Part shown: one piece after another, positions 1 through 54,628 of the stretch
How the letters are laid out: each line of letters begins with the position of its first letter
Position numbering within the stretch: the stretch's first letter is position 1
Notes under the pieces: generated by a model
The model's input: the letters and a program-made list of their open reading frames with translations, nothing else
Databases searched by the model: none
What the model was told of the DNA's origin: nothing
Translations under genes and position numbers: made by a program
From: Aggregatibacter actinomycetemcomitans
GTDB lineage: Bacteria; Pseudomonadota; Gammaproteobacteria; Enterobacterales; Pasteurellaceae
NCBI RefSeq assembly: GCF_003130205.1
Contig: NZ_NRDF01000013.1
Span: forward strand, 1 to 54,628
DNA: 54,628 nt
Direction of reading: 5' to 3'

Positions 1-99
1 CAGTCTGTCGTAGATAAACTCAATCTAAGACCACGAAAGTGTTTAGGCCGGAAAACACCTTATGAGGTTTACTTTAAGAAATTGTTGCACTTGGTTTGA
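1..99 (+). CDS. IS30-family transposase, C-terminal fragment (5' end outside window)
   Basis: Frame 1 is open from the window edge to a TGA at 97-99. The 32 residues include RPRKCLGRKTPYEV, the conserved C-terminal block of IS30-type DDE transposases. The sequence over and just after the stop (about 84-107, with GTTGCACTTGG and CAATTCAAG) is probably the right inverted repeat, since IS30-type repeats often overlap the 3' end of the gene; I cannot see the left end to confirm it. It abuts the remains of a second, unrelated insertion sequence. Confidence 0.75.
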   Translation, partial: QSVVDKLNLRPRKCLGRKTPYEVYFKKLLHLV

Positions 100-123
100 C
101 AATTCAAGTTTTAATTCTTTAAT

Positions 124-827
124 CCTTGAAGTCGATTAGTTGTTTTTCAATGCCTAAATCGGCATATTGTTCAAACGTGAATAACTAATTCATATATCGC
201 TTTTGAGCTCCTATACGCACTTCTGACATTGCGCTTTTTATAAGAAAAATTACCCTTTTCATTCGGCTTGTCTGAGCGTTCTGTCAAAAACGTTTGATGA
301 TTTCCGATACCGCGGTGTCAGACATAAAAGTCATTTTTATGGCTATTCTTATGCGTCCTGGTGATAACTTTTAAGGCTTTCCCCGCCATTTGTGTCGGCG
401 TGTTAAATAAATCCTGTAATAATCCGAGTCTACCGTCACAGATAATAGATTGACTAACAAAACCTTTTTCGGTTTTCACGATTTTGCGATAAATCACCTT
501 TCCCGGCAGGAATCTAATAGTACAAGTACATCGACATCCCGACCAAAGAAGGTGATGTCGGCAAGGATATCCAGTTGACGCTTTTGAGGAGGGAGAGCGT
601 GGTTTCAGGCGCTTTATCAATATAACATTGAATAGCTCGAACAGTGATATTTTTCGGTTACTTGTTTGTAGGTTCGCTTCCCTCCGCATAGCCTCCCAAA
701 GTTGTATTGGATTAAATTTATTCTGAAACGAAGTGCGGGCATTTATAGCGCTGAATAGGGTTTTGTTTGCCATACTTTTGAATCGTGCGGTGTTGCCAAA
801 AATGCATTTTTTTGTTGATAAATTCAA
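124..827 (-). pseudogene. Degenerate IS256/Mutator-type (IS1249-like) transposase
   Basis: The longest open stretch (318-827) is only part of the gene. Pieces of one transposase lie in different frames in the right order. The first is a segment with QLDILADITFFGRDVDV, the DDE aspartate region. The next is GKVIYRKIVKTE, then SIICDGRLGLLQDL, the typical CDGRxGL block. After it come a segment with FLTERSDKPNEKGNFSYKKR followed by RSAYRS, and FTFEQYADLGIEKQ near 130-190. At least three frameshifts and an internal deletion are needed to join them, and the C-terminus is lost next to the IS30 fragment. Family placement rests on remembered motif order. The element is certainly inactive. Confidence 0.7.
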
Positions 828-914
828 AAAAGTGGGTTAATGCCTCGTACTATAAGGCCTTAACTCACTTTTTACCAATAATCTTCTGCTATACCAAGTA
901 ATTTTAGCGGCAAC

Positions 915-942
915 AAAAAAGGGTATCCGCAGATACCCTTTT
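915..942 (-). terminator. Rho-independent terminator of hflC
   Basis: A 7-bp stem GGGTATC/GATACCC (921-927 and 932-938) with a 4-base loop. On the minus strand it is followed by a run of six T. It lies 14 bases past the hflC stop. Confidence 0.85.
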
Positions 943-955
943 CATGTTTAATCAA

Positions 956-1843
956 TTACTTGCTTGGTGATTGCATAAAACGGAAGAAGTCACTGTCCGG
1001 TTTTAAAATCAACAAATTGTCCGAATTGGCGAAGCTGCTTTCATAGGCTTTCAGGCTACGAATGAAGCTATAAAATTCAGGTTCTTTACCAAAGGCATCG
1101 GCAAAGATTTTGGCTGCTGTTGCGTCGCCGTCACCGCGTAATTCCTGTGCGGTTTTTTCCGCATTGGCGATGATTAAGGTGACTTTACGATCGACATCCG
1201 CCTGAATAAATGCCGCTTTTTCTTTACCTTGGGAACGGTGTTCACGGGCTACCGCATCCCGTTCGGCACGCATACGCTGGTAAATGGAGGAAGACACTTC
1301 ATCCGGCAAGTTAATTTGTTTAATCCGTACGTCAAGCACTTCAATCCCTAGTTCGGCAGTGCTGTCCTGCCCACTGTTGAGGGCTTTTTTCGTGCCTACC
1401 ATGAGTTCGCCTCGTGTTCCGGAAACGATGTCTTTAATGGTGCGGGAACCGATTTCGGAACGTAAACGGTCATTGACTTTACGACGTAATAAGTTGGCGG
1501 CTTGTGCATAATCGCCACCACCGGTGGTGGTGAAGAAACGACCTAAATCATTGATACGCCATTTCACGTAGGAATCCACTAAGAGGTCTTTTTTCTCAAC
1601 AGTAACGAAACGATCTGCTTGCCCGTCTAAGGTTTGAATACGTGCATCAAGCACTTTCAGGTTATCAATAAACGGGATTTTAAAATGCAGTCCCGGCGTG
1701 TAAATGGCAATTTTATTATCGGCATCGCGTTGTACTTTGCCAAAACGCAACATAATACCGCGCGTGCCTTCGGTGACCACCACTACACTGGAGTAGACGA
1801 TAGCGACGATAACTAAAATGACAGGTAATAACAGTTTACGCAT
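956..1843 (-). CDS. hflC: HflC, SPFH/band-7 membrane protein, modulator of FtsH
   Basis: The protein has 295 residues. An N-terminal membrane anchor spans about residues 4-23, followed by a band-7 (SPFH) domain beginning EGTRGIMLRFGKV and an alanine- and charge-rich helix around residues 180-250. In the family, HflC and HflK form a periplasmic-facing hetero-oligomer around the FtsH protease and limit its access to membrane substrates. The ATG overlaps the hflK stop by one base (TAATG), so the two are translationally coupled. Length and domain order match the family. Confidence 0.95.
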   Translation of the reverse strand: MRKLLLPVILVIVAIVYSSVVVVTEGTRGIMLRFGKVQRDADNKIAIYTPGLHFKIPFIDNLKVLDARIQTLDGQADRFVTVEKKDLLVDSYVKWRINDLGRFFTTTGGGDYAQAANLLRRKVNDRLRSEIGSRTIKDIVSGTRGELMVGTKKALNSGQDSTAELGIEVLDVRIKQINLPDEVSSSIYQRMRAERDAVAREHRSQGKEKAAFIQADVDRKVTLIIANAEKTAQELRGDGDATAAKIFADAFGKEPEFYSFIRSLKAYESSFANSDNLLILKPDSDFFRFMQSPSK

Positions 1844-3096
1844 TAGTTAAATCTCCCTTGACGACTACTTTCATTTCCGATTTCTGATGGACGGTTCGGC
1901 GTGTTTGCCCGATTTTCGTTGCGGGAAACAGGCGCAGAATTGACCGCACTTTGTTGGGTTTCTTCACCATTGGCATTGGTGGAATAGGTTTTTTTGCCTT
2001 TGAGTAACTGTTCCAGCGGTAGTACGGTGAGGTTATTGCCGTTAGCGGCATCCAACATCACTTTCGGTGTATTCGCCATCACTTTTTCCATCGATTGAAT
2101 ATATAAACGCTCACGGAAAACATCCGGCGCGGCTTTAAATTCCGGTAACAGCGGTTGGAAACGTTCCACTTCCCCTTTGGCATCCAGCACGACACGATCT
2201 TTATAGGCTGTCGCTTCTTCCAAAATGCGTTGGGCGTTACCGCGCGCAATCGGCTCTTTCTCACGGGCATAGGCTTCCGCTTCACGAATATAACGTTGTT
2301 CGTCTTCCTGCGCTTTAATGGCGTCGTCGAAGGCGTCTTTCACTTCTTCCGGCGGACGGGCGGATTGGAAGTTCACATCAATCACCTCCAAGCCCATATC
2401 ATACGGCTCGATAATTTGATTCAACGCCTTCCAGGTATTTTCACGCACCACGGAGCGACCGGTAGTCAAAATATCGTTCATAGTCATGTGACCGATCACA
2501 TAACGTAACGCACTGTCGGTGGCTTGGTTTAAACTGTCGTTGGCATTTACTACGCTGAACAGATATTTTTCGGGATTTTGTACGCGATATTGCACGGTCA
2601 TTTCCACTTTCACCATGTTTTCATCTTGTGTCAGCATGGAACCTTGGGTTTTTAATTCCTGCACGCGTTCCACATTGACCGGAATCACGCGATCAATAAA
2701 GGTCGGTTTCCAGTTTAAACCCGGTTGTTCGATGGAATGGAACTGCCCCAAACGCAACACCACGCCACGTTCCGCTTCTTTGATGGTATAAAAACCGCTG
2801 GCGCCCCATAAAATCACGCCGGCGACCACGGCAATCGGTAATAATTTGCCTAAGCCGGAAGGCAGATTGGCATGGTTGGAATTGTTATTTTTGGTGCCTT
2901 TACCGCCCATTTTTTTCAATAAATTATTGAAAATTTCTTCTAAATCAGGTGGTGATTGTTCGTTCTTTTTTTGTGAGTTGGAAGAACGATCCCAATTAGA
3001 CTGACCTTCGTTTTTATCGGAAGACCGGCTTCCTGAAGATTGTCCGTTTTGCTTTGGTTTGCCCCAAGGATCTTGATCTGAACCGTTTAACGACAT
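1843..3096 (-). CDS. hflK: HflK, SPFH/band-7 membrane protein, partner of HflC
   Basis: The protein has 417 residues. The first 80 are a low-complexity cytoplasmic tail rich in Ser, Asn, Gln and Gly. A single membrane segment follows at about 84-104, then the band-7 domain starting at ERGVVLRLGQF. The C-terminal 50 residues are again Asn/Ser-rich and probably disordered. It is the first gene of hflK-hflC and acts with HflC on FtsH at the inner membrane. The gene order PPTase-hflK-hflC is the one I know from Haemophilus. Confidence 0.95.
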   Translation of the reverse strand: MSLNGSDQDPWGKPKQNGQSSGSRSSDKNEGQSNWDRSSNSQKKNEQSPPDLEEIFNNLLKKMGGKGTKNNNSNHANLPSGLGKLLPIAVVAGVILWGASGFYTIKEAERGVVLRLGQFHSIEQPGLNWKPTFIDRVIPVNVERVQELKTQGSMLTQDENMVKVEMTVQYRVQNPEKYLFSVVNANDSLNQATDSALRYVIGHMTMNDILTTGRSVVRENTWKALNQIIEPYDMGLEVIDVNFQSARPPEEVKDAFDDAIKAQEDEQRYIREAEAYAREKEPIARGNAQRILEEATAYKDRVVLDAKGEVERFQPLLPEFKAAPDVFRERLYIQSMEKVMANTPKVMLDAANGNNLTVLPLEQLLKGKKTYSTNANGEETQQSAVNSAPVSRNENRANTPNRPSEIGNESSRQGRFN

Positions 3097-3191
3097 GGCT
3101 TTCTCCGTTTGTCAAAAAATTGTTACAAGTCTAAACAAAATCGAGTGTTAAGTCTAATCATTAATGGGGTTAATGCGCGGATTTTAAAGGG

Positions 3192-3911
3192 CTAAATGTT
3201 CACATCGTAGCGAATTTTTTGTAAAAGCATTTGTGTTTCGAATTGTTCGCCATTCCAGACAAAATAATGCAACGAATGCGGCGGATTTTGATTGACGAAA
3301 AACGCCAAATAAAAAGGCAATTGGTCGCTAAAAATCAATTGCCCGCGCGGGCAGTAACGGGAATAAATCTCTTGTGTGTCGGGCAAATGGGTCACTTCCG
3401 ACAATCTCATAATGCCCGCCCCTTGGGATTTTAACACCGCTTCACGCAAACACCAAATACGATAAAACGCCGATTTTTCATCGGGTTGCTGTTGAAACCA
3501 ACGGATTTCTTCGGCGGGGGCAAAATGTGCCAAAAGGGCTAAATAGGGGCGTTCTTTGCGTGGCGATTCGATGTCGATTCCGACCGCACTTTTTCCGCCG
3601 TTGTCATGAATGTGCAAAATCACCGCAACCCAATCACCGGAATGGCTGATATTGAAATCGATGTCGGGTGCGGGAAATTGCGGGCGACCGCTTGCCGTAC
3701 GGGAAATTTGCCCTAAAAGTGCGGTGGGTTTTCCCGACGTTTTTAGTAGTTGCCACAACAGAAAATGTGCCAGGCGACGACATTGCCAACATTGTTGCAC
3801 GCGCGGGTTATCACTGTTTAAGGTGAGTAAATTTGGCGGAACAAGCAGCGCCGGTATGTTTTGAAAAGGGAAGGGCGTTTGAATATTTCCACAGGCGATG
3901 AGGGTTGTCAT
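3192..3911 (-). CDS. 4'-phosphopantetheinyl transferase, Sfp/AcpT superfamily
   Basis: The protein has 239 residues. Family signatures are visible: FNISHSGDW at 87-95, GIDIE at 111-115 (Mg-binding Asp/Glu) and WCLREAVLK at 153-161, the usual WxxKEAxxK with Arg in place of the first Lys. The enzyme moves the phosphopantetheine arm of CoA onto a serine of a carrier protein. No carrier-protein synthase is nearby, so the target may be the fatty-acid ACP or a distant cluster. The gene is 95 bases upstream of hflK on the same strand. The start lacks a strong Shine-Dalgarno, so the N-terminus is less certain. Confidence 0.85.
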   Translation of the reverse strand: MTTLIACGNIQTPFPFQNIPALLVPPNLLTLNSDNPRVQQCWQCRRLAHFLLWQLLKTSGKPTALLGQISRTASGRPQFPAPDIDFNISHSGDWVAVILHIHDNGGKSAVGIDIESPRKERPYLALLAHFAPAEEIRWFQQQPDEKSAFYRIWCLREAVLKSQGAGIMRLSEVTHLPDTQEIYSRYCPRGQLIFSDQLPFYLAFFVNQNPPHSLHYFVWNGEQFETQMLLQKIRYDVNI

Positions 3912-3920
3912 AGGCGTAAG

Positions 3921-3963
3921 AAAAGTGCGGTCAAGATCTGTTGAATTTTGTCACCGCACTTTT
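3921..3963 (-). terminator. Inverted uptake-signal pair acting as thrC terminator
   Basis: AAAAGTGCGGT (3921-3931) and ACCGCACTTTT (3953-3963) form an 11-bp perfect stem with a 21-base loop. The hairpin lies between the thrC stop and the PPTase start and ends in T residues on the minus strand. Paired uptake signals doubling as terminators are well known in this family. Confidence 0.75.
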
Positions 3964-3968
3964 TATCT

Positions 3969-5243
3969 TTATTTCAACAAATAAGCTCTTAACTGCGCAA
4001 AATCGTTTTCCATTTCATCGGATAACAACGGCAGTTTGTTATGTTTATCCAAGGCTTCCGGCAATGGCAGGATTAAATCCAGAATGCGCTCGACGGATTC
4101 CTTGAATTTCGCCGGGTGGGCGGTGCAAAGGAATAAACCGGTTTCTCCCGCCTGTAAATCCCCTTTGAGCACCTCATACGCCACCGCACCGTGCGGTTCG
4201 CATAAATAACCGAGTTTGTGCATTGTGCGTAATGTTTCTTCCGTTTGCGCATCGGAAATCGCCGCCGAATGTAATTCGGTTAACACCCAACCGTTACGTT
4301 TGAACAACTCTTCCACGCGCGGCCAGTTATTCGGACGGGAAACGTCCATGGCGTTGGAAAGGGTGGCGACGGTGGCGTTCGGCGACCAGTTGCCGCTGTG
4401 TAAATAGCGCGGCACGGTGTCGTTCGCGTTGGTGGCGGCAATAAAGCGTTTGATCGGCAAACCAAGGGTTTTGGCGATTAAACCGGCGGTGAGGTTGCCG
4501 AAGTTGCCGCTTGGCACGGAGACCACGAGATTTTCCCGTTGTGCTTTCGGTAATTGCGCCGTCGCTTCAAAGTAATAGCATACTTGCGCCAATAAGCGGC
4601 TGATATTAATGGAGTTGGCGGAGTTTAAACCGATGGCTTGGCGCAATTCGGCGTCATCAAAGGCTTGTTTCACTAAGGCTTGGCAGGTGTCGAAATCGGC
4701 GTTGATAGCGACGGTGCGAATATTGCCGCCGAGGGTGCAGAAGAGTTTTTCCTGTAACGGGCTGATTTTGCCTTTCGGATATAAAATCACCACATCAATA
4801 TTGTCTAAACCGTAGAAAGCGTGGGCAACCGCCGCGCCAGTGTCGCCGGAAGTGGCGGTTAAAATGGTGATTTTGCCATCACCGCGTACGGTGGCTAAGG
4901 CCTGTGCCATGAAACGTCCGCCGAAGTCTTTAAAGGCGAGTGTCGGCCCGTGGAATAATTCTAACGCATAAATATGGTCTTCCACTTTAACCACCGGCGC
5001 CGGGAAGGTGAAGGCGTTGCGTACCATTTGTTCAAGCTGTGCCGGCGGGATTTCTTCACCGATTAGCGCACCAAGAATTTTTTGGCTGCGCTCAACCAGC
5101 GGCAATGCCAATAGTTCGCCGATATTCGTTAAGTGCGGTATGTTTTGCGGGAAAAATAAGCCTTGATCTTTGCCTAATCCTTGGCGCACCGCTTGAGCGA
5201 AATTGACTTGTTCTTCGGGGTGTTTAATGTTGTATAAATTCAT
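3969..5243 (-). CDS. thrC: Threonine synthase
   Basis: The protein has 424 residues and is PLP-dependent. It converts O-phosphohomoserine to threonine and phosphate, the last step of the pathway. The PLP lysine is in LAFKDFGGRF (Lys105), and the phosphate-binding TATSGDTGAAVAHAF lies near 129-143. Length equals the gamma-proteobacterial type. It is the last gene of the thr operon, separated from thrB by a small exported protein gene, and followed by a uptake-signal hairpin terminator. Confidence 0.97.
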   Translation of the reverse strand: MNLYNIKHPEEQVNFAQAVRQGLGKDQGLFFPQNIPHLTNIGELLALPLVERSQKILGALIGEEIPPAQLEQMVRNAFTFPAPVVKVEDHIYALELFHGPTLAFKDFGGRFMAQALATVRGDGKITILTATSGDTGAAVAHAFYGLDNIDVVILYPKGKISPLQEKLFCTLGGNIRTVAINADFDTCQALVKQAFDDAELRQAIGLNSANSINISRLLAQVCYYFEATAQLPKAQRENLVVSVPSGNFGNLTAGLIAKTLGLPIKRFIAATNANDTVPRYLHSGNWSPNATVATLSNAMDVSRPNNWPRVEELFKRNGWVLTELHSAAISDAQTEETLRTMHKLGYLCEPHGAVAYEVLKGDLQAGETGLFLCTAHPAKFKESVERILDLILPLPEALDKHNKLPLLSDEMENDFAQLRAYLLK

Positions 5244-5354
5244 GGTTAATTCCGTGCTATGAAAATGAACGGCAGCCTGTACTGCCGTTGCAGGAAAATT
5301 ATTTAATTCGGTTATACGATGTGACTTGCGGCGGATTGGTCACTAATGCGACCA

Positions 5355-5738
5355 TCACATAATCGGTTTTTTATCTAAAGTTAATCCACAGAAAGCGAAC
5401 GCCATATTATGAATGCAGCTGACATCGGTTCGGTTTAGTACTTGCGGATATTGCTCAAAGAAGCGTTCGATTTCCGCTTTGGAGGAGGTTTCCAGTTTGC
5501 ATTCGCCACTGACTTCGCACACAGGCGACCAGCTTTTGCCGGCATTTTGGGAACCGTCTGCCAGCCATTGTTTGCCTTTGAGTTTTAAACGAAATTGGAT
5601 ATCCGTATTATTTTGATGTGGGCCCAAGAACACATAATCACCGGCTGCCTGTGGCGGTAAACCGTCAGACAAGGCTTCAGCGTTTGCGAGCGGGTAAATG
5701 AGACAACTGCAAAAAAGTGCAGTAAGAATTTTTTTCAT
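5355..5738 (-). CDS. Small exported protein of unknown function within the thr operon
   Basis: The protein has 127 residues and I do not recognise its family. A clear signal peptide covers about residues 1-20 (MKKILTALF, then a hydrophobic stretch ending ANA). The mature part has four cysteines (PVCEVSGEC and a later C..C pair), fitting two disulfides in the periplasm. It sits between thrB (27 bases upstream) and thrC (111 bases downstream) on the same strand, so it is probably co-transcribed with them. It has a good Shine-Dalgarno (AAGGAT). Being exported, it is unlikely to be a threonine enzyme. Confidence 0.8.
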   Translation of the reverse strand: MKKILTALFCSCLIYPLANAEALSDGLPPQAAGDYVFLGPHQNNTDIQFRLKLKGKQWLADGSQNAGKSWSPVCEVSGECKLETSSKAEIERFFEQYPQVLNRTDVSCIHNMAFAFCGLTLDKKPIM

Positions 5739-5765
5739 TTTTTTATCCTTGGTTATATTTGCCGG

Positions 5766-6710
5766 CTAGCCCAGTTCTCTGGTGCCGGCATTATCGACTT
5801 TGCAGATGTGTACAAAGCCTTCATTGTTTTGTAAATAGTAGTTCTCTAAATAAGCCGCCAGCTTGGTGGCATGAATTAAATCCGGTGCGATAGCGAAAAT
5901 TGTCGGTCCGGAACCGGAAATCCCGGTGGCTAACGCGCCTAAATCGCGGGTTGCCTGTTTGACTTCCGCGTAGTTCGGCAACAAGGCTTCACGATAAGGT
6001 TCCGCGATGACATCTTTCATCATCATTGCCGCCAGATTTTCCTGCTGTGTATGGCAAGCGTGCACAAATCCGCCAAGGTGGCGACCGTGTGCAATCACAT
6101 CCTGACGGGTGTAGCTTTTCGGCAAAATAGCACGGGCTTCTGCCGTGGAAACTTCAATGCCGGGATATGCCAACACCCAATACCAGCTGTCAAAAAACGG
6201 CAATTTCTGGCAAATATTGCCGAGGGATTGCACCATAAACTGTACACCGCCTAAATAGCAAGGTGCAACATTATCATAATGAATGGAACCGGAAATCCGA
6301 CCTTCCAGTTCGCCCATCATTTCTAATAATTCCATTTTAGAAAAAGGCTCATTATGGTATTTGTTCAGCGCCACCAGTGCTGCCACGATAGAGCAGGCGC
6401 TGGAACCCAAACCGGAGCCGATCGGCATATTCTTTTCTAAAGTTAGGCGTAAGGACTTCACTTTCACATTGCGTAATTTGAGCCGTTCGGTGAACAGCAC
6501 ATATGCCTGATAAACGATGTTTTTTTGAGGTTCTTTCGGTAATTTACGCACAAAATAGCCCGCACTTTCCAGTTCAAAACCGTCGGCGATAGGTTCGATT
6601 TGCACCACATCGCCCAACAGCGAACCGTCAATCGGCGAAATTGCCGCGCCCAGCGTGTCGAAACCGACACTGATATTGGCACTGGAAGCGGGCGCATAGA
6701 TTCGTAACAT
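5766..6710 (-). CDS. thrB: Homoserine kinase
   Basis: The protein has 314 residues and belongs to the GHMP kinase family. It phosphorylates homoserine with ATP to give O-phosphohomoserine for ThrC. The ATP-binding glycine loop [12 protein letters not shown] is at 96-107, the N-terminal motif [16 protein letters not shown] is present, and the C-terminal [12 protein letters not shown] is intact. It begins 11 bases after the thrA stop, the tight spacing of an operon. Confidence 0.97.
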
Positions 6711-6721
6711 GGGGGCTCCGT

Positions 6722-9169
6722 TTAGTGTTTCAAGGTTCTTAAAATATCGGCGAAAATACCGGCGGCAGTCACTGCATTACCGGCGCCGTAACCGCGTAAT
6801 AATAACGGAATTGGCTGATAATAACGAGTATAAAATGCAAGGGCGTTTTCACCGTTTTTCACTTTGTATAGCGGATCGTCTTTGCCTACTTCAATAATGG
6901 AAACTTTGCATTTGCCGTTTTCGATTTGCCCTACATAACGTAACACTTTTTCTTCCGCCTGAGCTTTTTCGATGCGGGCATTGAATTCGCCATCTAACTG
7001 CGGCAATAATGCCATGAATTCTTCAGTGGATTTCCCTTCGGCAAAGCCTTTTGGTAACACGCCTTCCACGTCTATATCTTCCAATTCCAGTTCTAATCCG
7101 CTTTCACGGGCTAAAATCAGTAATTTACGGGCAACATCCTGACCGGAAAGATCGTCACGTGGATCCGGCTCGGTGAAGCCTTTTTCTCGGGCAAGTGCAG
7201 TGGCTTGGGAAAGCGTTAAACCTTCTTCCAGTTTACCGAAAATAAAGGAAAGGGAGCCGGATAAAATCCCATCGAAGCGTTCCACTTCATCGCCTGCAGC
7301 GAGCAGATTCTGTAAGTTTTCGATGACCGGCAAGCCTGCGCCGACATTGGTTTCGTATAAGAATTTACGTTGGTTTTTATGTGCCAGTTCACGCAGTTTG
7401 TGGTAATAATCCAACGCGCGGGTATTGGCTTTTTTATTCGAGGTCACCACATGGAAACCTTCCGCCAAGGCGCGTTCGTATAAACCGGCGAGGGATTCTG
7501 CCGACGTGCAATCCACGAAAACCGGGTTCACCACATGATGTAATTTAATGAAAGAGAGCAGTACGTCGAAATCCGACGGTTGGGTAGCGTTTTCTAAGTC
7601 CGTTTGCCAATGATCTAAATTTAAGCCGTTTTCATTGAGCAACATTTTGTTGGAATTCGCGAGGGCGCAAACGCGAATTTCAATGTCTTTCTTTGCCAAA
7701 TATTCTTTTTGGTGTTTGATTTGCTCGATTAATTCGCCGCCGACACCGCCGACGCCTACGAGAAATACTTCAACGAGCTTTTTGTTGTTAAATAACGCTT
7801 GGTGCGTTGCTTTCACGGCCTCAATGGCTTTATTTTGCGCCACCACGGCGGAAATCGAACGTTCGGAAGAACCTTGAGCAATGGCATTAATGCTGATATT
7901 CGCTTGTGCTAACGCGGAGAAGAAGCGGGCGGCAATGCCTTTGGCTTGACGCATACCGTCGCCTACCACGGAAATGATGGATAAATCTTTAATCACTTCA
8001 ATCGGATCCAACTGATGGGCTTTTAACTCTTGCGCAAATTCTGCTTCTAAGGCTTTCAGTGCTGCATCAACGGATTTTACCGGCACGCAGAAACTGATGC
8101 TGTATTCGGAGGAGGACTGGGTGATTAAAATAACCGAAACTTTCGCAGTAGACATGGCGGAAAATACGCGGGAAGCCATGCCTACCATGCCTTGCATACC
8201 CGGGCCGGAAACATTGAACATCGCCACATTATCTAAATTGGTAATGCCTTTTACCTGTAAGCCTTCGGATTTGATGTCACCGGCGATAACGGAACCCGGC
8301 GCGCTCGGATTGCCGGTATTTTTAATTAAACACGGAATGTTCGGACGCACTAACGGACCGATGGTGCGCGGGTGGATGACTTTGGCGCCGAAGTAGGAAA
8401 GTTCCATGGCTTCACGATAAGACAGGCTTGGCAATAAACGTGCATCGGGCACTAAACGCGGGTCACAGGTATAAACACCGTCAACGTCCGTCCAGATTTC
8501 GCACACGCTGGCACCCAAACAGGCGGCTAAACAAGCGGCGGAGTAGTCGGAACCGTTACGCCCCAATAACACGAGTTCGCCTTGCTCGTTACAAGCGGTA
8601 AAGCCCGCCATTAACACCACTTTATTTTTGCCGATGGATTTCGCATCCACCCGTTTGGTGGATTCTTCAATATCCACGGAAGATTCCAAATAACTGCCTT
8701 GGGCTAACAATTGTTTCACTGGATCAACCACATGCACTTCATAACCATTGGCTTCAAACCAGGCTTTCATCATGGCGATGGAAAGTTTTTCACCGCGGCA
8801 ATCGATGGTGGCTTTGAGCTCATCTTCCACTTTGCCGTCCTGACGGATTTTTTCTAATAATGACGCGATTTGTTGGAATTCTTGGTCGATGATTTGTTTG
8901 GTGCCGGTAAGATCAAAGTGGCTATTTTTGGCGTGCAAACCGTTAATTATGGTGTAGAAAATATCTAATGCTTCGTTGAAATGGGAATCGGTAGATTGAT
9001 TTAAACTGGCTTTTTCGGAAAGGGCGACAAGGTGATTGGTGATTTTGGCAGGTGCCGATAAAACGCCTGCCGCCTGTTCTTCCAAATGGGCCTTTTCAAT
9101 AAGCTCCGCCGCCTGTAAAAACCGTTCCGGATTGGCTAAGGAAGTGCCCCCAAATTTAAGTACGCGCAT
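6722..9169 (-). CDS. thrA: Bifunctional aspartokinase I / homoserine dehydrogenase I
   Basis: I place the start at the ATG at 9169 ([10 protein letters not shown]), preceded by AGGAGAATATC. This gives 815 residues, close to E. coli ThrA. A longer in-frame start at 9271 would run through the attenuator and is unlikely. Order: aspartokinase domain with KFGGTS at 4-9, two ACT regulatory domains around 310-450, then homoserine dehydrogenase with the Rossmann loop GVGGVGGE near 467. It catalyses the first and third steps of threonine synthesis and is feedback-inhibited by threonine in the family. Regulation by attenuation is shown by the upstream leader. Confidence 0.97.
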
Positions 9170-9203
9170 GATATTCTCCTGATAAATGATGTTTGAATTT
9201 GCA

Positions 9204-9233
9204 TAAAAAAACCCGCTCTTGGGAAATGCGGGT
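9204..9233 (-). terminator. Threonine operon attenuator
   Basis: ACCCGC (9211-9216) pairs with GCGGGT (9228-9233). On the minus strand a run of seven T follows. The hairpin lies between the leader peptide stop and the thrA Shine-Dalgarno, the arrangement of a transcription attenuator. Confidence 0.9.
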
Positions 9234-9257
9234 TCATGAATTTTATTCTTTAACGCA

Positions 9258-9329
9258 CTAGCCCGCCCCATTGATCATAATCATGGTCATGGTGGTTGGC
9301 ATCATAATAGAAGTGCGGTTGTTTTTCAT
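9258..9329 (-). CDS. thrL: thr operon leader peptide, rich in Thr, Ile and Met
   Basis: An ATG at 9329 opens a 23-residue peptide ending at a TAG (9258-9260), 25 bases before the attenuator stem. It starts [10 protein letters not shown] and ends INGAG; the ending matches the E. coli thr leader, which also ends GAG. It holds four Thr, three Ile and, unusually, five Met after the start codon. Stalling at scarce Thr or Ile tRNA would favour an antiterminator and allow thrABC expression. An uptake signal core (9311-9319) lies inside the reading frame and encodes NRTS. No larger ORF caller would report it. Confidence 0.85.
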
Positions 9330-9360
9330 GGTGTTTTTGTGTGAAAAAAGAATGCGCTTA

Positions 9361-9389
9361 GAAATACCGAAATTTACCTTTATTGTCAA
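9361..9389 (-). promoter_or_regulatory. Promoter of the threonine operon
   Basis: Reading the minus strand, a perfect -35 TTGACA (9389-9384), a 17-base spacer and -10 TATTTC (9366-9361). It lies about 30 bases upstream of the leader peptide start. Confidence 0.75.
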
Positions 9390-9464
9390 TATGTTTCTAA
9401 ATAAAATTAATGAATTGAGTGTTATTGGGATAAATTAGCGTATTAAATTTTGAAATATGGTGTT

Positions 9465-9480
9465 AATACTGAAAAGTATA
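9465..9480. promoter_or_regulatory. Inverted repeat upstream of nadV, possible operator
   Basis: ATACT (9466-9470) and AGTAT (9475-9479) form a perfect inverted repeat around GAAA, 43 bases before the nadV start. Position and symmetry suggest a repressor site. I cannot say which regulator binds it; an NAD-metabolism regulator such as an NrtR-type protein is a guess. Confidence 0.4.
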
Positions 9481-9522
9481 TGCTACAATCCGAAGGTTAT
9501 GTATTATTTCTATAGGTGTAAA

Positions 9523-10911
9523 ATGTATACTTCAAATCTAACGAATTTAATTCTGAATACAGATAGTTATAAAGCATCTCATTGGCTGCAATATCCGCCT
9601 GATAGCGAATATGTCTCTTTTTATATTGAAGCCCGTAAAAGTGAATTTGACGTTGTTTTCTTCGGTTTGCAGGCCTTTCTCAAGGAATACTTAACTAAAC
9701 CGATTACTCTACAAGATATAAATGAAGCGGAAAATTTATTGATTGCACATGGTTTACCTTTTAATCGACAAGGGTGGCTTGGTATTTTGGAAAAATATAA
9801 AGGTTATCTTCCGCTCCGAATTCAGTCGGTGGCAGAGGGGTTAGTGTTGCCTACCGGCAATGTGGTGTGCCAGGTTGTTAATACAGATCCGGAGTTTTTC
9901 TGGTTACCAAGTTATTTAGAAACGGCACTTCTGCGTGGTATTTATTACCCTGCCACGGTAGCAAGTCTATCTTATTATTGTAAACAAATACTTAAACGTG
10001 CATTGGAAAGATCTGCTGATGATCTGAGTGGTTTGCCGTTTAAATTACATGATTTCGGTGCACGCGGAGCCAGTAGTTTGGAGTCGGTGGCTCTTGGTAG
10101 CTTGGCACATTTGGTAAATTTTTGCGGAACAGATAGTCTCAGCGGTATTATTGGTGCAGCCCGTTGGTATGAGGTCGAAAATATGCCGGCATTTTCAATT
10201 CCTGCGGCAGAACACAGCACAATTACCAGTTGGGGAAAAGAAAATGAGATCGCAGCCTATGAAAATATATTTCAGCAATTTGCCGGTAAATATCCTGCAT
10301 TCGCCATTGTGTCTGACAGCTATGATTTATGGCAGGTGGTTAATGAAGTTTGGGGAGGGCGATTTAAGCAGCAGATTTCACAAATGTCGGGAACTTTGAT
10401 AATTCGCCCTGACAGTGGAGAACCCGGCACGGTAATTTGTCGCGTGCTGGATATTTTGGCTGAAAAGTTCGGAGCAAGAATAAATAGTAAGGGTTATAAA
10501 GTATTGCCGGATTGTATTCGTGTCATTCAGGGGGATGGAATTAATTATACTTCATTGACACACATACTGGATGCTGTCATGGCACATGGATTTAGCGTGG
10601 ATAATGTGAATTTCGGTATGGGAGGCGGCTTGTTGCAACAGGTTAACCGTGACATGATGGGCTGGGCGATGAAGGCAAGTGCGGTGAGTATTGCAGGCAA
10701 ATGGCGTGATGTATATAAGGATCCCGTTACCGGTGCGGAAAAACGTTCGAAAAAAGGACGGCTTGCATTAGTCAAAAGAGATGGCGAATACTTGACTTTG
10801 CGCGAAGAAGAAGTGGATAAGCATGAAAATCTATTGCGTACAGTATATTTAAATGGAAAACTATTACATATTGAAACACTTGAGCAAATCAGGCAGCGTA
10901 CCAATGGATAA
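9523..10911 (+). CDS. nadV: Nicotinamide phosphoribosyltransferase
   Basis: I choose the ATG at 9523 (MYTSNLTNLILNTDSYK), where similarity to NadV begins. An in-frame start at 9457 would add 22 unlike residues. The protein has 462 residues. The enzyme joins nicotinamide and PRPP to give NMN and so allows growth without V factor (NAD). Family motifs include HDFGARGASS, FCGTDSLSGI and RPDSGEPGT, with GMGGGLLQQVNRD towards the C-terminus. It overlaps yggS by 8 bases. Known nadV genes explain why Aggregatibacter and some Haemophilus strains do not need V factor. Confidence 0.93.
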   Translation: MYTSNLTNLILNTDSYKASHWLQYPPDSEYVSFYIEARKSEFDVVFFGLQAFLKEYLTKPITLQDINEAENLLIAHGLPFNRQGWLGILEKYKGYLPLRIQSVAEGLVLPTGNVVCQVVNTDPEFFWLPSYLETALLRGIYYPATVASLSYYCKQILKRALERSADDLSGLPFKLHDFGARGASSLESVALGSLAHLVNFCGTDSLSGIIGAARWYEVENMPAFSIPAAEHSTITSWGKENEIAAYENIFQQFAGKYPAFAIVSDSYDLWQVVNEVWGGRFKQQISQMSGTLIIRPDSGEPGTVICRVLDILAEKFGARINSKGYKVLPDCIRVIQGDGINYTSLTHILDAVMAHGFSVDNVNFGMGGGLLQQVNRDMMGWAMKASAVSIAGKWRDVYKDPVTGAEKRSKKGRLALVKRDGEYLTLREEEVDKHENLLRTVYLNGKLLHIETLEQIRQRTNG

Positions 10912-11599
10912 TATTCGACGTAATTTACAGCTGGTTCAGCAAAAAATAACCCAAATCTGCCAGATGATTGGGTCCTCACCAAGTGCGGTTACTTTACTGG
11001 CTGTTTCTAAAACCAAGCCTGTTGAAGATATTTTAACAGCGTATGAAGCAGGGCAGGCGGCATTCGGAGAAAATTATGTACAGGAGGGAGTGGAAAAAAT
11101 TCAATTCTGCCAACAGCAAAATATTAACTTGGAATGGCATTTTATCGGCCCGTTGCAATCCAATAAAACCCGTTTGGTGGCGGAGTATTTTGACTGGATG
11201 CAAACCCTTGATCGTGCCAAAATCGCCGATCGGTTAAATGAACAACGTTCTCCCCATAAAGCACCGTTAAATGTGTTAATTCAGGTGAATATCAGCAATG
11301 AAGCCAGCAAATCCGGCGTTCAGCCCGGTGAAATTTTAGACCTTGCAAAACACCTGGAAAACTTACCGCACTTATGCCTGCGTGGCTTAATGGCGATTCC
11401 CGAACCTACCGATGATGTGGTTCGGCAGGAACAAGTGTTTTATCAAATGCGCACTTTGTTTGAACAATTACAACAAGCCTTGCCGAACGCCCAAATCGAC
11501 ACCTTATCCATGGGCATGACCGATGATATGCAAACGGCAATCAAATGTGGTTCCACCATGGTTCGCGTAGGTACAGCAATTTTTGGAAAACGGGTTTAA
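10904..11599 (+). CDS. yggS: YggS/PLPBP family pyridoxal phosphate homeostasis protein
   Basis: I place the start at 10904 (MDNIRRNLQLV), overlapping the nadV stop by 8 bases; a start at 10853 lies inside nadV and lacks similarity. The protein has 231 residues with an alanine-racemase-like barrel. The PLP lysine is in LLAVSKTKP (Lys36); HFIGPLQSNK and the C-terminal LSMGMTDDMQTAI phosphate-binding region are intact. The family controls free PLP levels. The overlap implies translational coupling to nadV, an uncommon neighbour. Confidence 0.93.
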   Translation: MDNIRRNLQLVQQKITQICQMIGSSPSAVTLLAVSKTKPVEDILTAYEAGQAAFGENYVQEGVEKIQFCQQQNINLEWHFIGPLQSNKTRLVAEYFDWMQTLDRAKIADRLNEQRSPHKAPLNVLIQVNISNEASKSGVQPGEILDLAKHLENLPHLCLRGLMAIPEPTDDVVRQEQVFYQMRTLFEQLQQALPNAQIDTLSMGMTDDMQTAIKCGSTMVRVGTAIFGKRV

Positions 11600-11647
11600 C
11601 TTATATAACAGTATGATCAAACAGTAAATAAAAATCTAATTTTATTG

Positions 11648-12484
11648 TTAACTATTACGTGCTAACCATTTCCGTACACTTGCTTGCTCAGCCTTACTTA
11701 ATTGTTCATATTGCATAATCACTTTCTCTACCGTTAACGCCTGTTCAGACGAGGCGAATAGTGATTTTACATAACTATTGGCAGGCTGTTGTTGGATTTC
11801 GTTTGGTGTACCTACTTGCACCAGTTTCCCATTCTGCATGACGCCAATGCGACAAGCAAGTTTTAAGGCTTCTTGCATGTCATGAGTAACGAACACGATA
11901 GTTGTGCCGAATTTTTTATGGATCAACGAAATTTGATCTTGTAAGGCAGTTCGCACCAGTGGATCAAGTGCAGAAAATGGTTCATCCATGAGCAATAAAT
12001 GAGGATTAGCAGCAATAGCCCGTAAAATGCCTATCCGTTGTTGTTCTCCACCGGAAAGTTCGCGCGGATAGCGATCCTGATATTGTGCAGGTGGCAAATT
12101 CACTAATTCAAGTAATGTATTCACACGGGATTTCCGTTCATTTTTGTGCCACCCAAGAATATCAGGCATCAAGGCAATGTTTTGCGCTACGGTCATGGTG
12201 GGGAATAGGGCGATTTGTTGTAATACATAACCGATGCGATGACGTAAGGTATGGATGTTGTAATCTTTAATCCGTTTACCTTGAAAATATACATCTCCAT
12301 CTGTAGGTTCGGTGAGGGCGTTGATCATGCGCAATGTTGTGGACTTACCGCTACCTGAACCTCCGACTAATACGAAGAATTCGCCTTGATAGATGGTCAG
12401 ATTTAGTGTTTGCACTGCATGTTGTCCGTCATAATATTTGCTTACGCCGCGAAATTCGATAAAAGGTGTGCGATTAATTTTCAT
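11648..12484 (-). CDS. ABC transporter ATP-binding protein, osmoprotectant (OpuC/ProV) type
   Basis: The protein has 278 residues. Walker A is GGSGSGKST at 41-49, the signature is LSGGEQQR, Walker B is LLLMDEPFSALDP, and the switch histidine is in FVTHDMQEA. The sequence is of the quaternary-amine importer class (glycine betaine, choline, carnitine), but it lacks the long C-terminal CBS domains of ProV. It should power the permease encoded upstream at 12797-14308. A 312-base gap with no convincing gene separates the two. Confidence 0.85.
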   Translation of the reverse strand: MKINRTPFIEFRGVSKYYDGQHAVQTLNLTIYQGEFFVLVGGSGSGKSTTLRMINALTEPTDGDVYFQGKRIKDYNIHTLRHRIGYVLQQIALFPTMTVAQNIALMPDILGWHKNERKSRVNTLLELVNLPPAQYQDRYPRELSGGEQQRIGILRAIAANPHLLLMDEPFSALDPLVRTALQDQISLIHKKFGTTIVFVTHDMQEALKLACRIGVMQNGKLVQVGTPNEIQQQPANSYVKSLFASSEQALTVEKVIMQYEQLSKAEQASVRKWLARNS

Positions 12485-12796
12485 ATTCTACCTTCATAAC
12501 CGCGTTAAGGGTACATGGCGCGTTTCTAAGTAATTGCGTTGAATCGGGGAAAAGCATTATAGAATTGCGTACGGATAAAACCGGCATCGCTTTCCGTTCG
12601 ATTAAACAGCGTGTGGCCATATTGCCGATTGAGTTTGTAATACCAAGTTCCATGATTTTTCCTGTTATGTTCATTTATTTGATCTCTGTATTCTCCCGTA
12701 TGAGTCATACAGGGTTATATATTCCTCAGCCTTTTTAAGTTAATTATAGGTTGTAGTGCGGCTTAGATGATCCAGCCCGGTACCTTTTGTCTAAGG
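12485..12796. other. Gene-free gap inside the osmoprotectant transporter locus
   Basis: Only short overlapping reading frames of 60-66 codons occur, and none has a recognisable domain or good start. Minus-strand stretches such as KNHGTWYYKLNRQYGHTLFN look protein-like and may be the remains of a lost gene, but I cannot identify it. One shortened uptake-signal-like GTGCGG lies near 12756. Confidence 0.4.
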
Positions 12797-14308
12797 CTAT
12801 AGCAATTTTATTTTCTTCAAATACTCCCTTGCCACTTTCTCCGGGCTTTCGCCCAGTACTTTAACTTGATAATTCATTTCACTCATTTCTTGTTCGGAAA
12901 TGCGGTTGGCGAGGCGGTTAAGTGCGGTCAGAACCTGCGGATTTTTTGCTGCAAAATCAGCTCTCATGAGTGGCGCACCTTGATAGGCGGGGAATAAATC
13001 AATGTCATCTTTCAGTAAGCGGAGCTGATGTTGTTTGAGCTCTGCGTCAGTAGAAAATGCTTCGATTAAATCAATTTTATTGTTGAGCAACGCCGTATAA
13101 CGTAAGGCAGGTTCAAGGGTGACAATATGAGCTAAAGTAATGCCTTGTGATTTTATACCTTTATAGCCATCGATTCGATCGAGAAACTCCAGTGTGAAGC
13201 CGGCGCGAATGTCTCCTGCCACATGATGTAAATCGCTGATTGTTGCAAGCCCGTGTGTTGCTCCATAGGCTTCTTTCACTGCCAATGCATAGGTATTTTG
13301 ATATGCCATCGGCGGTAAAAATTCAAGGCGGAACTGTTCCGCCAGTAATTGTTTACTCAGCTGATAAGTGGTTTCAGGAGAGCGGTGGTGATTTTTTTGT
13401 TCGGGCAACACTTGCACCAAGGCTTCCAGCACTGTGCCGGTAAATTCAGGATAAATATCAATTTCACCGCTGTTGAGAGCATTGAATAAAAAAGAAGTTT
13501 TGCCGAAATTCGGTTTAAGCTCTACTCGAATAGTTTTGTTTTCCTGCTCAATCAACAGTTTGTACATATTGATAAGAATATCAGGTTCACTGCCAAGTTT
13601 ACCCGCAATCACCACTTTTTGAGTTTGGGATGTGAGAGAAATTTGCGAAAAACCAACCGCACTTAGCCCTAAAATCAAAACGATAGCGAGAGGACGTTTG
13701 CATTGTGCTTTTTGTAAAATCGCAATCAAACCGCTTACTCCGACTGCCAGTAATGCAGAAAGCAAGGCACCGGTAAAAATCATCACCATATTATTGCGAT
13801 CGATACCGAGTAAAATAAGACTGCCTAATCCGCCCGCCCCGATTAATGCCGCCAGGGTTGCAGTACCGATAATTAATACTGCCGCCGTACGGATGCCCGA
13901 CATCATTGCCGGCAATGCCATCGGCAGTTCAATTCGCCATAACGATTGCCATCGGGATAAGCCGAAAGCGGTGTAAGCGTCTTGAATAGATTGATCGATT
14001 TGGCTTAATCCCAGATAGGTATTTTGGAAGATCGGTAACAGGGCATAGAGTGTTAGGGCAATTAGTACCGGTGGTGAACCAATGCCGACAAAGGGAATCA
14101 ATAAGCCAAGCAGAGCGAGAGATGGAATGGTTTGCAGCACATTAGTAAATTGTAACACTACTTCCGCCATATGGTGTTTGCGTGACAATAATACTGCAAT
14201 AGGTACAGCAATTATTACTGCAATTAGCAATGCCGATAAAGAGAGCCATAGGTGGGTAAGTAACATTGCTCCTACTTCAGGCAAGGTGAAAGGAAGCATT
14301 TCAAGCAT
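12797..14308 (-). CDS. Osmoprotectant ABC transporter, permease fused to substrate-binding domain
   Basis: The protein has 503 residues. Residues 1-220 form a ProW/OpuCB-type permease with about six membrane segments; the EAA-like loop for the ATPase is near 112-133 (AYTAFGLSRWQSLWRIELP). Residues from about 229 on form an OpuAC-type periplasmic binding domain starting KVVIAGKLGSEPDIL. Permease-binding protein fusions are known in this class. With the ATPase at 11648-12484 it makes a complete importer. The substrate, perhaps choline or glycine betaine, is inferred from family only. Confidence 0.85.
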   Translation of the reverse strand: MLEMLPFTLPEVGAMLLTHLWLSLSALLIAVIIAVPIAVLLSRKHHMAEVVLQFTNVLQTIPSLALLGLLIPFVGIGSPPVLIALTLYALLPIFQNTYLGLSQIDQSIQDAYTAFGLSRWQSLWRIELPMALPAMMSGIRTAAVLIIGTATLAALIGAGGLGSLILLGIDRNNMVMIFTGALLSALLAVGVSGLIAILQKAQCKRPLAIVLILGLSAVGFSQISLTSQTQKVVIAGKLGSEPDILINMYKLLIEQENKTIRVELKPNFGKTSFLFNALNSGEIDIYPEFTGTVLEALVQVLPEQKNHHRSPETTYQLSKQLLAEQFRLEFLPPMAYQNTYALAVKEAYGATHGLATISDLHHVAGDIRAGFTLEFLDRIDGYKGIKSQGITLAHIVTLEPALRYTALLNNKIDLIEAFSTDAELKQHQLRLLKDDIDLFPAYQGAPLMRADFAAKNPQVLTALNRLANRISEQEMSEMNYQVKVLGESPEKVAREYLKKIKLL

Positions 14309-14396
14309 CAGTTAGTCCTTTGAATCGATAATGGAACTATTATATCGGGTGTTAGCCAATAAGGAAAATAGGCTTTGCAATAATATATAACAAAGC

Positions 14397-14427
14397 AAAA
14401 CGCCACTTTCTTTTGAAAATGGCGTTT
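14397..14427 (-). terminator. Terminator of bamC
   Basis: An A-rich/T-rich flanked hairpin with AAACGCCA paired to TGGCGTTT and an inner TTTC/GAAA stem with one mismatch, placed 16 bases after the bamC stop. Confidence 0.65.
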
Positions 14428-14442
14428 GGTGTTTAAATCAAA

Positions 14443-15447
14443 TTACTTTGCCAATACATTTTGTAATGCTTGATAAATAATCTGTGCCTGCTCGCCCGAG
14501 AGGGCAGCTTTATTTTCATCGGAAATAACCACCGCACTTTGTTTACCTACAGCGGCAAGCTGCATTTGGTAAGTGCCTTTTTCCAAGTCCGGCAGTTGCA
14601 TTCCTACGCGGCGCCATTCTTCTTGCGATAAAGGTTTGTACTCCAACTCGCGAATGCCCCGGCTACCGGTTTCTTCCTGAATTTCAAAGCCCAGTCTCGG
14701 CAGCGCGGAACCTAAACGCTGCCAAGCGTTATCAAACGATGTCGCCAGCACTAATGCGGTTCTACCGTTGGCATCGGTGGCGATAGCGGACTGAATCGGT
14801 GAGGAAGCGGCGCCGTTAAGAGCTTGTTGCTGTTTTTGGTAAGCGGAATTTAATTCCCCCACCAATTGGTTTAAGCGATCGGAGGCATAACGTTTCTTAT
14901 CCGTAAAATTAGGTGTGAAAATGGTGTCATCACGTTTCATTTGCAACACGGAAACAACCAATGCGCTGGCGTGTGGCGCGTTGATTTCTTCAATCTGATA
15001 GCGGATTTTGGTGTTTTCCAAATCGTCGGCTCGACCGGTGCTCGCCCAGTCGGTTAATAATTTATTGCCTTCTACGGTGTAGCTAATGTCTTGTTCTTTG
15101 AGCAGGCGTTCTACTTGGAGTAAGTTGTAAACGCTTTGCTTGTCCGGCGTATAAGCGATCAGCGCACGTTCACCGTCAAATTGTGTGGCCGAATTACTGA
15201 TGATTGCCAATGGCAAGGATGGCGGGCGTATATCTACGCCGTCGGTTCTGCTGATTTTTACTTGTGGTAATTGATATTCCGCACTTTGTGCCGGCAGATT
15301 CACACCGCCACTGGCTAACGGAGTAAAGTATGGTAATTCGCTGTTGGATTTTTGATAGGTGTCGCCCGCTTGTTGTTTACTTTCATTACCGGTGGAGCAG
15401 GCGCTGAGTGCAGTGGCGATTGCTACGGTTAATAGCCATTTTTTCAT
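14443..15447 (-). CDS. bamC: BamC (NlpB) outer-membrane assembly lipoprotein
   Basis: The protein has 334 residues. The signal peptide ends in a lipobox LSAC with Cys17 as the lipidated residue. Next comes the unstructured N-terminal segment (about 20-95) that contacts BamD in the family, with LPYFTPLASGGVNLP, then two helix-grip domains. It is part of the Bam complex that inserts beta-barrel proteins. It follows dapA on the same strand, the same order as dapA-bamC in E. coli. Confidence 0.92.
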   Translation of the reverse strand: MKKWLLTVAIATALSACSTGNESKQQAGDTYQKSNSELPYFTPLASGGVNLPAQSAEYQLPQVKISRTDGVDIRPPSLPLAIISNSATQFDGERALIAYTPDKQSVYNLLQVERLLKEQDISYTVEGNKLLTDWASTGRADDLENTKIRYQIEEINAPHASALVVSVLQMKRDDTIFTPNFTDKKRYASDRLNQLVGELNSAYQKQQQALNGAASSPIQSAIATDANGRTALVLATSFDNAWQRLGSALPRLGFEIQEETGSRGIRELEYKPLSQEEWRRVGMQLPDLEKGTYQMQLAAVGKQSAVVISDENKAALSGEQAQIIYQALQNVLAK

Positions 15448-15522
15448 AAATTACCCTTTTGCTTCATGATTAGGATGTTGCGTAAAAATTGTTTTTTTCG
15501 ACAGGAAAATGTGTGGACAGTT

Positions 15523-15546
15523 CAGGACCTATATGCATAGGTCCTG
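15523..15546. other. Perfect 10-bp hairpin between dapA and bamC
   Basis: CAGGACCTAT (15523-15532) and ATAGGTCCTG (15537-15546) flank ATGC. There is no T run on either side, so it is not an ordinary terminator. It may be an RNA processing or stabilising element between the two genes. Confidence 0.6.
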
Positions 15547-15559
15547 ATGAATACTGCGT

Positions 15560-16453
15560 TTAAAGCAAGCCGGCGGCTTTTAATGCATCTAAGACTTTCG
15601 GCTGTGCCTGCTCGCTTAATGTGGTGAGCGGAAGACGTAATACCGGCTCCTGAATCAAACCTAATTTGTAACACGCCCATTTCACCGGAATCGGATTTGA
15701 TTCGACGAACAGGTTTTTGTGTAGCGGCATTAAGCGTTGGTTGATTTGTTCCGCTTCATCAAATTTACCGGCACGGGCGAGATGGCACATTTTTGCCATA
15801 TCGGCTGCCGCGACGTTATTAGTTACGGAAATCATGCCTTCCGCACCCAATTTCATGGCTTCCAAACCGGTGGCATCGTCGCCGCTTAAAATGATGAAAT
15901 CTTCGCCGGCAAGTTGTTTGATCTTTTGTACACGACTTACATCGCCGGTAGCTTCTTTAATCCCTACAATGTTACTGATTTTCGCCAGACGACCGATAGT
16001 TTCAGGTAGTAAATCACTGCTGGTGCGCCCCGGTACATTGTAAAGAATTTGTGGAATATCGGTGCATTCGGCGATGGCTTTGAAGTGTTGATACATGCCT
16101 TCTTGAGTTGGCTTGTTGTAGTAAGGCACCACGGATAAACAACCGGAGATGCCGCTGTTATTGAGTAATTTGGTCATGGTGATGGCTTCGCTGGTGGCGT
16201 TAGCACCGGTACCGGCAATAACTGGAATACGTCCACCGGCAAATTCAACGGTTTTTAAAATGGCTTTTACATTTTCATCAATACTCAAGGTGGCGGACTC
16301 ACCGGTGGTTCCGACGGAAACGATAGCGTCGGTGCCGCTCTTAATGTGAAATTCCACTAATTTTTTTAAGGTTTCAAAATCGACTTCACCATGGCTGTCC
16401 ATTGGTGTCACTAACGCAACAATACTGCCTTGAAATAAAGGATGATTTGACAT
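15560..16453 (-). CDS. dapA: 4-hydroxy-tetrahydrodipicolinate synthase
   Basis: The protein has 297 residues. It condenses pyruvate with aspartate semialdehyde, the first committed step to lysine and diaminopimelate. The Schiff-base lysine is in GIKEATGD (Lys166), the catalytic tyrosine in YNVPGR (Tyr138), and the TTGES motif is at 49-53. It is a TIM barrel of normal length. I looked upstream for a lysine riboswitch and saw none in the 157 bases before bcp. Confidence 0.96.
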
Positions 16454-16610
16454 AAAAGCCTCCGTTTTATTTGTTATTTTGCCATAACGATTCGAATAAA
16501 AAGGATCGAAAACCGTTGTGTTTGCTTGCTAATAGCTATTTAAGATCGCTAAAATAACCTTAATTTGCAAGAGATTTTTTTACTTTTTTGTATTTTAAGA
16601 AGGATTTCAA

Positions 16611-17075
16611 ATGGAAACATTAAAAGCCGGTGAAAACGCACCGCACTTTACCTTGTTTGATCAACATAACCAATCGGTTTCTTTAACTCAATTTCAAGGT
16701 AAAAAAGTGTTAGTTTATTTTTATCCGAAAGCTTTAACACCTGGTTGTACCACACAAGCCTGCGGTTTACGCGATAGCAAAGCGGAATTGGACAAATTAG
16801 GTGTGGCCATTCTCGGCATTAGCCCGGACAGCCCGAAAAAATTAGCCCAATTTGCAGAAAAGAAAGCATTGAACTTCATTTTATTATCCGACGAAAACCA
16901 TCAGGTCGCGGAACAATTCGGTGTATGGGGCGAGAAAAAATTTATGGGGTGCATATTTGATGGCATTCACCGTGTCAGCTTTTTAATTGATGAACAGGGG
17001 AAAATCGAACAGGTATTTGATAAATTTAAAACGAGGGATCACCATCAAGTGGTGCTGGACTATTTGCAAAAGTGA
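16611..17075 (+). CDS. bcp: Thioredoxin-dependent peroxiredoxin, Bcp/PrxQ type
   Basis: The protein has 154 residues. The peroxidatic cysteine is in TPGCTTQACGLRD (Cys46), with the resolving Cys51 five residues on, as in the alpha-helical PrxQ type. It reduces peroxides with electrons from thioredoxin. It has a good ribosome site (AAGAAGGA) and is divergent from dapA. Confidence 0.95.
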   Translation: METLKAGENAPHFTLFDQHNQSVSLTQFQGKKVLVYFYPKALTPGCTTQACGLRDSKAELDKLGVAILGISPDSPKKLAQFAEKKALNFILLSDENHQVAEQFGVWGEKKFMGCIFDGIHRVSFLIDEQGKIEQVFDKFKTRDHHQVVLDYLQK

Positions 17076-17099
17076 GTTATTCATTATAGTAAAATGGAA

Positions 17100-17127
17100 G
17101 ACCGCACAAAAGTGCGGTCCTTTTTTT
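17100..17127 (+). terminator. Terminator of bcp, containing an uptake signal
   Basis: GACCGCAC (17100-17107), loop AAAA, GTGCGGTC (17112-17119), then C and seven T. The right arm is part of an uptake signal core. Confidence 0.9.
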
Positions 17128-17138
17128 CGGTGTTTTTA

Positions 17139-19931
17139 TTACCAGTAGTAATTCAGTTTTACACCAAGTTGATTTTGACGTTCCCCATGTCTTCCCTGGT
17201 TCACAGCTGCGTAGGCAGATATTTTCCAATCTCGCAAACCAATGCTTAAACTTGCGTTATTATGCCAATAAGGCCCAATAGCGACACCAAACTCTTTACT
17301 ATTAATATTTTGGCTATAAGATTTGCCTAATGTTGTTGCATAATAGGTTGAGAATGCCGGTATCACTTCAATGCCATCAACATTATAGGTATTACTGAAT
17401 TTCAAGCCTGTATGGTAAGCGACCAAACTAAAACCGGGACTTCTTATGTTTAACCCGTTGATTTCACCACCGGTAGAGCTTAGATGGTGATAACGAAGTC
17501 CCCAAATTGGCGTCACTTTGAAATCTTCAAGTTCGAAGTCATAGGCAAAATTCATGCCGACACTAATCATTTTACGTTTCAATTTGCTATTGCCGATTTT
17601 ACTGCTTGACCAACCATAACCAATATCAAGTGCTTTACTGTATTGATCAAAGTTTTGTTTGGCATAGCCTGTGATTTTAGTGAAGGTATCTTTTCCACTC
17701 AATGGACCGTATTGGCTATCGGTTTTGGCATGAGTAAATGTGCCGCCTAAAACCACGCCGTTATCCAATTGCGCTTCATCATTGCCTAACGTAATTTGGT
17801 TACTTCTAGCGCGGTAATTATTGGTATCACTACCGTGACCGTGCATATCGCTATTAACGTATTCGACCCAAACACCACCAAGAGTGCGGTAGAAACTTGT
17901 TCTGTCTAATCTTCTGTCTAAGCGCCCGGAAAGATCTAAATTTAATGTATTCAAGACTGCTGCATTGGAAACGATCGCATTGGCAACGAGAATTTCATTT
18001 GGGTTATATACCGTTGGTGTTTGTGGTGTTACTTCTGTTTCCTCAGATTCTCTAACTTCCGAATTAGCGATAACCTCAGTTTCATCCACATTAGGTTCAA
18101 GATTGGCAGGTATTACCGATACGATTTCTGTAGTTAAACGTTTAACCACAGAAATGGTTTCTTCAGCATTCTGTTGATTGGTTGTTTCTTCGTGAGAAGC
18201 GACAATTTGTTCTACCGAAGCTTGTTCAGCTACTTCAGGGTGACTGTTACTGACCTCCTGCGATTCAAGTGTGCTATCTACTAGCGCAACGTCTTCAGTT
18301 TTAGTTTCCGAGTTCGTTTCATCATGAATCATTTCAATATGTTCTTTAGACGCTATAGTAATGGTTTTTTCGACATCACTGTGTTCTCCTTGAATGTCCT
18401 CAAGATCTAATGGTGCCATATCACTAGGTAAATCCGTAGTAGCAGTAGATCGAACAAGAATAACAGGGTTTTCTTCCGGTTTTTCTTCAACTTGTTGACC
18501 TGCAATTGCTTGCTCGCGGGCTAGACGATCGGCTTCTTCACGTTCGATACGTTCGCGTTCAATGCGGGCGTTCTCTTCCAGTTGACGTTGTGCTTCAATA
18601 GCGCGCTGACGTTCTTCTTCCGCTGATTTTTGACGGGCGATTTCCTGCTCACGGGCTAGACGGTCGGCTTCTTCACGTTCGGTACGTTCGCGTTCAATGC
18701 GGGCGCTCTCTTCCTGCTGACGTTGCGCTTCAATAGCGCGCTGACGTTCTTCTTCCGCCGCTTTTTGACGGGCGATTTCCTGCTCACGGGCTAGACGGTC
18801 GGCTTCTTCACGTTCGGCACGTTCGCGTTCAATACGGGCGTTTTCTTCCTGCTGGCGTTGTTCTTCAATAGCACGTTGACGTTCTTCTTCCGCCGCTTTT
18901 TGACGGACGATTTCCTGTTCGCGGGCTAGACGGTCGGCTTCTTCACGTTTTGCACGTTCGCGTTCAATACGGGCGTTCTCTTCCTGCTGACGTTGTGCTT
19001 CAATAGCACGTTGACGTTCTTCTTCCGCCGCTTTTTGACGGGCAATTTCCTGTTCGCGGGCTAGGCGATCACGCTCACGGCGGGCAAGTTCTTCAGATTT
19101 TTTGCGGGCTTCCTCTGCCTTTTGATTTGCAATTTCTTCCTCGCGTGCAAGGCGTTCCGCTTCTAAACGCTTGCGTTCTGCATTCGCCACTTCTTCTTTT
19201 TTGCGCTGTTCTTCAATCGCTTGTTGACGAAGTATTTCATCTTCTTTTTGAGGTGAAATTACTTGTTTTTGTTCAATAAGAGTACGCTTTACTCGGGCAA
19301 CTTCGGCTAATTTACTTTGTTCGTTAATGGCACGTTGAAGCTCATTTGCTTTAATTTTTTGGCGGGCAATTTCCTGTTCATTAGCCAAACGTTCCGCTTC
19401 TTTCTGCGCTGCCAGCTGCTCTTTGGTTAAACGTTGTTGGGTGGAATTTTTTAGTTTGGCGGCCGCAAGTGCTTCTGCTACTTTGCGATCTTCTTCTGCT
19501 TTTTGACGCGCTATTTCTTGTTCACGGACTTGACGTTTAGCTTCTAAATACTCACGTTGAACAAGTTCCGCCTTTTTCTGTTCTAATTCTTGTGCTTTAA
19601 TTTGGCTTTGTTGACGTTTCTCTTTTACCTGTGCTATCGCACGGGCTTCCGCTTCTTTTTGTGCCACTTCAGCTTTTTGACGGGCAAGTTTTTGTGCAGC
19701 AGTGATACGCTGAATTTCCGTTTGATAAGTATTAACGGATTCTTTTGCAGAATTAGATATGTTGTCCTGCATATTTTTTTTAATATTGGATTTACTTTTT
19801 GTTTTAGCCTGAGAAGACGGTTGATTATTTATTTGAGTATTAAACTCTGACGCAAATGCCGGTTGATTAAATACCAATGCGATGGTTGTTGCTATAACAG
19901 AATAGCGGAAAGGTTTCAGTAAGATTTTCAT
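17139..19931 (-). CDS. aae: Autotransporter adhesin Aae with four 45-residue repeats
   Basis: The protein has 930 residues. Signal peptide at about 1-28 (ending AFAS). Residues about 50-480 are a very charged, Glu/Arg/Gln/Ala-rich, predicted coiled-coil passenger. Residues 290-469 are exactly four tandem 45-residue repeats (18525-19064), each starting LAREQEI. A Thr/Glu-rich linker follows. From about 655 to the end is an autotransporter beta-domain ending in LGVKLNYYW with a terminal aromatic. There is no protease triad. The repeat length of 135 bases is the known signature of Aae of A. actinomycetemcomitans, which binds epithelial cells. It is transcribed towards the bcp terminator. Confidence 0.88.
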   Translation of the reverse strand: MKILLKPFRYSVIATTIALVFNQPAFASEFNTQINNQPSSQAKTKSKSNIKKNMQDNISNSAKESVNTYQTEIQRITAAQKLARQKAEVAQKEAEARAIAQVKEKRQQSQIKAQELEQKKAELVQREYLEAKRQVREQEIARQKAEEDRKVAEALAAAKLKNSTQQRLTKEQLAAQKEAERLANEQEIARQKIKANELQRAINEQSKLAEVARVKRTLIEQKQVISPQKEDEILRQQAIEEQRKKEEVANAERKRLEAERLAREEEIANQKAEEARKKSEELARRERDRLAREQEIARQKAAEEERQRAIEAQRQQEENARIERERAKREEADRLAREQEIVRQKAAEEERQRAIEEQRQQEENARIERERAEREEADRLAREQEIARQKAAEEERQRAIEAQRQQEESARIERERTEREEADRLAREQEIARQKSAEEERQRAIEAQRQLEENARIERERIEREEADRLAREQAIAGQQVEEKPEENPVILVRSTATTDLPSDMAPLDLEDIQGEHSDVEKTITIASKEHIEMIHDETNSETKTEDVALVDSTLESQEVSNSHPEVAEQASVEQIVASHEETTNQQNAEETISVVKRLTTEIVSVIPANLEPNVDETEVIANSEVRESEETEVTPQTPTVYNPNEILVANAIVSNAAVLNTLNLDLSGRLDRRLDRTSFYRTLGGVWVEYVNSDMHGHGSDTNNYRARSNQITLGNDEAQLDNGVVLGGTFTHAKTDSQYGPLSGKDTFTKITGYAKQNFDQYSKALDIGYGWSSSKIGNSKLKRKMISVGMNFAYDFELEDFKVTPIWGLRYHHLSSTGGEINGLNIRSPGFSLVAYHTGLKFSNTYNVDGIEVIPAFSTYYATTLGKSYSQNINSKEFGVAIGPYWHNNASLSIGLRDWKISAYAAVNQGRHGERQNQLGVKLNYYW
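18525..19064 (-). repeat. Four tandem 135-bp repeats in aae
   Basis: Four units of 135 bases, in frame, each encoding 45 residues beginning LAREQEI and ending REEADR. Copies differ at only a few positions (for instance ARQ or VRQ, AKR, ERE or TER). A partial fifth copy starts LAREQAIAGQQ. Copy number should vary by slippage or recombination between strains. Confidence 0.95.
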
Positions 19932-20091
19932 AGAGTTAGGATTTATAGTTATATAAAAATAAAATGTTAAATATATTACAATGCAGTACTTTTGTGAAAA
20001 ATAACACAGTTAAACTTTCTTCATTATATCCTCAATATTCTTTTTTTTGAATATATTTTTAATAGGAAATAGAAATGTAAATTATAGATAT

Positions 20092-20140
20092 AAAAGTGCG
20101 GTATGTTTTACAAAACTTTTACAAAACATACCGCACTTTT
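20092..20140 (-). terminator. Inverted uptake-signal hairpin, typA terminator
   Basis: AAAAGTGCGGTATGTTTT (20092-20109) and its perfect complement (20123-20140) form an 18-bp stem around a 13-base loop. It lies just past the typA stop, with T residues on the minus strand. Confidence 0.85.
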
Positions 20141-20156
20141 TCTCTGTCAAAATTAA

Positions 20157-22010
20157 TTAATGTGTGCTGGTACTGATTGTGGTTCTATTCGCACGTTTGC
20201 GATCCGTTTCCGTTAATAATTTTTTACGAATGCGGATAGATTGCGGAGTAATTTCAACCAATTCGTCGTCATCAATAAATTCAATAGCTTGTTCAAGACT
20301 GAATTTAATCGGTGTGGTTAACGCAATAGCATCATCTTTACCGGAGGCACGCATATTGGTGAGTTTCTTCCCTTGCAGGCAGTTGACGGTTAAGTCGTTG
20401 GAGCGACTGTGAATACCGATAATTTGCCCTTCATAGACTTCGGTACCATGATCGATCATCAGTTTACCGCGTTCTTGCAAGCCCCATAAAGCATAAGCTA
20501 AGGCTTTACCGGTAGCGTTAGAAATTAATACGCCGTTTTTACGCTGCCCGATTTCGCCCGGTTTTACATCATCATAATGACTGAAACTGGAGTAGAGCAG
20601 TCCGGTGCCGGAAGTCATGGTCATAAATTCGTTACGGAAACCGATTAAGCCGCGGCTTGGGATCATGTATTCCAAACGGGTGCGTCCTTTGCCGTCCGGC
20701 ACCATGTCTTTCACTTCGCCCTTACGGATACCTAAGGCTTCCATGACCGCGCCCTGATGTTGTTCTTCAATGTCGATCGTCACTTGTTCAAAAGGTTCTT
20801 GTTTATGACCATCAACTTGTTTGAAGATCACTTTCGGACGGGACACGGCTAATTCGTAGCCTTCGCGACGCATATTTTCAATTAACACGGACAAATGTAA
20901 TTCGCCGCGACCGGAAACGCGGAATTCATCCGGGTTAGGGGTTTCTTCTACGCGTAACGCTACGTTGTGTACAAGCTCTTTGTTTAAGCGCTCTAATATT
21001 TGGCGGGAAGTCACATATTTTCCTTCTTTGCCACAGAACGGCGAAGTGTTGACGCAGAAGAACATGGTGACGGTCGGTTCATCAACGCTTAATGCCGGTA
21101 AGGCTTCCACGTTATTGATGTCGCAGATGGTATCGGAAATATTCAGCTCTCCTAAACCGGTAATCGCTACGATGTCGCCGGCGCTGGCGATGTCTTCTTC
21201 GTAACGTTGTAAGCCTAAATGCCCTAACACTTGCCCGATTTTACCGTTACGGGTTTTGCCGAAACTGTCGATAATGGTAACGCTTTGGTTCGGTTTCACC
21301 GTACCGCGTTTAATGCGACCGATACCGATAACGCCGACGTAGCTGTTGTAGTCCAACTGTGAAATTTGCATTTGGAACGGTGCGTTGAGTTCGACTTTCG
21401 GCGGTTCAACGTGTTCGACGATGGCTTCAAATAACGGTGTCATGTCAGCAGCCAGATCTTCGTGATCCAAGCCCGCCACACCGTTTAATGCGGAAGCGTA
21501 AATAATCGGGAAGTCTAGTTGTTCGTCGGTGGCGCCAAGGTTTACGAATAAATCGAATACTTGATCCACTACCCAGTCAGGGCGGGCACCCGGGCGGTCA
21601 ACTTTATTGATGACTACGATAGGCTTTAAGCCGTGGGAGAAGGCTTTTTGCGTAACAAAGCGGGTTTGTGGCATCGGGCCGTCGAAGGCGTCCACTACCA
21701 ATAATACGGAATCCACCATGGAAAGTACACGTTCCACTTCGCCGCCGAAGTCCGCGTGTCCCGGGGTGTCCACGATGTTAATGCGGTAATCATTCCAGTT
21801 AATCGCAGTATTTTTCGCTAAAATAGTGATACCGCGCTCTTTTTCTAAATCGTTGGAATCCATGACTCGCTCATCGGCATCGCCGCTACGGGAAGCTTCT
21901 AATGTGCCGGATTGTTGTAATAATTTATCCACTAGGGTGGTTTTGCCATGGTCAACGTGCGCGATAATTGCGATGTTGCGTAATTTGTTAATATCGATTT
22001 GATCTGTCAT
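20157..22010 (-). CDS. typA: TypA/BipA ribosome-associated translational GTPase
   Basis: The protein has 617 residues. G1 [10 protein letters not shown] at 17-26, G2 region RGITI, G3 DTPGHADF and G4 NKVD are all intact. Domain II follows, then EF-G-like domains III and V and the C-terminal domain unique to TypA. It binds ribosomes and supports large-subunit assembly and stress growth. The gene is divergent from glnA. Confidence 0.97.
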
Positions 22011-22397
22011 TGAAAATTCTTGGAGTGAGTTAAAAATTCTGTGTTTTTCGACCGCACTTTTGTCCTATGGAAGGCGGAAGGGCGCAGATTATACAACTTT
22101 TTAACATGATCAGCTATTAAATAATGTTGGAAAATTTGAACGAAATCAGAAGAAAAGAGACAAAAACGGTGATCACGATCACGTTAAAAATCCATGAAAT
22201 AAAATAAAGCCTATATAAAGAATAATTGTGTTTTTGATTTTTTATATTTTGATTTTGTAAATTTATTAGATTTTATCTAATTATTTATTTTTATCTTTTG
22301 TTTTTGTTTAAAAATCACTTGAGTTTTATGAATGGTATGCTATTTTTGTACGCGATCTTTTTCCATTTTAATCATGTCTATTACAGAGGATTTACTT
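22011..22397. promoter_or_regulatory. Divergent control region of typA and glnA with a CRP-like site
   Basis: The 387 bases hold no gene. GTGATCACGATCAC at 22169-22182 fits the CRP half-sites GTGA-N6-TCAC perfectly. The stretch from 22195 to 22330 is very AT-rich, as expected for a promoter upstream of glnA. One uptake signal lies near 22050. I saw no convincing sigma-54 site. Confidence 0.55.
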
Positions 22398-23807
22398 ATG
22401 CCCAGCGCGATTGAGAATGTATTTAATCTTATTGAAGAAAATGACATTAAATTTGTATTACTGCGTTTTACCGATATTCAAGGCAAAGAACATGGCGTAT
22501 CTCTGCCGGTGAGTTTGATTGATGAGGATTTATTTGAAGACGGCAAAATGTTTGATGGTTCTTCTGTCGAAGGCTGGAAGGCGATTAATAAAGCGGATAT
22601 GTTATTAATGCCGATTGCCGAAACCGCCGTAGTTGACCCTTTCGCTCAAATTCCTACACTTTCCCTTCGTTGTAGTATTTTTGAACCGACCACTATGCAA
22701 AGCTATGACCGCGACCCGCGTTCTATTGCGATTCGCGCAGAAAATTATATGCGTTCTACCGGTGTGGCGGATCAAGTGTTCTTCGGGCCGGAGCCTGAAT
22801 TTTTCTTATTTGATGATGTCCGTTTTGATGTCTCTATGAACAGCAATTCTTATCAAGTGGATGATATTGAAGCCGTCTGGAACAGTAACAAGCGTTATGA
22901 AGACGGTAATAATGCTTATCGTCCGTTGAAAAAAGGCGGTTACTGTGCCGTGGCACCGAACGATACGGCGCATGATATTCGTTCCGAAATGTGTTTGTTA
23001 ATGGAAGAAATGGGTTTGGTCATTGAAGCGCATCACCATGAAGTGGCAACAGCCGGGCAAAATGAAATCGCAACCAAATTCAATAGCCTCACCTTAAAAG
23101 CGGACGAAACCCAGATTTATAAATATATCGTACGTAATGTAGCGTATGAACACGGCAAAACCGCTTGTTTTATGCCGAAGCCGATTACCGGTGATAACGG
23201 TTCAGGTATGCACTGCAATATGTCTTTAAGCAAAGGCGGCAAAAATATTTTCCAAGGGGATAAATATGCCGGTCTTTCCGAAACGGCACTTTATTACATC
23301 GGCGGCATCATTAAACACGCCAAAGCCTTAAACGCCTTCACCAACCCAAGTACCAACTCTTATAAGCGTTTGGTGCCGGGCTTTGAAGCACCGGTATTGT
23401 TGGCCTATTCTGCCAGTAACCGTTCCGCTTCCATTCGTATTCCGGCGGTGACTAGCCCGAAAGCCATTCGTATTGAAGCCCGCTTTCCTGATCCGCTTGC
23501 TAACCCGTATTTGGCATTTGCCGCATTATTAATGGCAGGTTTAGATGGTGTTATAAATAAAATTCATCCGGGTGATGCCATGGATAAAAATCTGTACGAT
23601 TTACCGCCGGAAGAATTAAAAGATATTCCGGCTGTTGCAGGTTCTTTGGAAGAAGCATTGAATGCGCTGGAGAATGATTTTGAGTTCTTAACACAAAGCA
23701 ATGTGTTCACCAAAGACTTTATTTATGCCTTTATCGGTATTAAACGCAAAGAAGTGGAACGTTTAAATATGACACCGCACCCTGTGGAATTTGAAATGTA
23801 TTATTAA
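22398..23807 (+). CDS. glnA: Glutamine synthetase type I
   Basis: I place the start at 22398 (MPSAIENVF), 7 bases after AGAGGA; starts further upstream have no similarity. The protein has 469 residues. It makes glutamine from glutamate and ammonia with ATP. Catalytic-domain motifs [10 protein letters not shown] and [11 protein letters not shown] are intact. The adenylylation tyrosine is in NLYDLPPEE (Tyr400), so activity can be set by GlnE-type modification if present. No ntrB/ntrC follow, unlike enterobacteria. Confidence 0.96.
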
Positions 23808-23823
23808 GTTGAGTCAAACAGAA

Positions 23824-23848
23824 AAGGCGGTTTTAGACCGCCTTTTTT
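23824..23848 (+). terminator. Terminator of glnA
   Basis: AAGGCGGT (23824-23831) and ACCGCCTT (23837-23844) with a 5-base loop and a T run. Confidence 0.92.
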
Positions 23849-23866
23849 ATCGCTGTTTTATCATAG

Positions 23867-23909
23867 AAAAGTGCGGTTGAAATTTAATGTGTTTTTCGAC
23901 CGCACTTTT
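23867..23909 (-). terminator. Inverted uptake-signal pair, ygdQ terminator
   Basis: AAAAGTGCGGT (23867-23877) and ACCGCACTTTT (23899-23909) form an 11-bp stem just beyond the ygdQ stop. Confidence 0.75.
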
Positions 23910-23915
23910 GTTTCT

Positions 23916-24641
23916 CTAAATTTTAGCGCCCAAGCGTTTACGCATTTGGGTATTGAGAATTTCCACAAATACGGAAAAGCCCATAGCGCAGTAAATATAC
24001 GCTTTCGGTACATGAATGCTGAAGCTCTCGATAATTAAAGTGGCACCGATCAGGATCAGGAAAGCAAGTGCTAAAATTTTAAATGTCGGATGATTTTCAA
24101 CAAAATCGCCGATAGGTTTGGCTGCGAACATCATCATGCCAACGGCAATGATAATTGCGGTCACCATGATTTCGATTTGATTTACTATGCCGACGGCGGT
24201 GATAACAGAATCTAACGAGAAAACGATATCTAATAAGGCAATTTCAATTAATACTCCGAGAAAACTAACTTTCTTGTTGATTTCGTGATGTTCTTCTTCT
24301 GTGTGTGGTGTCATGGCTTCACGAATTTCGTTAGTGCTTTTTATAACTAAAAACAATCCACCAAAAAATAAAATTAAATCCCGACCGGAAAAGCCTTTGC
24401 CGAATAACTCAAAGAGGGGTTCGGTAAGGTGTATCATCCAAGAGAGAGTCAATAGCAGTAAAATGCGGGTTCCCATAGCCAAGGTTAAACCGATAATACG
24501 TCCCGGTTGACGTTGTTTTGGTGGGAGTTTGGAGACTAAAATGCTGATTAAAACAATGTTGTCAATACCCAGTACGATTTCCAGTGCTGTCAGGGTGAAT
24601 AAGGCGATTAGCGCCTCGGGACTCAATAGCCATTCAAACAT
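23916..24641 (-). CDS. ygdQ: TerC-family integral membrane protein YgdQ
   Basis: I place the start at 24641 (MFEWLLSPEAL), after GGAAG. This gives 241 residues with about seven membrane helices. TerC motifs are clear: EIVLGIDNIV near the N-terminus and DIVFSLDSVITA in the middle, with acidic residues inside helices. TerC-family proteins are linked to metal (manganese) export and loading of exported enzymes. It stands next to mutH, as ygdQ does in E. coli. A longer start at 24662 is possible but less likely. Confidence 0.88.
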   Translation of the reverse strand: MFEWLLSPEALIALFTLTALEIVLGIDNIVLISILVSKLPPKQRQPGRIIGLTLAMGTRILLLLTLSWMIHLTEPLFELFGKGFSGRDLILFFGGLFLVIKSTNEIREAMTPHTEEEHHEINKKVSFLGVLIEIALLDIVFSLDSVITAVGIVNQIEIMVTAIIIAVGMMMFAAKPIGDFVENHPTFKILALAFLILIGATLIIESFSIHVPKAYIYCAMGFSVFVEILNTQMRKRLGAKI

Positions 24642-24705
24642 AATTGCTTCCTTAAAATACAAACAGGTGCGCGATCATATAGTTTTGAGAGATAAATGAA
24701 AAGGG

Positions 24706-25374
24706 TTAAATAGCTTGTTGCACAAATTGTTGTAAAATTTGGTAGGTAAACTCTTTGCGCAAATAAAAACCGAGGGGGAGAGTGTAGATAATTTCGCCAT
24801 TTTTACCAATACCTTTGGTGAGCGCCTTACTATTGGCAGCTTTCGGGCGGAGCTGCAACACCTCGCCTAAACGGGCATTAATTTTATCCAATTGCCCCAG
24901 CACGATGTAATCCATCAGTTCTTCCCAATCTCGTTTTAACAGGGCTTCCTGTCGCTCGTCGGGTTGCCACAAAATCGGTGCGCCGATATGTCGTTCCGCG
25001 AGCGGGATATGGCGACTTCCTTCAATGGGAATCCAAAGGACGCAGGATAATTTATGGCGTACATGGGAATTTTGCCAATTCACGCCGCTGTTTTGAATAA
25101 GTGGCGCGAGACTCACAAAGGTGGTTTCCAACGGATAGCCTTGTTCGTTGATGGGCAGCGTTTTCAGCTCGATGCCTAACTGGCTGAAATCCTGTTCCGC
25201 TTTGCTGCCTGCGGTGGCGCCTAATGCCGTTTCAAGCAGCATACCTACCCAGCCCTTATCACGTTTTAAATTCGGTGGCACAGAGGTATGCCATTGCGCC
25301 GCCAATTCACCGAAGGTAAGACCGGCAATAGACTGCGCGCGGGAGAGTAATGCCTCGGTGGTTTGCGGGATCAT
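24706..25374 (-). CDS. mutH: MutH, mismatch-repair endonuclease
   Basis: The protein has 222 residues. It nicks the unmethylated strand at hemimethylated GATC sites when activated by MutS-MutL. The type II restriction-like active site D-E-x-K is seen as Asp62, Glu69 and Lys71 ([12 protein letters not shown]). The length matches the family. It overlaps ogt by 4 bases (ATGA), so both repair genes form one unit. Presence of MutH implies Dam methylation in this organism. Confidence 0.95.
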
Positions 25375-25910
25375 TGGCGATACTTCTTGAAAAAACGCGG
25401 TTTAACGATTTCTTTGCCTTTGTCGATATAAGGAATATTTTCCAGTTGCAACAAAAAGCGCTTGGCAACCAAACCGCCACCGAAGCCGGTAAGGGTTCCG
25501 TCTTTGCCCAAAATGCGATGGCAGGGAATGATAATGCTGATAGGATTGCTACCCACCGCACCGCCTACCGCGCGTACCGCTTTCGGATTATTGATGCGTT
25601 TTGCCAACTCACCGTAACTGGCAGTTTGTCCATAGCCGATTTGACGCAATGCCTGCCAAATTTGTTGTTGAAACCCGGTGCCTTGTGGTGCCAGCGGAAT
25701 ATCCGCGAAGGTTTCCGGTTCGCCATTAAAGTAGTGGTCAAGCGCTGTACACACGTGAATGAAAACAGGTAAATCATTCTTTTCTTGCCATTTGGGATTC
25801 GGCGCTAATTGCTCCGGTTCAAAATCCAGATGGGTGAGATTTTTGCCATCAGATAGCATTAATAAATTACCCAGAGGTGAAGGGTAGTAACGATAAAAAA
25901 GTGCGGTCAT
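25371..25910 (-). CDS. ogt: Methylated-DNA-[protein]-cysteine methyltransferase
   Basis: The protein has 179 residues. The alkyl-acceptor cysteine is in IIPCHRIL (Cys130). The DNA-binding helix with ARG-finger-like [11 protein letters not shown] precedes it. It repairs O6-alkylguanine by suicide transfer of the alkyl group. There is no AraC-type domain, so this is the Ogt form, not Ada. It is followed by mutH with a 4-base overlap. Confidence 0.94.
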
Positions 25911-25985
25911 ATTTTCCCCTGTTTAGTAAAACAAAAGCGTACCGGAGCACGCTTTTATTATGTATTATTTAAAATTTTGCCTCGA

Positions 25986-27419
25986 CTAGAAACGGTAATT
26001 TAGATTTAAACCGTAGAGGTTAGCGGTGGCTTTAGTAGTGTAGTCCGCCTCAACAAGCAATAACCCCTTGATATTTTGGGTCTCAACAAAGTGTTTCTTC
26101 TTACCACGTAAATGAGCGAAGCCGACATCAACAGATAAATTCGGGGTGAATTTATAGGTGGCGCCTACACTATACCATATACGGTCGGTATCAGGAATGG
26201 ACGCAGATAAATGAGCTTTACTCGCGGCTTTATCGTAAGCCAAACCTGCACGTAATGTTAAAGCACCATTTAGGCTATATGTTGTACCAATAGCAAAACG
26301 GGAGTTATCCTTGTATTCCTCTTTCTTGGTAAAAGCCTCATAGCCGGAACCATCTTGATATGTGCCGCGTAATTCTTTGAAACGACTCCATTCTGTATAT
26401 TTATAGCTATAGTGGACAGCCCATCGATCGGTTAATTGATGAAATCCTGATAGTTCCCAGTAAGCCGGTAATTTTAAGGTTAAACTGCCTTTACCGATAT
26501 AAGGACCTAATACACCATTATGTTGTTGTAAACTGAGTGCATTGCGATCTTTAAAATCAATATCGACTTTGGAATGGTAGGCGAGACCAAGACGATTATT
26601 TTGATCAAACTCGTAAACCAAACCTGTATTCCAACCGAATCCCCATGCATTGTCTCTTAGGTGTACAAGCGAATCTGCTTTATCCAGATTTTTTAAATTA
26701 TTGATGGTTCTTTGTGCCAAACTATCAGCAATAGCCTGCGGAATTTTCGGATTTTGGGCTCTTATTCTCGCGCTTAATAGTCTTTTTACGTTGCTCTCAC
26801 CCATAGAATTCAGTGCATTTTTGACGCCGGTAATGGCGATACCGGCAGTGCGATCAAGTTCCGCTTTCGCATAGATACCATTTAAACCAAAACCGGCAGT
26901 TAAATTATTAGTAATACGGTATGACCCACTAAGGTTCAGAGTAATGGCGGTTAAATCCGTTATACCGCCAAAAATACCGGCATCATAATCGCGCGAATAT
27001 TCACTTTTTAAACCAAAGTTAACATTCATTCCCGCGCCTAAAGCAAACTTATCATTGATAGGTGAGATAAAGTACATATTGGGAATGAATGCACCCGGAA
27101 CAACACTATGAGCATTAGCGCTTCCGGAAGCAACTTTTTGTCCTCTAATATAAGCAGTTACAGGACCATTTATATGAATTCGCGAATCCACATAAACGCC
27201 ACCGGCAGAAAATTCGTTTTGTTTGAACAGGCTCATTAATGCCGGGTTGGTTGCAACCACGGCGGCATTGTCTACGATAGCGGCTTCACCGGCATAGGCA
27301 CGACCTAAACCGGAGGTGGAAACTTCTGCTAATTGGAATGCTGCCGCAGAGGCGCCGCCGGCAGCAGCAGTTAATAGTAGCGTGGAGATAAGGGTTTGAG
27401 TAAATTTGCGGGTTGTCAT
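25986..27419 (-). CDS. fadL: FadL/OmpP1-family outer-membrane long-chain fatty acid transporter
   Basis: The protein has 477 residues. Signal peptide at about 1-25, then AAFQLAEVSTSGLGRAYAGEA, the N-terminal hatch with the family motif. The rest is a 14-stranded barrel ending YGLNLNYRF with a terminal Phe. It takes up hydrophobic compounds across the outer membrane. The Haemophilus homologue is the antigen OmpP1. It is divergent from a YfcZ-family gene, the same neighbours as in E. coli. Confidence 0.92.
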   Translation of the reverse strand: MTTRKFTQTLISTLLLTAAAGGASAAAFQLAEVSTSGLGRAYAGEAAIVDNAAVVATNPALMSLFKQNEFSAGGVYVDSRIHINGPVTAYIRGQKVASGSANAHSVVPGAFIPNMYFISPINDKFALGAGMNVNFGLKSEYSRDYDAGIFGGITDLTAITLNLSGSYRITNNLTAGFGLNGIYAKAELDRTAGIAITGVKNALNSMGESNVKRLLSARIRAQNPKIPQAIADSLAQRTINNLKNLDKADSLVHLRDNAWGFGWNTGLVYEFDQNNRLGLAYHSKVDIDFKDRNALSLQQHNGVLGPYIGKGSLTLKLPAYWELSGFHQLTDRWAVHYSYKYTEWSRFKELRGTYQDGSGYEAFTKKEEYKDNSRFAIGTTYSLNGALTLRAGLAYDKAASKAHLSASIPDTDRIWYSVGATYKFTPNLSVDVGFAHLRGKKKHFVETQNIKGLLLVEADYTTKATANLYGLNLNYRF

Positions 27420-27622
27420 TTTTGTACCTTTTATTGAATTGGTTGTCGTTTCTTAGGAAAACGCGTCATTCTAAAAAAACAGGCGAATGTGGAGCAATCT
27501 TCTTTTCATATTTTGCGTAGTGTTCAGACCAGTGGACAAAGAAAAGTGCGGTCGGATTTTGTATTAAATTTGAATAATGCTAAAATAGTTGAAAATTTCA
27601 ATTCTTTTTACAAGGAGATATT

Positions 27623-27913
27623 ATGAGCACATTGAAATGTCAGGCGGAAGAAGCAAAAGTTTGTTGTTGTGTCGATATCGGTACGGTAATTGACGGTTCC
27701 GACTGCACAGTGGATTTTGAACAGGTTTATGCAACGGAAGAAGCGGCAAAAGAAGCATTAAGCTATTTAACCGAAAAAGCCAAAGCGGCGGAAAGTGATC
27801 CATGCAAAATCAGCAGTGAAATAAGTGCGGTGGAAAATGGCTTCAAATTAACTGCCAAATTTGAATTTAGCTGCCAAGCGGAATCCATGATTTTCCAACT
27901 GTCTACCCGTTAA
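27623..27913 (+). CDS. yfcZ: YfcZ/YiiS family small cytoplasmic protein
   Basis: The protein has 96 residues with no signal peptide or membrane segment. It has several cysteines (VCCCVDIGTV at the N-terminus) and a C-terminal FSCQAESMIFQLSTR typical of the family. Function is unknown. Shine-Dalgarno AAGGAG lies 7 bases upstream. The position next to fadL supports the family call. Confidence 0.85.
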   Translation: MSTLKCQAEEAKVCCCVDIGTVIDGSDCTVDFEQVYATEEAAKEALSYLTEKAKAAESDPCKISSEISAVENGFKLTAKFEFSCQAESMIFQLSTR

Positions 27914-27928
27914 TTGGTTGATTTAAAT

Positions 27929-27963
27929 AAAAAAGGCTTAAGTCGAAAACTTAAGCCTTTTTT
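27929..27963 (+). terminator. Terminator after the YfcZ-family gene
   Basis: AAAAAAGGCTTAAG (27929-27942) and CTTAAGCCTTTTTT (27950-27963), a perfect 14-bp stem with a 7-base loop. It may work on both strands. Confidence 0.92.
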
Positions 27964-28146
27964 ATTATAACTCGATGTATTCTATTTACGATGAAATTAA
28001 CTTTTATTGATGATTTTTACTATCGGGTTATTTCACTCTAAAGCAGTGCTAAAGTAAGTCTTTTGAATAATTATATGTATTATTATCTTTCCCTGCAGGT
28101 GTTTTGTACATCTGGTTTAGAGTAGATTTTTACTGTAGAGGTGTTT

Positions 28147-28272
28147 ATGAAAGAGTTAAAAAATCAATGTTTGCATGGGATTTTTGGTGGAGCAGATAGT
28201 TTCAATCCACATAATTACTGTTGTGAAGAATGTCTTAGAGCAGGATTATGTGATCCTCCGGATGCTAAATAG
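28147..28272 (+). CDS. Short Cys-rich ORF with a double-glycine-type leader, bacteriocin precursor candidate
   Basis: A 41-residue ORF preceded by AGAGGTG. The first 15 residues, MKELKNQCLHGIFGG, fit the double-glycine leader pattern (MKEL then hydrophobics at spaced positions then GG) cut by C39 peptidases. The rest has four cysteines, including CCEECLRAGLC. A decayed C39 exporter and a SunS-like glycosyltransferase lie next to it. The TAG stop is in frame with the glycosyltransferase remnant and sits where that family has a Trp (TGG). Part of the C-terminus may therefore come from the glycosyltransferase after a deletion. The role is inference. Confidence 0.5.
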   Translation: MKELKNQCLHGIFGGADSFNPHNYCCEECLRAGLCDPPDAK

Positions 28273-29050
28273 GAACCTAATTTTTCTGAATTAAGAAATT
28301 TTGCTCTGGAATGTTGTGGCTATTCGTGGGTATTTTTTATAGATGCTGATGAGTGGGTTGATGGCAGAGCGTACATAGATCTTCGAGACTTTCTTATTAT
28401 GTATGGTAGATGCAACGACACAACAGTTTTTTGCCCTAGGTTTTTAGATTCTAAAAATAATAAAAATTATGGTGTTGGGAGAATATTCAAAAATAATGGA
28501 CTCATTAAATACAATGGAAGAGTGCATGAATACCCATGTTCTAAAAATAGCATAGTTAATATACCTATAAAAATTGATATTTATCATGATGGATATGATA
28601 ATATCTCTATCTTAAGTAAAAAAATTGATAGAAATATAAGGCTATTAGAGATAAATCAAATAGAGGAGCCTTATAATATAAGATGGAAGTTTTTTCTCGC
28701 TAGGGATAATTTTAGTTATAAAAAAGATGTTTTTTGATTTTTTGGATCTTTTATTTATTTAATTTCCTGATACAGGGTATTTTAAACGGGCATATATTAT
28801 GCTTATTTTTAAGTTTTTAGAGGATGGGCGTGTAGATAAGGCTATTGAGTTTATAGAAAAATATGATCATTTTATAGATGATAAAAGTATAAATTTTTAT
28901 TTTGTCAAGAAAATATCTCTAATTAAGTTATCTTTAGGGACCGTTTCATTGTTGGATAATATTATTAACGAGTCAAATAAGGTTAAAAATTCATTTTTGG
29001 ATAATGAATTATATAGGTTATCATCAATAAACTCTGAAGGGGGTATTTAG
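28273..29050 (+). pseudogene. SunS-like peptide S-glycosyltransferase (GT2), truncated and frameshifted
   Basis: From 28273 the frame encodes PNFSELRNFALE and WVFFIDADEW; the DxD sugar-nucleotide motif is at 28342-28350. Then come GRIFKNNGLIKYNGRVHEYP and IDIYHDGYDN, and after those NIRWKFFLARD. This order matches SunS, the glycocin glycosyltransferase, as I recall it. The frame ends at 28737 and resumes in another at about 28763 (GYFKRAYIMLIFKFLEDGRV), running to 29050 with the helical C-terminal region. The N-terminal nucleotide-binding third (about 100 residues) is missing. A second frameshift may extend homology to about 29110. The product cannot be active. Confidence 0.75.
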
Positions 29051-29127
29051 ACGAAATTATCATGTTTGCTAACGAATTAAGAAGCTTTTTTAAATTTAAG
29101 TTTGGTTTTTAATTAAGAGGGTATTAT

Positions 29128-29457
29128 ATGTATCAATATATTAATTCAGATTTGTTAAATGAAATTAGGAATGGAAATAATGTGTCTTTTAACGATGTTG
29201 AAAATATCTCTTTACTTTATGATGAATTAAGCCATTATTTTTATAGTAATGGGATAAAATATAAACTTCATACCAATGATTATTCATCAATGTTCTATAA
29301 TACTGGACTATCAAATGCATTACATCCCGGACTAGCTATTTTATTTAACTTTATTGGGTTCTTTTCGGTTTTTTTTAGGAATATCTTTATTAAAAGTGAA
29401 CTGTCTATTTATATAAGTAATAAAAATAAAATGCTTGAAATAAGATATTCAAATTAA
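29128..29457 (+). CDS. Small membrane protein of unknown function, possible immunity protein
   Basis: The protein has 109 residues and I do not recognise it. It has a good Shine-Dalgarno (AGAGGG). One hydrophobic segment covers about residues 66-90 (HPGLAILFNFIGFFSVFF). The base composition is very AT-rich like the rest of the island. Small single-span proteins beside bacteriocin precursor and exporter genes are often immunity proteins; that is the only reason for the suggestion. It is the only intact-looking gene of normal size in the island. Confidence 0.5.
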   Translation: MYQYINSDLLNEIRNGNNVSFNDVENISLLYDELSHYFYSNGIKYKLHTNDYSSMFYNTGLSNALHPGLAILFNFIGFFSVFFRNIFIKSELSIYISNKNKMLEIRYSN

Positions 29458-30511
29458 TTATAGATTTATAGTGTATTTTGAATTTTTATTTAGTTTATCC
29501 AGTTCAACATAATAGTCTGCTGAGTCAATAGTAGATTGTCTGTGAGCTACTATAACCCGAGTAATATTTAACCGGGAAATTGAGATGTTAATTGCTTTTT
29601 CATTTTTCTCATCTAAGTAGCTAGTCGCTTCATCCATAAATAAAATATACAGTCTTTTGTATAGAGCACGAGCGATAAATAACCTTTGGCGTTGGCCCCC
29701 GGAAAGGTTATTTCCTAGTTCTCCTAAACGAGTTTCGTAATTCATTGGCATTTTCATAATTTCATTATGAATCTTAGCTAATTTTGCACACTTAATAGCA
29801 AATTCCGGATCATATTGATCTTCAAAGCTGACAATATTCTCAATTATTGAGCCTGAAAAGAATTTATCCTCTTGTAAAATCATAGTAATTTTTGAACGAT
29901 AATTTTGTAACTTTAATAAGTGGGAAAAGAAACTTGCAGTCTATTGAAAATTAATTAAATAATCCACTTTCAAAGAAATCTATGCCTTTAGCATACTGAC
30001 TGATGAAGTGAAAAAATGTGAATAAGAGAAGCCCCAAGCAAATTATAAAGAGTAATGATTTATTTTTCGAGCTCATTACATGATCCATTACGAGTTTTGT
30101 TCTTACCAGCATCAATAGTCCAACTAACTCAATTAGTATAGAGAGTGAAAATACCTTAATTAACTCTCCTTTAACTCCCGAGATATGTTTTAAGATTTCA
30201 TATAAGCTGATTTTTTCTGACTTTCTGACTTTCCTTTCTTAAATTTAACTTCAGACCATATCTCTAAAGTAACACCTGTAAATGAATTGGATAATTGTTT
30301 TATAGAAACTTTTCTTTTACCTATCGCGGGATCATGAATAGTTGCATAATTTTTAGTAATTTTGGTTAGAACAACAAAATGATTAAAATTCCAATATAAG
30401 ATACAAAGAAGCTTTAATTGGCAAATCTCCTCTAACTAACTGCGCCAGTAATAGTCCCATTTCTTACAGCTACGATTTCCACCCACTATAAATTTACTTA
30501 AATATTTTCAT
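29458..30511 (-). pseudogene. C39-peptidase bacteriocin ABC exporter, decayed
   Basis: A start with GGAGG at 30511 opens a broken gene. Its C39 peptidase part reads LYWNFNHFVVLTKI and IHDPAIGKRKVS, then SFTGVTLE, with the catalytic His and Asp. The region that should hold the catalytic Cys is full of stops. Membrane-domain pieces follow in another frame (HISGVKGELIKVFSLSILIE). The last open part (29458-29883) is the ATPase C-terminal half: Q-loop ILQEDKFFSGSI, signature LSGGQRQR, Walker B LFMDEATS and H-loop IVAHRQS. Walker A and most helices are gone. The family (CvaB/LagD/SunT) cleaves double-glycine leaders and exports the peptide. Confidence 0.8.
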
Positions 30512-30655
30512 TTATCCTCCAACACAAAAATAAATAAGGAACTTTCAATTTTACCAAGGCTATATCTACTAAATGAATATTATAACCCCAACTACAATTA
30601 ATAATAATTCGAAAGATAAAAACAATTATAAACAGATTTCTTGGGTAATTTTAAT

Positions 30656-31936
<1,281 letters not shown>

Positions 31937-31943
31937 CTATGAA

Positions 31944-32201
31944 TTAGGCGGGTTGATTAAGTAAACGTTCACGTTTCCATTTTTCGACGGTATAAGTACG
32001 GATGGAAAGTGCATGAATTTCATTGCTGGAAATGTGGTTTAAGAGCGGTGCATAAATCATTTGTTGCTGTTTGACTTTAGAAAGCCCTTCAAATTGATCG
32101 CTCACGGCGATGACACCGTAATGTGCGTCTTCGCCTTGTACATACACTTCATCAAGATTCAGTGCTTCTTTTAAGATTCTTTCGATTTCTTGGGTTTCCA
32201 T
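31944..32201 (-). CDS. ibaG: IbaG (YrbA), BolA-family protein
   Basis: The protein has 85 residues. The BolA-like fold has the invariant histidine-containing ALSIRTYT and the LSKVKQQQMIYAPL region. BolA proteins partner monothiol glutaredoxins in Fe-S handling and stress or envelope responses. Its start overlaps the mlaB stop by one base. The position between mlaB and murA matches E. coli. Confidence 0.93.
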   Translation of the reverse strand: METQEIERILKEALNLDEVYVQGEDAHYGVIAVSDQFEGLSKVKQQQMIYAPLLNHISSNEIHALSIRTYTVEKWKRERLLNQPA

Positions 32202-32560
32202 TAGCTATTTCCATCGGTTTTGCTAAATTGCGTAATCCAGTCCGATAAGCCGAACAGATCTGCGAGTGTCAATAATTGGGACGGTGGATTTTGCAAAATT
32301 TGTTTTCGTTCGTTTGTTAGTAAGGTTTGGTTATGTCGCAGAAAATCGCATAGCAACGCAAAACCGGCGGAATCAATGCGATTGACTTGGGACAAATCCC
32401 AATGAACATCAAGCGTTTCCGTTTTTTGTGCCAATAAAAAAGAAGCACGTTGTCGCCAAAGCGGCAACAACGTGTTTCGAGACAGCTCCCCTTTCAGGCG
32501 GAGCGTTATCTTATCATCATTTTGGTCTGATTCCCAACGTAAACTTTGTACTGGTTGCAT
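32201..32560 (-). CDS. mlaB: MlaB, STAS-domain subunit of the Mla phospholipid transporter
   Basis: The protein has 119 residues with a STAS (anti-sigma-antagonist-like) fold; VNRIDSAGFALLCDF is the typical serine-containing loop. In the family MlaB binds the ATPase MlaF and is needed for its stability. It lies 3 bases after mlaC. Confidence 0.88.
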   Translation of the reverse strand: MQPVQSLRWESDQNDDKITLRLKGELSRNTLLPLWRQRASFLLAQKTETLDVHWDLSQVNRIDSAGFALLCDFLRHNQTLLTNERKQILQNPPSQLLTLADLFGLSDWITQFSKTDGNS

Positions 32561-32563
32561 TGA

Positions 32564-33205
32564 TTATTTACTCAATGTAATTGGGGTGTCGGCAGATTTT
32601 TGTAATTGTGCGGTCAATGCATCCAAGCCTTGCTTCCGGATAATCGGACTCCATTCCTGCTGTTTGGTATTCACCATGCTGGCACCGCCGGCGGTCATGT
32701 CATACACCTGCCATTGGCCGGTTTTGCTGTTTTTATACCAGTAAAAATCCACATTTAACGGTGGTTGATTATTTGGTTGTGCCACTTTTACGTTCACGAT
32801 GGCAAGGCTGCCGGATTCTTCTTTCATCTTGCCGATTTGAATGTTTTGGTCGGTATAGAGTGTTAATACTTGCGCATACACTTGCTCAATGTATTTATCC
32901 AATACAGCGAAATAACGTTCGCGCTCTTCTTGAGTAACGGTTTTGTAGTTTTGCCCTAAAATTTTAGAGCCGGCGTATTTAACGTGTACATACGGCATTA
33001 AATCCTGGCGTACGATGGTTTTTAAATAGTTCGGATCCTGTTTGATTCGGTTTTGATTCGCTTTAATGTCGCTGAATAATTTATCGGACACCTGTTGTGT
33101 TAAGGTTTGCGGGTTATCTTCCGCCATGACCTGTTGCATCGCAAAAAGTGAGGTGAAAACTACCAGCGTTTTTGTTAACCAGTTTTTAAACTTGATTTTT
33201 AACAT
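32564..33205 (-). CDS. mlaC: MlaC, periplasmic phospholipid-binding protein
   Basis: I choose the ATG at 33205 (MLKIKFKNWLTK), after GGAGCAAGAG; the upstream start at 33253 would put non-hydrophobic residues before the signal. The protein has 213 residues with a signal peptide ending near VMA (about 1-29). MlaC ferries phospholipid between the MlaA outer-membrane complex and MlaFEDB. The mature sequence shows the family motif RQDLMPYVHVKYAGSKILG. Confidence 0.92.
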   Translation of the reverse strand: MLKIKFKNWLTKTLVVFTSLFAMQQVMAEDNPQTLTQQVSDKLFSDIKANQNRIKQDPNYLKTIVRQDLMPYVHVKYAGSKILGQNYKTVTQEERERYFAVLDKYIEQVYAQVLTLYTDQNIQIGKMKEESGSLAIVNVKVAQPNNQPPLNVDFYWYKNSKTGQWQVYDMTAGGASMVNTKQQEWSPIIRKQGLDALTAQLQKSADTPITLSK

Positions 33206-33233
33206 CCCTCTTGCTCCTTTTAGGTTGAGTGAA

Positions 33234-33743
33234 CTACTTACTTTCTGCAGCATCGTTTGTTTCCTCTGCTACCTTTTTTCCTTTATCACCGTATAAAAAT
33301 TGTCCGATCAGATCTTCCAGTACTATGGCGGACTTAGTATCGACAATTTTATCACCGTTTTTCAACATCGCAATTTCGCCGTCATTAAAACCGATGCTTA
33401 GTGCAATGTATTGTTCGCCCAATAAACCGGAGGTTTTGATGGATAACGAACTGGTTTCCGGAATTTCATTGTATTCCTGATTAATGGCGATGGTGACTTT
33501 CGGTAAATACGTTTGCGGATCCAAAGCAATTTCGGATACTCGCCCAATCACAACGCCGCCCACTTTAAGCGGGGCGCGTACTTTTAGTCCGCCGATATTA
33601 TCGAAAGTTGCATAAACGCGGTAAGATTTTGTTTCGCTAAACCCTTGCACATTGGCTACTTTTAAGCCTAAAAAGACAAGCGAGCCGATGCCGAGGAGTA
33701 AAAATAAACCGACCCAAAATTCATATTTAATTGTTTGTCGCAT
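33234..33743 (-). CDS. mlaD: MlaD, MCE-domain subunit
   Basis: The protein has 169 residues. One N-terminal membrane helix spans about 8-28, then comes a single MCE domain starting YRVYATFDNIGGLKVRAPLKVGGV. MlaD forms a hexameric ring on MlaE in the periplasm through which lipid passes. The C-terminus is short and charged, as usual. Confidence 0.95.
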   Translation of the reverse strand: MRQTIKYEFWVGLFLLLGIGSLVFLGLKVANVQGFSETKSYRVYATFDNIGGLKVRAPLKVGGVVIGRVSEIALDPQTYLPKVTIAINQEYNEIPETSSLSIKTSGLLGEQYIALSIGFNDGEIAMLKNGDKIVDTKSAIVLEDLIGQFLYGDKGKKVAEETNDAAESK

Positions 33744-33765
33744 AACGTTTCCTTACAAACAGAAA

Positions 33766-34551
33766 TTAATTCGCACCGAACATAATGGCGGTCAGTACGA
33801 AGTCTAAACCTAATACTACTAATGACGCGTGCACCACGGTTCTGGTGGTGGCTTTGCTGATGCCTTCCGAGGTCGGAATACAGTCGTAGCCGTTAAACAG
33901 CGCAATCCAAACTACTGCAATGGCGAAGAACAGGCTTTTAATAAAGCCGTTGAGAATGTCGTGGCTCCAGGTGACGGAGCTTTGCATGACCGACCAGAAA
34001 CTACCCGAATCCACGCCTTTCCAATCCACGCCCACTAAGGATCCGCCCCAAATGCCGATGGCGATAAAAATAATGGAAAGAATCGGCATTGCGATGATCC
34101 CTGCCCAGAAACGTGGGGCGATAACCCGACGTAGCGGATCCACCGCCATCATTTCCAAACTGGATAATTGTTCCGTGGCTTTCATTAAGCCGATTTCGGC
34201 AGTTAATGCGGAACCGGCGCGTCCGGCAAATAAAAGTGCGGTCACTACCGGACCTAATTCGCGCAGCAGCGATAACGCCACGAGTTGCCCCAAGCTGGTT
34301 TCTGCCGAGAAATCCACCAATACCACATAGCCTTGCAAACCTAACACCATGCCGATAAACAAACCGGACAACATGATAATCAATAAAGACTGCACGCCGA
34401 GGACATGGAGTTGTTTGATTAATAACGGGAAATGCTTGTTAATTTGCGGTTTGCCGATAAGCGCGCCGAACAACAAAAAGCCTGCGCGACCCATTGCGCG
34501 GGCAAAATTAATGGCGTTGCGTCCGAAGGCTGAAATTAAATTGGTTAGCAT
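33766..34551 (-). CDS. mlaE: MlaE, permease subunit
   Basis: The protein has 261 residues with about five membrane segments and the conserved [25 protein letters not shown] region of the MlaE/YrbE family. Its start overlaps the mlaF stop by 7 bases. It forms the inner-membrane core with MlaF and MlaB. Confidence 0.95.
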
Positions 34552-35342
34552 TCAAACAACTCCTCAATGTAATTTGGCGCAGGGTAGTGAAAACGTACCG
34601 GACCGTCCGCCTGCCCTTGTAAAAATTGTTTTACCTGCGGATCCCGGCTTGCCAATAACTGTTCTGATGAACCTTCGGCGATCACGTGCTGATCGGCAAT
34701 AATATAAGCGTAATCGGCAATGCTTAACACTTCCTGCACATCATGAGAAACCACAATGGAAGTCAAATTCAGCGCTTCATTTAACCGTTTGATTAAGCTG
34801 ATAATCACGCCCATGCTGATGGGATCTTGTCCCGTAAAGGGTTCGTCGAACATGATTAAATCTGGGTCCAACGCAATGGCGCGGGCAAGAGCGGCACGAC
34901 GCGCCATCCCGCCGGAAAGTTCGGAAGGCATTAAATCGGCGGCACCGCGCAAGCCCACCGCTTCGAGTTTCATTAAGACGATTTTTCGAATCAACGACGG
35001 CGGCAGATTGGTGTGCTCGCGAATAGGAAACGCCACATTATCAAAGGTGGAAATATCGGTGAATAATGCGCCGGATTGAAACAGCATGCCCATGCGTTTG
35101 CGCACGTCATAAAGTTCGCTGTTGGATAATTTGCAAATATCTTGCCCGTCGAACAGAATTTCACCTTCGGAAGGCATCAGCTGACCGCCGATGAGTTTCA
35201 AAAGGGTGGTTTTACCAATCCCTGACGGCCCCATAATGGCGGTAATTTTGCCGCGGGGAACGCGCAAATTCAGATCGTGGTAAATAATCCGTTCGCCGCG
35301 TTTAAACGTAAGGTGTTTTACTTCAATTAACGTTTTGTTCAT
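34545..35342 (-). CDS. mlaF: MlaF, ATPase subunit of the Mla transporter
   Basis: The protein has 265 residues. Walker [10 protein letters not shown] at 38-46, signature [16 protein letters not shown], Walker [14 protein letters not shown] and H-loop [16 protein letters not shown] is characteristic of the MlaF/TTG2A group. It is the first gene of mlaFEDCB-ibaG-murA, which keeps lipid asymmetry of the outer membrane. Confidence 0.95.
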
Positions 35343-35573
35343 AAAACTGGTAGGTAACGGCTTGAATTGCCTTAAATGAATAAAAATGGGTTGTGATACT
35401 CTATGAAATCCGAATGAATGTCAAATAGAATTACATTTTTTAATCTCTCAAATACCCGTCCTTGGACTGTGTTTTTTGTGAAATGTTCCTGACGCGGGCA
35501 AGGAAATCTTCTTATGAAAAACGTCGGCGAAGGCGACCGCACTTTATATTGCTTTTTTATCGTTTTCAGCAAA
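35343..35573. other. Upstream region of the mla operon, left flank of the Mu-like insertion
   Basis: No gene is supported. The stretch holds one uptake signal (ACCGCACTT, 35537-35545) and ends in GCAAA (35569-35573), which recurs at 39460-39464 on the other side of the Mu-like element. Before insertion it was probably the shared control region of divergent mlaF and lptC. Confidence 0.6.
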
Positions 35574-35662
35574 TGTAAAACACCGAACAAAATGAGAAAA
35601 AGGAATAAACTAGGGAGAATGTTGAATCAAGCGGGAATAAGTGGAACAAAACCAATGAAAAC

Positions 35663-35695
35663 AAGGGCGCAAGAAAAAACGGCGTCCTTTTTTAT
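35663..35695 (+). terminator. Hairpin with T run near the left end of the Mu-like element
   Basis: AAGGGCGC (35663-35670) pairs with GCGTCCTT (35682-35689), with one G-U pair, then five more T. It could stop transcription entering from the host side. No gene upstream of it is convincing. Confidence 0.5.
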
Positions 35696-35995
35696 TTAAG
35701 AATAGACAAGAATAAAAAATGCGAAAAGTTTTAAAAATCGCAAAAAAAAAGCGAAACAAAATGCGAAAATAAAAAAGCGTTTAAAAATCGTTTAAAAGCG
35801 GTTTAAATAAATATTTTAACGATGTAGCAAGCTTTTATATTAGGTGATTATACTTCATAGTTAATTGCCTTAACTATGAAGTTTTTAAATAAAGAAGTTT
35901 TAAACTTCAATGTTTTTTAACTATATGAAAAAACAAAGGTTTTTAGTAAAAGTTATTATATTCAATAAAAAATAACTTTGAAGTTAAAAATTCTT

Positions 35996-36790
35996 TTACT
36001 TTGAAGTTTTTCGTTTCTTTGAAGCGACAGATTGATAAACCTTTTGTAACTCTAAATCGCTTAATTGAGTAATACTTTGTACTCCATATTTCTGTAGTAG
36101 ATGCTCTGTGAGCCAATTTTCTAACATTCCTCTAGTGTTAATTTTTATATAAGAATATTTTTTAGTACGCCATTCATTGCCTACTTTCTTGGGCGCTGAT
36201 TTTGAAGATGATAACCTGCCAATCCATTTTCTTAAATATGTAATCGCTTTATCAGTTTTTTCAACTGGAATTAGACGATAGGTTGCAACTTGGCAGTATT
36301 TATTAAGAGAAGCCCAAACTGCTTGAAAGGATTTCGGATTATTTTTGAGTTTTTGTTCAAGCTCTACTATTTCTTTTACTAAATCTTGCAGTGTTCTAGC
36401 TGTATGTTCGCTGATATGAATTTCTGTGGGTTGAACTACTGCTTTAGTTTTAGTTGTATATTTTTCTGTTTTGATATTGTTGATTGTTCCACTATTGATA
36501 ATACCTTTATCACCATAGATAACATTAGAATTTTGGATTGAAGTTTTTTCAGATTTATTTTCTTCAGTTTCTGACCTAATGCCTGTTACCACATACTGAA
36601 CATCAACACCTAGTTGTGCAGCTCGACCTAAAAATTCTGCTGAAATACCACTTTTGCCTAATTCATTTAATCTTAGAGTCTCACGACTTACCTCTGTTTG
36701 GTGAGCAAAATTAGCTTGTGAATAACCCAAACGGCTTCTTTCTTCTACTAAACGAATACCCATATCTTCTCTAGTAATTGCTAGTTGCAT
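35996..36790 (-). CDS. Mu-like phage repressor, XRE-type helix-turn-helix protein
   Basis: The protein has 264 residues. An N-terminal helix-turn-helix covers about residues 10-65 (RLGYSQANFAHQTEVSRETL). The middle has INSGTINNIKTEK-like low-complexity sequence, and the C-terminal half has no domain I recognise. Orientation is leftward beside a rightward ner-like gene, the c-ner layout of Mu. It is AT-rich compared with the flanking mla genes. It probably keeps the early promoter shut. Confidence 0.75.
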   Translation of the reverse strand: MQLAITREDMGIRLVEERSRLGYSQANFAHQTEVSRETLRLNELGKSGISAEFLGRAAQLGVDVQYVVTGIRSETEENKSEKTSIQNSNVIYGDKGIINSGTINNIKTEKYTTKTKAVVQPTEIHISEHTARTLQDLVKEIVELEQKLKNNPKSFQAVWASLNKYCQVATYRLIPVEKTDKAITYLRKWIGRLSSSKSAPKKVGNEWRTKKYSYIKINTRGMLENWLTEHLLQKYGVQSITQLSDLELQKVYQSVASKKRKTSK

Positions 36791-36801
36791 AAAAAACCCT
36801 C

Positions 36802-36847
36802 AAATAAATACAAATTTATTTGACATGCCAAAAATTATTGGTATACA
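36802..36847 (+). promoter_or_regulatory. Early promoter and operator of the Mu-like element
   Basis: TTGACA (36820-36825), 16 bases, TATACA (36842-36847). An 8-bp perfect inverted repeat AAATAAAT/ATTTATTT (36802-36809, 36814-36821) runs into the -35. A further palindrome ACTTAATAAGT lies downstream near 36872. The layout suits binding by the repressor and Ner. Confidence 0.6.
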
Positions 36848-36910
36848 ATAAACTTGTTTTCTTAATTAGTTTACTTAATAAGTTGTGTCGACTTATTGAA
36901 AGGGGATTGT

Positions 36911-37177
36911 ATGAACCAAAAAGAAATTTATCAAGCATTAAAGAATAAAAATTTAAATGCCTCAATGATTGCGGAAGCTCTTGGGGTTAGTTATCAGGCT
37001 GTATCAAATGCTATTAAGCAAGGGAAAAGTAGTCAAAGAATTGCTAAAGCTATTGCTTTGGCGATTGATCAACCATTAGAAACTGTATTCCCCCATTATG
37101 CCCAAAAAAAGCAAAAACAAATTTTTAGGAAGAAAAAAGTAAATCAATTAAAAAGCCAATTTTCGCAAATACTTTAG
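36911..37177 (+). CDS. Ner-like DNA-binding protein
   Basis: I choose the ATG at 36911 (MNQKEIYQALKNKNLN) after AAAGGGG. The protein has 88 residues. A helix-turn-helix is visible at about 15-40 (SMIAEALGVSYQAVSNAIKQG), and the C-terminal 20 residues are very basic. Position and direction equal ner of Mu, a Cro-like repressor of the early and repressor promoters. Confidence 0.75.
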   Translation: MNQKEIYQALKNKNLNASMIAEALGVSYQAVSNAIKQGKSSQRIAKAIALAIDQPLETVFPHYAQKKQKQIFRKKKVNQLKSQFSQIL

Positions 37178-37189
37178 TGAGGTGGCGAA

Positions 37190-37264
37190 ATGTTACAGCT
37201 TAAAAGTTTTTATAGTGCAAAAGAATTATCGGAACTTGGGTTAAACGTTGGTATTACCGCGTAA
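37190..37264 (+). pseudogene. MuA-like transposase, N-terminal stub
   Basis: An ATG with GAGGTGG upstream starts MLQLKSFYSAKELSELGL, the winged-helix end-binding domain start of Mu-type A transposases (FYSAKELxxL). The reading frame stops after 24 codons. In the next frame WVKRWYYRVKPFERSDWLAV runs to about 37322, an unidentified fragment, so a deletion joined gene A to other phage DNA here. The element cannot transpose by itself. Confidence 0.65.
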
Positions 37265-37270
37265 AACCGT

Positions 37271-38071
37271 TTGAGCGTAGCGACTGGTTGGCAGTGTTGG
37301 CGAGTAAGCCAAGTAGAAACCAATAACAAAACCATCGAAGAAGCGCGTCAAAAGTTGGATGCGCTAATTGCAAAACGTGATGAGCTGCTTAAGCGCGGTC
37401 AAGAGAGCTTTTTGTTTAAATCAATCCACGCCGATGAGCTGGATAAAATCAACAAACAAATTAATCAGCTGGATATTGAAGGTGTGGGCTCCGTCAATGC
37501 AACTGTGATGACAATAGTAAGCGGCAAAGATATCATCAAGAATGCAGTAAACTTAACAGATGAAAGAAGATCCGCAATCAAAAAAGACGAGTATTATGAT
37601 GCTTTTGAATTTACCTCTCCAGTTAAAGGGATCGCAATTTTAGACGACGAAAGTTGCAAAACTTTAAGAGCATTTAACAAAGCTCAAAATGAAGCCCGGA
37701 AAACTGAATATGTAGCATTGGCGAAGACAAAAGAAGTGGAATTAGAAGCTAAGTACCCAGGCATTAAAGAATTACAAAAAGCATACAACGAGCACGCTTA
37801 CTATCAAGAGCAGTTCCAAAAAGCAATGGATAATGAGTATAACGACGGCGTAAATATGCCACACTTCCCGAAATCAAATATTTACGAGTTATGCGTGAAA
37901 TACCCACGCGCGGCAATGTATCTTAAAGCGGATAGTTATAGCAACGCTGAAAATTACGACAAAGCCCGCGCCGGCGACAAAGCCAAAAAACTGCTTGACG
38001 ATGGCGGAAGCGTTGAGGATGCGCAAAAAATCCTAGATAATTGGTTGCCCGAAAGCGCTTATTGGGATTAA
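37271..38071 (+). CDS. Unknown protein in the Mu-like element, 5' end uncertain
   Basis: The frame is open from 37265 and encodes up to 266 residues from a TTG; no ATG occurs until residue 81, so the true start may be lost at the deletion junction. Residues about 20-75 look like a coiled coil (EEARQKLDALIAKRDELLKR). The rest is charged and soluble, ending LDNWLPESAYWD. I recognise no domain. GC content is higher than in the repressor, hinting at another origin within the element. Confidence 0.6.
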   Translation: MSVATGWQCWRVSQVETNNKTIEEARQKLDALIAKRDELLKRGQESFLFKSIHADELDKINKQINQLDIEGVGSVNATVMTIVSGKDIIKNAVNLTDERRSAIKKDEYYDAFEFTSPVKGIAILDDESCKTLRAFNKAQNEARKTEYVALAKTKEVELEAKYPGIKELQKAYNEHAYYQEQFQKAMDNEYNDGVNMPHFPKSNIYELCVKYPRAAMYLKADSYSNAENYDKARAGDKAKKLLDDGGSVEDAQKILDNWLPESAYWD

Positions 38072-38116
38072 TAACGGCAATATCAAAGCCCCGCAAGGGG
38101 CTTAATTGGAGATTAA

Positions 38117-38572
38117 ATGAAAGAAAAATATCTGTATCACGTTACAGTTACCACGGGACACGCACGCAAGAGTCCACGCAGTGAGGTGTCGGACGACACT
38201 ATTAATATACTCAAGACATGGATTTCGGATATGCTTAAAGGTGATCTTCGCGGTATTGTTGACTCACATTATTCATGCCGCGCTGGTCAGTATAATGGCA
38301 AAATGATTGAGTTTATTATTAGCCGGTTGAGTGACGACTTTAAACAGGTTGATTTAGTGCGTTTTGTCGTATGCAATCACTCTCGTCGCAAAAACGTCGC
38401 TTGGGCACTAGTCGGCGGCAAAGGTGACGCACCTCACACGCCATTCTGCGCGGTGCAACTATTTGATAATTTTCTGCTCCAAGATTTGGAGCATTTGTCA
38501 TTTTTCGGCGACTTCGAGCGTTGCATTGCATGGGCATGGCTTGATATGCAAAACGATAAAAAGGCGGTTTAA
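38117..38572 (+). CDS. Unknown protein in the Mu-like element
   Basis: The protein has 151 residues and no recognisable family. It has a plausible ribosome site (GGAG) 8 bases before the ATG. It is soluble and rich in Asp and aromatic residues, with no signal peptide. The next gene starts directly after its TAA, so the two are probably one unit. Perhaps phage or plasmid cargo. Confidence 0.65.
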   Translation: MKEKYLYHVTVTTGHARKSPRSEVSDDTINILKTWISDMLKGDLRGIVDSHYSCRAGQYNGKMIEFIISRLSDDFKQVDLVRFVVCNHSRRKNVAWALVGGKGDAPHTPFCAVQLFDNFLLQDLEHLSFFGDFERCIAWAWLDMQNDKKAV

Positions 38573-38779
38573 ATGGGTTACAAACGACTTACACAAAACA
38601 CAAAAAAAGCGATTAGCGCAAATGCTAACAGTTACAGCAAAGACAACTATAGACAGGTATTGTTCAAACTCCGCCCGGAGGTGGTAGATGAATTCGACGC
38701 AATCTGCAAAACCGAGGGAGTATCAAGAGCGGAGATGTTCCGTCGACTTTTAAATATTTACACAAAACTTACAAAATAG
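38573..38779 (+). CDS. Ribbon-helix-helix (CopG-like) DNA-binding protein
   Basis: The protein has 68 residues. VLFKLRPEVVDEFDAICKTE followed by GVSRAEMFRRLL is a ribbon-helix-helix pattern: a short strand, then two helices. Its ATG follows the stop of the preceding gene with no gap. Such small proteins regulate their own operon, often in plasmids, phages and toxin-antitoxin pairs. The preceding gene is the obvious candidate partner. Confidence 0.75.
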   Translation: MGYKRLTQNTKKAISANANSYSKDNYRQVLFKLRPEVVDEFDAICKTEGVSRAEMFRRLLNIYTKLTK

Positions 38780-38881
38780 TGGTTGCGTAGTTATATTATA
38801 TAATATAATATTAACCACGTAAGCAAGAGGGACGCCGCACCGAAGCTTATAAATGATTAACGCGCGGCAGGAGATACAAAA

Positions 38882-39115
38882 ATGACAAACGTAGTTTATT
38901 ACTTCACCGAAACCAACAACATCAACGCATACGCAACAGCCGAAGCATTGAAAGCGCAAACTTTAGCAGACGCTAAACGCGAGGCTTCCCGCCGTCAATG
39001 CTTCCAAGGCACAACCCTCAAAATCGGCACAATCTACAGCTTAAACAGCGATGGGTTACTTGTTGACGAGATCACAAGTAAAGAAGACGGTAAAAAATGG
39101 GTTGACCGTTATTAG
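38882..39115 (+). CDS. Small unknown protein in the Mu-like element
   Basis: The protein has 77 residues, with Shine-Dalgarno AGGAG 9 bases upstream. It is soluble with no known motif; it contains ADAKREASRRQCFQGTTLKIG. It is followed by the hairpin array at 39134-39296. Confidence 0.6.
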   Translation: MTNVVYYFTETNNINAYATAEALKAQTLADAKREASRRQCFQGTTLKIGTIYSLNSDGLLVDEITSKEDGKKWVDRY

Positions 39116-39133
39116 TTAAAGGGGTAAGATTCA

Positions 39134-39296
39134 AACCGTCAGAGTAATCTGACGGTTTTATGCAGCCTGAAAGGCTCAGTGTTGAAGCAAACAAAGCTTA
39201 ACTGCTGAATAAGCAGCTTAGAAAATGGTAGCTCTTACTGAAAGTTCACTGCCGAACAGGCAGACAAAAACGGCGGGGTAATACCCGTCGTTTTTG
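39134..39296 (+). ncRNA. Candidate structured RNA: array of short hairpins ending in a strong terminator
   Basis: Hairpins in order: AACCGTCAGA/TCTGACGGTT (39134-39157, 10 bp); AGCC/GGCT around TGAAA (39164-39176); GTTGAAGC/GCTTAAC (39181-39202); CTGCT/AGCAG around GAATA (39202-39216); CTGCC/GGCAG around GAACA (39249-39263); and an 11-bp stem with T run (39267-39296). Several loops share a GAA core. There is no reading frame. The first hairpin may just end the 38882 gene, so the RNA could start after it. Confidence 0.5.
39267..39296 (+). terminator. Rho-independent terminator at the end of the hairpin array
   Basis: AAAACGGCGGG (39267-39277) pairs with CCCGTCGTTTT (39284-39294) with one G-U pair and is followed by more T. 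Confidence 0.85.
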
Positions 39297-39393
39297 TTTA
39301 TGTTTATATGATGATTCTGCGTTAAATTTGAGGGCGATTAGTCGTTAGTCATGTGTAAAATTTACGTAGTGTTGTTTTATTAAATTATTCATA

Positions 39394-39459
39394 CAATTTG
39401 CGAAAATATTGTTTCGCAAATTGCTCGATTCTCTTTCGCAAATTGCTCGCTCCGCTACA
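39394..39459. repeat. Right-end MuA-type sites of the Mu-like element
   Basis: TTTCGCAAATTG occurs at 39412-39423 and 39434-39445 (period 22) and inverted at 39394-39405. On the inward-reading strand the two direct copies are CGAGCAATTTGCGAAA. The 22-bp period equals the spacing of adjacent right-end sites in Mu. Confidence 0.65.
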
Positions 39460-39517
39460 GCAAAATTATGCTATCATTGTGCCTTATTATTAACCGTTAT
39501 AACGGAATTTGTATTAT

Positions 39518-40093
39518 ATGAATATTCGTTTGAATATTATCTTAGCCGTGATTGCGCTGGGTTTATTGGCCTGGTTTTATAGCCTGAATCAAGAGGACGG
39601 AAGTCTGAAAGATCTGATTAAAACGGCAGATAGTCCGGAATATGTCGGGCAGAAAATGAGCACTACCGTGTATTCGCCCACCGGCAAAAAACAATATTTA
39701 GCGACCTCCGCAAAAGTGGAACATTATACCTCGGACGGACACACGGATTTTCAACAACCGGTCGTGTTGTTGCTGGATATTGAAATTCAGAATACGGATA
39801 AAGAAAGCTGGAAACTCAGCGCTGACAAAGCACGATTGACCAAAGACAATATGCTGTATCTGGATGGCAATGTCATCGCACAAAGCCTTTCTGCGCAATC
39901 CCGTTTGCAGCGCATTGAAACCCAAAGTGCGGTGGTTAATTTGACAACGCAGGACATCAGCTCGGATCAAATGGTAAAACTTAACGGGCAGAATTTTAAT
40001 TCCACAGGCTTAAAATTAACCGGCAACTTGCAGCAACAAGTGGCTACATTAAAAGAACAGGTGAAAACATATTATGAAATCAGTAAGCAATAA
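39518..40093 (+). CDS. lptC: LptC, LPS transport inner-membrane anchored protein
   Basis: Start at 39518 (MNIRLNIILAVIALG); three upstream codons from a TTG are unlikely. The protein has 191 residues with one N-terminal membrane helix (about 5-25) and a beta-jellyroll domain with YSPTGKKQYLATSAKVEHY. LptC passes lipopolysaccharide from LptB2FG to LptA. The Mu-like element ends only 58 bases upstream, so the native promoter may be displaced. It overlaps lptA by 20 bases. Confidence 0.93.
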   Translation: MNIRLNIILAVIALGLLAWFYSLNQEDGSLKDLIKTADSPEYVGQKMSTTVYSPTGKKQYLATSAKVEHYTSDGHTDFQQPVVLLLDIEIQNTDKESWKLSADKARLTKDNMLYLDGNVIAQSLSAQSRLQRIETQSAVVNLTTQDISSDQMVKLNGQNFNSTGLKLTGNLQQQVATLKEQVKTYYEISKQ

Positions 40094-40592
40094 CATTTTT
40101 CTTGCTTCCGTGTTAACGCTGGTGTCCCTGTCCGCTTTTGCATTGAAAGACGATACCAATCAGCCCATTAACATCGTTTCCGATAACCAATCTTTAGACA
40201 TGACCAGTCGGGTCGTGACATTCACTGACAACGTGGTCATTACCCAAGGTTCTATCGTGGTGAAAGCGAATAAAGTGATCATCACCCGTCCGGAAGAAAA
40301 TTCCAAGAAAAAAGACACTGTTGAGGCGTTTGGCAATCCGGTGACATTCCATCAGGTGATGGACGACGGCAAGCCCGTGGACGGCAAAGCCAATAAAGTG
40401 TTTTATGATTTAGGCACGGAGTTTTTAACCTTAACCGGTAATGCCGAATTAAAACAGCTGGATAGCAAAATCAACGGTAATGTGATCACTTACGATGTGA
40501 AAAAACAACAACTGAAAGCTAACGGTTCTTCCGGTTCACGCGTCACTACCGTGTTAATTCCGGCTCAACTCAATAATGCAAAAGGGAAATAG
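40074..40592 (+). CDS. lptA: LptA, periplasmic LPS bridge protein
   Basis: The protein has 172 residues with a signal peptide of about 23 residues ending SAFA. An OstA-like jellyroll follows ([20 protein letters not shown]). It polymerises into the periplasmic bridge that carries LPS. It starts inside lptC and ends 5 bases before lptB. Confidence 0.95.
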
Positions 40593-40597
40593 AATTC

Positions 40598-41323
40598 ATG
40601 GCGATTCTGTATGCTGAAAATTTAGCGAAAAGTTATAAAAACCGCCAAGTGGTTTCCGATGTGAGTTTAACCGTCAATTCCGGCGAAATCGTTGGTTTAT
40701 TAGGGCCGAACGGCGCCGGTAAAACCACCACGTTCTACATGGTGGTGGGCTTGGTCAATCATGATCAAGGCAAAATCCGCATTGACGAGGAAGACATCAG
40801 CCTGTTGCCGATGCACAATCGCGCGCAAAAAGGCATCGGTTATTTGCCACAGGAAGCCTCCATTTTCCGCCGTTTAAGCGTGTACGCCAATTTAATGGCG
40901 GTGCTGGAAATACGCAAATATTTGACCGCACTTCAACGTCGCGAGAGAGCCGATGAGTTAATTGAAGAATTTAATATTGGTCATATCCGTGATAATTTAG
41001 GGCAATCTTTGTCGGGCGGGGAACGTCGTCGGGTGGAAATTGCCCGTGCGTTGGCGGCAAATCCGAAATTTATTTTGTTAGATGAACCTTTCGCCGGTGT
41101 TGACCCGATCTCGGTGATTGATATTAAAAAAATTATTAAAGACTTGCGCGATCGCGGCTTGGGTGTATTAATTACCGACCACAATGTGCGTGAAACGCTG
41201 GATGTGTGTGAACGCGCTTATATTGTGAGCGCCGGTAAAATGATCGCTACCGGTACACCGCAAGAGATTATGAACAACAAATTGGTAAAAGACGTTTATT
41301 TAGGCGCCGATTTCCAACTTTAG
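40598..41323 (+). CDS. lptB: LptB, ATPase of the LPS exporter
   Basis: The protein has 241 residues. Walker [10 protein letters not shown] at 36-44, signature [16 protein letters not shown], Walker [14 protein letters not shown] and H-loop ITDHNVRE. The sequence is typical of LptB, with the [11 protein letters not shown] and PHNRA-like Q-loop region. It energises LptFG. Confidence 0.97.
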
Positions 41324-41326
41324 CTT

Positions 41327-41860
41327 ATGAAATTTACTGAATTACTAACGCCGGAAAGTATCCGTCAGGGCATGATTTTGTCCAGCAAAAAGCGTGTGTT
41401 TGAGTTAATCGCACATATTGTGGATGAAAAATTGCAGCTGGAAAACGGTGAACAATGCTGTTTTGAGTGCTTGTTTAGCCGTGAAAAACTGGGTAACTCC
41501 GGTCTCGGTGGTGGTGTGGCAATGCCAAAAGGTCGTTTGCCGGCAGAAGCCCAACCTATCGCCGTCTTCATTCAATTAGACTCGCCTATTGACTATGAGG
41601 CAGCGGATCACCGTGAAGTGGATTTAATCTTTGCGGTGTTAATTCCGGAAAATATGTGTGCCGCGTATGTTCAATATTTGCCTAAATTAGCGGAAAATTT
41701 AACGGATAAATCTTTGTGCAAACAATTACGGGCGGCGAAAAGTGCGGATGAAATTTTGCAAATTTTTTTTCATTATGATCAAACCGATGCAAATGAAGCG
41801 GTTCCTACGGAACAGTCATCCGAGCAGGATGTAACGGAATCGCAGCGTAATTTTACTTAA
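41327..41860 (+). CDS. ptsN: PtsN-like EIIA(Ntr) protein lacking the active-site histidine
   Basis: The protein has 177 residues. Alignment by eye to PtsN is good: the [17 protein letters not shown] stretch, then [29 protein letters not shown] and [14 protein letters not shown]. Where PtsN has the phosphorylated histidine (IAIPHGKL), this protein reads VAMPKGRL, with Lys68 (codon AAA). It therefore cannot be phosphorylated at the usual site. The C-terminus is about 15 residues longer than in E. coli. It lies between lptB and rapZ in the normal lpt-ptsN-rapZ order, but without rpoN and hpf. Confidence 0.9.
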
Positions 41861-41888
41861 CGAAAAAGCCGAGTTAGTGGGGGGTGCT

Positions 41889-42743
41889 GTGGAAATTATT
41901 ATCATTAGCGGTCGTTCCGGGGCGGGAAAATCCGTTGCATTAAGGGCCTTGGAAGATATGGGCTATTATTGTGTGGATAATCTTCCTTTGGATTTATTGC
42001 CTCAGCTGATTCAGATTTTGTCCGCCGGGCAACCTGCCGTTGCCATTAGTTTAGACATTCGTAACCTGCCGACTTCCCCGCAAATCCTGGAAAATACGAT
42101 TAATGATTTGCAGCAGAAACATAACGTTAAAATTATTTTCTTGGATGCCGATACCAGCACATTAATCCGCCGCTATAGTGATTCCCGCCGTTTGCACCCG
42201 TTATCTACACAGGATCTTTCTTTAGAAGCTGCCATTGAAGAAGAGCGGAATCACCTTGAACCGTTAGTTCAACAAGCCAATTTGCTGATTGATACAGCCC
42301 CTTTATCTACCCACGAATTAGCGGAGCGATTACGTGAGTTTTTGAGCGGGCATTCCGATAAAGAATTGAAAATCGTGGTGGAATCTTTCGGTTTTAAATA
42401 TGGCATTCCATTAGACGCAGATTATGTGTTTGATGTGCGATTCCTGCCAAATCCGCATTGGAACCAGGGGTTACGCCCGCTGACCGGCTTGGATGAAGAA
42501 GTGGCGGAATTCTTAAATAAGCACAATGAGGTGCATCAATTTATCTACCTCACCCGTTCTTATATCGAAACCTGGCTGCCGTCGCTGGAACAGAATAACC
42601 GCAGTTATTTGACCATTGCTATCGGTTGTACGGGCGGCAAACACCGCTCCGTTTATATCGCCGAACAACTGGGAAAATATTTTCAGGACAAAGGCAAAAA
42701 CGTCAAAATTTTGCATTGCTCACTGGCAAAGCATAAAAAATAA
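41889..42743 (+). CDS. rapZ: RapZ, RNase adapter and P-loop protein
   Basis: I choose the GTG at 41889 ([15 protein letters not shown]), giving 284 residues, the E. coli length; a GTG at 41877 would add four residues. Walker A GRSGAGKS is near 8-15, Walker B LDADT near 80, and the C-terminal domain has [15 protein letters not shown]. In enterobacteria RapZ binds GlmZ/GlmY small RNAs to control amino-sugar synthesis. Whether those RNAs exist here is not visible. Confidence 0.93.
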
Positions 42744-42748
42744 TCCGC

Positions 42749-44083
42749 TTATTTCTTCTCTAACCGATTAATTTGGCTGATGATAATCCCGTCGGCAACA
42801 CGCGTTTGGATTTGCTCGCCGATGTTCACCGCATGAATTGATGTAATGGTTCGGTTATGTTGGTTTTGTGTGATGGAATAGCCACGCGCCAGCACCTTCA
42901 ACGGACTCAAGCTGTCTAATTTGCCGCATAAATGCGCCAGCTGTTTCTGCTGTAGTCCCAGTTTCAAATTCATCTCGGAATTTAACCGCACTTTAAGTTG
43001 CACCAGCTGTTGTTCCTGTTGCTGTAACTTTAACGGCAACGGATTTTTATATAACCGCGCCGAAAGTGCGGTCAGATTTTCCGCCGTTTTTTGCCAACGA
43101 TGGCACAAACTTTGCTGCAAGCGATGACGTAATTGGGCGATAAGTTGCTGTTGAATACGTAGTTGCGCTTGTGGGTGTTGGTTTTGCAGACGTAAGAAAA
43201 GATGCTGTAATTGCCGTTTCTTCTCGATAAAAATGCGATCCAAAGCGATTTCAATGCGTTGTTGACGATATTGCAACTGCTGTAATAATTCCGTTTGATC
43301 GCGACTCACCAGCTCCGCCGCGGCAGACGGGGTCGGTGCGCGTAAATCGGCGATAAAATCGGCAATGGTAATATCGGTTTCATGACCGACGGCGCTAATG
43401 ATCGGAGTGGCGGAATGAAAAATCGCGCGCGCCACAATTTCTTCGTTAAAGCACCATAAATCTTCCAGCGAACCGCCGCCGCGCCCTACGATTAATACAT
43501 CCACTTCTTGACGCCGGTTGGCAATTTCAATCATTTGCGTAATTTCAGCCGCCGCTTCTTTACCTTGTACGGCAGTGGGATAAATAATAACTTTCAGGCT
43601 CGGATCACGACGTTGCAGAATATGCAAAATATCCTGCAACGCCGCGCCGGTTTTAGAGGTAATAATGCCTACCGCTTTACTAAAGTGCGGTAGGTTTTTC
43701 TTGTGATTCTGAGCGAACAATCCTTCTGCCGCCAATTTGCGTTTCAGCGCTTCAAATTGCTGCATCAGCAAACCTTCACCGGCAAGGTGCATACTTTCGA
43801 TAATCAGTTGATAATCGCCGCGCGGTTCATACAAACTGACATTGGCACGCACCAGCACTTGCATGCCATTAGACGGACGAAAGCCCACACGCAGGTTTTT
43901 TATGCGGAACATAGCGCAGCGTACTTGGGCGTTTTCGTCTTTTAAACTTAGATACCAATGCCCTGAAACCGGCTGGGTGAAGTTAGAAATTTCCCCGCTG
44001 AGCCAAACCTGCCCGAGCTGATTTTCCAGCATCAAGCGAACGGACTGGTTTAATTGGCTGACTGAGTAAATGTTGTCGCTCAT
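42749..44083 (-). CDS. xseA: Exodeoxyribonuclease VII large subunit
   Basis: The protein has 444 residues. The N-terminal OB-fold domain (about 1-100) has VWLSGEISNFTQPVSGHWY. The catalytic domain includes VGIITSKTGAALQDIL, VDVLIVGRGGGSLEDLWCFN and SAVGHETDITIADF. A Gln-rich coiled coil fills 270-380. With XseB it degrades single-stranded DNA from both ends. It is convergent with rapZ, with only 5 bases between the stops. Confidence 0.96.
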   Translation of the reverse strand: MSDNIYSVSQLNQSVRLMLENQLGQVWLSGEISNFTQPVSGHWYLSLKDENAQVRCAMFRIKNLRVGFRPSNGMQVLVRANVSLYEPRGDYQLIIESMHLAGEGLLMQQFEALKRKLAAEGLFAQNHKKNLPHFSKAVGIITSKTGAALQDILHILQRRDPSLKVIIYPTAVQGKEAAAEITQMIEIANRRQEVDVLIVGRGGGSLEDLWCFNEEIVARAIFHSATPIISAVGHETDITIADFIADLRAPTPSAAAELVSRDQTELLQQLQYRQQRIEIALDRIFIEKKRQLQHLFLRLQNQHPQAQLRIQQQLIAQLRHRLQQSLCHRWQKTAENLTALSARLYKNPLPLKLQQQEQQLVQLKVRLNSEMNLKLGLQQKQLAHLCGKLDSLSPLKVLARGYSITQNQHNRTITSIHAVNIGEQIQTRVADGIIISQINRLEKK

Positions 44084-44087
44084 GAGA

Positions 44088-45281
44088 TTACTCGGTTAAC
44101 AACGCCCAACCGTCATCCAGCCAATTGCAAATGCTATCGACCAACACTTCCATGGAAATCTGTTGATCTTGCAGACTGCCGATCAAACGAGTTAAGAATG
44201 CAAAATCAACGGTTTGACCGTCGGCAAGTTGTTTTAAGATCTCCGCTTCGGCGTAAGTTAATTCATCCAGCCATTCGCCGTTAGCATAAATACGAAACGG
44301 ATCTTGGGTGTAAACCAGTTTGCAATTGTTGTCTTGACGCAATCTGCCGCCGTGTTCGAAGGTTTCTAGTACTTCTTCCGGATCGGAAAGACCGGCGACT
44401 TCCAGTAATTCATAGCGTCGGCGGCTGACGGTTGTTGCAAGCACTTGTTGGAATAAGGCGTCGAATTGCGCGGAGTTTGCCAGCTGTTGTAAAAATAACG
44501 CTTTCATTTGTTGCGTATCTTGCGGGGTTAATTCGCCGGTTTTTTGTTCCGACGGGCTTAAGCGGAATGGGATTGCCAGTTCATTCAGCTCAAGACTTGG
44601 ATGGCAAAGGTGATTTCCAATATTTTCCAGTAATTCCGACGTGTTAGGGTAACGTAATCCGAAGGACACGGTTAAGCAGTCATCTTGCGCTATGCCGTAG
44701 TGAGCCATGCGGGAAGGCACGTACAGCACATCGCCAGGCGCCATCACTTCGTCTAAAATCAGTTCGCCCATGTCGTCAAAAATACGAATCGGTTGGTTCG
44801 GTTTGAATTCTGTGGTAGGTTCGCACCATTTGCCAAGCTGCCAACGGCGATGACCATAAGCCTGCACCAAAAAGACATCGTACTCATCATAATGTTTGCC
44901 AACAGAACTGCCTTGTGGCGCGAAGGAGACCATAATGTCATCACGTTGCCATTGCGGAATAAAGCCGAATTTGCGCCATAAATTGCCTAATAGCGGCGAC
45001 CATTGCTCCATATCTTGTACTAAAACCGACCATTTTTCAGGCAGGTTATCAAAATCCTCTTTGGATAACGGACTGGTGCGCAATTCCCAATTATCATCGG
45101 AATGTTGCTTGATCAAGCGTGCGATTGCCTCTTCCGTTTTGGCTAATTCGGTAATGTCGCGCGGTTCAAGTATACCGATAATTTCCGGTAAACCGCGGCG
45201 AATTAATAAGGGTTTTTTCTGCCAGTAATCGCGTAGAAAAATTTCCGGTGTAATATTTTGAGGTAAACAAAATTTGTTCAT
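44088..45281 (-). CDS. roxA: Ribosomal oxygenase RoxA/YcfD (50S protein L16 arginine hydroxylase)
   Basis: I choose the ATG at 45281 (MNKFCLPQNI), six bases after AAGGA; the ATG at 45287 sits on the Shine-Dalgarno. The protein has 397 residues. The JmjC-type iron ligands His130, Asp132 (KHYDEYDVF) and His194 (SRMAHYG) are all present. The family hydroxylates an arginine of L16 with 2-oxoglutarate and O2. It lies directly after ratB and before xseA. Confidence 0.92.
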   Translation of the reverse strand: MNKFCLPQNITPEIFLRDYWQKKPLLIRRGLPEIIGILEPRDITELAKTEEAIARLIKQHSDDNWELRTSPLSKEDFDNLPEKWSVLVQDMEQWSPLLGNLWRKFGFIPQWQRDDIMVSFAPQGSSVGKHYDEYDVFLVQAYGHRRWQLGKWCEPTTEFKPNQPIRIFDDMGELILDEVMAPGDVLYVPSRMAHYGIAQDDCLTVSFGLRYPNTSELLENIGNHLCHPSLELNELAIPFRLSPSEQKTGELTPQDTQQMKALFLQQLANSAQFDALFQQVLATTVSRRRYELLEVAGLSDPEEVLETFEHGGRLRQDNNCKLVYTQDPFRIYANGEWLDELTYAEAEILKQLADGQTVDFAFLTRLIGSLQDQQISMEVLVDSICNWLDDGWALLTE

Positions 45282-45314
45282 AGACATTCCTTCAATGTGT
45301 TGGATTAAGTGTTA

Positions 45315-45608
45315 TTATTTTTTCTTTGCCTGTTCTTCCGCACGTTTGCGCCGAATTTCTTTCGGATCCGCTAACAGCGGGCGATAAATTTCAATGCGAT
45401 CACCGTCTTTCAGCTGATCCGTTAATTTCACGGGACGGCTGAAAATGCCGATTTTATTTTCGCGTAAATCAATGTCGGTAAATTGTTGCAAAATACCGGA
45501 CTGCAAAATGGCGGTTTGCACCATTGTGCCTTCATCTACACTAAACGATTTCAGATAATGATGATCAGGAAACACATAGGCAATTTGAATATTGATTTTA
45601 TTAACCAT
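45315..45608 (-). CDS. ratB: RatB/RnfH family protein
   Basis: I choose the ATG at 45608 (MVNKINIQIAYVF), giving 97 residues; upstream starts lie within ratA. A ubiquitin-like beta-grasp fold with RPVKLTDQLKDGDRIEIYRPL. Function is unclear. The gene overlaps ratA by 8 bases, the usual ratA-ratB pair. Confidence 0.92.
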   Translation of the reverse strand: MVNKINIQIAYVFPDHHYLKSFSVDEGTMVQTAILQSGILQQFTDIDLRENKIGIFSRPVKLTDQLKDGDRIEIYRPLLADPKEIRRKRAEEQAKKK

Positions 45609-46032
45609 AAATTTGTTTTGCTCGCTGTTTAAATGCATCAATCATTTTATTGGTTAAATGGGTGAAAATCTGACCGAAGGCAAATCCAACCGGTGGGTTT
45701 GAAAATTCAAATGCTAAATAAAGTTGAATCTGACAGCTTTTTTCATCCGGATCGGTAAGCTTCCATTCACCTTGCAGAAATTTAAACGGGCCGTCAACGA
45801 ATTGCATTCTAATTGATTGATTTTCTTTCATTGTATTACAGGTGGTAAACTTTTGTCGAATTCCCGCTTTGCTGATTTCCGATTCGCCGGTTAATTGCAC
45901 CGCACTTTTATGTAACGTGTGGCTATCGACACAGCCCGGCAAAAATTCTGGATAACGCTCATAATCATTTATAAGCCGATACATTTGTTGCACGCTGTAT
46001 GCAACGAGCGTCGATTGATTAACAATAGCCAT
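45601..46032 (-). CDS. ratA: RatA, START-like (coenzyme Q-binding) protein
   Basis: I choose the ATG at 46032 (MAIVNQSTLVAYSVQQM), giving 143 residues, close to the family; the longer start at 46092 has no similarity. The START/polyketide cyclase fold shows YERYPEFLPGC near 27-37. E. coli RatA was described as blocking 70S assembly; the wider family (Coq10) binds ubiquinone. It is not preceded by smpB as in E. coli. Confidence 0.92.
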   Translation of the reverse strand: MAIVNQSTLVAYSVQQMYRLINDYERYPEFLPGCVDSHTLHKSAVQLTGESEISKAGIRQKFTTCNTMKENQSIRMQFVDGPFKFLQGEWKLTDPDEKSCQIQLYLAFEFSNPPVGFAFGQIFTHLTNKMIDAFKQRAKQIYG

Positions 46033-46104
46033 ACAGATTAACGTTGTGGATGAAAAAGTTGGTATATTATAAAGGAAATATTGCAGAAACATGAGGAGAT
46101 TAAA

Positions 46105-46521
46105 ATGAATTGGGTCTGGTTTGCGATCGGTTCCGCATTTTTTGCCGGATTAACGGCAATTTTAGGCAAATTAGGTGTGGAGGGGGTGAATAGTAATTTA
46201 GCGACATTTATTCGTACGGTGGTGATTTTATTTGTGATTGTGGCGATTATTTCCATGCGTAATGAATGGCAATTACCTCAACATATTGCGACCAAACCGG
46301 TGATTTTCCTTGTGTTATCCGGGGTTGCGACGGGGCTTTCCTGGTTGTGCTATTATCGCGCTTTACAACTTGCGCCGGCGTCTTGGGTTGCGCCTATTGA
46401 TAAGCTCAGCGTGGTTATTGCCATTGTGTTAGGCGTGACCATCTTGGGCGAGCCGGTGAGTATGAAATTATTGATTGGGGCGGGATTAATTCTTTCGGGT
46501 GTGTTAGTTTTGGCGTTTTAA
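46105..46521 (+). CDS. Small EamA/DMT-superfamily membrane protein
   Basis: I choose the ATG at 46105 (MNWVWFAIGSAFFAGLTAIL), after GAGGAG. The protein has 138 residues with five membrane helices. It is a half-size EamA domain (LGVTILGEPVSMKLLIGAGLI-type end), as in proteins that work as dimers. The substrate is unknown. It is divergent from ratA. Confidence 0.85.
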   Translation: MNWVWFAIGSAFFAGLTAILGKLGVEGVNSNLATFIRTVVILFVIVAIISMRNEWQLPQHIATKPVIFLVLSGVATGLSWLCYYRALQLAPASWVAPIDKLSVVIAIVLGVTILGEPVSMKLLIGAGLILSGVLVLAF

Positions 46522-46569
46522 AAACGCATTGAAAAGGCACCGCACTTTTTTTTAGGTTTTACGGATAAA

Positions 46570-46600
46570 AAAATAGCTCCCAGACGGGAGCTATTTTCAT
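46570..46600 (-). terminator. Terminator of gapA
   Basis: AAAATAGCTCCC (46570-46581) and GGGAGCTATTTT (46586-46597) with a 4-base loop; on the minus strand the T run continues beyond the stem. Confidence 0.92.
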
Positions 46601-46615
46601 GTTCTGGTTTTAGAA

Positions 46616-47626
<1,011 letters not shown>

Positions 47627-47860
47627 TCACCTTATTATTTTTAAGTTAAACGAAAAGGTTTAGGTTGGCTATGACCTCGCCTACCAATTTTGCGGGAGAT
47701 TATAACACGCTTTCTTTAATTTGAGAATGCGTCTCTGAGCGGATGAAGAGAAAATGTTATTGGCAGGAGAAGAAAAAACTCTGTAAAAAATGACCGCACT
47801 TTTGCTGATTTTTTATTGGGTTAGGGGCATAATAGGCAAAATTAATTAGAGAGAAACATT

Positions 47861-48499
47861 ATGTTACAAGGCAATTTATATATCATTTCCGCACCCAGCG
47901 GCGCAGGTAAATCCTCATTAATCGCCGCATTGTTAAAACAAAATAATCGCCATCAAATGATGGTATCCGTTTCCCACACCACCAGACAGTCGCGCCCGGG
48001 CGAACAGGAAGGCGTACATTATTATTTTGTTTCTCACGGGGAATTTGAAACCTTAATCGAACAAAATGCGTTTCTGGAATATGCTAAAGTCTTCGGTGGC
48101 AATTATTACGGCACTTCCTTATTCGCCATTAAAGAAAATTTAGCCAAAGGCATTGATGTTTTTTTAGATATTGATTGGCAGGGCGCACAACAAATTCGTA
48201 AAAAAGTGCCCAATGTTAAAAGTATTTTTATTTTGCCGCCGTCGTTGGATGAATTGGAAAGACGTTTAATCGGACGCGGGCAGGACAGTGCGGACGTAAT
48301 TGCCGACAGAATGGCGAAAGCGATGAGCGAAATTTCTCATTACGATGAATATGATTATGTGATCGTCAACGATAATTTTGAGCAAGCGCTTGTGGATTTG
48401 CAGGCAATTCTGCGTGCCGAGCGATTGACATTGGCGCATCAGCAGCAAGAAAATCAAGGCTTGATTGAACAACTACTGGAAAAATCACCTGCATTCTAG
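47861..48499 (+). CDS. gmk: Guanylate kinase
   Basis: The protein has 212 residues. The P-loop [13 protein letters not shown] is at 8-20, and the GMP-binding [17 protein letters not shown] and [12 protein letters not shown] are intact. It converts GMP to GDP with ATP. It heads the gmk-rpoZ-spoT-recG group, linking GTP supply with ppGpp metabolism. Confidence 0.97.
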
Positions 48500-48555
48500 T
48501 ACCATACTGACCCTTTATTGAATTCAAAAACAGATTTAGCAAATTGGAGTAATTT

Positions 48556-48822
48556 ATGGCTCGTGTAACCGTGCAAGACGCAGTAGAAAAAATTGGTAAC
48601 CGTTTTGATTTAATTTTAACCGCTGCCCGTCGCGCAAGACAATTGCAGCTACATACGCGTGAACCTTTAGTGCCGGAAGATAATGATAAACCGACCGTTA
48701 TCGCGTTGCGTGAAATTGAAAAAGGTTTAATTAATAACGAAATTTTAGATGCGCAGGATCGTCATGAACATTTGGCGCACGAAAGAGTGGAAGTGAACAC
48801 CGTTTCTTTGTTATCCGAGTAA
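48556..48822 (+). CDS. rpoZ: RNA polymerase omega subunit
   Basis: The protein has 88 residues. [19 protein letters not shown] and [10 protein letters not shown] are the diagnostic omega sequences. In E. coli omega forms part of one ppGpp site on RNA polymerase, and the gene is next to spoT as here. Confidence 0.97.
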
Positions 48823-48867
48823 AGTGCGGTAAAAATTTAAAACGTTTTTTAGTCGGTCGGGTGTGTT

Positions 48868-50988
48868 TTGTATTTATTCGAAGGTTTACATCATATTATC
48901 CAGGCATATTTACCGCCTGAACAAATTGAATTGGTTAAACGTGCATTTGTGATTGCCCGCGATGCGCACGAAGGGCAATCACGCTCCAGCGGTGAACCTT
49001 ATATCACCCACCCGGTCGCGGTCGCTTCTATCATCGCCGAAATGCGATTGGATCATGAAGCGGTTATGGCCGCTTTATTACATGACGTCATTGAAGACAC
49101 GCCTTACACGGAAGAACAACTGAAAGCCGAATTCGGCGCCAGTGTCGCGGAAATCGTTGAAGGTGTTTCAAAACTCGACAAACTCAAATTCAGAACCCGT
49201 CAAGAAGCGGAAGTGGCAAACTTCCGTAAAATGATCCTTGCCATGACCAAGGATATTCGCGTGGTTCTCATCAAACTTGCCGACCGAACCCACAATATGC
49301 GCACCCTCAGCGCATTACGTCCCGATAAACGTCGTCGTATCGCCAAAGAAACCCTGGAAATTTATGCACCGTTAGCGCATCGCTTGGGGATTGAGCACAT
49401 CAAAAATGAACTGGAAGATCTTGGTTTTGAAGCCATGTATCCGCAACGTTATGCCGTGTTGCAAAAAGTCGTACAAATTGCGCGCGGCAATCGTAAAGAC
49501 ATGATCGAACGTATTTCCGACGAGATTAAAGGACGTTTGCAGGATGTGGGTATTCAGGCGCGGGTATTCGGGCGTGAAAAGCATTTGTATGCCATCTACC
49601 AAAAAATGCGCTTAAAAGATCAGCAGTTTCATTCCATTATGGATATTTACGCGTTCCGCACCGTGGTGAACAATGTGGATACCTGCTATCGCGTGCTTGG
49701 GCAAATGCACAGCCTTTATAAACCGCGCCCGGGGCGGGTAAAAGATTATATTGCCGTGCCGAAAGCCAACGGCTACCAGTCTTTACATACGTCTATGATT
49801 GGTCCGCACGGCGTGCCGGTGGAAGTACAAATTCGTACCGAAGGAATGGATCAAATGGCGGAAATGGGGGTTGCGGCGCATTGGGCGTATAAACAGGGCG
49901 GTCGCAACGATAGCACGCCGGCACAAATTAAAGCGCAACGCTGGCTGCAAAGTTTAATCGAACTACAACAAAGTGCCGGTAATTCTTTTGAATTTATCGA
50001 AAGCGTAAAATCCGAATTTTTCCCGAAAGAAATTTATGTGTTTACGCCGAAAGGGCGTATTGTGGAATTACCGAAAGGCGCAACGCCGGTGGATTTTGCC
50101 TATGCGGTACATACGGATGTAGGCAGAAATTGTGTCGCAGCCAATGTGGATCGTAAACCTTATCCCTTATCACAAGCCTTAGAGTCCGGTCAAACCATTG
50201 ATATTTTAACCTCGCCGAATGCTAAACCTAATGTGGCGTGGCTTAATTTCGTGGTGACCGCCAAAGCCCGTTCCAGCATTCGCCACGCTTTAAAAGACTT
50301 ACGCCGTGACGAAGCCATCGAATCCGGTAAACGCCAATTGGCGCACGCGTTAAGTCCGTTAAAATTGGAAGAACTCAATTTTGAATATACCCAAAATGTC
50401 CTGACGGATCTGAAATTAGCGAGCTTAAACGACTTGTTTATGGAAATCGGTCTGGGTAACCAAATGAGCACCGTCATTGCGCACCGTTTGTTGGGTGAAG
50501 CCATTGAAATTGATACGGATGGCAATCCTGATAATCACGGACCGTTGGAAATCAGCGGTAACGGCGGTTTATTAACCACCTTTGCACAATGTTGTCATCC
50601 GGTGCCGGGCGATCCGATCATCGCTTATGCCAGCCCTGGCAAGGGGTTGGTGATTCATCATGAAGCCTGCTCGAATTTAAAAGATCGTGAAAATAACCCG
50701 AAAAATTATATGTCCGTTGATTGGGAAAAAAGCGACACGCAAATTGAGTTTGAAGCCGAATTGCGTATTGAAATGATCAATCAGCAAGGTACGTTACCGC
50801 ATTTGATGTCAACCATTTCCGCGATGGACAGCAATATTCAGAGCATTTGGACGGAAGAGCAGGAAGGTCGTTTATATCAGATTATCGTGCTGTTAATGGT
50901 CAAAGACAAAAAACACCTCGCGCACATCATTCGCAAAATCAAATCAATGCCTGAATTAATCAGCATTGAGCGCAATATTAATCAATAA
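48868..50988 (+). CDS. spoT: SpoT, bifunctional (p)ppGpp synthetase/hydrolase
   Basis: The protein has 706 residues and starts at a TTG (MYLFEGL); no ATG or GTG gives the conserved MYLFE start, and E. coli spoT also uses TTG. Order: HD hydrolase domain with ALLHDVIEDTP (His72, Asp73), synthetase domain with GYQSLHTSMIGPHG, TGS domain around 385-450 and a C-terminal ACT domain. The protein controls the stringent response. It is followed by recG one base later. Confidence 0.96.
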   Translation: MYLFEGLHHIIQAYLPPEQIELVKRAFVIARDAHEGQSRSSGEPYITHPVAVASIIAEMRLDHEAVMAALLHDVIEDTPYTEEQLKAEFGASVAEIVEGVSKLDKLKFRTRQEAEVANFRKMILAMTKDIRVVLIKLADRTHNMRTLSALRPDKRRRIAKETLEIYAPLAHRLGIEHIKNELEDLGFEAMYPQRYAVLQKVVQIARGNRKDMIERISDEIKGRLQDVGIQARVFGREKHLYAIYQKMRLKDQQFHSIMDIYAFRTVVNNVDTCYRVLGQMHSLYKPRPGRVKDYIAVPKANGYQSLHTSMIGPHGVPVEVQIRTEGMDQMAEMGVAAHWAYKQGGRNDSTPAQIKAQRWLQSLIELQQSAGNSFEFIESVKSEFFPKEIYVFTPKGRIVELPKGATPVDFAYAVHTDVGRNCVAANVDRKPYPLSQALESGQTIDILTSPNAKPNVAWLNFVVTAKARSSIRHALKDLRRDEAIESGKRQLAHALSPLKLEELNFEYTQNVLTDLKLASLNDLFMEIGLGNQMSTVIAHRLLGEAIEIDTDGNPDNHGPLEISGNGGLLTTFAQCCHPVPGDPIIAYASPGKGLVIHHEACSNLKDRENNPKNYMSVDWEKSDTQIEFEAELRIEMINQQGTLPHLMSTISAMDSNIQSIWTEEQEGRLYQIIVLLMVKDKKHLAHIIRKIKSMPELISIERNINQ

Positions 50989-50989
50989 A

Positions 50990-53071
50990 ATGAGCTCCCA
51001 ATTATTAGATGCGATTCCGTTAACGGCAATTTCCGGTGTCGGTGCGGCTGTGGCGGAAAAGTTAGGTAAATTGGGGATTTTTAACCTACAAGATCTGTTA
51101 TTTCACCTTCCGCTTCGCTATGAAGATCGTACCCGCATCACGCCCATCGCCGATTTGCAGGCAGAGCATTACGCCACCATTGAAGGTATCGTGCAAAGTA
51201 GCGAAGTGCAATTCGGGCGCCGACCGATGCTGATGGTTTATCTTTCCGACGGCACCTCCAAATTGGCGCTGCGCTTTTTTAATTTTAACGCCGGCATGAA
51301 AAACAGCTTGCAACCCGGTGCGCGGGTGAAGGCATTCGGCGAGGTGCGTCGTGGGCGTTTCATGGCGGAAATCCATCATCCCGAATATCAAATTATTCAT
51401 GACAATAAACCGCTGGTTTTGGCAGAAACCCTCACGCCTATTTATCCCGCTACGGAAGGATTGAAACAAACCGCTTTGCGAAAATTAATTGCGCAAGCCC
51501 TGCTGGTGTTGGATAAAACGCCTTTAGCCGAATTGTTGCCGACAGAATGTAATCCGCACCCTTTTGATTTGAAATCCGCTATTCAGTTCCTGCATAATCC
51601 GCCTCCCGATGTGTCGCTGAGTACCTTGGAAGAAGGTAAACATCCTGCCCAGCAACGACTGATTTTTGAAGAATTGCTGGCATATAACCTGGCGATGCAA
51701 AAAGTGCGGTCAGGAATTCAAGCGAATTTTGCCGAACCTCTGCATTATCAATCGGATTTAAAACAGCGTTTTTTGGCGCAGTTGCCGTTTCAGCCGACAA
51801 ATGCACAGTTGCGTGTGACGGAAGATATTGAACGGGATGTGGCGCAATCTTACCCGATGATGCGCTTGGTACAGGGGGATGTCGGTTCCGGTAAAACCTT
51901 AGTGGCGGCGTTAGCGGCACTGCTCGCCATTGATAACGGTAAACAGGTGGCATTGATGGCGCCGACGGAAATCTTAGCGGAACAGCACGCCGTGAACTTC
52001 CGCCGTTGGTTTGAACCGCTTGGCATTCAAGTGGGTTGGCTGGCAGGAAAAGTCAAAGGCAAACAACGGGTTGCCGAGTTAGAGAAAATAAAAAGTGGTG
52101 CGGTACAAATGGTGGTGGGAACGCACGCGTTATTTCAGGAAGAGGTGGAATTTCATCGTTTGAGCTTGGTGATTGTTGACGAACAGCACCGTTTCGGCGT
52201 GCACCAACGACTCATGCTACGGGAAAAAGGCAATCAGGCGGGCGTATATCCTCACCAGTTAATCATGACCGCCACACCGATTCCGCGTACGCTTGCTATG
52301 ACCGTATATGCGGATTTGGATACCTCGATTATCGACGAATTGCCACCGGGGCGCACGCCGATTACCACCATTGCAATTTCCGAAGATCGTCGCGCAGACA
52401 TTATCGAACGGGTGAATGTGGCGTGTACGCAGGAAAAACGGCAGGCTTATTGGGTTTGTACCCTGATTGATGAATCGGAAGTATTGGAGGCGCAGGCGGC
52501 GGAAGCGGTGGCGGAAGATCTCCGTAAAATTCTACCGCACTTACGTATCGGCTTGGTACACGGGCGAATGAAACCGAATGAAAAACAAGCGGTGATGGCG
52601 CAGTTTAAACTTGCCGAATTGGATTTATTGGTTGCTACGACGGTGATTGAAGTGGGCGTGGATGTGCCGAACGCCAGTTTAATGATTATTGAAAACGCCG
52701 AGCGCCTGGGCTTGTCCCAGCTCCATCAGTTACGCGGGCGGGTCGGGCGTGGCAGTACTGCCTCTTTTTGTGTGTTGATGTATAAACCGCCGCTCGGCAA
52801 AATTTCGCAAAAACGCTTACAAGTCATGCGCGACACGCAGGATGGCTTCGTGATTTCGGAAAAAGATCTGGAAATCCGCGGGCCCGGGGAAGTGCTAGGG
52901 ACGAAACAAACAGGGATTACTGAATTTAAAGTGGCGAATCTCATGCGTGATCGTAAAATGCTGCCGACAGTGCAATTTTATGCAAAACAACTTATAGAAA
53001 AATATCCACAAATGGCAGACTTGTTGATTCGTCGCTGGCTAAATAATCGTGAGATTTATAGCAATGCCTGA
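50990..53071 (+). CDS. recG: RecG, branch-migrating ATP-dependent DNA helicase
   Basis: I choose the ATG at 50990 (MSSQLLDAIPL), one base after the spoT stop; it gives 693 residues, the E. coli length. The wedge OB domain (60-160) precedes the helicase core: Walker A GDVGSGKTLVA, DEQH box, TATPIPRT, and motif VI QLRGRVGRG. It reverses stalled forks and processes Holliday junctions. trmH, which sits between spoT and recG in E. coli, is absent. The frame includes an uptake signal coding KVRS. Confidence 0.96.
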   Translation: MSSQLLDAIPLTAISGVGAAVAEKLGKLGIFNLQDLLFHLPLRYEDRTRITPIADLQAEHYATIEGIVQSSEVQFGRRPMLMVYLSDGTSKLALRFFNFNAGMKNSLQPGARVKAFGEVRRGRFMAEIHHPEYQIIHDNKPLVLAETLTPIYPATEGLKQTALRKLIAQALLVLDKTPLAELLPTECNPHPFDLKSAIQFLHNPPPDVSLSTLEEGKHPAQQRLIFEELLAYNLAMQKVRSGIQANFAEPLHYQSDLKQRFLAQLPFQPTNAQLRVTEDIERDVAQSYPMMRLVQGDVGSGKTLVAALAALLAIDNGKQVALMAPTEILAEQHAVNFRRWFEPLGIQVGWLAGKVKGKQRVAELEKIKSGAVQMVVGTHALFQEEVEFHRLSLVIVDEQHRFGVHQRLMLREKGNQAGVYPHQLIMTATPIPRTLAMTVYADLDTSIIDELPPGRTPITTIAISEDRRADIIERVNVACTQEKRQAYWVCTLIDESEVLEAQAAEAVAEDLRKILPHLRIGLVHGRMKPNEKQAVMAQFKLAELDLLVATTVIEVGVDVPNASLMIIENAERLGLSQLHQLRGRVGRGSTASFCVLMYKPPLGKISQKRLQVMRDTQDGFVISEKDLEIRGPGEVLGTKQTGITEFKVANLMRDRKMLPTVQFYAKQLIEKYPQMADLLIRRWLNNREIYSNA

Positions 53072-53561
53072 TTCTATTTTTGCCCGGCTGCATTGGTTGG
53101 CGGAAGATGCGTCACAGGCGAAGCAACTGCCGCCTTCAGTTCAATGCTGGTTGTTTGATAAACAATCGCTGACCGTTAAATTAAAGCGGGCTTGTACGCG
53201 ATTTGACGTGAAAGTGCGGTCAGAAAAATGGATAGAAAAAACATTTGAAAATGAGACCGCACTTTTGCCGACAGAAGCCTATTGGTGTCGGGAAGTTTTG
53301 CTATTTGGCGATGGAATCCCTTGGGTCGAAGCCCGCACGCTTATCCCCAAGGCGTTATTAGCCCATTATCAAGACTTATCAACACTCGGTAACAAGCCTA
53401 TTGGAGAATGGTTATTTCAACAAGCACCAAACAGACAACTCATTCAATGGGCGCAAGATCCTCAAAGCGGATTATATGCCCGTCGTTCCTTGTTTTTAGT
53501 CCAAAACATGCCACTGTTAATCAGCGAGCTTTTCCTTGAGAACCGCCTCATAAGCGAATAA
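53064..53561 (+). CDS. ubiC: Chorismate pyruvate-lyase
   Basis: I choose the ATG at 53064 (MPDSIFARLHWL), overlapping recG by 8 bases; it gives 165 residues, the E. coli length. Family motifs: WCREVLLFGDGIPWVEARTLIP, the Gly-rich LGNKPIGEWLF, and YARRSLFLVQNMPLLISELFL. The enzyme makes 4-hydroxybenzoate, the ring precursor of ubiquinone, from chorismate. An inverted pair of uptake signals lies inside the gene (53212-53264) and encodes KVRS and TALL. Confidence 0.88.
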   Translation: MPDSIFARLHWLAEDASQAKQLPPSVQCWLFDKQSLTVKLKRACTRFDVKVRSEKWIEKTFENETALLPTEAYWCREVLLFGDGIPWVEARTLIPKALLAHYQDLSTLGNKPIGEWLFQQAPNRQLIQWAQDPQSGLYARRSLFLVQNMPLLISELFLENRLISE

Positions 53562-53591
53562 AATGACGCAAATTTTTCCATTAAACTGATT

Positions 53592-54419
53592 ATGGACATT
53601 CAAACAAAACCCACAATTCTTTTTTTTGATTCCGGCGTCGGCGGCTTTAGTGTTTATCGTGAGGTTAAACAACTTTTGTCTGACTATCACTATTTGTATT
53701 GCTTTGATAACGCCTACTTTCCTTATTCCGAGAAGCCTGAAGAAAAGATCATCGAACGTACGTTAAAAATCTGCCAACACATAGATCAGATATATCTTCC
53801 GGATCTTATTGTTATCGCCTGTAATACGGCAAGCACCGTCGTATTGCCCGCATTGCGCGAACATTTTTCCGTCCCGATAGTCGGTACCGTACCGGCGATT
53901 AAACCGGCAGCAGCGAAAACAACCACGAAGCATATCGGATTACTTGCCACCAAAGGAACGGTAAAGCGAAAATATTTATCTGATTTGATTGATAAATATG
54001 CCATCGATTGCCGTGTGGAAAAAATTGGTAGTACGAAGTTGGTGGAATTGGCTGAACGTAAACTGCATGGTTATCCTATTGATTTAAATGAAATTAAATC
54101 TGAAGTGCTAACGTGGGTTACAATGAGTGATTTAGATTGTGTGGTGCTGGGATGTACGCATTTCCCTCTGATAAAATCAGAGATTCAGCAATGTTTGCCG
54201 CAAGTCACCTATTTTATTGATTCGGGTGCCGCCATTGCAAAGCGGGTAGAATCCTTACTTAGTGACGTAAAAGTGCGGTCAAATAATCAAACAAATAATC
54301 AAGTGTTTTGCACCAAAATGCTCGCACAAGAAGATGGTTTACCAAATTTAATTCGGTCTTTAGGATTTGAAACGCTGAGCTTATTAAATGTTGACAGTGA
54401 AGTTTCGGGAGAAATTTGA
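53592..54419 (+). CDS. murI: Glutamate racemase
   Basis: The protein has 275 residues. [14 protein letters not shown] carries the catalytic-region Asp/Ser, and the two catalytic cysteines are in IACNTAST and LGCTHFPL. It makes D-glutamate for peptidoglycan. It is directly upstream of an rRNA operon, as murI is in E. coli. An uptake signal near the 3' end codes for KVRS. Confidence 0.96.
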
Positions 54420-54469
54420 CAAAAAATAACCATTCAAAAAGATTTTTACAAAAAAATCGCAAAAAGGGG

Positions 54470-54497
54470 TTGCAAGGCGGGCATAAAAGCCTATAAT
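54470..54497 (+). promoter_or_regulatory. rRNA operon promoter
   Basis: TTGCAA (54470-54475), a 16-base spacer, and TATAAT (54492-54497), followed by a GC-rich discriminator CGCCGG as in stringently controlled rrn promoters. The 50 bases upstream are A/T-rich like an UP element. Confidence 0.88.
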
Positions 54498-54507
54498 ACG
54501 CCGGCAC

Positions 54508-54564
54508 AACGACGCGCCGTTGTAGTTTTTTATAGACAGCGCGTCGTTTTTTGTTCTTTAACAA
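54508..54564 (+). promoter_or_regulatory. rRNA leader with hairpin and boxA antiterminator
   Basis: AACGACGCGC (54508-54517) and GCGCGTCGTT (54539-54548) form a perfect stem around 21 bases. TGTTCTTTAACAA (54552-54564) fits boxA. The 16S rRNA gene must begin beyond the window edge. Confidence 0.88.
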
Positions 54565-54628
54565 TCAATCAGACAAACTGTGTGGGCACTTAGAGATTCG
54601 TTTTAGATTTAGATATTTAAAAATAGGA

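Follow-up and report, generated by a model that had tools for sequence, protein, structure and literature searches.

The window, i.e. the whole stretch of 54,628 nucleotides analysed here, contains between yfcZ and murA an island of approximately 2.7 kb (27967-30655) with the start of a double-glycine peptide gene, the broken genes of a glycosyltransferase (GT) and of a C39-peptidase ABC exporter, and one membrane-protein gene that is intact. According to a six-frame reading of 27914-30655, with edges placed by comparison with empty sites, the island begins past the terminator stem located 3' of yfcZ and ends at the murA stop codon. The peptide, GT and 109-aa membrane protein genes are carried by the plus strand and the exporter remnant by the minus strand. 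A first-pass annotation had described at 28000-30600, between housekeeping genes, an AT-rich island made of a leader-bearing ORF, a GT, a small membrane protein and a C39 exporter, with the GT and the exporter broken. All four parts were recovered, yfcZ lies on one side and murA on the other, and both the GT and the exporter are indeed in pieces with domain halves missing; only the edges proved slightly wider than first drawn.

The GC content of the island is 28.3%, compared with 43.7% elsewhere in the window, where the lowest value for any non-overlapping stretch of equal length is 33.9%; the AT-richness relative to the neighbours is therefore clear. The 9-mer AAGTGCGGT, which we take to be the uptake-signal sequence, is found 39 times in the window and never in the island, a count that says little since only about 2 copies would be expected there. 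Promoter prediction gave 13 promoters, against 16.7 expected from shuffles.

Peptide ORF and leader

The first gene of the island is a 41-aa ORF extending from the ATG at 28147 to the stop at 28272 on the plus strand, with a GAGGT stretch resembling a ribosome-binding site upstream. It starts with a double-glycine leader of exactly 15 residues ending in Gly-Gly (28147-28191), of the microcin precursor type, followed by a core remnant (28192-28272) that terminates at an in-frame stop. To score the leader, a profile was drawn from eight short ORFs located near C39 exporters in four other Pasteurellaceae genomes (all with 15-residue leaders, seven ending in Gly-Gly and one in Gly-Ser); five loci duplicating the window were kept out of the comparison. 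The window ORF reached 34.1 bits, the runner-up among the 3127 starts of the window 9.4 bits, and none of 500 shuffles of the island attained the leader score (best shuffle, 14.6 bits). Two ORFs outside the training set also scored highly, with 34.7 (L084) and 26.8 bits (L086). The double-glycine leader proposed in the first-pass annotation is strengthened by these values, and it is of the Gram-negative type met in class II microcins.

When the 41 residues were compared by tblastn with eight loci, using the short words and disabled composition correction that these matches required, the two best matches were peptides encoded beside C39 exporters in two family genomes: that of G009 (48% identity over 29 residues, 5e-4) and that of the congener G003 (44% over 25 residues, 0.007). 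With default settings and 22 loci, no match was obtained at E 0.01. The G009 and window leaders are identical at 10 of 15 positions, and a C-x-x-C motif lies near the start of the core in the window as well as in the G003 and G009 precursors. The CX6C pair is absent from the 41-aa ORF, the end of the core having probably been lost.

The in-frame stop at 28270 falls in an alignment column occupied by one conserved residue in all eight aligned SunS-like enzymes, so the GT homology extends across the stop. The 41-aa ORF is consequently best read as an in-frame peptide-GT fusion, most simply, and probably, created by a deletion. Two other readings of this ORF were considered. As a complete glycocin precursor it is rejected, given the stop within the GT homology and the lack of a CX6C pair. 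As the N-terminus of the GT itself it is disfavoured, since by eye it lacks the motif found in the GT after the first Cys and its leader fit amounts to 34 bits; MAFFT does place part of the ORF at the GT N-terminus.

Glycosyltransferase

The central part of a SunS-like GT is encoded by an open frame at 28276-28734 on the plus strand, and the gene can be followed in further frames until about 29112. Approximately 115 N-terminal residues are absent, and the piece retains the DAD, HE and HDGY motifs, whose roles in the enzyme are presumed here. The segment 28735-29112, in other frames and with stops, probably continues the C-terminal tail of the same GT, as suggested by a weak colinear similarity to residues 300-360 of the Edwardsiella GT (pairwise E 0.016, no composition correction).

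The best solved relatives in a PDB search are 7msk (5e-13) and SunS (1e-12), the next being the flagellin GT GmaR (2e-5); entries 7msn and 7msp support the assignment as well. The piece is 33-41% identical over approximately 145 residues to plasmid-encoded GTs of Pantoea, Photobacterium, Edwardsiella, Lactiplantibacillus and Enterococcus, with 38-40% for the GTs of Edwardsiella tarda pEtSC002-2 and of the genome G485, 27% for SunS itself and 19-20% for four generic rows. The description of this GT as SunS-like is supported by both the structural matches and the identities to GTs of bacteriocin-like loci. The converse case raised at the time, a better match to LPS-type GT2 enzymes, did not show in the comparison with generic, putatively LPS-type GT2s of the family, to which the piece is less close than to the bacteriocin-type enzymes.

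TIGR04195, the SunS model, matches the piece over positions 118-263 with 60.5 bits (E 1.3e-16), against a cut-off of 350 bits for a piece that is truncated; the Pfam GT2 match is weak (E 0.2). The same model is matched in 139 of 140 family genomes, among which the window tops the ranking by just 4 bits, and six generic family GT2s of approximately 255-320 aa scanned as a control score 50-54 bits (2e-13 to 2e-14), none of them above the cut-off of any curated model. Since the generic enzymes score nearly as well, the model score by itself says little about a SunS-type identity. The matched region is different: the six generic proteins align with the front part of the model (53-160, with ends at 146-160), the window piece with 118-263; some other family rows extend to position 262.

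A tree of 26 rows was built, including nine generic loci out of the 30 TIGR04195 loci (the window being one of the 30) and six other GT-matching family genomes. The window GT groups with SunS, the ASM1 and pTEF2 enzymes and the enzymes of Gram-negative clusters, and the nine generic rows stand across a 100/98 branch. The SunS side is little resolved internally and also holds six family proteins of approximately 395 aa on a long branch; its nine bacteriocin-side rows do not form one clade in the best tree, a single clade not being rejected (p 0.40). By tree path, the enzymes closest to the window GT are those of Photobacterium, Edwardsiella and Pantoea, in a tree whose bootstrap had not settled and which joins long branches, including that of the window piece.

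At E 0.001, seven of the 140 family genomes match the GT piece, the six besides the window with values of 1e-6 to 3e-4. These six loci (L076-L081) encode GT2s of approximately 395 aa, some of which cover TIGR04195 60-280, with a TPR match in one of the two scanned and no C39 exporter match in the 10-14 kb covered; the family also has GT2s of about SunS length without a neighbouring exporter. At E 1e-8, a match was found in two of 394 genomes of the order sample (the window and G485), and in the class sample of 369 genomes the window was joined by a single weakly matching one. Among plasmids, 118 records match, of which 108 are from Enterococcus. Public genome contigs gave 14 loci, the best from Paenibacillus (37%), and viral contigs 12 weak relatives. 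The Edwardsiella GT had no DNA-level match among 5,426 E. coli genomes.

Membrane protein and exporter

The only intact gene of the island (29128-29454, plus strand) is preceded by a GAGGG stretch and encodes a 109-aa protein with one hydrophobic segment at about residues 64-89, in agreement with the small single-span membrane protein first annotated. It belongs to no recognised family and has no match among plasmids; in the 140 family genomes weak matches occur in 10 others, the best at E 0.0016 and with stops. Its position after the GT is shared with a 78-aa hydrophobic ORF in the G485 locus (L082). From its place, size and survival, our guess is that it could be a candidate immunity protein.

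The exporter remnant (30435-29461, minus strand) is fragmented. The second half of the C39 peptidase domain is found at 30193-30435 (Peptidase_C39 9.4e-16, profile 71-131 of 133), and the first half, where we presume the catalytic Cys to be located, is missing. The first transmembrane part follows at 29954-30238 in a frame different from that of the C39 part (79% aa identity with the G003 exporter over 75 residues), and the nucleotide-binding part lies at 29461-29940 (ABC_tran 6.4e-12; 82% with G003 over 142 residues). These two profile matches uphold the earlier assignment to a C39-peptidase ABC exporter, so that the glycocin-style pair of double-glycine leader and C39 exporter is present, with the exporter broken. 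An internal deletion accounts for part of the damage: two blocks with 85-86% DNA identity to the exporter at the same junction in G003 are contiguous in the window, with their junction at 29905-29912, and 887 bp apart in G003, where a short direct repeat (seen by eye) borders the extra segment on both sides. The exporter is far closer to G003 (82% aa identity) than to Edwardsiella (54%).

The remaining AT-rich stretch, 30436-30655 (minus strand), has as its G003 counterpart the exporter start, HlyD, the membrane gene and the peptide gene. A search with two intact HlyDs as queries found no HlyD remnant in the window. A second exporter that might act in trans was also sought in the same genome, where the next match is a 741-aa protein with 30% identity, of which the first residues were inspected.

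The yfcZ-murA junction in congeners

The junction was compared in eight other genomes of the genus. Five of them (L090, L091, L092, L093 and L096) have an empty site, with yfcZ and murA convergent, approximately 70 bp apart and separated by one stem, which leaves about 2.7 kb extra in the window. In two others (G001 and G005) yfcZ was not found within approximately 7.5 kb beyond murA. The eighth, G003, is occupied (L083 4522-8398) by a microcin-like locus with a peptide gene, a small membrane gene, HlyD and a C39-ABC exporter, and has no GT. Its peptide ORF and 61-aa membrane ORF are intact, HlyD contains two stops, the ABC gene runs across shifting frames, and the exporter ends approximately 60 bp from yfcZ. 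Frames for HlyD and C39-ABC without internal stops occur in G018 and G035, the lone stop of the G018 ABC gene lying at codon 691 of 699, where homology ends.

The first-pass annotation had looked to this junction in other genomes for an intact version: one congener does carry a related locus there, but five are empty and the version in G003 is itself decayed. No intact copy of the peptide, GT and 109-aa genes was found among the 140 family genomes. The fear that relatives of the locus would lack a peptide gene is removed by G003, which has one.

Identities between the window and G003 are 70-72% for fadL, 83.5% for yfcZ, 81% for murA, and 85 and 74% for the next two genes, i.e. 70-85% for the flanks against 85-86% for the broken exporter. 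As a decaying gene should diverge faster than its neighbours, it appears likelier that the island was exchanged at this site from one species to another than that it descended vertically since long ago, an argument that weakens if the decay is recent.

Related clusters elsewhere

In Edwardsiella tarda plasmid pEtSC002-2 (L066), a 125-aa gene annotated as NifS, a 70-aa peptide with a Gly-Gly leader, a GT, HlyD and a C39-ABC exporter stand in one row, and G485 (L082), a genome from the taxonomic order of the window, has this set as well, its GT frame containing one stop at codon 403 of 460. In Photobacterium pPHDD1 the GT adjoins HlyD and a C39-ABC exporter lies within 4 kb. In Pantoea (L067) a 121-aa gene and a peptide gene accompany the GT, and further along come genes for an MchC-like protein and an acyltransferase; no C39 exporter is annotated in the stretch examined. 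The CX6C pair is absent from the Edwardsiella, Pantoea and G485 peptides.

Several observations on these loci deserve mention in their own right. The protein of approximately 125 aa accompanies the peptide and the SunS-like GT at L066 5095-5472, L067 6947-7312 and L082 about 8185-8495; its annotation in both L066 and L067 is 'nitrogen fixation protein NifS', and it has a sub-threshold PTS_IIB match in L066 (0.0025) and none such in L067, and could possibly be an accessory or immunity factor. The Pantoea peptide (7302-7562), which adjoins the SunS-like GT near the MchC-like and acyltransferase genes, has a Gly/Ser-rich tail; such a tail and an MchC-like gene resemble siderophore microcins. By annotation, the L066 cluster has microcin B17-like genes and genes for colicin immunity and lysis on its flanks (1-326 and 11208-11696), which makes it, judged from these annotated sequences, a bacteriocin-rich plasmid region. 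On the minus strand of G009 (L088 9107-12091), the C-termini of three precursors of microcin type have in common a tail that finishes with GDGCNYQ. A JmjC-domain protein of 386 aa (PF08007, 6e-28) is encoded among them and a C39 exporter nearby; this is possibly an oxygenase-modified microcin set.

Interpretation

Microcins of the microcin V type, in class II, have a precursor, an immunity protein and an exporter made of an HlyD-type protein and a C39-ABC protein. Glycocins have a core in which CX6C pairs surround a glycosylated loop. We consider it quite probable that the island is what remains of a class II microcin locus, now dead, in which a SunS-like enzyme would have glycosylated the peptide, and that it is not a canonical glycocin locus. 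Few Gram-negative examples of such a combination are known. Judged from the sequences, its leader and exporter are in the style of the family members that have HlyD partners. Of the glycocin-type system first proposed, the SunS-like GT, the double-glycine leader and the C39 exporter stand. A CX6C pair in what is left of the core and, among the seven pieces scanned, a thioredoxin-like gene were not found, and the best reading moves from a glycocin to a glycosylated class II microcin.

In such a system, the precursor made would be short and begin with a double-glycine leader of 15 residues, and the GT would attach a sugar to its core at Cys, Ser or Thr. The C39-peptidase ABC exporter, working with a partner of the HlyD type and an outer membrane protein like TolC, would then cleave the leader after Gly-Gly and secrete a peptide with putative killing activity, from which the 109-aa membrane protein may have shielded the producer. 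The locus no longer has HlyD, the peptidase half with the active site, the central segment of the exporter or the N-terminal portion of the GT, and the last part of the peptide has probably gone too. We infer the link between GT and peptide from their neighbourhood and from the intact-looking clusters elsewhere, L066 and L082, where a SunS-like GT, a leader-bearing peptide, HlyD and a C39-ABC exporter occur together.

A different history, in which two unrelated dead modules share one site, is rather unlikely. One module would be an unmodified microcin exporter locus as in G003, the other a separately acquired set of peptide, GT and membrane protein. Two points speak for this and count against one system: the GT and the exporter are on opposite strands, and the best-matching exporter, which stands at the same site in G003 with its end approximately 60 bp from yfcZ, has no GT beside it, so that GT and exporter need not belong together. 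They are outweighed in our judgement by the window leader, which matches in type and in its length of 15 residues the leaders found near such exporters, and by the sets of SunS-like GT and C39 exporter in Edwardsiella and G485.

A true glycocin locus, of the sublancin or glycocin F type and transferred from Firmicutes, is highly improbable: the GT matches and the low GC would fit, but the remaining core has no CX6C pair, the seven island pieces scanned contain no thioredoxin- or BdbA-like gene (lost genes being possible), the exporter is closest to those of the same family, and the GTs nearest by tree path are Gram-negative. Just as hard to sustain is a polysaccharide or other GT2 enzyme unrelated to any bacteriocin, which the poor Pfam match and the near-equal TIGR04195 scores of generic GT2s would allow and which the more distal position of the match on that model, the identity to GTs of bacteriocin-like loci and the 100/98 branch oppose.

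If the glycosylated class II microcin reading of the window is extended to the related clusters, the Gammaproteobacteria would have their own lineage of such microcins, combining a SunS-like GT with microcin export, on plasmids and chromosomes of several families, with the window as a Pasteurellaceae fossil in which a putative immunity gene was kept last; on the sequences compared, we hold the chances of this broader proposal to be evenly balanced. If true, the coupling of a SunS-like enzyme to microcin export in Gram-negative bacteria would constitute a novel route to modified microcins. The window alone can show no more than the arrival of such genes on a chromosome of Pasteurellaceae type and their death there.

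Comparison with known systems

Thermoanaerobacterium, a glycocin producer, is Gram-positive. In the portions consulted of two papers on glycocins (PMC6405829, PMC12457901), few are named and the producers are Gram-positive. Peptide S-glycosyltransferase domains are described in RiPP areas of Bacteroidales in the part seen of PMC10352776, so that Gram-negative cases have already been flagged outside Pseudomonadota. For the Pasteurellaceae, class II microcin matches are given for 1.5% of the species sampled in PMC9746304, the consulted part of which contains no word that starts with 'glyco'. As far as their consulted sections go, PMC8549736 describes clusters of thiopeptide-like and aryl polyene type for Aggregatibacter, with glycocin only within a category list, and PMC10986600 states that bacteriocin studies were not known for H. 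parainfluenzae, A. aphrophilus or A. sp. HMT-458. A 'glycosylated microcin' or a SunS-like microcin cluster of Pseudomonadota was not among the best matches in the open-licence literature, which does not imply absence from print.

The locus shares with the glycocins (sublancin 168, glycocin F, ASM1 and loci that we take to be enterocin 96-like) a SunS-like peptide GT, a double-glycine leader and a C39 ABC exporter. It differs from them in having no CX6C-paired core, no thioredoxin-like gene found, a Gram-negative host, an HlyD partner in the congener and a dead state. With the class II microcins of the microcin V type it shares the 15-residue double-glycine leader and a C39-ABC exporter like that of HlyD-bearing family members, a likeness extended by the congener G003 with HlyD and a small membrane gene at the same site; it differs from them by its SunS-like GT, an enzyme with which no class II microcin was associated in the literature searched. 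The clusters of E. tarda pEtSC002-2 and G485 differ from the window by an accessory gene of approximately 125 aa (NifS in Edwardsiella), another core, the gene order and the strands, and have HlyD in place; they share with it the SunS-like GT, the leader-bearing peptide and the C39-ABC exporter.
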